This document shows, in pieces, positions 1 through 38,907 of a DNA stretch of 38,907 nucleotides. The stretch lies in contig JARBAW010000043.1 of the NCBI GenBank assembly GCA_029237505.1, forward strand, positions 1 through 38,907, written 5' to 3'. The stretch is from Nitrososphaerales archaeon (GTDB lineage: Archaea; Thermoproteota; Nitrososphaeria; Nitrososphaerales; Nitrososphaeraceae). The position numbers and the translations under genes are program-made. Numbering within the stretch: position 1 is the first letter of the stretch; every line of letters starts with the position of its first letter. Below the pieces are notes generated by a model that saw only the letters and a program-made list of their open reading frames with translations, did not search any database and was not told the DNA's origin.

Positions 1-159
1 CTTCTTTCCAATAGCTAAGACCCAATCCAGACAATTAACATTGATTTGAAAAATGAATAGGTATTTTTTCATTTTGGATAAAAATGTGAAATTGTACATA
101 CTTTTACTGTTTGGCTTATCTCAGATGGCGATTATTAAAGAGGTTCACAAAATTGATAA

Positions 160-813
<654 letters not shown>

Positions 814-851
814 TAATTTAATTCAAAAGCAAGTTTGAAAATTGAGTCTTG

Positions 852-1319
852 ATGTTCGACATTGTAGCTACTGGCGGTACATTTGATATTTTACATAAAG
901 GGCATTACATGCTTTTGCTAAAGGCATTTGAAGTTGGACGAAAGATAATAATCGGAGTTAGTAGTGATGGTTATGCAACTCGAAATCAAAAAAAAATTAT
1001 TAACAATTACGTCATTAGAGAGGAAAATTTAAAGAAATTTATTGAAAAGAATTTCAATAAATCAAACTATTCTGTATATCAACTTGATGATTTCTATGGG
1101 CCCACAGTATTGACACGAGATGTACAGGCTATCATTACCACTGAATCATCAATGGAAAACTGTGTCAAGATTAATAGGTTAAGAAAATCAAAAGACATGC
1201 CACAGCTAAAGATAATAATTGTTCCTTTGGTGCAGGACAAAGAAGGTAAAGTGATATCATCATCAAGGATACGTGAAGGTGAAATAGACATAAACGGAAA
1301 CAAATTGAACTTATATTAG
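852..1319 (+). CDS. coaD: Phosphopantetheine adenylyltransferase, archaeal type
   Basis: Nucleotidyltransferase of the HxGH superfamily, expected to adenylate 4'-phosphopantetheine to dephospho-CoA in coenzyme A synthesis. The N-terminus carries the signature GGTFDILHKGH, and ISSSRIREGEID near the C-terminus is the second nucleotide-binding motif (ISSTRIR-like). At about 155 residues it matches archaeal PPAT (COG1019). A TTG codon lies directly before the ATG at 852. I chose the ATG because it gives the usual short lead-in to the first beta strand. It follows the ferredoxin gene by 38 bp and may share its transcript. Closely related cytidylyltransferases use the same fold, so substrate is assigned from family only. 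Confidence 0.85.
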   Translation: MFDIVATGGTFDILHKGHYMLLLKAFEVGRKIIIGVSSDGYATRNQKKIINNYVIREENLKKFIEKNFNKSNYSVYQLDDFYGPTVLTRDVQAIITTESSMENCVKINRLRKSKDMPQLKIIIVPLVQDKEGKVISSSRIREGEIDINGNKLNLY

Positions 1320-1353
1320 AATTTCGAGTAAGGATTGGCTTTAACAAGCAGTT

Positions 1354-1647
1354 CTATGATGCCTTGTGTATAACATTTAGCATATTTTCCTGACCAAATG
1401 TTTCCAAGACGACCATGGGTCCTAATATTAATTCCCTAACAAATTCCCTCAATTTCACTGCATTAATGTTATCTTTCATAAGAATAGCATGACATGATTT
1501 ATCCTTTAACATTAGGACGACTTCGTTATCAACAATCTTTATTACCTCAATAACAAAATGAATGCTATCTTTGTCCGGTAACAACATACTTCCAAGTTTT
1601 TCGGTTTCATATGAATCAAGACATTCAAATCTTGTGACCTTGTCCAA
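1354..1647 (-). CDS. Conserved small protein of unknown function behind trpS
   Basis: I do not recognise this 97-residue protein. It starts with a TTG codon 5 bp after the trpS stop codon, so it is almost certainly co-transcribed with trpS. It is a mixed alpha/beta, acidic soluble sequence without membrane segments or cysteine clusters; alternating hydrophobic stretches (IHFVIEVIKIVDNEVVLML) suggest a small beta-sheet. No catalytic motif is evident. The tight coupling argues that it is expressed, possibly as a translation-linked accessory protein, but that is only inference from position. The start is uncertain: an internal Met at residue 21 is also possible. Confidence 0.55.
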   Translation of the reverse strand: MDKVTRFECLDSYETEKLGSMLLPDKDSIHFVIEVIKIVDNEVVLMLKDKSCHAILMKDNINAVKLREFVRELILGPMVVLETFGQENMLNVIHKAS

Positions 1648-1652
1648 CTAAA

Positions 1653-2795
1653 TTATCTATCCTCACTGTACATGAAATCAGAAACTAGATCTTTGGCTCT
1701 TTCCCTTTTTTCCTGAAACACTGATATGAATGAAGTTGAGTAATTTGATAAATCATGTTTGCATTCTCCACAAAGAAGATTTCCACTTCTACATCTTAGT
1801 TCCCTTTCGTTTGACTCAGAAGGCGTATCAAACATATATTTGAGGTATGAAAAAACAGAACATATTTCCGGATTTCCGCCCAATTTTTTTTGAAGTGCAG
1901 TTGTTGGCTGTCCTCCTGTGAAAGTATTAGATATTTTCTTTTCAACGACGTCCAAATTATCTGTAGTGAATATCGCTGTTTCAGGGTCTGATGATGACAT
2001 TTTGCCGACAGTTTGTAGACTGGGCAAGAATTTACTATGGATTTGTGCCGGTTTATAAAAACCAATTTTTTCTGCGATATCTCGGGTCAATCTCCAGTAG
2101 GGATCTTGATCTATTGCGGCAGGTATGAGAACTGGCGTAGGTCTACCTTCAATAATTGACGGAAGAAAACAGGGAACTCCTTGAATTGGAGGAAATCCTA
2201 TCATGCCAATATTGGTTGAATTGGTAAAGCCAAAGATACTTTTTGCAGTTGAAAATGTGATCCGTTTGGCTATCTCTAATGAAGTTGAATAAAGATCTTT
2301 TATGTCTCTTGAGTTGACAATTATCTTGGTTTTACTCTTATTGAAACCTATCGCAATAATGTCAAGTATATTCTCATAAACATTCTTATTGATTTCTTCC
2401 ATTGTCTTATTTCCGAATAGGAATTTTTCATCATCGGTAATCTGAAACAAAAGATTAGAATCAAACTTGTCTTGTAAGTATTTGGTAAAAAACCAAGGCA
2501 TAAGGTGGCCAAGATGCACCATTCCAGACGGTCCCCTTCCTGTATACAAGTAAAACTTTTCTTTGTTTTCATACTTATTTAAAATCCAGTCAAGATCCCT
2601 GTGGGAGAAAAAGAATTTGTGTTCAAGTAATGGATGCAATTCACCTGTGAATGACTTGATCTTTTCGAGTAATTCCTCAGTAATTTCCTGTGTTCCAAAT
2701 TTTTTTACCAATCTAGCATAATCTACAGATCCTTCTACTTTCCATGGGGTTACTTCAAAATCATCAGAATAATCCTCTTTAGATGAATCACTCAT
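1653..2795 (-). CDS. trpS: Tryptophanyl-tRNA synthetase
   Basis: Class I aminoacyl-tRNA synthetase that charges tRNA-Trp in the cytoplasm. The HIGH-type signature appears as GPSGMVHLGH around residues 89-98, and the second ATP-binding signature KMSSS lies in GKMSSSDPETAIF. Length (380 aa) and an N-terminal extension before the Rossmann domain match the archaeal/eukaryotic TrpRS branch. A C-terminal CRSGNLLCGECKH segment has the cysteine arrangement of this branch's anticodon-binding region. It is transcribed away from pheS; the two promoters share one palindromic TATA region (see 2822-2839). A small unknown gene follows 5 bp downstream. Confidence 0.96.
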   Translation of the reverse strand: MSDSSKEDYSDDFEVTPWKVEGSVDYARLVKKFGTQEITEELLEKIKSFTGELHPLLEHKFFFSHRDLDWILNKYENKEKFYLYTGRGPSGMVHLGHLMPWFFTKYLQDKFDSNLLFQITDDEKFLFGNKTMEEINKNVYENILDIIAIGFNKSKTKIIVNSRDIKDLYSTSLEIAKRITFSTAKSIFGFTNSTNIGMIGFPPIQGVPCFLPSIIEGRPTPVLIPAAIDQDPYWRLTRDIAEKIGFYKPAQIHSKFLPSLQTVGKMSSSDPETAIFTTDNLDVVEKKISNTFTGGQPTTALQKKLGGNPEICSVFSYLKYMFDTPSESNERELRCRSGNLLCGECKHDLSNYSTSFISVFQEKRERAKDLVSDFMYSEDR

Positions 2796-2821
2796 TTATT
2801 ATATATACATTGATTCGAGAG

Positions 2822-2839
2822 CTTTAAACGTTTAAAAAG
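2822..2839. promoter_or_regulatory. Bidirectional TATA region between trpS and pheS
   Basis: The sequence CTTTAAACGTTTAAAAAG contains the perfect 14-bp palindrome TTTAAACGTTTAAA (2823-2836). Read rightward, TTTAAAAAG lies about 34 nt before the pheS ATG (2869). Read leftward, TTTAAAG lies about 30 nt before the trpS ATG (2795). Both are close to archaeal TATA-to-start spacing for leaderless or nearly leaderless mRNAs, so the two synthetase genes seem to be driven from overlapping, back-to-back TATA boxes. Confidence 0.6.
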
Positions 2840-2868
2840 TATTCCATCAGTTTCTGATCCATATTTAA

Positions 2869-4395
2869 ATGACGGAATTAAACTTGCATAAAATAGAGAA
2901 AAAAATTCTACTATCACTTGTAAATCATGATAAAATTGATGTTGATACATTAGCATCAAACACAGACCTTTCAATGGACAATGTAAGACGTGGCATTGAA
3001 TGGCTAAAGTACAAAGGATTGGTGTCAGTGTCCATTAACAAAGATTCAATTGTTCAATTCGCATCAGAAAAATCTAATGACGATTCTTCAAGTAATAAGA
3101 CCAAGAATTCAAATAGCATAACATTACCGGAAAGAAGAATAGTTGACTCTATTAGGAGCAAAGGTCAAAAAACCATTGCAATTGGTGATCTTGCCAAGAT
3201 TTCAGGCCTATCAAATATTGAATTTGGAGTTGGAATGCAGAACGCTCTTCGAAACGGTTGGTTGACAAAAGCTGGAGATAATTTGAATCTAACACAAAAC
3301 TCAGAAAAGCCTTCAGACGAGGAGGCACTTTTGGAAAAAATCCTGAAACAAAAGAAGATGAAACTTTCAGAGTTAAATGATCAGGAATTACATGGGTTTA
3401 CTCTTTTAAAAAAACGTCCAGGATACATTAGAGAAACAATTGAAAAGTTTTTCAAGATATCCCTAAGCAGTGAAGGTAAAAAAGTAGTACCGACTATAAA
3501 GAAAGATGAACAAGAAGGAATAGGAACAATTACAGCTGAAATATTAAGTAGTGGAAAATGGAAAAATGAAAAATTTACAGAAATAGATGTATCTTCTCCG
3601 GTACGTTCTTACGGCATTGGAAGGACTCATCCACTTACAGACATAATCAATGAAATAAGAGAAATTTTTGTATCAATGGGATTTTCTGAAATTGAAGGGT
3701 CAATAATTCAATCATGTTTTTGGAATTTTGATGTCTTATTTACACCACAAGATCATCCAGCAAGGGACATGCAAGATACTTTCTACATATCAAATTTAAC
3801 TGATGAGAATATAGATCCTATAATTAGTAAAAAAGTATCAAACTTTCACTCGAAAGAATGGAATTATGATTGGGACATTGAAAAATCAATGCAAACCGTT
3901 CTTCGAACTCATACTACTCCAGTTACTATAAAATATCTTTCAGAAAGCAAGTTGAGTGAGGGAAGAATCTTTTCTATAGGACGAGTTTTCAGAAATGAGA
4001 AAATGTCGTATAAACATCTAATGGAATTTCATCAGATTGAGGGAGTTGTAATTGGTGAAACAGTAAACTTGAGAGATTTAATGGGTCTTCAGAAGCAATT
4101 CTATTCGAAGCTTGGATTGAACAAAGTAAAGTTTTGGCCTACATATTTTCCATATACCGAACCATCTTTACAATCCATGGTATTTATAGACAAACTTGGA
4201 AAGTGGATTGAATTATTTGGTATGGGGATGTTTCGACCAGAGGTAACTCAATCTGTTGGTATAACAAATAATGTACTTGCCTGGGGAGGAGGGCTTGAAC
4301 GAATTGCGATGATAAGATATGGATTAGATGATGTTCGTGAACTCTACGATAATAAGCTATCGTGGTTAAGGAAGCAACCAATATGCCCGTTGTAG
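2869..4395 (+). CDS. pheS: Phenylalanyl-tRNA synthetase alpha subunit
   Basis: Catalytic subunit of the heterotetrameric class II PheRS. The first ~90 residues form winged-helix modules (SLVNHDKIDVDTLASNTD...), typical of the archaeal/eukaryotic form, which also explains the 508-residue length. The C-terminal half has the class II core: VLRTHTTPVT, then motif 2 in GRVFRNEKMSYKHLMEFHQ, and motif 3 in LAWGGGLERIAMIRYG. The stop codon overlaps the start of pheT by 13 bp, so the two subunits are translationally coupled. ATG 2869 is preceded by the shared trpS/pheS TATA region. Confidence 0.97.
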   Translation: MTELNLHKIEKKILLSLVNHDKIDVDTLASNTDLSMDNVRRGIEWLKYKGLVSVSINKDSIVQFASEKSNDDSSSNKTKNSNSITLPERRIVDSIRSKGQKTIAIGDLAKISGLSNIEFGVGMQNALRNGWLTKAGDNLNLTQNSEKPSDEEALLEKILKQKKMKLSELNDQELHGFTLLKKRPGYIRETIEKFFKISLSSEGKKVVPTIKKDEQEGIGTITAEILSSGKWKNEKFTEIDVSSPVRSYGIGRTHPLTDIINEIREIFVSMGFSEIEGSIIQSCFWNFDVLFTPQDHPARDMQDTFYISNLTDENIDPIISKKVSNFHSKEWNYDWDIEKSMQTVLRTHTTPVTIKYLSESKLSEGRIFSIGRVFRNEKMSYKHLMEFHQIEGVVIGETVNLRDLMGLQKQFYSKLGLNKVKFWPTYFPYTEPSLQSMVFIDKLGKWIELFGMGMFRPEVTQSVGITNNVLAWGGGLERIAMIRYGLDDVRELYDNKLSWLRKQPICPL

Positions 4396-6026
4396 AATTC
4401 CCAATAGAGGACATCAGTAGGATTTTTTCTGATTATGATCTAGAATACGTTCTAAACATGCTACCCTTTATAGGACTGGATTTAGAGCATCAAGATGATA
4501 AAAATATAAGATTAGAATACAGTCCAAACCGTCCGGATTTTTCTACTTTTTATGGAATTTCTAGAGCCCTAAAGGGATTATTAGGAAAGGAAGTGGGGAT
4601 ACCAAAATTTGAAGTACAGGCGAATAACAATAATCTCATCAATGTGGACCCTTCAGTTTCAGAGATACGACCTTACATCGTGGGCATGGTAGCTAAAGAT
4701 CATAAATTAAGTAACAAAACCATCAAGCAAATTGTTTCTATGCAAGAAGATCTCCACAATGGACTAGGGAGAAGAAGATCAAAGGCATCGATTGGATTCC
4801 ACAATTTGGATAATGTAAATTTTCCATTGGAGTATACAACAATGGAAAATCTGAGTTTTATTCCTCTTGATCATTCTTCAGAATTGACATTAACTGAAAT
4901 ACTATCCAATACTGAACAAGGAAAGAAATTTGGAAAGTTGTTAAAGGACTCTAGCTATCCTGTGTTAAGGGATTCTAAAGGAAATGTGATATCACTTCCG
5001 CCCATAATTAATAGTGAATCAACAAGAATCAGGGATGGAGTTAAAAATTTATTCGTGGAAGTGACCGGTGTTGACAAAAAAGTAGTTTACAATGTCCTGG
5101 ACAATATTACAGTTACATTGGCCGATATTGGATTTAAGTTGGAGACTGTGATTAGGCAACAAGGTAATTCCCGTGATACCTTTAACGCCAATTTGAATAC
5201 TACTTTATCGAACATCAAAACAGATTACATCAACAAGGCACTTGGTCTAACATTGACCAGCGAGGATTTGATAGATTGTCTTCGAAAATGTAGGTTGGAT
5301 GCAACTCCTAATGACTCAAATAGTATCAACTGTATGATACCAAGCTATAGAATCGATATTTTTGGTGCAATTGATATTGTCGAGGAAGTTGCGATCGGCT
5401 ATGGTCTTTATAACATAGAACCTTCTTTACCAAAATCAAGACTTTATGGTAACAAGAGCAGGCAAAATTATTTTTTCGACAAGATTCGACAGGCAATGAT
5501 TGGTATGGGATTAATTGAAAATATCAACTTCATTTTATCTAACAAAGATATTCATTTCAAAAAAATGAATCTAAGCGGCACTAATTTTTTCACAGTAAAC
5601 AATTCAAAGAGCGATGAACACGATATATTGAGAAAGTCACTATTGCCATCTTTACTATATTCATTGTCGAAAAATATACATGAAGAATATCCACAAAAAC
5701 TGTTTGAAATCGGACCAATTTTCGGGCGTGAAGAAGCAAAATTTGAAAAGTGGAGTTTGTCTTGCGTTAGCGCATTTAATGGAGTAACATTTAGCGAGAT
5801 TAGAGCAATTCTACAGTCACTTATGGAAGTTTGCTTTAACGCCAAATTTGAGACAAAACAATCAGGAAACTTATCGTTCGTTAAAGGTAGGAGCGCAGAC
5901 ATCCTCTATAATGGGAATGTAATTGGACAGATTGGAGAAATTTCGCCTTTACTAATCGATAGCTTTAAAATAAAAATGCCTGTAGCCGCCTTTGAGTTAG
6001 ATCTCACAGAATTTTTGCGAATTTGA
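4383..6026 (+). CDS. pheT: Phenylalanyl-tRNA synthetase beta subunit
   Basis: Partner of PheS; the beta subunit carries the editing (B3/B4) domain and tRNA-binding elements. The protein opens with MPVVEFPIEDI, the family's standard start, so I place the start at ATG 4383 rather than at the upstream in-frame GTG (4362) used by the ORF track. LEYSPNRPDFSTFYGISRALKG and the B5-like stretch near residues 285-360 (ending IDIVEEVAIGYGLYNI) are diagnostic. The length of 547 aa matches archaeal PheT, which lacks the bacterial N-terminal EMAP and C-terminal anticodon-binding domains. It overlaps pheS by 13 bp. Confidence 0.96.
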   Translation: MPVVEFPIEDISRIFSDYDLEYVLNMLPFIGLDLEHQDDKNIRLEYSPNRPDFSTFYGISRALKGLLGKEVGIPKFEVQANNNNLINVDPSVSEIRPYIVGMVAKDHKLSNKTIKQIVSMQEDLHNGLGRRRSKASIGFHNLDNVNFPLEYTTMENLSFIPLDHSSELTLTEILSNTEQGKKFGKLLKDSSYPVLRDSKGNVISLPPIINSESTRIRDGVKNLFVEVTGVDKKVVYNVLDNITVTLADIGFKLETVIRQQGNSRDTFNANLNTTLSNIKTDYINKALGLTLTSEDLIDCLRKCRLDATPNDSNSINCMIPSYRIDIFGAIDIVEEVAIGYGLYNIEPSLPKSRLYGNKSRQNYFFDKIRQAMIGMGLIENINFILSNKDIHFKKMNLSGTNFFTVNNSKSDEHDILRKSLLPSLLYSLSKNIHEEYPQKLFEIGPIFGREEAKFEKWSLSCVSAFNGVTFSEIRAILQSLMEVCFNAKFETKQSGNLSFVKGRSADILYNGNVIGQIGEISPLLIDSFKIKMPVAAFELDLTEFLRI

Positions 6027-6031
6027 CCAGA

Positions 6032-6040
6032 ATATTTATA
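6032..6040 (+). promoter_or_regulatory. TATA box just after pheT
   Basis: ATATTTATA lies 5 bp after the pheT stop codon. The next rightward protein gene starts 470 bp away, so this box is unlikely to serve it. Expected initiation about 26 nt downstream is near 6062, eight bases before the first hairpin of the candidate RNA described below. Confidence 0.45.
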
Positions 6041-6061
6041 ATGAGACAAACGGATGGTATT

Positions 6062-6200
6062 ATTACTTGGTCAATGACTAAATTGACAAAGTAGCCCCGG
6101 TAGAGAGTGCACTACGAGATGTACATTTAATGTATGGCTATCAATGACTAGTTGTGGGTCAGAAACGGGGTACATACCTAATCTATCAATTGTATTTTGT
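6062..6200 (+). ncRNA. Candidate structured non-coding RNA downstream of pheT
   Basis: No ORF covers this stretch on the plus strand, yet it is full of complementary segments. GTCAAT-gactaa-ATTGAC (6070-6087) is a perfect 6-bp hairpin. GTA(g)CCCCG (6091-6099) pairs with CGGGGTAC (6166-6173), closing a domain that holds three further hairpins: GTAG/CTAC (6100-6115), GTACAT/ATGTAT (6121-6135, one G-U) and CAAT/GTTG (6142-6154, one G-U). The 10-mer TCAATGACTA occurs twice (6071, 6141) and places GACTA in two hairpin loops. A TATA box lies upstream and T-rich sequence (6191-6210) follows. The junction resembles a cloverleaf, but there is no TTCRA T-loop, so it is not a normal tRNA. I do not recognise the family; strand is inferred from the promoter. 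Confidence 0.45.
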
Positions 6201-6244
6201 GATTTATTTCATGGAATAAACTGTAAATGAATAATATCAGGAAA

Positions 6245-6430
6245 TCAATCTGCGGGATTCTTGATTTCATCAAAATAACTCAAAATCAATGATTTTGCGG
6301 AGTCAGATATCTTGAATTGATTCAAAATTGTAACGGTATCTTTAAAGAGTGTTATTCTAAACTCCGGATCAGTATGAGCCTTTTGAATGATCAGATTTAT
6401 TGCTATCTTATCACTGTCGGTATATTGCAT
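6245..6430 (-). CDS. Small NHLP/Nif11-like leader-type peptide, candidate RiPP precursor
   Basis: A 61-residue protein (64 if the in-frame GTG at 6439 is used). The pattern IIQKAHTDPEFRITLFKDTV followed by LNQFKISDSAKSLILSYF resembles the helical leader of NHLP-clan and Nif11-type precursors, which carry a DPEFR-x-L-x-x-D core and then a short second helix. It contains no Cys and no Gly, so it has no double-glycine cleavage site and no cysteine for azoline chemistry. Only a short tail (DEIKNPAD) follows the second helix. A TATA-like CATATTT (complement, centre ~6457) sits 27 nt upstream of ATG 6430, which is why I chose that start. It is divergent from ycaO, with which it shares a short intergenic region. 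Precursor function is inferred from resemblance and position. It could instead be a small regulatory or scaffold protein of the same clan. Confidence 0.6.
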   Translation of the reverse strand: MQYTDSDKIAINLIIQKAHTDPEFRITLFKDTVTILNQFKISDSAKSLILSYFDEIKNPAD

Positions 6431-6507
6431 TCTATCCACTCATACTTTTTACACATATTTCAAATTTTAGAAAAATTGATATTGATACCAAATCATTCAA
6501 ATCTTCT

Positions 6508-7830
6508 ATGGAACTTGAGCCAATATTGCTCAGAAGCCAAAAGAAATTGAAGGGAAAAGTATCATCAAGGATGAAAACTGTACAGGAAACTCTTGATACA
6601 ATTCTTCCAGTTTCAAGCAATATTGGGGTAACAAGACTTGCAGACATTACAGACATGGACATTCTTCGCATACCTAATTTTTCTGCCGTTCTGCCGGGAA
6701 CCGAGGATTACATTTGGGTCTATAGTGGTAAAGGAGCCACAAAACTGGATGCAAAGGCAAGTGCGTTAATGGAAAGCATTGAAAGATATTCCTCATTACC
6801 ATCGGGAAATCAAAAAAGGATGATTCAAACGTCTTATAAAGAAATTTCAAAGGTTTCAAAATCACTACATCCTTCTAATGTGGTAGAACCAATGTTATTT
6901 GATTATGATGAAGAGATGATCATGGATTTTCTCCCCGGATATGACTTGATAAATAACGAAAAGATAATGGTCCCCGCTCCATTGTCTCTTTTTAGATATT
7001 CTCCCAAGCCACCCGCTGTAAATCCATTTGCCTATCATCATACCAATGGTCTTGCTTCTGGAAACGTTTTGGAAGAAGCAGTATGCCATTCGCTATGTGA
7101 AGTAATTGAAAGAGATGCAACAAGTCTTGCGGAATTAAATGCTAGCGCACTACCATACAATACACTCAGGTCATTGAGTAAATATCTATCTGACAAAGGA
7201 GTAAATATAGATCCTATTCCTAGTACCGAATTTGTCGATGATCATACGAAATATCCTGATGTCGATATTTCAAACATTGATTTTAAACCTGTTTCAAATT
7301 TGGTAAGAAAATTTAATGAATCCAGTATTCCACTCATCATTAAGGATATCACCTCTCCTATAGGGATACCAACTTTTAATGCCAGTAGTATTGAATGGAT
7401 TACAGAAAATTATGGATATCTTGCTGAGGGGCATGGAACTCATCCAGATGCAAGAATTGCATTATTGAGAGCAATTACAGAAGTTTCCCAAACGAGAGCT
7501 GCCAATATCCAAGGTGCCAGGGATGATCTCCGAAAAATCTCATATGGGAATAGTAATAGCGACGAAAAAAAGACATGGCAATTTATGAAATCAAACAGCT
7601 CAGTCAAGTTTTCTGAGATAAAATCTTATGTAAACGACGACATCTTAGATGACATCAAACTTATACTTACAAGGCTAAGCTCAAATGGACTCAACCAAGT
7701 AATTGTGGTTGATCTCACAAATCCAAAAATAAAGATACCTGTAGTAAGAACAATAGTACCTGGATTAGAAACTTTCAAAATCACAAAAGCCGTGGTAGGG
7801 AAAAGAGGAAGGGAGTCTTATAGAACATGA
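6508..7830 (+). CDS. ycaO: YcaO-family ATP-dependent backbone-modifying enzyme
   Basis: YcaO enzymes use ATP to activate a peptide amide, leading to azolines, amidines or, with TfuA and a sulfide source, thioamides. In this 440-residue protein, DAKASALMESIERYS (about residues 81-95) and NVLEEAVCHSLCEVIERDA (about 186-204) are the two glutamate-rich ATP/Mg-binding helices of the family. HGTHPDARIALLRAITEVSQTRA is the third conserved helix. The C-terminus lacks the proline-rich tail of azoline-forming TOMM cyclodehydratases. I start at ATG 6508 (MELEPILL); the ORF track extends to 6400 through non-homologous sequence overlapping the divergent gene. tfuA follows with a 4-bp overlap, so the two are translationally coupled, favouring thioamidation over azoline formation. 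The substrate is unknown. Confidence 0.9.
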   Translation: MELEPILLRSQKKLKGKVSSRMKTVQETLDTILPVSSNIGVTRLADITDMDILRIPNFSAVLPGTEDYIWVYSGKGATKLDAKASALMESIERYSSLPSGNQKRMIQTSYKEISKVSKSLHPSNVVEPMLFDYDEEMIMDFLPGYDLINNEKIMVPAPLSLFRYSPKPPAVNPFAYHHTNGLASGNVLEEAVCHSLCEVIERDATSLAELNASALPYNTLRSLSKYLSDKGVNIDPIPSTEFVDDHTKYPDVDISNIDFKPVSNLVRKFNESSIPLIIKDITSPIGIPTFNASSIEWITENYGYLAEGHGTHPDARIALLRAITEVSQTRAANIQGARDDLRKISYGNSNSDEKKTWQFMKSNSSVKFSEIKSYVNDDILDDIKLILTRLSSNGLNQVIVVDLTNPKIKIPVVRTIVPGLETFKITKAVVGKRGRESYRT

Positions 7831-8495
7831 CCAAACCAATTGTATATCTTGGACCTACACTAAGTAGAGAAGAAGCAGTCAAGATTTTGGACGCTGATTA
7901 TAGAGATCCGGCAAAGAAAGGAGATTTCTTGATGTTATCTCAGGATTCGGATGAAAAAAAATATGTTGGGTTTATAGATGGAGTTTTTCTTCATGACTAT
8001 CCTCCACCGCCAATTGAAGTATATCATCTTGCTACAAGAAAGAATATTGAGCTTCTGGGCGCATCCAGTTTGGGGGCACTAAGGGCAGTTGAGTTAGAAA
8101 AGTTTGGAATGAAAGGAATAGGTAGAATCTTTCAACTGTATAAGAGAGGTATAATTGATGCTGATGATGAGGTAGCAGTAACGTTCGTTAAAGGAAGTAA
8201 CACCTTGCAGTCTGAGGCAATGATCGATATTCGTTTCAACTTGTTCTTGGCGTACAAAAAAGGGATAATATCTAAAGATACCAAAAAAAGATTTGCAAAG
8301 ATTGCGAAAGGAACTTACTTTCCATTTAGAAATTATGAAGATCTCGTAGATTTAACCCAACAACAATATCCTTCGATTCACGGTGAGCTTGAAAATTTCA
8401 GGGGGTATATATTACAGAATAGGGACAGTCTTAAGGCTCGCGATGCCGTGAAACTTTTGAAATATCTAAAACTGCATGCGAATAGATATGCGTGA
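7827..8495 (+). CDS. tfuA: TfuA-like protein, YcaO partner
   Basis: TfuA-domain proteins work with YcaO in peptide thioamidation (known for methanogen McrA glycine and thioviridamide-type RiPPs). The core is recognisable from YLGPTLSREEA at the N-terminus, DGVFLHDYPPPPIEVYHL and LLGASSLGALRAVELEKFGMKGIG, followed by the acidic DADDEVAVTF segment. The 222-residue length is normal. Its ATG overlaps the ycaO stop codon. The gene ends 17 bp before the convergent rhodanese gene. Since ammonia-oxidising archaea lack methyl-coenzyme M reductase, the McrA role cannot apply, so the target here is open. Confidence 0.88.
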   Translation: MTKPIVYLGPTLSREEAVKILDADYRDPAKKGDFLMLSQDSDEKKYVGFIDGVFLHDYPPPPIEVYHLATRKNIELLGASSLGALRAVELEKFGMKGIGRIFQLYKRGIIDADDEVAVTFVKGSNTLQSEAMIDIRFNLFLAYKKGIISKDTKKRFAKIAKGTYFPFRNYEDLVDLTQQQYPSIHGELENFRGYILQNRDSLKARDAVKLLKYLKLHANRYA

Positions 8496-8512
8496 TTTTA
8501 TTTGGGAACGGG

Positions 8513-9376
8513 CTATTCAGCCGAAAGGTCCCAGAAATTCGCGTCTTTAAATTCTTCTATTGGTTTGCCTAATTTTTTCCATTCTTTAAATGATCTTGAA
8601 TACAATCTAATTTTTTTCACGCCTCCCATTCTCAGGGCATAGTATGCAAGTCCTGACAGAGTACCTACGCTTCCGCAGTAGGTTATAATTTCATCATCTG
8701 CGGATATACCTCTATTTTCCATGAATCTCTTAATTTCCTGAGGTTCTCTTAGTATTGATTCATCAGTTCCTAACATAGTATATGGTAAGTTAGTGGCACC
8801 CGGAATATGTTCACTCAAGAAATTTAGGCGTTCTCTAGAATCAACTAGAATCTTATTCTGGTCGCTTTTTGCTTTTTCTACTTCATCATAATTAGCAAAT
8901 ATGTCATTATTTATCTTAAGAGAATGCTTTGCTTTAGGAAAAACATTATTTTTCTTCTCTGTTTCAAATCCATAACTTTTCCACTTGGTGAAAGTTGTTT
9001 CAAGTAAGGACGTATTGGTATGACCTACAAACTGAAATGTCCAAGCCACCCTAGCAGCAAGTGCGCCGAAGGTATCATCATAAACGATCACTGGAGTCTT
9101 ATCAGAAATTCCAGATTTTTCAAGAAGTTCAACTATCATTTCGGGCGTTTCGTTCTCAAGGACTTTGGAAAGAGGTATTGATATGGCCGTTTTGATATGT
9201 TCTTTTTTATATTCATCCTCCTTTCTGACGTCCACAACTCTCACTGAATTTTTTCTAATTAAAGTTCTAAGAATATCTGCACTCGTTACTACATTCTGAA
9301 AATTGATTGTTGACTGATTTCTTGACAAAATGCTTTTAGTTTTTTTTTCTTTGTTTCCGTATTTCAAGCTGCACAT
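8513..9376 (-). CDS. Thiosulfate/3-mercaptopyruvate sulfurtransferase (two-domain rhodanese)
   Basis: A cytoplasmic sulfurtransferase that carries sulfane sulfur as a cysteine persulfide. Two tandem rhodanese domains are visible: an inactive N-terminal domain (VRVVDVRKEDEYKKEHI...) with Asp instead of Cys in its loop (VYDDTFGALAAR), and a C-terminal catalytic domain with YCGSVGTLSG, where Cys is the expected nucleophile. CGSVGT is close to the CGSGVT loop of mercaptopyruvate sulfurtransferases, but the exact donor cannot be told. Its start overlaps the siroheme reductase gene by 13 bp, so the pair is an operon and the substrate is probably linked to sulfite/sulfide metabolism. It converges on ycaO-tfuA. 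Confidence 0.88.
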   Translation of the reverse strand: MCSLKYGNKEKKTKSILSRNQSTINFQNVVTSADILRTLIRKNSVRVVDVRKEDEYKKEHIKTAISIPLSKVLENETPEMIVELLEKSGISDKTPVIVYDDTFGALAARVAWTFQFVGHTNTSLLETTFTKWKSYGFETEKKNNVFPKAKHSLKINNDIFANYDEVEKAKSDQNKILVDSRERLNFLSEHIPGATNLPYTMLGTDESILREPQEIKRFMENRGISADDEIITYCGSVGTLSGLAYYALRMGGVKKIRLYSRSFKEWKKLGKPIEEFKDANFWDLSAE

Positions 9377-11199
9377 TCACCTCTAGCAGTCTTTGCGCTG
9401 AATTTTACATCGTTACCATAATCCATATATGAGTCCGGATCATCCTTGGCACTTGGCAATGAGATAGTTTCCATTAAGGATGCTTTTACGTCATCTAGAT
9501 TCTTTGCATTTCCATTGTCTTTAGTTGCACCATTAATCAGTTTGCTAATCCACATTGCAAGAGATTCATTAGTGGTTCGTTCCTCTCTGTAAATATCAAT
9601 TATTTTTATTATGGTGGGTATGACTCTTTTTGCTGGTACTCGCATTACAGATTTACCTAGTACCCCATCTTCTCCATCAGTTCCTCCGAACAACATTGTA
9701 TATGTTGGGGTCATGGTTCCCTCAATTCTAGATGCGCCTCCGTAAAATCCAATTGTGGCAATTTCGTGTTGCCCACAAGAATTTGGACATCCACTTATCT
9801 TTATTGTTGAATCTCTAAGGTCATCTTCAGTATCTAGTCCCAGTTCAATGAATTTGGATTGGATCTCTTTTGCCAATCTATGAGAATTGGTAATTGCTAG
9901 ATTGCATGAAGTAGTACCTGAACATCCAACAGCCGATGACATAGTTAGTGCACCCGGATTTGCAAGTCCTGTTTTAGCAAGTTCATTATAAAATTCCGGT
10001 AGATCACTGGCTTTGACGAATCTTACTGCAAAGTTTTGATTAGGAGTATTACGTGCACAACCTTCGCCAGAATAAGTTTTAATAGTCTTCGCAAGGGACC
10101 GAAGCTGACTTGATGTTATATCGCCTGCACCCAACGTAACGAACACTACAAAGTAACCATTCTGTTTTTGGGATACCACATTGGAGTGAATCCATCTTTT
10201 ATACGGGTCACTATTGATATCCACTTTTTCATTAATAAGTGGTAATTTCTTACCATTGGACAATTGCTTGATATTGAGACTTTCCAAATCCAATTTGTAT
10301 CTATTCAGTGTTTCAAGAGAAATGGTCATTTCTACATTTGACCTCTCCTTGATTACCAATTTCTGAAACTTTTCCCATCCCATTTCATTGACCAAATATC
10401 TCATTCTATTCCTGGCCATATTTTCACGATTGCCAAGTCTATCAAACAGTCTTACTACAGCCATACATGTCGACACGAGTCTTTTTTCAGAAGTAAATTC
10501 CTCTAACAGGTGCCCTATGAATGAAGCAGCTCCAAGACCACCGCCAAGATATATCTTGAACCCATTAGTTCCATCTTTTTTCATTGGGATAAGACCGATA
10601 TCAGCAATTCTTATCAACCCGTGATTGGAGCAACATGCGAAATTAATCTTGAATTTCCTTGGTAGGTTTTGACACACTGGGTTTCTTAGAAAGAATCGTG
10701 CAATCGCCATGGCATAAGGAGTTGAATCAAATTCCTCATCCGGACACACGCCAGCAAAATGACTACACATAACATTCCTCACTGTATTGCCACAAGCTTC
10801 TCTTGTTGTCAATCCTACTTCAACCAGACCTCTCATAACTTCGCTTACATCTTCAAGCTGCACCCAGTGGAGCTGAATGTTTTGACGAGTTGAGACATGA
10901 GCTGAACCAATTGAAAATGCCTCAGAAAGTGTGGCAATCTTTTGCAATTGTTCTGGAGTTATTTCTCCACTAGGAATCTTGATCCTAATCATACTGTAAT
11001 TTTGTTGTAAGCGGGATCCATAGGCTCCATGTTGAAGGCGGAAGCGCCTAAAGTCATCTTCGCTCATTTTTCCCCTTCTGAAGAGTTTGACGTTTTGACC
11101 GAAAACCTCAGTTTCTTCTTCTTTCCCCCATCTTGGACTAGATTTGGGAGAAAAATGCTTTTTATCAGGATAATTTAGAACTTCTTTTTTCAATACCAA
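9364..11199 (-). CDS. Siroheme nitrite/sulfite reductase, ferredoxin-dependent type
   Basis: Six-electron reductase of sulfite to sulfide or nitrite to ammonia using a siroheme coupled to a 4Fe-4S cluster. The cluster-ligand pattern is intact: VGCSGTTSCNLA (C-x5-C) and SGCPNSCGQHE (C-x3-C). The N-terminal half has the ferredoxin-like parachute domain, with STRQNIQLHWV carrying siroheme-contacting basic residues. The 611-residue length is typical of ferredoxin-dependent enzymes with two sulfite-reductase repeats. The start is TTG 11199, supported by a TATA box centred 26 nt upstream. Sequence alone does not separate nitrite from sulfite specificity. The coupled rhodanese gene favours sulfite, and assimilatory nitrite reduction would make little sense in an organism living on ammonia. 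Confidence 0.85.
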   Translation of the reverse strand: MVLKKEVLNYPDKKHFSPKSSPRWGKEEETEVFGQNVKLFRRGKMSEDDFRRFRLQHGAYGSRLQQNYSMIRIKIPSGEITPEQLQKIATLSEAFSIGSAHVSTRQNIQLHWVQLEDVSEVMRGLVEVGLTTREACGNTVRNVMCSHFAGVCPDEEFDSTPYAMAIARFFLRNPVCQNLPRKFKINFACCSNHGLIRIADIGLIPMKKDGTNGFKIYLGGGLGAASFIGHLLEEFTSEKRLVSTCMAVVRLFDRLGNRENMARNRMRYLVNEMGWEKFQKLVIKERSNVEMTISLETLNRYKLDLESLNIKQLSNGKKLPLINEKVDINSDPYKRWIHSNVVSQKQNGYFVVFVTLGAGDITSSQLRSLAKTIKTYSGEGCARNTPNQNFAVRFVKASDLPEFYNELAKTGLANPGALTMSSAVGCSGTTSCNLAITNSHRLAKEIQSKFIELGLDTEDDLRDSTIKISGCPNSCGQHEIATIGFYGGASRIEGTMTPTYTMLFGGTDGEDGVLGKSVMRVPAKRVIPTIIKIIDIYREERTTNESLAMWISKLINGATKDNGNAKNLDDVKASLMETISLPSAKDDPDSYMDYGNDVKFSAKTARGECAA

Positions 11200-11218
11200 T
11201 TTAATTTCTTTTTCAAAA

Positions 11219-11231
11219 CCATATATTTTTT
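11219..11231 (-). promoter_or_regulatory. TATA box of the siroheme reductase operon
   Basis: On the minus strand AAAAAATATATGG is centred about 26 nt before the TTG start at 11199. This spacing puts transcription initiation at or next to the start codon, arguing for a leaderless mRNA and for the TTG start. The rest of the 11200-11428 gap shows no further clear feature. Confidence 0.55.
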
Positions 11232-11428
11232 ATGGATTTAACTAGTTTTGGCAATTTCGATGGGTTAATGAGGTAAATTACTACTGTATCTAGATGTGAT
11301 CTGCATTTGCATCTACTGATAACAGATGAAATTATCCTGTAATTTTCCAACGTCAAGAGAAATTCGAGTGTTCAACTAGTTATAGTACTTGAAAATTAAC
11401 GTTTCAAACCAAAGCAGAGAATAAAATA

Positions 11429-11503
11429 TGGATGGGGAGAGATTTGAACTCTCGACCACCTGTGTGTGAGACAGGTATCATAACCAGTCTAGACCACCCA
11501 TCC
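11429..11503 (-). tRNA. tRNA-Val (CAC)
   Basis: The minus strand folds into a full cloverleaf of 75 nt: acceptor GGATGGG/CCCATCC (7 perfect pairs), D-arm with GTCTAGACTGGTTATGAT, anticodon stem CCTGT/ACAGG with loop CTCACAC (anticodon CAC), five-base variable loop, T-stem GAGAG/CTCTC with loop TTCAAAT, and discriminator A. The D-arm sequence is the usual archaeal tRNA-Val one. There is no intron and the 3' CCA is not encoded. It reads GUG codons. Confidence 0.96.
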
Positions 11504-11574
11504 CAAACTTGATTAGTATTTTCCCAATTAATATCTTGATAAAGTCTAATGTTCCGAAAAGATGAGGATTTCCG

Positions 11575-12825
11575 TTATGTCCCCTCACTAAAACCTGTCA
11601 GGTAAGTATGTTGTTCTTTGGAAAGGGTATCTATGTTAATATCCATGGATTCCAATTTTGCTCTGGCAATTTCCTGATCTTGAGCTCTATCAATATCATA
11701 TACTGCAGGAGAAAGCGATCCCTTTGATTGAATCAATTTAATTGCCGAGAGAAGCTGATTGGCAAAGCTCATATCCATCACTTCTGAAGGATGTCCTTCC
11801 GCTGCGACTAGATTCACCAATCTCCCTTCTCCAATTAGATATACTTTATTTCCCTTCTCAAGTTCATATTCTGTTGTGTTTTCATTGATTTGTTTTACCG
11901 ACTTTGATTTGGATTTGAGGGCATCAACAGAGATCTCAACGTTGAAATGTCCTGCATTGGCTAGAATGCTTCCGTCTTTCATTCGCAGTATGTGTTCCTC
12001 TCTTATTACATCCTTACATCCAGTTGTAGTAACAAAGAGATCGCCAGTCGTCGCTGCAGTAACCATTGGCAAGACCGAATAACCATCAAGCTTAGCTTTT
12101 AGCGCTGCGATTGGATCAATTTCAGTTATTATGACATTAGCTCCAAGACCGGCTGCTCTTCTAGCAACTCCTTTTCCCACATGCCCATATCCAGAAACGA
12201 CCACATTTTTTCCTGAAATCAAGATATTAGTTGCTCTAATAACTCCATCTAGGGCCGATTGACCTGTACCATAAACATTGTCAAAATCATGTTTTGTTTC
12301 TGCATCATTTACGGCCATTATTGGATATTTCAGTTTACCATTTTTTTCCATAGCTCGTAATCTCACCACTCCTGTGGTGGTTTCTTCTGTCCCCCCATAG
12401 ATTTGACTAATATTCCTACTTGAATTATGCATTTCAACAGTGAGATCCGCTCCGTCATCAATTGTTACATTAGGATTAATTGCCATGGTTGCATGGATAT
12501 CATCATAGTACTGTTCATTTGAAACACCTCTACTTGCAAATATTGATATTTCTTCTTCAACGAGTGCGGCAGCGACATCATCTTGCGTACTCAAAGGATT
12601 GCAACCACACCAAGCTAATTCTGCACCCAAATCACGTAGTGTACGAATTAGAACACCCGTTTCCTTCGTAACATGTAGACATCCGGCAACCCTAACGCCA
12701 TTTAAAGGACTGTTGAGTTTAAATTTTTTTTTAAGATTAGATAATACTGGCATATGAACTTCTGCCCAATCAATCTTTTTCTTTCCATCTTCAGCTAAAT
12801 TAGGGTCCTTGATTCTGTATTTCAT
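11575..12825 (-). CDS. ahcY: Adenosylhomocysteinase (S-adenosylhomocysteine hydrolase)
   Basis: NAD-dependent enzyme that hydrolyses S-adenosylhomocysteine to adenosine and homocysteine, removing the inhibitory product of methyltransferases. The substrate domain contains AGCLHVTKETGVLI and CGCNPLSTQDDVAAAL. NAD binding is by GYGHVGKGVARRA (GxGxxGxG-like). GCKDVI and NAGHFNVEI are further family motifs. At 416 residues it is the compact archaeal/thermophile form. It completes the SAM cycle with metK at 22987-24132, although the genes are unlinked. It is a single gene downstream of a divergent promoter shared with the LOG-like gene. Confidence 0.97.
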   Translation of the reverse strand: MKYRIKDPNLAEDGKKKIDWAEVHMPVLSNLKKKFKLNSPLNGVRVAGCLHVTKETGVLIRTLRDLGAELAWCGCNPLSTQDDVAAALVEEEISIFASRGVSNEQYYDDIHATMAINPNVTIDDGADLTVEMHNSSRNISQIYGGTEETTTGVVRLRAMEKNGKLKYPIMAVNDAETKHDFDNVYGTGQSALDGVIRATNILISGKNVVVSGYGHVGKGVARRAAGLGANVIITEIDPIAALKAKLDGYSVLPMVTAATTGDLFVTTTGCKDVIREEHILRMKDGSILANAGHFNVEISVDALKSKSKSVKQINENTTEYELEKGNKVYLIGEGRLVNLVAAEGHPSEVMDMSFANQLLSAIKLIQSKGSLSPAVYDIDRAQDQEIARAKLESMDINIDTLSKEQHTYLTGFSEGT

Positions 12826-13013
12826 TCATCTGAGTGTCCTATTGCGCACATATTATCCTTCACCCAAAGTTAGCATTTTCTGACATTCTAGACCTTAACT
12901 TGATGAATGATGATGGGAAATCAATGAAGCATTATGATGCCTGGTTGATGAGGAAATATTAAGGTAGAATTTGCGCAAACTAACATTATAATAAATACGA
13001 GAATTAAATTATC

Positions 13014-13541
13014 ATGAAAAACATGAGAAGGCTCCAAATTGCGGTCATTGGATACAATCAGGACAAATCCAGTGATAAAACAAATAAAATAGCATATCAA
13101 GTTGGTACACAGATCGCAAAGGCAAATGCTGTGCTAATTTGTGGGGGTCTAGGCGGCGTTATGGAAAACGCGTGCAGAGGAGCAAAAGAAAATGGAGGTT
13201 TGACCGTCGGAATTATTCCTCAAGAAGAAGCTAAATTTGCCAACGAGTTTTGTGACGTCGTTATTGCAACCGGAATAGGATATGCCAGAGATTTTGTCGT
13301 GGCGACGTCTGCGGATGGAATTATCGCCGTGGGTGGTGGTGTTGGTACCCTGATAGAGCTGTGCGTTGGATATATGTTAAAAAAGATTTTGGTAACAATA
13401 CCAAGTAGTGGAGGAACTGCTGAAAACTTTGGCGGAAGATATCTTGATGACAGAAAAAGAGTATTCATACAAACTTCTCAAGATGCTCAAAGCGCAGTTA
13501 AAATAATATCCGACTATTTTGCGTCACAAGAAGAATCGTAG
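13014..13541 (+). CDS. TIGR00725/LOG-like Rossmann nucleotide-binding protein
   Basis: A 175-residue Rossmann-fold protein of the SLOG/LOG (lysine-decarboxylase-like) superfamily. CGGLGGVMENACRGAKENGG gives the nucleotide-binding loop and VGGGVGTLIEL is the GGGxGTxxE signature. The bacterial and plant LOG enzymes release cytokinin bases from nucleotides by phosphoribohydrolase action. This shorter TIGR00725 branch is of unknown function, and I would not assign cytokinin synthesis. A TATA-like ATTATAATAAATAC lies about 23 nt before ATG 13014, consistent with a leaderless mRNA. It stands alone and converges on the 3-hydroxyacyl-CoA dehydrogenase gene. Confidence 0.8.
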   Translation: MKNMRRLQIAVIGYNQDKSSDKTNKIAYQVGTQIAKANAVLICGGLGGVMENACRGAKENGGLTVGIIPQEEAKFANEFCDVVIATGIGYARDFVVATSADGIIAVGGGVGTLIELCVGYMLKKILVTIPSSGGTAENFGGRYLDDRKRVFIQTSQDAQSAVKIISDYFASQEES

Positions 13542-13573
13542 TTACGACGCCAAAAATGGAAATATGAATAGAT

Positions 13574-14740
13574 CTAGCTTGAAATAGTCTTTAGGTATGG
13601 ATCAGGAGTATAAAATGATCCATTTTTTTCTTGCAGCTCACTTAAAGTAGAAACTATTTTTTTAAATCCATTTTCTCTACCAATTTCAAATAGCTCTCTT
13701 TTAAGACCCATTCCTATTTTCAATGCCAACTCAACGTCCTCTCTTGTACAAACTCCATTTGAAATCAACCATGCAGCATTATTGATCGCAACTGATAGGA
13801 TCCTTATTGGATCATAACGTCTTGCTTCCTCTTCAGATAATGGAACCCTTTCATAGTTCTCATCAACATAGGAATAGAAACCTTCTCCTGATTTCTTTCC
13901 CAATTTCCCTGATGAAAACAATTGTTCTATTTTAGGATGTGGGTTTACTACTTTTTTATCACGAGAATACATTTCAATTGTAGCTTTGTGTACAACATCA
14001 AGTCCAGTATAATCAGCCAATTCAAAAATGCCCATTGGAAGGAACAGTTTATATTTCACCGCTGAATCAATTTCGGTCATAGTTTTACCGTCATTTTCTA
14101 GGCTGTATGCGGCCTCATGAACTAGTGGTATGAATATTCTATTTACTATAAAGCCAGGAACGTCTTTGTTACAAACAATAGGAACCTTTGATAATGATTT
14201 TACAAAATCTATTCCAAGATCCACAGTAGATTTGTCTGTATTTACGCCTGGAATAACTTCAACTAATTTCATCAATTGTGGCGGATTAAAAAAATGCAAT
14301 CCTATGAATCTAGAAGGTCTATTAGTTAATTGGGATATTTCACTTATTGGTAAAGTGCTTGTGTTAGACGAATAGATTGTTTTTTCTTGGGCAAATTGAT
14401 CTACCTCAGAATAAACTTTTTTCTTTAGTTTAAGATCTTCAGGAACAGCTTCGATAAGCAAATCAGTATCTTGTAATGCCTCTTTCAGATCAACCACTGG
14501 TCTTATTCTACCATGAATTTTGTCCGATTCTTGTTTGTTTATCTTGTTTTTTTCTACCATCTTATCAAGTGACCATCTTATCTTACTCATCGCATTGTCC
14601 AAGAATTTTTCTTCAATGTCTCTTAATACTACATCATATCCATTCATTGCAGAAATCTGAGCTATACCATGACCCATTATTCCTGATCCTAAAACTGTAA
14701 TTTTGTTTATCTGTGACAATACTGATACTCCAAATTTCAT
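13574..14740 (-). CDS. 3-hydroxyacyl-CoA dehydrogenase (probably 3-hydroxybutyryl-CoA dehydrogenase)
   Basis: NAD(P)-dependent oxidation of 3-hydroxyacyl-CoA to 3-oxoacyl-CoA. The N-terminal Rossmann domain carries VLGSGIMGHGIAQ. FIGLHFFNPPQLMKLVEVIP contains the catalytic His and the paired Glu. Two C-terminal helical 3HCDH domains follow (DVPGFIVNRIFIPLVHEA and the repeat after PIRILSVAINNA), explaining the 388-residue length. There is no crotonase domain. In ammonia-oxidising archaea such an enzyme serves the return half of the 3-hydroxypropionate/4-hydroxybutyrate cycle, converting 3-hydroxybutyryl-CoA to acetoacetyl-CoA; that pathway role is inferred. A perfect palindrome overlaps its TATA box. 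Confidence 0.88.
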   Translation of the reverse strand: MKFGVSVLSQINKITVLGSGIMGHGIAQISAMNGYDVVLRDIEEKFLDNAMSKIRWSLDKMVEKNKINKQESDKIHGRIRPVVDLKEALQDTDLLIEAVPEDLKLKKKVYSEVDQFAQEKTIYSSNTSTLPISEISQLTNRPSRFIGLHFFNPPQLMKLVEVIPGVNTDKSTVDLGIDFVKSLSKVPIVCNKDVPGFIVNRIFIPLVHEAAYSLENDGKTMTEIDSAVKYKLFLPMGIFELADYTGLDVVHKATIEMYSRDKKVVNPHPKIEQLFSSGKLGKKSGEGFYSYVDENYERVPLSEEEARRYDPIRILSVAINNAAWLISNGVCTREDVELALKIGMGLKRELFEIGRENGFKKIVSTLSELQEKNGSFYTPDPYLKTISS

Positions 14741-14763
14741 GATTTTTAATGTTACGATTCTTG

Positions 14764-14782
14764 TGTCATATTATATATGACA
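14764..14782. promoter_or_regulatory. Operator-like palindrome over the TATA box of the 3-hydroxyacyl-CoA dehydrogenase
   Basis: TGTCATA-ttata-TATGACA is a perfect 7-bp inverted repeat around an AT centre, in the divergent region between the dehydrogenase (ATG 14740) and tsr3. On the minus strand the central TATATAAT is placed to act as the dehydrogenase TATA box, about 33 nt before the ATG. A dimeric regulator bound here would compete with TBP. Confidence 0.5.
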
Positions 14783-14843
14783 GCCATCACCAGACACCTC
14801 GAAACTGTTTTATTCATAATTGCGTTACATGAATTAATCATAG

Positions 14844-15365
14844 TTGATAAGACCATTTGCGCTTTTGCTAAATCAAGATGATCCAAAGAAATGTAGTGCA
14901 TTAAAATTGATTAGATTTGGCGCAATTTTGCCCACAAATTCTATACGGAATAATATGCTTGTGTTGAATCCCTTTGCTAATGAGATAGTCTGTAAATCTG
15001 ATAAAAATTTGATAGATTCTATATGTGTGATTGACTGCTCGTGGAACAAGGCAGATAATGTGTTGACAAATCATAAATTTTTGAGGAGAGGCATTCCAAG
15101 AAAAATTCCCGCAGTGTTAGCAGGAAATCCAATTAATTATGCTAGACTTGGCAGATTATCAAGCGTTGAATCTCTATCCGCATGTTATTATGTTCTGGGA
15201 GAAAAGAAGTTTGCTTCAAGTTTGCTTGACAAGTTCAAATGGGGACATACATTTCTAGAATTAAATCATGATGCATTAGAAGATTATTCTTTTGCGGAAA
15301 ATAGAGATGAAATAATGAAAATTGAAGCAGACTACTTTGGAAGCTATATTATGAAGAACGATTAA
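14844..15365 (+). CDS. tsr3: Tsr3-type 16S rRNA aminocarboxypropyltransferase (DUF367)
   Basis: Transfers the 3-amino-3-carboxypropyl group of SAM to a modified uridine in small-subunit rRNA late in ribosome maturation (established for Tsr3). Family blocks are VIDCSWNKAD, RRGIPRKIPAVLAGNPINYARLGRLSSVESLSACYYVLGE and FKWGHTFLELNHDALEDY. The start is TTG 14844; an in-frame stop lies at 14841-14843, so no longer form is possible. The 173-residue length is normal for archaea. The stop codon is part of a perfect 8-bp hairpin that may act as terminator. Confidence 0.88.
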   Translation: MIRPFALLLNQDDPKKCSALKLIRFGAILPTNSIRNNMLVLNPFANEIVCKSDKNLIDSICVIDCSWNKADNVLTNHKFLRRGIPRKIPAVLAGNPINYARLGRLSSVESLSACYYVLGEKKFASSLLDKFKWGHTFLELNHDALEDYSFAENRDEIMKIEADYFGSYIMKND

Positions 15366-15381
15366 GCATGTAACATGCTTA
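15363..15381 (+). terminator. Hairpin at the end of tsr3
   Basis: TAAGCATG-taa-CATGCTTA is a perfect 8-bp stem that begins at the tsr3 stop codon. T-rich sequence (CATTTTTTTCTTTT) follows eight or so bases downstream. The arrangement suggests transcription termination or 3'-end protection. Confidence 0.5.
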
Positions 15382-15489
15382 CAAAAATGAAGTCATTTTT
15401 TTCTTTTACTCAGGCATAGTTTCCATATTTGGTATCTATTAAATGTGAGGCTAAGAAATATGAAATTACTCTGAACATGAAAAAGTGAA

Positions 15490-15903
15490 TTATTCTCTGT
15501 TTGATAGTAGCCATTCTATTATCTTGTCAAGATCATTGCTAGTAACTGTGATCTTTATGGGACCCAGGGGTGACTCCTCGTAATGTTCAACAAGTGAAAT
15601 CACTCCTCCATATGCTGCCTGCTTATTCAAATAGAACCATGTAACATTACCTGTTCTATTCCAATCTAAGAGTTTTCTAAGAACACCTACGGAGGATTTT
15701 GATCTCACGCCAACTCGAATGTGGTGTAACGACATAATTCCTTTGCAGGTAGCTTCCACATGTCCATCTGTTACCGTAGGAATGCATCCATTTGCCACAT
15801 TTAATAGACATTTTTTCACTTTTTCAGGATCTTCGGATGCATTAAGAACAGTTTCTGCCTTTAATTCAACATTCTCATCCTGAAGATCATTTGTTTTCCA
15901 CAA
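15490..15903 (-). CDS. UPF0201 family protein (COG1931)
   Basis: A conserved archaeal protein of about 140 residues. The C-terminal blocks WFYLNKQAAYGGVISLV and ESPLGPIKITV, followed by LDKIIEWL, are the UPF0201 signature, and ASEDPEKVKKCLLNV at the N-terminus agrees. The family is distantly related to the RL5-like RNA-binding fold of predicted exosome-associated proteins (COG1325), so RNA binding is a reasonable guess but not shown. It lies 20 bp behind the UPF0200 kinase-like gene, an arrangement I recall from other archaea, suggesting a shared function. Confidence 0.8.
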   Translation of the reverse strand: MWKTNDLQDENVELKAETVLNASEDPEKVKKCLLNVANGCIPTVTDGHVEATCKGIMSLHHIRVGVRSKSSVGVLRKLLDWNRTGNVTWFYLNKQAAYGGVISLVEHYEESPLGPIKITVTSNDLDKIIEWLLSNRE

Positions 15904-15923
15904 CTATTATCATCACCATAAAG

Positions 15924-16508
15924 TTATTCGAACTTGTTTTCATCCATCCATTTCTGTACTATTCGAAAACTAACATCGCATAACTCTGATATTGAAATGT
16001 CGTTATTTGATATAGTTTCATCTGCTAAGGCAATGGCATCGCTTATTCCCACTCCCATCTCGACCTTGTCGCGTTTGTCGAACTCGCCTATATTAGATGG
16101 TACGTCTGAGCGAGCCCTTTCCCTAATATGTGAATATCTTGTGAGAGTTGAACCATGTATCGCTAACAATTTGACATTACCGACCCGTCTAAGAACTTGA
16201 ATCTCTGCCATACTTCTAATTCCATCTACAATCACCACCTCAAACTCTTTGTTTTCTTGTTTCATAGTCTTGATTTTATTCGCTACCAAATACGCAATTG
16301 CTTCAGGCCCATTTTTATCCCTCAGTTTTAACATTAATTTAGAAAGGTTATCACTGGTAGGTTCCAATCCATCATTTTGAGCAGCCTCTCTCACCACATC
16401 ACCCATAATCAACAGCGGAATACCTTTCTGAGCTAAATAGTTTGCAACGGTTGTTTTTCCCGCTCCGGGCATACCTGTTAAAGCTACAATTAGAATATCT
16501 TCGGACAT
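15924..16508 (-). CDS. UPF0200 family P-loop kinase-like protein
   Basis: A P-loop NTPase of about 194 residues related to dephospho-CoA and nucleoside monophosphate kinases. GMPGAGKTT (residues 12-20) is the Walker A motif; VVIVDGIRSMAE supplies the Walker B-like and substrate-facing acidic residues; RERARSD is an arginine-rich lid segment. UPF0200 (COG0237-related) is widespread in archaea, with unproven substrate. I avoid calling it dephospho-CoA kinase because archaea use an unrelated GTP-dependent enzyme for that step. It is probably co-transcribed with the UPF0201 gene, and the histone gene lies 34 bp upstream on the same strand. Confidence 0.82.
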   Translation of the reverse strand: MSEDILIVALTGMPGAGKTTVANYLAQKGIPLLIMGDVVREAAQNDGLEPTSDNLSKLMLKLRDKNGPEAIAYLVANKIKTMKQENKEFEVVIVDGIRSMAEIQVLRRVGNVKLLAIHGSTLTRYSHIRERARSDVPSNIGEFDKRDKVEMGVGISDAIALADETISNNDISISELCDVSFRIVQKWMDENKFE

Positions 16509-16542
16509 GACAAAATCAAGCGAATATGATATTTCCCACTAA

Positions 16543-16791
16543 CTAATGTATTAAGTTTAGCAAATTCTTTTCTGCTAGTTGTATGTCTTCTGCTTTGATG
16601 GTCTTTCTCCCAGCATGTGAAGCTAAGGCCACAGCTTGATCTGAAATCTTAGTGGCGACCATTTCGAGTATTATTCTTAGTTGATCTGCTGCCTCTTCGC
16701 TAACTCTTTCTCCTCCAGATTTCTTTATGATTCTGTACATTCCTGCAAGTCCAAGTTCTGGATATTCTGTCATTTCTCCTAAAGTATTCAT
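16543..16791 (-). CDS. Archaeal histone
   Basis: A single histone fold of 82 residues that dimerises and wraps DNA. RIIKKSGGERVSEEAADQL matches helix 1 and loop 1 of HMf-type histones, and SHAGRKTIKAEDIQLAEKNLL matches loop 2 and helix 3. The RKTIKAEDI stretch is almost identical to the consensus, including the Arg and Thr that contact DNA. The N-terminal tail of about 17 residues is slightly longer than in methanogen histones; Met7 is an alternative start. There is no C-terminal tail. The gene starts the run histone, UPF0200, UPF0201. Confidence 0.95.
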   Translation of the reverse strand: MNTLGEMTEYPELGLAGMYRIIKKSGGERVSEEAADQLRIILEMVATKISDQAVALASHAGRKTIKAEDIQLAEKNLLNLIH

Positions 16792-16981
16792 AGATTACAT
16801 TAAAGTATTCTGTCAAAAAATAGAATGTTCAAAATAAACTAGGACGTTCATAAAAATATATCAATAAATCAAATCTACTCTCGGCACTTTCCATTCGAGC
16901 AAAATCCATCTCCTCACACTCGAAAAGAATCTTGCAAATTTATATGAGAATATGAGCCGATTTAGAGGAAGGTCAACATTG

Positions 16982-18376
16982 TCATTCTACGTGATGCTCA
17001 TAGACCAGTTTATCATAGAACCTCACTGACTTGACATTTACAAATTCCAACATTCCATATCTGGATAATTCCCTTCCAAAGCCACTATGTTTGATACCGC
17101 CAAAAGGAACCCTCGGATCTGAGGCAACCATATTGTTTACCGTAACGATGCCACATTCAAGTTCACTTGATAGTTTCTGCGCCTTGTCTAAATCACGTGT
17201 CCAGATACTTCCACCAAGTCCGAAATCCGAATTGTTTGCTACTCGTATTGCTTCGGTCTCATCTTCAACAACCATTATTGGTGCTACGGGCCCAAAAGTT
17301 TCTTCTCGTGACACTCTCATTTGTGGGTTAACATTTTTTATTACTGTGGGTTTGTAAAAAGCACCTACACTTCCAATTCTGTGGCCTCCGGTTAATACCT
17401 CTCCACCAAGGCTTACTGCATCTTTTACCATTGAATCTATATTATCCAGACTCTTTACGCTGGAAAGTGGTCCGATATCGGTGCTGTCTGACATTGGATC
17501 TCCGACATTCAGTTTTTCTGCTTTTTGAACGAATGATTCTATGAATTCATTTGCAATTTTCTTTGAGACAATGAATCTTTTTGAGGCGACGCAGCTTTGA
17601 CCACAATTTAGAAACCTACCTTTTATTGCACCTGATGAGGCTTTCTCGATATCCGCATCGTCCAGAACAATGAAGGGATCACTTCCGCCTAACTCCAAGA
17701 CACATTTTTTCAGTCGCGACGTTGCACGTTGAGCTACTTTGGCCCCGATTTCAATACTTCCTGTAAATGTAACACCATCAATGTTTGAATCAATGAGCAT
17801 TTCTGCAATCTTTGAATTACCAATAATAGTACTAAATACACCATCAGCAGCCCCACTTTTTGAAATCGTTTTTTCAATCTCCACTCCGCACTGCATTGTT
17901 GCACTGGCAGGCTTCAATACAATTGTGTTTCCCGCCATTAAAGATGGCGCTGCAAAGCGTAACGCTTGCCAATATGGAAAATTCCACGGCATAATACTTG
18001 CAACAACGCCCAGCGGTTGAAACGTTATCATTGTCTTATTGGCATCGCTGTTCAATGATTCGTTATTAAGAAGAATGTCTCCGTTGTATGAGTAAAATTC
18101 TACAGCCCACGCGCATTTTTCTATCTCTGAACGAGATTCCTTGATGGGTTTTCCCATCTCTTCTGATGCTATTTTAGCTAAACTTTCTTTGTCTTTTCGC
18201 AATTGTTCAGCCAATCGGAGCAGTATCATTGATCTTTTGCGAATATCACCTTTCCATTCTCTAAATGCCGTTCTCGAGTTATCCACAATCTTGGTAACTT
18301 GTTCATTTGTCATATTTTCATATTCATGAATCACCCGCTCATTTGCTGGATTGACAGTTACAACAGTATTATTCAT
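16982..18376 (-). CDS. NAD(P)-dependent aldehyde dehydrogenase, probably succinate-semialdehyde dehydrogenase
   Basis: Aldehyde dehydrogenase superfamily enzyme (COG1012) oxidising an aldehyde to the acid. All core features are present: IMPWNFPYWQALRFAAPSLMAGN in the cofactor domain, FTGSIEIGAKV for NAD(P) binding, catalytic Glu in LELGGSDPFIV, catalytic Cys in NCGQSCVASKR, and the C-terminal NNSDFGLGGSIWT and PFGGIKHSGFGRE blocks. At 464 residues it is like bacterial GabD/Sad. In thaumarchaea such enzymes are usually annotated as succinate-semialdehyde dehydrogenase; the true substrate cannot be read from sequence. It is monocistronic. Confidence 0.88.
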   Translation of the reverse strand: MNNTVVTVNPANERVIHEYENMTNEQVTKIVDNSRTAFREWKGDIRKRSMILLRLAEQLRKDKESLAKIASEEMGKPIKESRSEIEKCAWAVEFYSYNGDILLNNESLNSDANKTMITFQPLGVVASIMPWNFPYWQALRFAAPSLMAGNTIVLKPASATMQCGVEIEKTISKSGAADGVFSTIIGNSKIAEMLIDSNIDGVTFTGSIEIGAKVAQRATSRLKKCVLELGGSDPFIVLDDADIEKASSGAIKGRFLNCGQSCVASKRFIVSKKIANEFIESFVQKAEKLNVGDPMSDSTDIGPLSSVKSLDNIDSMVKDAVSLGGEVLTGGHRIGSVGAFYKPTVIKNVNPQMRVSREETFGPVAPIMVVEDETEAIRVANNSDFGLGGSIWTRDLDKAQKLSSELECGIVTVNNMVASDPRVPFGGIKHSGFGRELSRYGMLEFVNVKSVRFYDKLVYEHHVE

Positions 18377-18674
18377 ATTACTAGCTAATTATTCAATAAA
18401 GCAATTAATATTCATATGCACGGCTAGATTCCTAACAAATACCAATTGTCTTTAATGTGAGTTCAATGGAGGTCAACCTGAGGCTTTTTAATATACGTAA
18501 AGAACTATATCATTTCACAATATCCAAGTTCATCAAATATATGTTACCAATTATAGGATTTACAAGGCCATGCTATTTTGATTGAATGATATCAGTATAT
18601 CAGTATTATTCATGTGCAACAAACGTGTTAGAATATTGAAAAATCTTAAATCTCGAGAGCTAGGAGATGATTAT

Positions 18675-19562
18675 ATGAACATTGGTGTAGTTGGAACTGG
18701 ACTAATGGGGTCAGCAATAGCCCACAGATTGATAGAGAGAGGTTTTCGAACATTTTTGTATAATAGGACTAAGGAAAGGGCCATGGCGCTTGTAAAAAAA
18801 GGGGCCATTCAAACTGAGTATCCTTCAGATCTTGGCAGAAAATGCGACTATGTGATCATAAGTGTCACAGATGGTATTGCGGTGAAAGAAATTCTGTTTG
18901 GTAAAAATGGACTGGTGGATAGTAAGAATAGGAAATTAATAGTCGTTGACACCAGTACGGTATTGCCAGAAGATTCCATTTATTGTGCCAATCTCATGAA
19001 AAAAAAAGGTTACTCAATAATTCAAGCTCCTATAATGGGAGGTCCAGATCCCACGATGAAGGGGGATGTAATATCTATTGTTTCTGGTAATAAGAAATCT
19101 ATTGAAAAGTCTAAAAGAATTCTGACAAGCTATAGCAAGAAAATATTTAATTTGGGAATTAAAGATGGTGCGGCTAATTTTATTAAACTTGCACTAAATC
19201 TCAACATTGCATTAATAGCGATCTCTTTGGCAGAATCGATAGTATTTGTAAAAAAATCAAGAATTGATCCCGCGATATTTCTTGAAATTCTAAATTCAAC
19301 CTATTTTAGAACAGGTCTGAGCGAAATAAAAGGACCGAAAATGGTAAAGAATAATTTTGAACCAAAATTCTTCTTGAAAAATATGCTTAAAGACATACAG
19401 TTGCTTAATGATTGCGCAAGACAAAATGGGATCACTCTTTCTTTTGCGTCACAGGCCGAACAATACTTCCGCATTGCATCCAATAAGGGTTACTCAGAAT
19501 TAGACTATACTGGAATATTGAAATTATTTGGAGAATTTAATAACCTGAAATTGTCTCGTTAG
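18675..19562 (+). CDS. 3-hydroxyisobutyrate-dehydrogenase-family NAD(P)-dependent oxidoreductase
   Basis: A beta-hydroxyacid dehydrogenase (6-phosphogluconate dehydrogenase-like fold). The Rossmann motif VVGTGLMGSAIAHRL is at the very N-terminus of the chosen start, ATG 18675, which has AGGAG eight bases upstream. The ORF track start at 18582 adds 31 residues of unrelated sequence. APIMGGPDPTMKGD corresponds to the substrate-binding DAPVSGG block, and the GAANFIKLALNL segment contains the catalytic Lys. The all-helical C-terminal domain completes 295 residues. Family members reduce small semialdehydes such as succinic or glyoxylic; specificity is not predictable here. The neighbouring divergent aldehyde dehydrogenase suggests semialdehyde metabolism. 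Confidence 0.85.
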   Translation: MNIGVVGTGLMGSAIAHRLIERGFRTFLYNRTKERAMALVKKGAIQTEYPSDLGRKCDYVIISVTDGIAVKEILFGKNGLVDSKNRKLIVVDTSTVLPEDSIYCANLMKKKGYSIIQAPIMGGPDPTMKGDVISIVSGNKKSIEKSKRILTSYSKKIFNLGIKDGAANFIKLALNLNIALIAISLAESIVFVKKSRIDPAIFLEILNSTYFRTGLSEIKGPKMVKNNFEPKFFLKNMLKDIQLLNDCARQNGITLSFASQAEQYFRIASNKGYSELDYTGILKLFGEFNNLKLSR

Positions 19563-19793
19563 TATGGGCATCTTGAAATAAGATAGATATTGACAAGCTA
19601 TCCAGGGAATTTACAGCAAGCGTGATGTAATGGTTGACACAATTTGATTTACAAAATAATTAAAACAGATCTTCATTGTTAACTATTGAGATGAATCACT
19701 AGGTTTTTATTCTGCTTAGAAGGAATTTTAACAGAGGTTTTTAAATTAGGTAAAAGAAAGGTACTAAGCGAATCTGATCTTAAGGAATTAGTT

Positions 19794-20051
19794 ATGCCTC
19801 AACAAGGCGAACTTCTTGGGCGTGTCATAAAATTAGTTGGTGGAGATAACATCATTGTGAAATGTACGGATGGCAAAGTCAGAACATGTAGAATTAGAGG
19901 AAAGATAAAGAGACGTATGTGGATCAGAGAACATGATCTAGTGCTAATAGCACCGTGGGACTTTCAAACAGACAAAGCGGACATTGTCTGGAGATATATT
20001 TCAGCTCATGCTGAAAAGCTCCAAAAAGATGGCTTACTAGAAGGAATTTAG
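19794..20051 (+). CDS. eif1A: Translation initiation factor aIF1A
   Basis: Archaeal/eukaryotic eIF1A binds the ribosomal A site during initiation and helps start-codon selection. The OB-fold is clear: GELLGRVIKLVGGDNIIVKCTDGKVRTCRIRGKIKRRMWIREHDLVLI. ATG 19794 gives 85 residues, with only five residues before the OB-fold. Reading continues in frame upstream through LGKRKVLSESDLKELV, which resembles the basic N-terminal tail of the family, but no ATG, GTG or TTG codon opens it. A TATA-like TTTTTAAATTA lies about 50 nt before the ATG, so the mRNA may have a short leader with GGA upstream of the start. Confidence 0.93.
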   Translation: MPQQGELLGRVIKLVGGDNIIVKCTDGKVRTCRIRGKIKRRMWIREHDLVLIAPWDFQTDKADIVWRYISAHAEKLQKDGLLEGI

Positions 20052-20067
20052 AAAAAATTCAAAGTTG

Positions 20068-21213
20068 TTACTTTTCGTCTTTGGGATAATTGCCAATTAT
20101 CTTGCCATCGAAATCTAGTAAAGTGATTCTTATCTTTAATTGAGATTGTGAGTATTTGGTCAAATGTACGTAGACCTCTTTACACAGATTGTCATAAAAA
20201 GAGTTCAATCCGGACTTATCAATCAATTCGCTAACATGTCGCGCAGTATTTGCTTCCTTTATCTGCGTTACAAGCTCACTATTAGCGCCACACTTACCAG
20301 CTAAATCCGCCAGAAAATTCATATCGACATGAGAACCCTTTACATGTGTTTGCTTTATCCCCATAGCCATTTTTGTTAGTTTACCAATAAAGCCTACTAC
20401 GTATGCGTTCTTTATTTGCTTGATAGCACACTGCTTGATTCCGAATCCGATAAAGTCTCCAATTTGAATGTAAGCATGATCATCTATTGCGGTTCCGTAA
20501 ATTGCACGCGCAAAGTCTTCACTCCTTCCTCCAGTAGTTAGAATAACAGAATCAGAACCCATCGCTCTAGATACGTCAATGCTCTGCCGAATTGAAGCTG
20601 CAAAGGATGCAGTAGAGTATGGTATTACTATTCCAGTTGTTCCTAAAATTGATATACCTCCGAGTATACCTAATCTGGGATTATCGGTTTTCTTGGCAAT
20701 TTCCTGTCCTTTTGGTACACTTATAATTATCGATAATCCATAGGCCTTCTTGTCTTGTTGATTTAATATTTCTTCAACTGCACGATAAATCATTTTTAAT
20801 GGAGTGGGATTGATAGCAGCCTTACCAATTTCCAGTCCCAGTCCCGGTTTAGTAACTCTACCTACACCAATTCCACCATCAATAACTATCTTGTCCGTCG
20901 ATTCCAATAGTGATACTGTTGAACAAATTTCGGCTCCATTGGTAACATCCGGGTCATCACCCCCGTCCTTAATGACTGCAGCCGTAACCGATTTATCATT
21001 ATCTTGATTTGTCCAGGAGATGTCTATTGTTATTTGTTTATCTTTTGGTAGAGAAACGTTTACTTTTAATAGTTTTTTATTGTTAAGTAGAGCTGAAAGT
21101 GCGGCCTTAGTTGCAGCTGCGGCACAGGTACCGGTTGTATATCCGGTTCGAAGCGATTTTCTTTTACCAACAGGTAGATCATTTTCTTTGATATCATCTG
21201 TGCTTTGGAACAT
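20068..21213 (-). CDS. cbiD: Cobalt-precorrin-5B (C1)-methyltransferase CbiD
   Basis: Methylates C1 of cobalt-precorrin-5B with SAM in the anaerobic (early cobalt insertion) route to cobalamin. The family start GYTTGTCAAAATKAAL, the DPDVTNGAEICSTV block, the glycine-rich GGIGVGRVTKPGLGLEIGKAAINP block and GILGGISILGTTGIV are all present. Length 381 is standard. It is 13 bp downstream of an SDR gene on the same strand, suggesting an operon, although other cob/cbi genes are not adjacent. cobO lies 6 kb away. Confidence 0.95.
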   Translation of the reverse strand: MFQSTDDIKENDLPVGKRKSLRTGYTTGTCAAAATKAALSALLNNKKLLKVNVSLPKDKQITIDISWTNQDNDKSVTAAVIKDGGDDPDVTNGAEICSTVSLLESTDKIVIDGGIGVGRVTKPGLGLEIGKAAINPTPLKMIYRAVEEILNQQDKKAYGLSIIISVPKGQEIAKKTDNPRLGILGGISILGTTGIVIPYSTASFAASIRQSIDVSRAMGSDSVILTTGGRSEDFARAIYGTAIDDHAYIQIGDFIGFGIKQCAIKQIKNAYVVGFIGKLTKMAMGIKQTHVKGSHVDMNFLADLAGKCGANSELVTQIKEANTARHVSELIDKSGLNSFYDNLCKEVYVHLTKYSQSQLKIRITLLDFDGKIIGNYPKDEK

Positions 21214-21226
21214 ACATTTTCTCTCT

Positions 21227-21979
21227 TTAAATAACTAATTTACCTCCGTCAATAATAAGAGTATTTCCAGTAGAGAAGGTAAAATTTTCTCCTGCAATTG
21301 AAGCAATACTTTTTGCAATTTCTTCAGGTCTACCCAATCTTTTCAAGGTATTTTCATTTCTTGCTTTTTGTAATTCACTTTTTGAAAGAGATTTGCGCAT
21401 CGCTTGCGTATCTACGTCTCCCAAGGCAATTGAATATGATCTGATGTTATATTGACCATATTCTAGTGCGATATGCTTAGTTAGGCCAATCAATCCCGCC
21501 TTTGCTATTGTGTAAGGCGAACCGTATGAATGTCCTGAAATTGCAGGAGTTGACGCGATATTAATGATTACTCCCTTACTTTTCTTCATCATGATTTTCA
21601 AAATTTCCTTGGAAATTCGGAATGAGCCGATCAGATCAACTTGAAGAATATTCAGCAATTGCTTGTCAGTAATGTCATGTACCTTCTTAAACCAAATATC
21701 TCTTTCAAATGGAAATCCGGCATTATTTACCAATATGTCAATCGTATCGAAATCTTTTGAAATATGTTTAAAAAATTGGGCTACGCTTTTCGGTTTGCTA
21801 ACATCCAGTTCGAATCCATAACAATTCTTACCTATCATATTACAGCCGATCTCCAGCTTTGGTCTCTTTCTAGAAGTAATGATAACAACTGATCCATTTC
21901 TTGCTAATTCCTTTGCAATTTCTAATCCCAGTCCTCCAGCTCCACCAGTTACAATACTCACTTTTCCATCAAGAGACAA
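21227..21979 (-). CDS. Short-chain dehydrogenase/reductase (SDR)
   Basis: Classical SDR of 250 residues. The cofactor loop TGGAGGLGLEIAKEL, the NNAG motif (ILVNNAGFPF), the catalytic Ser in INIASTPAISG and YTIAK (Tyr-x3-Lys) are all in place. The ending GNTLIIDGGKLVI is typical of the FabG-like branch. After the first beta-strand TSRKRPK supplies basic residues, hinting at NADP(H). It is transcribed just ahead of cbiD. Whether it takes part in corrin synthesis or is only co-transcribed cannot be told; 3-oxoacyl or sugar reductase activities are equally possible. Confidence 0.85.
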   Translation of the reverse strand: MSLDGKVSIVTGGAGGLGLEIAKELARNGSVVIITSRKRPKLEIGCNMIGKNCYGFELDVSKPKSVAQFFKHISKDFDTIDILVNNAGFPFERDIWFKKVHDITDKQLLNILQVDLIGSFRISKEILKIMMKKSKGVIINIASTPAISGHSYGSPYTIAKAGLIGLTKHIALEYGQYNIRSYSIALGDVDTQAMRKSLSKSELQKARNENTLKRLGRPEEIAKSIASIAGENFTFSTGNTLIIDGGKLVI

Positions 21980-22052
21980 CGATCCTAGATTGGTTGGTTG
22001 GATATTTTAATTGTTATCCATAAGATAACATTATTCGCATTACATGATAACC

Positions 22053-22066
22053 TTTTAATTAAATAT
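22053..22066 (+). promoter_or_regulatory. TATA box of rio2
   Basis: TTTTAATTAAATAT is centred about 26 nt upstream of the TTG codon at 22086, placing initiation on the start codon. It supports the TTG start and a leaderless transcript for the RIO kinase gene. Confidence 0.5.
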
Positions 22067-22085
22067 TATCGGTAGATGCTTTCAG

Positions 22086-22964
22086 TTGTCTTCTTTTTCA
22101 AAGGCAGGTCACCTAGTTTCATTATTAAATAAGAGTGATTTTAAAATCTTAAAGGTATTTGCTTCGTCTTTGAAAAATCGTCAAGTTTTGAATCTTACCA
22201 CTCTTAGTCAATATTCAAGCCTAGGACAAGGCTTGATTGAACATCATCTGGAACGGCTTGTCAAGTTTGGATTGATAAGTAAAAGCAACTTGGGATATAC
22301 GTTGTTGGTAACAGGTTTAGATATTTACGTACTAAAAATTCTTTCAAACAAGAATATAATAACAGCACTTGGACCTCAAGTAGGTATCGGAAAAGAAGCG
22401 GAAGTTTATCTAGCTCGGGATTCGTCAGATCAGAATCGTGTCTTAAAGATGTTCCGACTTGGAAGATCTAGTTTCAAGCAAATAAAGAGAAAACGAGATG
22501 TGAACACGGCTATTAATAGTTGGTTACTTTTGAATATTGATACGGCCAAGAAAGAATATGATATATTGACGAATCTTAAAGATTCGAGTAATTCTTTTCC
22601 TAATCCCCTGTGCAGGTCATTCCACTGCATTGTTATGGATGCTATTTATGGGAATAGATTATCTGATACTGAAAATCTCAATGACCCAGAACTAGTCTTT
22701 GACCGGATAATCGACAACATTACAATTGCATATCACAAAGGATACATAAATGGCGATCTTAATGAGTACAACATACTCGTAGATGATGATAATGTCTCTA
22801 TCTTGGATTGGCCCCAAGCCGTTAAAATTGATGCTATCAATGCCGACGCTGTCCTGACAAGAGATATACAAAATATTACAAAATACTTCTCAAAGAAATT
22901 TGGTATTGAAAAAGATTCACATAAAATAATTGGCAATGTAAAGCGAAATGCCTCAAAAACTTAG
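22086..22964 (+). CDS. rio2: RIO2-type atypical serine kinase/ATPase
   Basis: RIO2 acts in maturation of the small ribosomal subunit. Residues 1-85 form the RIO2-specific winged helix (LKVFASSLKNRQVLNLTTLSQYSSLGQGLIEHHLERLVKFGLI). The kinase domain has the flexible P-loop GIGKEAEVYLA, catalytic loop YINGDLNEYNILV and the metal-binding ILDWPQAV (the usual DFPQ appears as DWPQ). The N-terminal winged helix separates it from RIO1. The start is TTG 22086, backed by TATA spacing. The gene is divergent from the SDR-cbiD operon and converges on metK. Confidence 0.9.
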   Translation: MSSFSKAGHLVSLLNKSDFKILKVFASSLKNRQVLNLTTLSQYSSLGQGLIEHHLERLVKFGLISKSNLGYTLLVTGLDIYVLKILSNKNIITALGPQVGIGKEAEVYLARDSSDQNRVLKMFRLGRSSFKQIKRKRDVNTAINSWLLLNIDTAKKEYDILTNLKDSSNSFPNPLCRSFHCIVMDAIYGNRLSDTENLNDPELVFDRIIDNITIAYHKGYINGDLNEYNILVDDDNVSILDWPQAVKIDAINADAVLTRDIQNITKYFSKKFGIEKDSHKIIGNVKRNASKT

Positions 22965-22986
22965 AACGCAACACATGCAAGCGAAC

Positions 22987-24132
22987 TTAGATTCTAAATG
23001 AACTTGACTTGTCGGTTTTCTCCCAGGTAAAGTCAGGTTCATTCCTTCCAAAATGTCCATATGCAGCAGTCTTCCTATAAATCGGTCTTTTAAGATGTAA
23101 CGTTTCTATTATCCCTAAAGGTGTAGTATCAAAAATTTCTCTCACCTGTGATTCAATCTTTTCTTCATCAACTTTTCCAGTATTAAAAGTGTCAACCATG
23201 ATTGAAACAGGTTCAGCTACTCCTATGGCGTATGCAAGTTGAACTTCGCATTTTGAGGCCAAACCAGCTGCTACAATGTTCTTTGCAACGTATCTTGCCA
23301 TGTAACATGCAGATCTATCTACCTTGGATGGATCCTTGCCCGAAAAGGCACCTCCTCCATGTCTGCCCATACCTCCATAAGTATCCGCAATTATCTTTCT
23401 CCCAGTTAATCCGGTATCACCGACAGGACCTCCTATGACAAACCTGCCAGTTGGATTTACTAAAAATTTTGTTGAATCATTTATTAGATCTTCACAAACT
23501 GGTTTTATCACTTTTGAAATAACTTCTTCCCTAACTTGAGATATTGTAATGTCTTCAGTATGCTGGGTAGAAACAACCACCGTGTCAATTTTCTTTGGAA
23601 TTGAACCTTCATAAATAACAGAAACCTGAGATTTCCCATCTGGTCCCATCCAATCCAGGGTTCTTTCTTTTCTCACAGTAGCCAACTTCATGGTTAGTTT
23701 ATGCGCCAATGTAATGGGCAGTGGCATAAATTCAGGTGTTTCATTTGTTGCATATCCAAACATTAATCCTTGATCACCCGCTCCTTGTACACCATTCTCA
23801 TTTTTAGAAACACCCATAGATATATCAGGACTCTGTTCGTGGATGGAAGTTAGAACAGAGCAGCTGTTTCCATCAAAACCATATTTCAATCCATCATATC
23901 CTATATTCTTCAAAGTCTTTCTAACAACATCTTGAGCGTCAATTCTTGCATTGGAAGTCACTTCTCCAGCTACAAATACGATGCCAGTTGTGGTCATAGC
24001 TTCAACTGCAACTCTCGCATCTGGATCTTGGGATATTATTTCATCAAGAATTGAATCTGATACCTGATCACATATCTTATCTGGATGACCTTCAGTCACG
24101 CTTTCAGAAGTAAAAAGATAACGTCTTGCCAT
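22987..24132 (-). CDS. metK: S-adenosylmethionine synthetase, bacterial-type MetK
   Basis: Forms SAM from methionine and ATP. Signatures are those of the bacterial/eukaryotic [24 protein letters not shown] at the N-terminus, [12 protein letters not shown], and [17 protein letters not shown]. Most archaea instead carry the divergent archaeal MAT (COG1812), which has different motifs, so this gene is probably an old acquisition from bacteria. Length 381 is normal. It follows the LSm gene by 38 bp and is likely co-transcribed. A 7-bp hairpin lies between them. Confidence 0.96.
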
Positions 24133-24158
24133 TTTTGGTCACGCCAAATCCCATGAGT

Positions 24159-24178
24159 ATCTCTATTTTTTTAGAGAT
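24159..24178 (-). repeat. Inverted repeat between LSm gene and metK
   Basis: ATCTCTA and TAGAGAT form a perfect 7-bp stem with a six-base homopolymer loop, enclosing the LSm stop codon. Read on the transcribed minus strand the loop is A6 and no T-run follows, so it is not a typical terminator. It might be a processing or stability element that sets different LSm and metK levels. Confidence 0.4.
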
Positions 24179-24419
24179 CCTTTTCTATTTTAATGAATAA
24201 TACATTGTTTCCGCGAATAACTACTTTCCCATAATTTGCAACGGGATTTGCGCCATTAAATTCTTCTGCATCCAACAAAATTAAATTCATGTATGAATCT
24301 ACATTATTCATTCGGCCTCTGTACTCCAGCTCATTTTTAAGCCTGACAGATACTTTCATATTTAATGAACGCTGCAAAATTGTTAGCGGTCTTTTTGGTT
24401 GCTGTGGAGATGATGACAT
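24171..24419 (-). CDS. LSm/Sm-like RNA-binding protein
   Basis: Small archaeal Sm-like protein (82 residues) expected to assemble into a heptameric ring that binds U-rich RNA and participates in RNA processing. Sm1 is seen in VRLKNELEYRGRMNNVDSYMNLILLDAEE and Sm2 in YGKVVIRGNNVLFIKIE. The N-terminus has a short proline- and serine-rich tail (SSSPQQPKRP). Its promoter lies in the region shared with the divergent RecA-fold gene. metK follows on the same strand. Confidence 0.93.
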   Translation of the reverse strand: MSSSPQQPKRPLTILQRSLNMKVSVRLKNELEYRGRMNNVDSYMNLILLDAEEFNGANPVANYGKVVIRGNNVLFIKIEKDL

Positions 24420-24490
24420 ATTAGGTTTTCACTTTTGTTTTCAAAAAATAAGATCGACAATAAAAAGTTTCTCCCAGACCGTCTCACTTT

Positions 24491-24501
24491 GTATATAAAT
24501 A
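24491..24501 (+). promoter_or_regulatory. TATA box of the RecA-fold gene
   Basis: GTATATAAATA, a near-ideal archaeal TATA element, is centred about 24 nt before ATG 24520. This points to a leaderless transcript. Confidence 0.6.
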
Positions 24502-24519
24502 ATTGTAGAGTTTAATTTT

Positions 24520-25221
24520 ATGACTAAAATTACAACAGGGTCAGATGCAATTGATGGCATACTTGGAGGCGGAATTAGAACTGGTTTAGTTACGAACATC
24601 TTATCTGATTCCAGATATGCACGATCTGGTTTGTCCTACTCTCTATGTGTGAATGCTGCAATACATCACAAAGATTCAGCGATAATATTTGGAGACACAC
24701 AAGGATTTTTTAGACCGGAGAAAATTATTTCATTTATCAAGAAAAAACAAGAATCAGACTACATTCTTCATCAAATTAGAAGCATCCGGTTGATGTCAAC
24801 AAATGTTCAAATGGTTCTAGTAAATTATGCTCTGCGACTACATCCTATGCTTATAATTATTGATAATTTTAGTTATTTATTTTTGAACGAAAGCAAAAAG
24901 TCACTATCAACACAATTCCGACTAAGAAAACATTTGCACGATCTTGCTATCTGCGCAATGGAAAACGATATTGCAATTGTAATCACAAATTCAAATTCTT
25001 CAAAAAGAGAAAATAAAAGATCTGAGGACATTTTTGAAAAAAGAATAACTTCATTTAACGAATTATTGAATAGCATAATTTCCAATTACACACATGTGAC
25101 TTTGGAACTGAAGGCCGTAAGGAATAATTTACCAAGATACTCTGCTGGATTACTGAAACCGGTGACGTCCACAAAATCTTATTTTTTGGTGGGGCCTGAT
25201 GGATTGTATGATTGCCAATAA
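24520..25221 (+). CDS. RadA/RadB-like RecA-fold protein with degenerate Walker A
   Basis: A 233-residue single-domain member of the RadA/RadB/KaiC group. The N-terminal TGSDAIDGILGGGIRTGLVTNI matches the archaeal recombinase pattern (LDxLLGGGIETGxITE). Where RadA has GSGKTQL, this protein reads YARSGLS, so the lysine and the GK[ST] are gone. The Walker B-like strand PMLIIIDNFSYLF is kept, as is the later VTLELKAVRNNLPRYSAG segment corresponding to the C-terminal strands. It therefore probably does not hydrolyse ATP in the normal way and may be a recombination mediator like Rad51 paralogues. No partner gene is adjacent. Confidence 0.75.
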   Translation: MTKITTGSDAIDGILGGGIRTGLVTNILSDSRYARSGLSYSLCVNAAIHHKDSAIIFGDTQGFFRPEKIISFIKKKQESDYILHQIRSIRLMSTNVQMVLVNYALRLHPMLIIIDNFSYLFLNESKKSLSTQFRLRKHLHDLAICAMENDIAIVITNSNSSKRENKRSEDIFEKRITSFNELLNSIISNYTHVTLELKAVRNNLPRYSAGLLKPVTSTKSYFLVGPDGLYDCQ

Positions 25222-25568
25222 TTTTTTCAATAATACAAATGTATCATTGGGACAATGAAAAAGATCTTTGAATTTCTGCGTAAGTGATGACATTTGACCC
25301 AATACCATAGGACTGATTTCACAAGAATTACATTTCTATTTTGAATACTTATATTATCTTGAAGAAAATTACATAATTAATCACTAAAATGTTCCAATTT
25401 CTTCTCTATAATTATATTGGGAGAAACATTTATTAAGATTTTTTCTACGTTATTACATAAAAAGATGCAAATGGAGATCTTCCATATCTTTAAACGATAG
25501 GAAGCACGACTCCATTCCATCTTCACGGAAGGTCAAAATCTATATTCAAGAATTTTTATGAATGGTAA
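25222..25568 (+). other. 347-bp non-coding gap with a strongly structured segment
   Basis: No protein gene of note lies in this gap. The first two thirds are AT-rich with TATA-like sequences (CTATAATTATA near 25406, CATTTATTAA at 25427-25436). The final part (25471-25533) contains several complementary segments, described separately. TCTATATTC (25539-25547) is centred about 26 nt before the GTG start of the dUTPase gene and is probably that gene's own TATA box. Confidence 0.5.
25471..25533 (+). ncRNA. Structured element, candidate small RNA or leader upstream of dUTPase
   Basis: ATGGAG (25471) pairs perfectly with CTCCAT (25510-25515). Inside, CTTCC-a-TATC pairs with GATA-GGAAG around loop TTTAAAC (25479-25504). 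A third hairpin ATCTTC-acg-GAAGGT follows (25519-25533, one G-U pair). ATGGA can alternatively pair with TCCAT at 25481-25485 or 25516-25520, so competing folds exist. An upstream TATA (25427-25436) predicts initiation near 25457. No known RNA family is recognised, and strand is inferred from the neighbouring gene and promoter. Confidence 0.35.
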
Positions 25569-25898
25569 GTGGATAAATTACAAAAATTAATTGAAATGCA
25601 AAGAAATCTAGCAACTGTGTTGGCATCTTCAAGATACCCATCAAAAACCGAAGCGAAAATTTCATTTCTTTGCACTGCAATCACACATGAAGCCATTGAA
25701 CTTCAAAGATTAACTAATTGGAAATGGTGGAAGAACCCTACTGAATTTGACATTGAAGAGGCAAAAGAAGAATTGATAGATATATGGCATTTTGTACTTC
25801 AAGCAACTATCGAATTAGGAATGAATGCTGATGATGTGGTAAAGTATTATTCAAAAAAGAACAAGATAAACAAGAAAAGAAAAAAAATGAATTATTGA
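25569..25898 (+). CDS. dut: Dimeric (all-alpha) dUTP diphosphatase
   Basis: All-helical NTP pyrophosphohydrolase related to MazG. Such dUTPases hydrolyse dUTP to dUMP and pyrophosphate, keeping uracil out of DNA and supplying dUMP for thymidylate. Diagnostic are HEAIELQRLTNWKWWK and EEAKEELIDIWHFVLQ, which provide the acidic magnesium-binding residues and the base-recognising Trp/Lys cluster. The protein has 109 residues, shorter than phage or trypanosome forms but usual for the compact members. It starts with GTG 25569; the upstream ATG at 25558 is in another frame. Its end overlaps the convergent MtrA-like gene by 7 bp. Confidence 0.82.
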   Translation: MDKLQKLIEMQRNLATVLASSRYPSKTEAKISFLCTAITHEAIELQRLTNWKWWKNPTEFDIEEAKEELIDIWHFVLQATIELGMNADDVVKYYSKKNKINKKRKKMNY

Positions 25899-26380
25899 AT
25901 TAATTCGTCCACAAAAGATCTCACCCTTTTCAGATGAGTCTCCTCTATCAAATTATGAATAGTAATGCGCTTTCTAAATAATTCTACTTCTTGATAGGAT
26001 GAACGCAATTGAGGCCTTGGACTACTTGAATTGATTATTATTCCATCCTTCGTAATTCCGTTCCTAGAGAGAGCAATTAATGACTCACCAGCTCTGTGAC
26101 CACGACTATCTCTACCACATATGACTAGATGTTCCAACTGCCTATTTCCATTGCAATAATTGATAATTTCATCGATTCCTTTATTCTCAGATAGCAGTCT
26201 TCCAACTATGGCCAACTCATTCATCAATTTAGTATCATTCGAAATTTCCCTTAATAGTCTGATACTGGAAAGGGTACATATTGCAATCTTACTTCCATTC
26301 CCCACATAACGCTCATCTTTAATAGGAAACAAGTATTTACATATTTCACCAATACAATTTTCCATCTTTTCGTAAATCAA
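25892..26380 (-). CDS. MtrA-like protein (tetrahydromethanopterin S-methyltransferase subunit A family)
   Basis: A soluble 162-residue protein resembling the cobamide-binding domain of MtrA. ICTLSS after KDERYVGNGSKIA and LVICGRDSRGHRAGESLIALSRNGI match the MtrA blocks (VxTLxS and ICGxExxGHxxGQ), including the GH pair that in methanogens provides the histidine ligand to cobalt. The C-terminal membrane anchor of methanogen MtrA is absent. No other Mtr subunits are nearby and the organism type is not methanogenic. A role as corrinoid or folate-type C1 carrier protein is possible but unproven. It converges on the dUTPase gene with a 7-bp overlap. Confidence 0.7.
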   Translation of the reverse strand: MIYEKMENCIGEICKYLFPIKDERYVGNGSKIAICTLSSIRLLREISNDTKLMNELAIVGRLLSENKGIDEIINYCNGNRQLEHLVICGRDSRGHRAGESLIALSRNGITKDGIIINSSSPRPQLRSSYQEVELFRKRITIHNLIEETHLKRVRSFVDELIQ

Positions 26381-26410
26381 GATCGAATCATTACCAAATT
26401 ATATTTCGAA

Positions 26411-26812
26411 TCAGAAACCCCAACAAACCTTATCCTTAGGCATTACTTCTATAAATGGAGCTTCTCCTTGTTTCCATGGATCTTTTTTCACCCAGTCAAA
26501 TTTATCATGAAACATGTTGTACAAGATTTCAAATTTTCTGCCCTTGTGAATGATTGTGGTTATTCCTCGTGTGACTATTGCGGTGTTTTTGTTATTTTCG
26601 GTTGTGTCCACAACTATGGATATTCTATTGTTTTTTTTCAAGTTGTTGTACTTTAGAGTATTGTAGTCTGTAGCAAAGTAGAATTTACCCTCACTAAAAA
26701 TATATGAGACAGGAGTTACGTGTGGCAGATCATTGTTGCATGTCGCGATTCTACAGATTTCATTAGAGTAAAGAAATTTGATTTCAGCATCCGTAAAAGT
26801 GACCTTATTCAT
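26411..26812 (-). CDS. PPOX-class flavin/F420-binding protein
   Basis: A split-barrel protein of the pyridoxamine 5'-phosphate oxidase-like superfamily (133 aa). EICRIATCNNDLPHVTPVSYIFSEGKFYFATDY is the typical opening, followed by KNNRISIVVDTT in the cofactor-binding barrel. It ends in a conserved-looking VCWGF. Members bind FMN or F420 and reduce varied substrates, and ammonia-oxidising archaea make F420. Substrate and cofactor cannot be separated from sequence. It lies 30 bp upstream of the MtrA-like gene on the same strand and is probably co-transcribed with it. Confidence 0.8.
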   Translation of the reverse strand: MNKVTFTDAEIKFLYSNEICRIATCNNDLPHVTPVSYIFSEGKFYFATDYNTLKYNNLKKNNRISIVVDTTENNKNTAIVTRGITTIIHKGRKFEILYNMFHDKFDWVKKDPWKQGEAPFIEVMPKDKVCWGF

Positions 26813-26951
26813 GAGGAGTAATTATTGTAGTTCCAATTTATGATTTTTTGGTCAATAGATTGATATCATAGATCAAAAACAACTACTTAACTCGATTTTT
26901 CAGAATGTCTAAGTATTACAATGCTATTAGATTTCGTTGCGGTGGTTATGA

Positions 26952-27500
26952 ATGGATAAAGAAGGCTCATCACAAGATGGAATGGTTATAGTATATACTG
27001 GAAATGGGAAAGGTAAGACTACAGCTGCACTTGGCGTTGCGTTAAGAGCAATTGGTCATGGACTTAAAGTTTGTATGGTTCAATTCATCAAAGGCGAATG
27101 GCATTATGGTGAGCTCAATAGTTTAAAAAAACTAGAACCAGATTTTGAACTAATAGTTGCAGGTAAGGGATTTATCGGCATTATTGATGATGATCATGCT
27201 TTTGGAGAACATGTAAAGGCAGCAAGAACTGCATTGAATATAGTAGAGCAAAAAATTTCACGTGGCTTGTTTGATGTTATAATTTTGGATGAAATTAACT
27301 ATGCTGTTAATCTTGGGGTACTAAAATTAGAAGATGTCATGAATATTATTCATAAACGTCCAAAAAAGGTATCGCTAATTCTGACTGGAAATCATGCATG
27401 TGAAGAGATAATCTCATTGGCAGACTTGGTCACTGAAATGAGGGAAATAAAACATCCGTACAAAAAGGGAATAAGAGCAAAAAAAGGCATTGACTTTTGA
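26952..27500 (+). CDS. cobO: Cob(I)alamin adenosyltransferase, CobO/BtuR type
   Basis: Transfers the adenosyl group of ATP to Co(I) corrinoid to give adenosylcobalamin. The P-loop is GNGKGKTTAALG (residues ~17-28), and VQFIKGEW, ILDEINYAV and LILTGNHA are further family signatures. Length 182 is typical of CobA/CobO. Adenosylcobalamin is the cofactor of methylmalonyl-CoA mutase in the 3HP/4HB cycle and of class II ribonucleotide reductase, so the gene fits the inferred lifestyle. It precedes aIF2-alpha by 56 bp on the same strand. Confidence 0.94.
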   Translation: MDKEGSSQDGMVIVYTGNGKGKTTAALGVALRAIGHGLKVCMVQFIKGEWHYGELNSLKKLEPDFELIVAGKGFIGIIDDDHAFGEHVKAARTALNIVEQKISRGLFDVIILDEINYAVNLGVLKLEDVMNIIHKRPKKVSLILTGNHACEEIISLADLVTEMREIKHPYKKGIRAKKGIDF

Positions 27501-27556
27501 AAAAAATCCTATTATAAGCAAACTTAAAGTATAGTAACAAGGTGCGTATTTTCTAA

Positions 27557-28357
27557 ATGGTCACTGATATCAAACAACTTCCTGAGGCAGGAGATTTAGT
27601 TATTGCAACAGTAAAGGAAGTGACGGGTCATGGAGCTTACGTGGCTTTAGACGAATATCAAGATTTGACTGCGTTTCTGCACGTCTCTGAAATTGCAACC
27701 GGGTGGATTAGAAACATCGAAAGATATGTGAGACCAAAACAAAAGACCGTTCTGAAAGTTATTAGGGTAGACAAGTCAAGGGTAGAGGTAGACCTTTCTC
27801 TAAAACAGGTATCACGGGAAGAACGTAAATCAAAACTCATTGAAGTGAAGAAGAGTGAAAAGGCATCAGCCTTCATGCACATGATCAAGACTAAAACGAA
27901 TATGAGCGATGAGAAAATTATTGAACTACAAGATCTTGTCTTGCAAAAATTTGATTATCTTTATGACATGTTTGAGGCGGTAGCATTCAAAGGCATTGAT
28001 TCTATAAAATCGCTTGACATTTCGGAGGAAGTAAGATCTGCGATTGCTGACGAAAGTAAGAAGATCCAGATTCCAAGTGTAGAGATTCGAGGTGTGATTG
28101 AACTCAACATTAATGAACCCCATGGAGTTGAGATGATAAAAAATGTCCTGTCCTCGGCAGAACTGGACAAAAATAACACTTCAATCGAGATTTCGTACAT
28201 CGCTGCTCCTAGATATCGGATAATCGCAAAAGCAGAGAATTACAAGATCGCTGAAAAAGTATTGAATAATGCAGTGGAAAAAATTTCGAACTCCGTAGGT
28301 AAGAAGGTAGGATTATTTAATTTTATTCGAGAAGATTCTAAAAAGAATAAGCGATGA
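27557..28357 (+). CDS. eif2a: Translation initiation factor aIF2 alpha subunit
   Basis: Alpha subunit of the archaeal initiator-tRNA-binding factor aIF2. An N-terminal S1/OB domain (PEAGDLVIATVKEVTGHGAYVALDEY..FLHVSEIATGW) is followed by a helical domain and a C-terminal alpha/beta domain (EISYIAAPRYRIIAKAENYKIAEKVLN). The length of 266 residues is normal. GAYVALDEY corresponds to the S1 strand, and the phosphorylatable Ser51 loop of eukaryotes aligns near VSEIATGWIRNI. It directly precedes nop10, the conserved archaeal order. Confidence 0.96.
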   Translation: MVTDIKQLPEAGDLVIATVKEVTGHGAYVALDEYQDLTAFLHVSEIATGWIRNIERYVRPKQKTVLKVIRVDKSRVEVDLSLKQVSREERKSKLIEVKKSEKASAFMHMIKTKTNMSDEKIIELQDLVLQKFDYLYDMFEAVAFKGIDSIKSLDISEEVRSAIADESKKIQIPSVEIRGVIELNINEPHGVEMIKNVLSSAELDKNNTSIEISYIAAPRYRIIAKAENYKIAEKVLNNAVEKISNSVGKKVGLFNFIREDSKKNKR

Positions 28358-28364
28358 TGTCGAT

Positions 28365-28523
28365 ATGAAGCACATGCTACGTAAGTGTGGGCATTGCAAG
28401 ATCTACACTCTTGATGAAAAATGTGCAAGTTGTAATAATTCAACTCTTGATCCACATCCGCCAAAGTTTTCTATGGAAGATAAGTACGTAAGATACAGAG
28501 TAAGGGAGAAGCACGAATCGTAG
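28365..28523 (+). CDS. nop10: Nop10, H/ACA ribonucleoprotein subunit (missing from the ORF track)
   Basis: A 52-residue zinc-binding protein of archaeal H/ACA RNPs that guide pseudouridylation of rRNA. Reading from ATG 28365 gives MKHMLRKCGHCKIYTLDEKC and then ASCNNSTLDPHPPKFSMEDK. The CGHC...CASC ribbon, the DPHPPKFS linker and the ending KYVRYRVREKH are all diagnostic of Nop10. Archaeal Nop10 usually follows aIF2-alpha, as here, 7 bp after its stop codon. It is too short for the ORF list supplied. Two nearer ATG codons (28354, 28357) run into a stop within five codons and are not starts. Confidence 0.94.
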   Translation: MKHMLRKCGHCKIYTLDEKCASCNNSTLDPHPPKFSMEDKYVRYRVREKHES

Positions 28524-28587
28524 TGATCTAAGGAAATACTCAAAAAATCGGAAAATTTGAGATCGTCAAGGAGTACTTGAAGCGGTA

Positions 28588-29010
28588 TTAATGGGTAGTA
28601 TTGGTCATATTAATAGTGCTTTGATTTGCGCTTTGATTGTTTAACACACTACTTGCTGCATCTATGACCTGCTCAAGTGAAGAAGAAGAATTCTTGCCAT
28701 TGCCAGCCGCATCCAGCACTTCCTGCAAAGATGTAGATTGACCTCCGCTAACTGCCTGTATAACCTGGTCAACAGCCTGTGTGGTTGTGTTCGAGCTATT
28801 TGTTACGTTCAAAACATAGGGGATGGCAGTGGTATTAGATGCAGTAACATTTCCAGGTTGCGACAAATTGGCGTCATCAGTATTCGTATTATTGACTACA
28901 ATTTGAGCATGTACACTAGTGTTATATAGTGAATTTTCTGAAACGCAAATCAAAAACAATGCAAACACAGACAAAGCACCATATGCAAGAGTCATTTTAT
29001 TTAGATTCAT
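28588..29010 (-). CDS. Small secreted, N-glycosylation-rich protein with short repeats
   Basis: A 140-residue exported protein of unknown function. A signal peptide spans about residues 1-36 (LAYGALSVFALFLICV core, ending near VHAQ). The mature part is rich in Asn, Ser and Thr and holds about twelve N-x-S/T sequons in ~105 residues. In the middle three related units appear (VDQVIQAVSGG, LQEVLDAAGNG, LEQVIDAASSV). There is no membrane anchor at the C-terminus and no cysteine in the mature part. It probably lives outside the membrane, perhaps as a glycosylated S-layer-associated or matrix protein; this is inference. The neighbouring glycosyltransferase gene lies upstream on the same strand. Confidence 0.65.
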   Translation of the reverse strand: MNLNKMTLAYGALSVFALFLICVSENSLYNTSVHAQIVVNNTNTDDANLSQPGNVTASNTTAIPYVLNVTNSSNTTTQAVDQVIQAVSGGQSTSLQEVLDAAGNGKNSSSSLEQVIDAASSVLNNQSANQSTINMTNTTH

Positions 29011-29108
29011 GTAATATTGAACGATTCTCTATATTATATGAATTTCGAAACAATATGAAATTACAAATGAGATATTTCGTAATCATCAGCATCACACTGA
29101 TCTAAAAG

Positions 29109-30359
29109 TTATTCCCAGATTTTTTCACCAAATGTTATTCTTTTGTTAAGCAAAAAGTTGCTCATTGATGCAATACAAACAGCCATCATCAGGGAAACTG
29201 CGTAGTGGATATGCCAATGCTCAAAGAAAATATATGTTAATGACAGCTGAATCATGGCGCCAAAAGCACACAATGCAAGGAAGGAAAAATATTGTCTTAT
29301 CAAATGTCGCAGTGTAAAATTTCTATCCTCAAATGTCCATATCTTGTTTAATAAAAAATTGGTGTGAACTGACATTACTATACCAATTCCAGCAGCCTGA
29401 ATATACCACAGATTTGAAACCACATTTGAGAGCAGAAAAGAAACAATATAGTTCAATGCAAGTCCACTTGCACCGACCGTAAAGAATCTGGCAGTCTTGG
29501 ATAGAAAAGGTATTGATCTATGTTTCTGTTGTTCCTCAATGACCCTTTCAGATCGTGCCTTGGAATTCTTGTTGTGGCGGTACAGACTCCATATTGCACG
29601 TAGATAGTCTGAAATTTGATTTAGTTCTAATTTTCTAAATTTGTGCACGAACCTTTGTTGAAATGGTATTTCTGTGATAACAACAGAATTGCTACTATTA
29701 CTTCTAACCTTTACAAGTATTTCAAGCAGAAGCTGATTTCCCTTACCTTCTATCTCTACATTTTTAACAAGTTGTCGAGGTAATGCAAAACATCGAGACA
29801 GAGGGTCCTGAACATCTGTTATACTCAATCCGTGTCTTGCTATTGTTCTTGCTCCTTTACTAATCATGCGACGTAAAAAGGGCAAATTCTGCAAAGATGC
29901 ACCTTCAATATATCGTGATGCAACTATGATGGAATTAGGATTGTTTATCAATTCAGCAATCAATCTACTCATAATTATTTTGGGATAGGGAAAATCTGCA
30001 TCAATAACAAGAATAAATTGTCCTGTTGATAATTGCATTCCTTTCAAAATAGCAAAAATAAAACTCCCGTTTACTTCAAAGTGATCTATATTAGCGTTGA
30101 ATTTGTCATCAACGTCCCCATGACGCTTATCTGGCATTTCTAATGACTCAGAAACCTCATCGCTAGTATTCCTACTAGTATCTGTGTTATAATGAGCTAC
30201 TACTATTTCAAATGTAATTCCCTTTGGTACTATTTTCTTGATATCTTCTGGCGATTGATATGCAGGCTTTTCATACTGAGTAGGTAGGATTATTGAAAGA
30301 ATAGGAGAACCTAAAATTTGATTATTCCTTATTACGTTGTTATCCTGTAAGTTCAACAT
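29109..30359 (-). CDS. Family 2 glycosyltransferase fused to a GtrA-like membrane domain
   Basis: Residues ~15-215 form a dolichol-phosphate-mannose-synthase-like GT2 domain: PILSIILPTQYEKPA for nucleotide binding, VIDADFPYP as the DxD metal motif, and VASRYIEG. Residues ~270-415 form a GtrA-like domain with four transmembrane helices (FTVGASGLALNYIVSFLLS, LWYIQAAGIGIVMSVHTNFLLNKIWTF, FSFLALCAFGAMIQLSLTYIF, AVSLMMAVCIASMSNFLLNK). The fusion is known from archaeal and bacterial polyprenyl-phosphate sugar synthases that flip or supply lipid-linked sugars. An insertion rich in charged residues separates the first two GT2 motifs. I prefer Met at 30359; the ORF track start at 30404 adds 15 residues and lacks a well-placed TATA. 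Confidence 0.85.
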   Translation of the reverse strand: MLNLQDNNVIRNNQILGSPILSIILPTQYEKPAYQSPEDIKKIVPKGITFEIVVAHYNTDTSRNTSDEVSESLEMPDKRHGDVDDKFNANIDHFEVNGSFIFAILKGMQLSTGQFILVIDADFPYPKIIMSRLIAELINNPNSIIVASRYIEGASLQNLPFLRRMISKGARTIARHGLSITDVQDPLSRCFALPRQLVKNVEIEGKGNQLLLEILVKVRSNSSNSVVITEIPFQQRFVHKFRKLELNQISDYLRAIWSLYRHNKNSKARSERVIEEQQKHRSIPFLSKTARFFTVGASGLALNYIVSFLLSNVVSNLWYIQAAGIGIVMSVHTNFLLNKIWTFEDRNFTLRHLIRQYFSFLALCAFGAMIQLSLTYIFFEHWHIHYAVSLMMAVCIASMSNFLLNKRITFGEKIWE

Positions 30360-30548
30360 AGAAATTAATATGATCTTTGTTTGATATCTTATTAAGATTT
30401 TCATCGCAAAAATTAACAGAAAACTGATAGTTAGGCTTGCATCAAGCTTACATTGTTGTCTGGCACAGCATATTGTTGATGTTCAAACACCTGGAAGTTA
30501 GGACATTTCCGTAATGCTTTATTTTCTGATCTGAATATCGATATCCTA

Positions 30549-31454
30549 ATGGATTCATTAGAGAAAATCAAATTCGATTATCTTGAACAGATAAATTCTT
30601 TAGGTCAGATTTCTTGCAGAAAAAGTTCTGAAAACTGCATTTTTGTTGGATCTGGTGATTCTTTTGTTGCAGGATTGATTGCACAATATATGTCGAATCA
30701 TAGATGCAAATGCTATAGTCCTGCTGACTTGATGAATTCAAAATTTATCGAAAACATGACTTATTATTTCATTTCAGTTTCTGGTAGAACTAGATCGAAC
30801 ATAGAAGTTGCTAAACGTGCATCAGGAGCAGGGCTAAAAACGGTCGCCGTTACATTCAATCCTAAGAGTGAACTGGCCAAAGTATGCAAGGAAATTATTT
30901 CTCTTGAAAAAGTCATGACAAATGCTGCCACAAGTTATTCTGCTTTTACGGCAAATGTTGTCGTATGCCTACAACTAGCAGGAATGTCGATATCTCCGAA
31001 TTTTGATAAGTGGCACAGGAACGGAATGGCTCTTTCCTCAAGATTTCGTCATGTCTATTTTCCCAAGGATGTTTTACACATTTTGGGCAATGGTACTTTT
31101 TATCCATTGGCCATTTATGTCTCACTCAAAATGGCTGAATTCTTTGGAGTAACTTCAATTCCAAATAGGATCGAGGAATTTTGCCACTCACCAGTATTTG
31201 GTATCAAACCTTCTCACACAATGTGGATCTTGGGCCGAACAGAAGATAACACAAGCCATAAACTCAGAAATCTAAAAAACATGTTTAATTTTTTTGAATT
31301 GAAAAATCCAAACATTATTTCGGAGTTATTTGAAGCAATTTTTTTCCTGCAGGGAATTATGTTACGGTTATGTGAAAAACAGAATTTCACTGAATTGAAA
31401 TATGTCCTCATGAAAAAAGTATTAGCAATATCTTCAGATATTATCTATATCTAG
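30549..31454 (+). CDS. SIS-domain (sugar isomerase) protein
   Basis: A phosphosugar-binding protein of 301 residues with two SIS domains, like the isomerase half of glucosamine-6-phosphate synthase but without the glutaminase half. IFVGSGDSFVAGLIAQY and FISVSGRTRSNIEVAKRASGAGLKTVAVT contain the serine-rich phosphate-binding loops of the first domain. The second domain begins near DVLHILGNGTFYPLAIYVSLKMAEFFGV, and IEEFCHSPVFGI is the active-site-like segment of GlmS relatives. It may be an archaeal glucosamine/fructose phosphate isomerase or bifunctional phosphoglucose-type enzyme. The surrounding glycan genes suggest supply of sugar phosphate for surface glycans; the substrate is unknown. Confidence 0.75.
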   Translation: MDSLEKIKFDYLEQINSLGQISCRKSSENCIFVGSGDSFVAGLIAQYMSNHRCKCYSPADLMNSKFIENMTYYFISVSGRTRSNIEVAKRASGAGLKTVAVTFNPKSELAKVCKEIISLEKVMTNAATSYSAFTANVVVCLQLAGMSISPNFDKWHRNGMALSSRFRHVYFPKDVLHILGNGTFYPLAIYVSLKMAEFFGVTSIPNRIEEFCHSPVFGIKPSHTMWILGRTEDNTSHKLRNLKNMFNFFELKNPNIISELFEAIFFLQGIMLRLCEKQNFTELKYVLMKKVLAISSDIIYI

Positions 31455-31679
31455 GCTGCTTGATATAACTTAAATCAATACTAAATGTTAGAAAAAAAAG
31501 TAATTGGATTCATTTTGCACAAGTAAATATTAAAGTTATTTATTACTATTTAATTAATAAAATTTGAAAATCTTTTCGCCACTTGAATAGAAGAATATCC
31601 GAAAGAATCGTCTTTTAAGAGTTAATTAAAATAAAAAAAGAGGTTTGTAGTTCTTTTACCCAGCTGCGTGACTTTGTTC
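31455..31679. other. AT-rich intergenic region
   Basis: The 225-bp convergent region between the SIS gene and the beta-helix gene is very AT-rich, with runs such as AAAAAAAAG and TTAATTAATAAAAT. No ORF, tRNA or convincing hairpin is seen. It probably holds T-rich termination signals for both genes. Confidence 0.3.
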
Positions 31680-32459
31680 CTATTGAGGATTACATCCGCC
31701 GCTTGGCTGACTAACGAAGCAGTTGTTCTTTATCAGTTCATTTCCGTTTATGTTGAGTGGCAATCCATCTGCATTGTTTATGTCGACATCATTCTTCAGT
31801 ACATTGTTATACAGTATTGTGTTCTTTGTGCTTTGGGCATCTAGGAATATACCATTTCTGCTTCCGCCGATCGAATTGGCATCTACTTGTGATTTGTCTG
31901 TATTGACAAGCGTTACGCCTGCTAGATCGTTACCTGTCATCATATTGGCATGTACCTGAGCTCCTATAGATGAGTGAGATGCCACGCCGATTGTATTTGG
32001 TCCAATAAAGTTCTGTTCAACAGTACTTCCAATTGAACCAGTCATGAAGACAGCAATTTTGTTTCCGTCAAATGTTACTCTGTGGATATTAGTATTTTCA
32101 GAACCAGTGATTAAAACTCCTGCCTGGAAATTACGAATAGCTCCAGAACCTTGTATGACCACACTGTTTGAATGTGGTACTGCTACTCCTACCTTAGAAC
32201 TGTTATTTCCTGGTCCACTGATTGAGTATCCATTCAAGTTAATTGTTGTGTTATCGCCTCCAACAATCAATCCATCTCCTGAGCAGACGAGATTTGCAGT
32301 TAATGTCACGTTACCATGAACTACTTGACCGCATGCTGGACTTGACAATGGTAAGTCTTGTGCTAGTGCTGTTTGCATTGAACTTTGCATATTTATCCCA
32401 CTGATAGTCGCTAGTGCTACGAATATTGTTGCTAATATGTAAGACATTGTTTGTTGCAT
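31680..32459 (-). CDS. Secreted right-handed beta-helix (NosD/pectate-lyase-like) protein
   Basis: An exported repeat protein of about 259 residues. The hydrophobic N-terminus (MSYILATIFVALATISGI, with cleavage near ALAQ) is a signal peptide. The rest shows parallel beta-helix repeats of about 22 residues with Asn ladders: NTNIHRVTFDGNKIAVFM, GSTVEQNFIGPNTIGVAS, SQVDANSIGGSRNGIFLD, KNTILYNNVLKNDVDINN. Two or three cysteines (PACG, LVCSG, NNCF, GGCN) could form disulfides outside the cell. I start at ATG 32459: a TATA box (TTATATAG, complement of 32483-32490) lies 28 nt upstream, so the mRNA is leaderless. The ORF track start at 32552 precedes the promoter. Similar proteins bind or cleave polysaccharides; no catalytic residues can be named. 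Confidence 0.75.
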   Translation of the reverse strand: MQQTMSYILATIFVALATISGINMQSSMQTALAQDLPLSSPACGQVVHGNVTLTANLVCSGDGLIVGGDNTTINLNGYSISGPGNNSSKVGVAVPHSNSVVIQGSGAIRNFQAGVLITGSENTNIHRVTFDGNKIAVFMTGSIGSTVEQNFIGPNTIGVASHSSIGAQVHANMMTGNDLAGVTLVNTDKSQVDANSIGGSRNGIFLDAQSTKNTILYNNVLKNDVDINNADGLPLNINGNELIKNNCFVSQPSGGCNPQ

Positions 32460-32482
32460 CCATAATAGGGCTACATTACTAA

Positions 32483-32490
32483 CTATATAA
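32483..32490 (-). promoter_or_regulatory. TATA box of the beta-helix protein gene
   Basis: TTATATAG on the minus strand lies about 28 nt upstream of ATG 32459. It fixes the translation start by spacing and excludes the longer ORF. Confidence 0.6.
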
Positions 32491-32911
32491 GTCGAACTCA
32501 TCTTTCTATTGTAACTAAGTTGCAGTATAAGTAGTTCTTCTACTAGATACAATAAATATTAAATTCTTTCATAATAGTATACTTTTACTATACTTTTTAG
32601 TAAACTCGATATCAAGCTCAAATTGGAACTCAAGTTATCATATTGAGAGTTACCAAACATCTAGAATTATTATCCAATTTGGAGAATCGTTTAAGGACAA
32701 TGAAATACCTCAATTCATGCTGTTTATAGTCAAAAAAGAACTGAGGTTAATCTATTATCAATAGTCATCAATGATTCACAACTATTCTCAATACGGTATA
32801 TTGAAAGTCATCCATATCGCTTTCTAACTTATCTTATCCTAATGCTTTTAAGAACTCAAATTGTTCATATTAAAGAAGTCATTTTCTAATTGAAAAGAAA
32901 AAATCAACAAG
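32491..32911. other. Long non-coding region between beta-helix and flavoprotein genes
   Basis: No ORF with coding character lies in this ~420-bp divergent region once the beta-helix start is corrected. Near its left end the 9-mer TATACTTTT is repeated in tandem with a 2-bp spacer (32578-32597). I see no convincing RNA fold elsewhere. The region probably holds the regulatory sequences for the two divergent genes. Confidence 0.35.
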
Positions 32912-32920
32912 AAATATAAA
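32912..32920 (+). promoter_or_regulatory. TATA box of the geranylgeranyl-reductase-like gene
   Basis: AAATATAAA is centred 28 nt upstream of the GTG at 32944, consistent with a leaderless mRNA starting at GTG. Confidence 0.6.
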
Positions 32921-32943
32921 CAATTTTCATCTCATAGGTAAAC

Positions 32944-33972
32944 GTGAAACTGGCCATCGTTGGTGCAGGAGTTGCAGGCTCCTACCTTGGAAATCGCCTT
33001 CAAGAAGAGGGGCACCATATCCAAGTTTTTGAGGAATCAAAAAAGGACGTGCATTGGCCAGTATGTGCATGGGGCGCCTCAAAAAATATGCTTGAAATTT
33101 TTTCAAAGAATGCAGGGCTAGACTTTGAAAATTATATACTTCATCGCGGTAAAAAATTGAGAATGGACCTGCCTGCGAACAATACAGAATATCTTGAACT
33201 CAAGGGTTTGGTCACGTATGACAAGTACCATTGGGAACAAGATCTGTGTAAAAATTTGAACATAAAATACGGCGTTCATTGTACCACAGAATCAGAATTT
33301 CTTAAAGAGTATGACTATGTTGTAGATTGTACAGGACTTCATAGGTCTCTTCTTCCAAGATCCCAAGAAGATTTCATTATACCATCTTACGAATATCTCG
33401 TAGACAATGTCGATGGCATTGAGGAGTTTTACGTCATAGGATACAAAGGGGCACGTGGATATTTCTGGTTTTTTCCATTAGGAAATGGACGAGCCTATAT
33501 AGGAGCCGGTGATATCGATAGAAGATATTTTGGGATATCAGAATTCTTTGAAAAAAATCCCCAAGCCAAGGTAGTGAAAAAAATTGGAAGACCCATAAGA
33601 CTGTCTCCTCCTAAGCGAATGCTGCCCTTCAGCTACACCAACAAAATAGGAGTCGGTGAATCAATAGGGTGTGTCTTTCCTATGCTTGGAGAAGGAATCA
33701 TCCCTTCTCTTCTTTGTTGTGATATATTTATTGAAGTTTTGAATAAAGATCCACGGTTTGACGCGAAACTCTATGAAAAACGAGTTTTGAAAAAATTTGG
33801 ATACTATGACGATGTTTATCGGATTGTCCGAATGAAGATGGACGGCAAGCTGAGTACGATAAAGCATTTCAAATTACTCATGAGTATGTATCGTAATATG
33901 AAAAGGGACGAAAAACGATTTGGATTTGGAATAGATTTTGAACAAATGAACCGGCTATTGAAGGCACTCTAA
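32944..33972 (+). CDS. Geranylgeranyl-reductase-family FAD-dependent oxidoreductase
   Basis: A 342-residue flavoprotein of the p-hydroxybenzoate-hydroxylase fold. The dinucleotide loop is IVGAGVAGSYLGNRLQEEGH at the N-terminus, YDYVVDCTG is the second FAD contact, and GARGYFWFFPLGNGRAYIGAG includes the YxWxFP motif typical of geranylgeranyl reductases, followed by the third FAD block (GVGESIGCVFPMLGEGI). Archaeal homologues saturate the isoprenoid chains of membrane lipids, and other members act on menaquinone or polyprenols. Here it is next to glycan genes, so reduction of a lipid carrier such as dolichol phosphate is an alternative. The start is GTG 32944, supported by TATA spacing. Confidence 0.82.
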   Translation: MKLAIVGAGVAGSYLGNRLQEEGHHIQVFEESKKDVHWPVCAWGASKNMLEIFSKNAGLDFENYILHRGKKLRMDLPANNTEYLELKGLVTYDKYHWEQDLCKNLNIKYGVHCTTESEFLKEYDYVVDCTGLHRSLLPRSQEDFIIPSYEYLVDNVDGIEEFYVIGYKGARGYFWFFPLGNGRAYIGAGDIDRRYFGISEFFEKNPQAKVVKKIGRPIRLSPPKRMLPFSYTNKIGVGESIGCVFPMLGEGIIPSLLCCDIFIEVLNKDPRFDAKLYEKRVLKKFGYYDDVYRIVRMKMDGKLSTIKHFKLLMSMYRNMKRDEKRFGFGIDFEQMNRLLKAL

Positions 33973-34048
33973 CATAATATGCCAGCTTATCGACTCGAGT
34001 CAAAGAACGAACACAATGTATTTGTAAAAGAGAACCCCTAAGTTCCCT

Positions 34049-34483
34049 ATGCTTACATCGTTTAGTTCAGATTGGGTCAGAAGACGCTGGCTTGATTTTC
34101 GTAATGGACATAGTATATACCTTGTTTTTGCAATGACTTTTGCCAATTTCATTACAATCCAGTATCAATTGTTAATTGACAGACTGCCCTATTGGGGCGG
34201 GATTTTTAATAGTATTTGGATATTTGCGATATTGTTTATTCTTGCATATGTTCCACTGAGCATAATATTGGGATTCTGGCACAGGAAAAGTCAATGGAAA
34301 GTAGAACAAGATGCATTGTTTAGGGAAAATAAAGTTGGAGCCATCATGTGGATGTACGTGATTGATCTTATTGAAGGTAAAGTAAGCGAAGAGGACAGAA
34401 AACTGATGAGAGAGGCGCTTCTACGGATTACTAGAGGAGAAACGAGGTTATACAACGTGAAGGATAAGAATAAAGAGAAATAG
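34049..34483 (+). CDS. Membrane protein of unknown function, two transmembrane helices
   Basis: I do not recognise this 144-residue protein. Two transmembrane helices are visible, about residues 23-43 (SIYLVFAMTFANFITIQYQLL) and 52-76 (GIFNSIWIFAILFILAYVPLSIIL). A polar, mostly helical and charged C-terminal half then faces one side of the membrane, probably the cytoplasm given the flanking RRR and HRK basic residues. It ends in a lysine/glutamate-rich tail. It lies between a flavoprotein and a glycosyltransferase on the same strand and may belong to their surface-glycan group, but no function can be assigned. Confidence 0.65.
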   Translation: MLTSFSSDWVRRRWLDFRNGHSIYLVFAMTFANFITIQYQLLIDRLPYWGGIFNSIWIFAILFILAYVPLSIILGFWHRKSQWKVEQDALFRENKVGAIMWMYVIDLIEGKVSEEDRKLMREALLRITRGETRLYNVKDKNKEK

Positions 34484-34601
34484 TGCAAAGAAACTAGCGT
34501 CAAGAAATTATCTATTTTTCAAGACTCTGACTTTATTTTGAGTAGTACATGGACTAAAAAGTAACAAAAGATGTTTATGATGCATTCTATTCACTATACC
34601 T

Positions 34602-35450
34602 GTGGGCAGCTATTTTGCAATCGTGACCTGCAGAAATTCCGAAAATGAAATTGAAAATGCAATTATTTCGCTTCTAAAACAAACAATCACACCAAAATAC
34701 ATTATAGTTGTGGACGATGGCTCAACAGACAATACAAATCGCATTTTGCAACGATTAAAGTCTAGCAATAATAGAGTCTATTTGATTTCAAATCCTGATT
34801 TGGGATATGATATTGGTAGGGTAGTTAAAAATTGGAATAGTGCAATCGGCCTGGCCAGAAAACAAGGTCTGGAAAAAACTGACTATCATATGATAAGTAC
34901 AGACGATACCCATTATGAAGCATCTTATGCCGAAAAAATAATGCAAAAAATGGATTCTGATGAAAAAATAGCCATATCCTCTGGCAATTTTGACGACAAT
35001 AGTTATTCGACCCCCCATGGCGCTGGGAGATTCGTCAGGAATTCATTCTTCGAAGAATTTCTTGACCTTTATCCTGAAAAAATGGGCTATGAATCTGTGA
35101 TCCTCCAAATATCGCTATATAATGGGTTCAAAAACGTGGTCAATGACAACGCAAGATTTTCACATACCCGACCATTGGGTGCCAATCATCATTTTTACGA
35201 ATTTGGGGCTAGTATGAGAACGCTAGGCTACGATCCACTATTTGTCTTGGGGAGATTTGTGCAGTGCTTTGTTACTGGTCGACCAATGGGCAGAATTGGC
35301 GCACTCCAAATGTTGTATCATTACTTGTCATATAACCCAAAACAAGTCGGATATGATATCATGTATGATCCAGAAATCAGGAAAGCTATTAGAACAAGGC
35401 AGAGGACAAGAATTATGCAAATATTAAGATTAAGGAATACTAATTCCTAG
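34602..35450 (+). CDS. Family 2 glycosyltransferase
   Basis: A 282-residue GT-A fold enzyme. IVTCRNSENEIENAIISLLKQTI and IIVVDDGSTDNTNRILQ form the nucleotide-sugar-binding start, and MISTDDTHYEASYAEKI holds the acidic metal-binding pair in place of the common DxD. No transmembrane segment follows, so it is cytoplasmic or peripheral. The start is GTG 34602; a TATA-like TGTTTATGA lies about 25 nt upstream. Acceptor and sugar are unknown. It neighbours wecB on the same strand, consistent with HexNAc-containing surface glycans. Confidence 0.82.
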   Translation: MGSYFAIVTCRNSENEIENAIISLLKQTITPKYIIVVDDGSTDNTNRILQRLKSSNNRVYLISNPDLGYDIGRVVKNWNSAIGLARKQGLEKTDYHMISTDDTHYEASYAEKIMQKMDSDEKIAISSGNFDDNSYSTPHGAGRFVRNSFFEEFLDLYPEKMGYESVILQISLYNGFKNVVNDNARFSHTRPLGANHHFYEFGASMRTLGYDPLFVLGRFVQCFVTGRPMGRIGALQMLYHYLSYNPKQVGYDIMYDPEIRKAIRTRQRTRIMQILRLRNTNS

Positions 35451-35544
35451 GAACTATTATTCTTATTAGTGCATTTCATTTCTTAATCGATTATCTAAAA
35501 TAGAATGGTCGACAGTAAAAAATAGAAATTAAAAATAAATGAAT

Positions 35545-35558
35545 ATTTATATTTTAAA
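35545..35558 (+). promoter_or_regulatory. TATA box of wecB
   Basis: TTTATATTTTAAAT lies 18-31 nt before ATG 35576, appropriate for a leaderless transcript. Confidence 0.5.
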
Positions 35559-35575
35559 TTTGTTATCTTGAACAA

Positions 35576-36658
35576 ATGAAAATAGCATCAATAGTGGGAG
35601 CTAGACCTAATTTTGTCAAGTTAGGACCTATTCATAAGTCACTAAAAGGTTCAGGAAATGATCATCTTATCTTTCACACGGGTCAACACTACGACTATGA
35701 AATGTCCGATATTTTCTTTACAGAATTTACACTTCCTAAACCAGATGTTCACCTAGGAGTAGGATCGGGAAGTTCTTGTTTCCAAATAGGAGAAATAGTT
35801 AAGCGTCTAGAAAGCAAACTGGTGGAAAAACAAATTGATCTTGTTCTTGTTTATGGTGATACTAATTCGACCTTGGCTGGAGCAATATGCGCAAATAAAT
35901 GTAACATTAAATTAGGACACATCGAGGCGGGACTGCGTAGTTACGATGTTTCGATGCCGGAAGAAAACAACAGAATTTTGACAGATCATTTGAGCGATTA
36001 TCTATATGCTCCAACCATTAATGCAATGAAGAACCTGAAGAAAGAAGGAATACGAGGTAAAATCTATCATACTGGAGATTTATCAGTAGAAATAATATCC
36101 AAGACTAGCTCGATTTGTAAAAAATCAAAAATACTTGATATATTGAATCTGAAATCTAAATCCTACTTCCTACTCACAATGCATAGAGCAGAAAATACAA
36201 ATTCAAAATATCTCTTTGTTCAACTCCTTGAAACATTTGAAGCGCTGAAGGATAGTATTATAGTATTTCCGATACATCCTAGGACTAAAAAGATGTTTGA
36301 ATCGTTTGGGCTCTTAAACAGACTTTTAGAATGTTCTAATGTAAAAACGTTACTTCCAGTAGGATATATAGATTTCATAGCGCTGTTACAAAATTCCCTG
36401 AAGATCGTTACCGATTCTGGGGGAATACAAAAGGAAGCATATCTACTAAAAGTACCATGTATAACCATGCGAAAAAATACCGAATGGATTGAAACCCTCA
36501 AAGGACAGTGGAATGTTCTTACGGGAGTTGATAGCAAGAAAATTGTCAAAGCTATTAAAGGAACTTCGTCTTCCTCCAAATACTCAAAATCGGCGTTCGG
36601 AAATGGTAAGACATCACACATTATTAGCAAGTTACTTTCAAATCTCGCTATGAACTAA
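35576..36658 (+). CDS. wecB: UDP-N-acetylglucosamine 2-epimerase (non-hydrolysing)
   Basis: Interconverts UDP-GlcNAc and UDP-ManNAc, the entry to ManNAc/ManNAcA-containing surface glycans. Motifs in order are GARPNFVKLGPI, FHTGQHYDYEMS, YGDTNSTLAGAICANKC, LGHIEAGLRSYD, MPEENNRILTDHLSDYLYAPT, TMHRAENT and TDSGGIQKEAYLLKVPCITMR, covering both Rossmann halves of the GT-B-like fold including the catalytic acidic and His residues. The 360-residue length is normal. It stands in a run of rightward glycan genes with its own TATA box. Confidence 0.93.
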   Translation: MKIASIVGARPNFVKLGPIHKSLKGSGNDHLIFHTGQHYDYEMSDIFFTEFTLPKPDVHLGVGSGSSCFQIGEIVKRLESKLVEKQIDLVLVYGDTNSTLAGAICANKCNIKLGHIEAGLRSYDVSMPEENNRILTDHLSDYLYAPTINAMKNLKKEGIRGKIYHTGDLSVEIISKTSSICKKSKILDILNLKSKSYFLLTMHRAENTNSKYLFVQLLETFEALKDSIIVFPIHPRTKKMFESFGLLNRLLECSNVKTLLPVGYIDFIALLQNSLKIVTDSGGIQKEAYLLKVPCITMRKNTEWIETLKGQWNVLTGVDSKKIVKAIKGTSSSSKYSKSAFGNGKTSHIISKLLSNLAMN

Positions 36659-36797
36659 TACTGGAACTTGCCCTCCGAATTAAACAACATTCTTGAGTTT
36701 GAGTCATTATAACACTGATACGGTTTGCTTTTGACACTCTTAGAGTTTATCACCATTAACTATTAAATCAAATATCCCCTTACATACAAACAATTCA

Positions 36798-37514
36798 ATG
36801 GGATCACCTTACGCTCCTCGTTTCGGAGTTTCACTTGGGTTAGGTATATTGCGTGAATCATGGAATGCGCTAACTCAAAGTAATATGGAGTTCCCCGAAG
36901 TGTTCGAAGATTATGAAAAATACCACTCAGTTGTGAACACCGGTAATTTGTCAAGGGCTAGACTGGTCGAGGAATGGATTGAACCAGGCACCACAATATT
37001 GGATGTTGGAGTTGGAGACGGAACTGTTTCAGATTACTTGATAAAAAACAAAAATGTGAAAGTGACTGGATTAGATATTTCAGCTACAGCATGTGAAAAA
37101 GCAAGACAACTCGGTATACAGACAGAAGTTCGTGACATTACAGAAGGTCTGGGTCTTTCTGACGATACCTTTTATGATTACATACTCTTGTTAGAGGTAA
37201 TCGAGCACACAGCATATCCACAAATAATTTTGAATGATGCAATAAACCATGCAAAAAAAGGTGTCATAGTGACTATTCCTAACAGTGGTTACATTAAATG
37301 GCGAATTCAGATGTTAAGAGGATATGCCCCACGGCAATCCTTTACACATTTACATTTTTGGTCTGTAAAGGATTTTGAGATCTTTTGTCAATCAGCAAAC
37401 ATTAAGATATTAGAATTTAGAACTTTTTTGCCCGATCATCTAATGAGATTCAAAAATCTACTTGCATGGCAACAATGCTGGTTATTATCACCAAAAGGTA
37501 ACAATAACAAATAG
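36798..37514 (+). CDS. SAM-dependent class I methyltransferase (MetW/UbiE-like)
   Basis: A 238-residue Rossmann methyltransferase. ILDVGVGDGTVSDYLI is motif I for SAM binding, VTGLDISATACEKARQLG gives the acidic end of strand 2, and YILLLEVIEHTAYPQIIL is motif IV. The YHSVVNTGNLSRARLVEEWI lead-in is like MetW-type proteins found in glycan clusters. The first ~25 residues (GVSLGLGILRESWNALTQ) are not part of the fold. The target may be a sugar, lipid or polysaccharide intermediate; this is inferred from neighbours. It converges on a glycosyltransferase gene. Confidence 0.8.
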   Translation: MGSPYAPRFGVSLGLGILRESWNALTQSNMEFPEVFEDYEKYHSVVNTGNLSRARLVEEWIEPGTTILDVGVGDGTVSDYLIKNKNVKVTGLDISATACEKARQLGIQTEVRDITEGLGLSDDTFYDYILLLEVIEHTAYPQIILNDAINHAKKGVIVTIPNSGYIKWRIQMLRGYAPRQSFTHLHFWSVKDFEIFCQSANIKILEFRTFLPDHLMRFKNLLAWQQCWLLSPKGNNNK

Positions 37515-37615
37515 GCGGTCCTCACCACGCAATTACTGTATTTTGCAAGCCCTGTGAACTGGTTCAAAATTATTGAGTTAGACTAAATTGTTTAATTTCG
37601 TGCTATATTGAAGAA

Positions 37616-38503
37616 CTAGCAGATTCCTAATTCGCTGTAGACGTTGGACAACTGTGATGCTACGTTTATTGCATCATGTTCTTTTGGAAGACCACGGCGA
37701 AATTCTAGTTTATGATCTAAGACTCTTAATCCACAAGCTAAGGACTGTAAAGCTGTGCTACTAAGATTCTCTAATACAATATCATTGACATATCTAATAT
37801 CTACATATGTCTTATACCTCCTTATGAAATCAGGAATCTTAGCATAGATTATGGGATTCTTGGTCCTGTCAATAACCTCAATTTCGAGTTTAATCTGGTT
37901 CTTCTGGCAAAGATCAAGAGCGCGTTGAATATTTGTAACCTCCGAATTTATTGTAAACGCTTCCTTTAGTTCTCCATCTGGATTACTCTTCGGACTAAAA
38001 TGTTCTGTATCTATGGGAATTGGAATGTGTATACCATTTCTAACTAATGGTAACAAATCTGGCGTCGATACACATACTGCATCTGCCAATTTCTGGGCTT
38101 TTGCTTGACCGATCTTTTTTCTGTATAACATCTTGAGCTTTATCGCTGTATCTGAAATGAGTGATCGGTGGGGAAGCTCGAGTTTCTTTAATCCTCTAAT
38201 ATCAGTTCCATGGTAATGCAAAATTATCTTCTTTTGTTTCAGAAATTTCTTGCGGAGCTCAAACAAAATGTCAATGTATCCGTGTACATGAATTACATCG
38301 ACATTTTCACTTTCCTTAAGACATGTTTGGGCAAATTTTTCATACGTTACGTTTATTAGATAATCTTTATAGAAGTCATAAATCCCATACTTGTCTGCAA
38401 CATCTTTATTCCAAATAACCCTGGCTTCGTGTCCCTGCATTCGTTGATATTTCGAATAAATGCAAGCTACACCTGCTGCATCAAGTATGTGTAAAATGCG
38501 CAT
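37616..38503 (-). CDS. GT-B fold glycosyltransferase (GT4-like)
   Basis: A 295-residue protein with the GT4 N-terminal pattern (MRILHILDAAGVACIYSKYQRMQGHEARV, DVIHVHGYIDIL, IILHYHGTDIRG, ADAVCVSTPDLLPLV). IPIPIDTEHFSPK marks the domain linker. The C-terminal half is short, and the usual E-x7-E nucleotide-sugar motif is degenerate: STALQSLACGLRVL has Gln where EALACGLPVV has Glu. Total length is about 60-80 residues below that of standard GT4 enzymes, so it may be a reduced or inactive form. It is transcribed with the truncated epimerase gene from the right edge. Confidence 0.75.
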   Translation of the reverse strand: MRILHILDAAGVACIYSKYQRMQGHEARVIWNKDVADKYGIYDFYKDYLINVTYEKFAQTCLKESENVDVIHVHGYIDILFELRKKFLKQKKIILHYHGTDIRGLKKLELPHRSLISDTAIKLKMLYRKKIGQAKAQKLADAVCVSTPDLLPLVRNGIHIPIPIDTEHFSPKSNPDGELKEAFTINSEVTNIQRALDLCQKNQIKLEIEVIDRTKNPIIYAKIPDFIRRYKTYVDIRYVNDIVLENLSSTALQSLACGLRVLDHKLEFRRGLPKEHDAINVASQLSNVYSELGIC

Positions 38504-38601
38504 GGTCTAATGAGTTATCATATCGTCTAATAATCTATTACCTGGCACTTGACAGATTGAGGGAACAGACACTTCAATAGCTATATTCGAATTTTTAAAA
38601 C

Positions 38602-38907
38602 TCAAGTACGTTGGTTCTGAACAATAAACTGCAATCCCTTATTGATGTCAATAGTAGGCTTCCAGCTAAAGTCTTTAGAAACCTTCCTGATATCGGCAAC
38701 CATGTCAGATACATCGCACTTGGATCCTTTAGAAAATCCAATCTCTATTTTCTTTGCAAATAATTTAGATAATTTATTTGCGACCTGGTTCAAACTGTAA
38801 CTCTTTCCAAAACCAACATTGTAGATATTGTTTCCCTGAGGGAAATCTTGCAATATCATTCCTATCAAATATACAAAATCAGTAACAAACAGAAAATCTC
38901 TTTTAAC
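38602..38907 (-). CDS. NAD-dependent sugar-nucleotide epimerase/dehydratase, C-terminal part
   Basis: Only the last ~101 residues lie in the window; the reading frame is open to the edge (VKRDFLFVTDFVYLIG...), so no start is present here and the TTG used by the ORF track at 38868 is internal. RDFLFVTDFVYLIGMIL matches the RDF/Y-hydrophobic-D-D block of extended SDRs, NIYNVGFGKSYSLNQVANKL is the NxG-S substrate-domain segment, and ADIRKVSKDFSWKPTIDINKGL is the conserved ending. UDP-glucose/GlcNAc 4-epimerase or GDP-mannose dehydratase are both possible. Confidence 0.8.
   Translation of the reverse strand, partial: VKRDFLFVTDFVYLIGMILQDFPQGNNIYNVGFGKSYSLNQVANKLSKLFAKKIEIGFSKGSKCDVSDMVADIRKVSKDFSWKPTIDINKGLQFIVQNQRT

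Follow-up and report, generated by a model that had tools for sequence, protein, structure and literature searches.

A conserved core, about 80 nt in length, follows pheT closely on its 3' side, at positions 6095-6174 (+) of the window, the whole stretch of 38,907 nucleotides of Nitrososphaerales DNA that was analysed. The pheT stop codon is at 6024-6026, and the TATA-like box TTTATA (6035-6040, +), which had been placed 5 bp after pheT from inspection of the sequence, is present but starts 8 nt past this stop. In all eight genus members checked, the box was found 60-61 nt upstream of the CCCCG with which the core begins. A 5' leader hairpin (6064-6093, +), which was also described earlier, precedes the core; its helix is kept in the genus and its loop sequence is not. 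The T-rich sequence reported downstream of the RNA is present as well. Further 3' are genes for YcaO (PF02624) and TfuA (PF07812) at 6400-8495 (+), and the beginning of the YcaO ORF is overlapped by an uncharacterised 64-aa ORF (6245-6439, -), which shows 43-66% identity across the genus and has no match in Pfam. The description of the flanking genes as convergent holds only if this 64-aa ORF is real, since the first well-supported gene after the RNA is YcaO, on the + strand.

The sequence-only reading had proposed that an unrecognised structured RNA follows pheT, with a three-hairpin junction of cloverleaf-like shape and two hairpins that expose the same GACTA loop, and it stated that no significance had been computed. 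The cloverleaf is indeed the minimum-energy fold (-43.7 kcal/mol, z = -2.14), and 5 of 200 shuffled sequences folded as well; such folding of a single sequence is weak evidence when taken alone and can only be called suggestive of a structured RNA. Comparative data did not support the cloverleaf, the four pairs of its first small hairpin (GUAG/CUAC) being kept in only 9, 13, 17 and 26 of 26 relatives, respectively. The 10-mer TCAATGACTA occurs twice, 70 bp apart (6071-6080 and 6141-6150), as had been noticed. The first GACTA forms the loop of the 5' leader hairpin, but the second is part of the K-turn/upper-stem strand described below and not a loop. The 10-mer was found twice in only two of eight genus members, and with the repeat not conserved the idea of a double GACTA loop was rejected.

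The distribution of the RNA was examined with BLASTN and with a covariance model built from 26 family loci. BLASTN with the window DNA gave matches in 36 of 70 family genomes, which in the more distant genomes were confined to about 6091-6176. The covariance model matched 6085-6177 of the window (E = 4.5e-24, the window sequence itself being part of the model) and was positive in 63 of the 70 family genomes and 277 of 400 sampled class genomes, with the copy number nearly always one. No match was obtained with strict filters in the other 123 of the 400 class genomes, for which absence is not established. In a phylum-wide sample of 398 genomes, four positive genomes were found outside the class. 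Two copies were seen in G047 (contigs C30 and C27) and G116 (contigs C72 and C188), and these assemblies may be mixed. The pattern CCCCG...CGGGG-N-ACA, which itself demanded ACA, extracted the core from 29 of 30 family loci, and the thirtieth (L011) has ATA in place of ACA.

The position of the RNA is also conserved. Of the 30 family loci that were fetched, all but L005 (29 of 30) have pheT 5' of the RNA and on its strand, and 49 of 57 divergent loci (L080-L136) have pheT within the fetched stretch. In an independent pattern scan of GTDB contigs, the matches listed were mostly from Thaumarchaeota with a minority of bacterial chance matches, and among them pheT was nearby in 92 of 120 stretches. 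Outside the class, homologs occur without pheT beside them.

An alignment of 77 members was used to examine the fold. For an H/ACA-type hairpin, 94.4% of cells were standard pairs and 14 of 19 pairs showed double changes, with 185 double-change cells observed compared to 46.9 in shuffles and at most 47 in control structures slid by 1-3 columns. The fitting of this alignment (A4) to the structure of the model favours that structure. This bias is tempered because only family sequences, among which few pairs change on both sides, went into the model, and because most of the distant matches have independent support from synteny. The claim of an unrecognised structured RNA after pheT was thereby borne out by strong conservation, covariation and synteny, and the comparative evidence supports a single H/ACA-type hairpin, not a cloverleaf, with the anatomy of a box H/ACA guide in place of the three-hairpin junction. 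For the free RNA of the window the calculated energies were -19.9 kcal/mol for the cloverleaf compared to -12.0 kcal/mol for the bare H/ACA fold and -14.0 kcal/mol for the best fold containing it. Given that the cloverleaf is the optimum of the free RNA, the H/ACA fold would need its proteins.

The core (CCCCG...CGGGGTACA; 6095-6174, +), as delimited by the covariance model, alignments A3 and A4 and covariation, contains a basal stem formed by CCCCG (6095-6099, +) and CGGGG (6166-6170, +). This stem is almost invariant, with 99.7% of cells paired in the 77 sequences, and since it hardly varies its support comes from conservation more than from covariation; it is short in Nitrososphaeria (5-8 bp). 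The ACA box (6172-6174, +) is near-invariant in the aligned members (ATA in L011 and L129), follows the stem after one base and has GUCAG starting 14 nt before it, at 6158. The two strands of the pocket are AGAGAGU (6102-6108, +) and GGGUCAGA (6156-6163, +), the latter complementary to helix 69 of 23S rRNA. The 3' strand is conserved throughout the class, GUCAGA (6158-6163) being its near-universal part, and the 5' arm is variable, to the point of being nearly poly-A in G062 and G205. The pocket geometry is irregular in Nitrososphaeria, where most members have two extra bases between the upper stem and GUCAG.

In the upper stem, GCACUA (6109-6114, +) pairs with 6149-6155, leaving one bulged U at 6152; double changes were found in all six pairs across the class and 90.2% of cells were paired. 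Above it is a K-turn-like motif, made up of GA on the 5' strand (6116-6117, +) and a three-base bulge AAU followed by GA on the 3' strand (6143-6147, +). The GAG/UGA motif is kept in nearly all members, and the C-stem pairs beside it covary (GC, AU, UA, CG). The apical hairpin (6121-6135, +) has six modelled pairs, all with double changes and with 94.6% of cells paired, and is reduced in many Nitrosopumilaceae. Beside the apical helix a GGCUA motif (6136-6140 and equivalents) is conserved through most of the class, and no reason for this was found.

These features were compared with the rules for archaeal H/ACA RNAs, which comprise a pocket-to-ACA distance of 14-16 nt together with a K-turn or K-loop (PMC7991803, PMC4652768), and about 10 stacked layers, a basal stem of 5-9 bp, and a target U that is left unpaired together with its 3' neighbour (PMC7991803, PMC4652768, PMC2584109). 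The RNA has a stem - internal pocket - stem hairpin, for which covariation over 77 sequences passed the controls, and an ACA box just 3' of the basal stem, CGGGG-N-ACA being nearly invariant with its one-base spacer. By sequence it has a K-turn-like motif in the upper stem, where GA faces NNN-GA of the opposite strand, a putative L7Ae site. ACA lies 16 nt from the closing pair of the upper stem in the RNA of the window, and 14 nt from GUCAG. Stacked layers between the pocket and the GA pairs number 9 and 10 on the two strands if the RNA is placed on U1917 of the 23S rRNA and 11-12 if it is placed on U1921 (see below). The few homologs outside the class are modelled as archaeal H/ACA RNAs of textbook form. 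In L300 the basal stem is 9 bp and is followed directly by ACA, the pocket is 5/5 nt (AAAGA/GUCAG), the upper stem is 8 bp and the stacked layers number 10; L252 has a similar fold.

Genes for Cbf5 and Nop10 were found in all six genomes tested, including that of the window. The Nop10 gene, for a core protein of the H/ACA RNP, is encoded in the window itself (28365-28517, +). Neither a C box (RUGAUGA) nor a D box (CUGA) occurs in 6095-6174, and a box C/D sRNA was rejected. A tRNA or tRNA-like RNA was rejected as well, since ARAGORN and Rfam detected only a tRNA-Val at 11429-11503. Rfam 15 contained no family matching at the gathering score, and at E<=10 the sole match was a weak one to mir-308, located outside the core. 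No description of an H/ACA guide for Nitrososphaeria (Thaumarchaeota) was found in the open papers searched. Judged by these signatures, the RNA is an unannotated representative of the known H/ACA guides, somewhat unusual in its geometry. Its identity as such a guide appears very likely, and for the whole explanation, a small and probably independently transcribed box H/ACA guide RNA, we estimate a probability of about 0.8.

For the target, 23S positions are given in E. coli numbering, obtained by aligning GUAACUAUAACGG with GUAACUCUGACUC. When the 3' arm was fixed by a 14-nt ruler, U1921 ranked first of all 16S and 23S uridines in 17 taxa. It scored 9.18 compared to 6.59 for the next site and 7.47 for the null maximum, and none of 1000 permutations reached it; the ruler was chosen from the published 14-16 nt after the sequence had been seen, at a cost of no more than threefold. 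A free scan of the 17 taxa with their own rRNAs also placed U1921 first, and 3 of 400 joint permutations reached it. In the U1921 model (position 1993 of the genome's own 23S) GAGA of the 5' pocket strand pairs with 23S UCUU. In yeast, the positions that correspond to 1921 and 1923 are pseudouridines.

In the U1917 model (own position 1989) AGAGAGU pairs with 23S ACUCUCU (1919-1925), the second arm is GGGU, there are no gaps and the distance to ACA is 16 nt. With the window's own arms and no gaps, U1917 was the best of all uridines (10.5 compared to 8.0 for the next), and 264 of 20000 arm shuffles did as well somewhere in the rRNAs. U1917 fits as well as U1921 in the genus of the window. As a single class-wide target it was rejected, the 5' arm failing in Nitrosopumilaceae and in genus g7. 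A third candidate is U1923, which zero-gap geometry favours in Nitrosopumilaceae, but with only two pairs on the 5' side. For the bipartite complementarity expected of such guides, which leaves UN unpaired between at least 3 pairs on either side, helix 69 is significant over the class, but the uridine that fits differs with lineage and geometry. Helix 69 is the probable target region, and, since the pocket geometry is irregular and the 5' arm variable, U1921 is put forward as the modified uridine only at even odds or slightly worse.

Three 23S genes, at loci L152 (G146), L137 (G205) and L146 (G175), each carry about 0.7 kb of inserted sequence at helix 69/71. The insertions sit after ...GACUCUC or ...UUAAGGUA and contain open frames of 167-196 codons that by eye resemble LAGLIDADG endonucleases. 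They are probably rRNA introns beside the predicted guide target.

Other explanations of the locus have to account for the same observations. The RNA might be part of an H/ACA-like RNP that acts on helix 69 mainly through its 3' strand, as a chaperone of rRNA folding rather than, or besides, a guide. GRGUCAGA(G) can pair with up to 9 contiguous 23S bases (1914-1922), GRGUCAGA giving 8-9 contiguous pairs, and the poor conservation of the 5' arm would be in keeping with such a role. However, the ACA box, the K-turn-like motif and the 14-nt ruler are requirements of a Cbf5 guide, and outside the class the pocket of the homologs is balanced (5/5). An additional pairing of the apical GGCUA with 23S UAGCC (1931-1935) was considered and, over all sites, was not distinguished from other UAGC sites. 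We regard a chaperone as unlikely.

A cis-acting element in the 3' UTR of the pheT or pheST mRNA, affecting stability or termination, for example by L7Ae binding to the K-turn, would explain why, in most of the class, the RNA shares its strand with pheT and lies just 3' of it. Such an element would leave the pocket and the ACA box unexplained, in the genus a separate TATA-like box stands between pheT and the RNA, and the homologs outside the class do not adjoin pheT; this explanation is rated as even less probable than a chaperone. That non-coding DNA happens to fold here by chance could be argued from the modest margin over shuffles (5/200), but it is refuted by the class-wide conservation, covariation and synteny and has a negligible probability.

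Under the preferred reading as an H/ACA guide, transcription, protein binding and modification are what we infer from the computed features, namely conservation, position after pheT, fold, ACA box, K-turn-like motif, 14-nt ruler, helix 69 complementarity and the Cbf5 and Nop10 genes. The RNA would probably be transcribed independently of pheT. L7Ae would bind the K-turn-like motif in the upper stem, and Cbf5, with Nop10 and Gar1, the basal stem and ACA box. The pocket would then pair with helix 69 and offer one uridine to Cbf5, which would convert it to pseudouridine.

The most specific version, an undescribed H/ACA guide family across Thermoproteota that adjoins pheT in much of Nitrososphaeria and modifies U1921 through an offset pocket, is tentative, and we give it somewhat less than even odds. 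If true, the guide acts on the 3' side of helix 69 (U1921) and not on the U1915/U1917 pair known from Euryarchaea. The RNA is present in many sequenced ammonia-oxidising archaea and relatives. An Rfam family could be started from the alignment. Several hundred genomes could then be better annotated, and proximity to pheT would serve as an easy check on position.

In Nitrosopumilaceae, Nitrosotalea and L080 a second ACA-ended hairpin lies immediately upstream of the core; among L084-L118, for example in L087 and L102, its distance from CCCCG is about 75 nt. Its conserved loops GACGG and ACCCAG are complementary to CUGGGU-UUAGA-CCGUC, found once in each 23S tested, and match 23S CUGGGUUUAGACCGUC near the peptidyl transferase centre, at about E. 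coli 2579-2594. No target by the UN rule was found for this hairpin in Nitrosopumilaceae, and its spacing does not follow the rule. It resembles the first of two hairpins in an H/ACA RNA.

Among known systems, the RNA was compared with the archaeal single-hairpin box H/ACA sRNAs of Pyrococcus, Archaeoglobus, Sulfolobus (Sso1) and Pyrobaculum (sR201/sR202). It shares with these one hairpin with a pocket, a K-turn-like motif in the upper stem, an ACA box and the 14-16 nt ruler, and its predicted rRNA complementarity would likewise flank an unpaired UN on both sides. In contrast to them, the Nitrososphaeria RNA has a 5-8 bp basal stem, one base before ACA, two extra bases between upper stem and GUCAG and a gene located after pheT, and family members have an extra apical helix with GGCUA at its side. 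Haloferax HP2 (Hvo2) and Pyrococcus Pf7 stem III/Pab40.3, the former a predicted guide and the latter (Pf7 stem III/Pab40) a tested guide for the same helix, are likewise H/ACA guides aimed at helix 69, for pseudouridines 1915 and 1917 (PMC2584109, PMC4652768), and Haloarcula has pseudouridines 1956/1958 in the helix 69 loop, which correspond to E. coli 1915/1917 (PMC2584109). In Haloferax and Pyrococcus the partner hairpin aims at 2586 (HP1 in Haloferax), and in Nitrosopumilaceae the loops of the upstream hairpin match 23S near 2579-2594. Set side by side by the described targets only, this is a hint, and only a hint given that the upstream spacing breaks the UN rule, that the Nitrosopumilaceae pair could be related to HP1/HP2. 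The best class-wide target here is U1921, compared to U1915/U1917 for the Haloferax HP2 and Pyrococcus guides, with U1917 fitting in the genus of the window.
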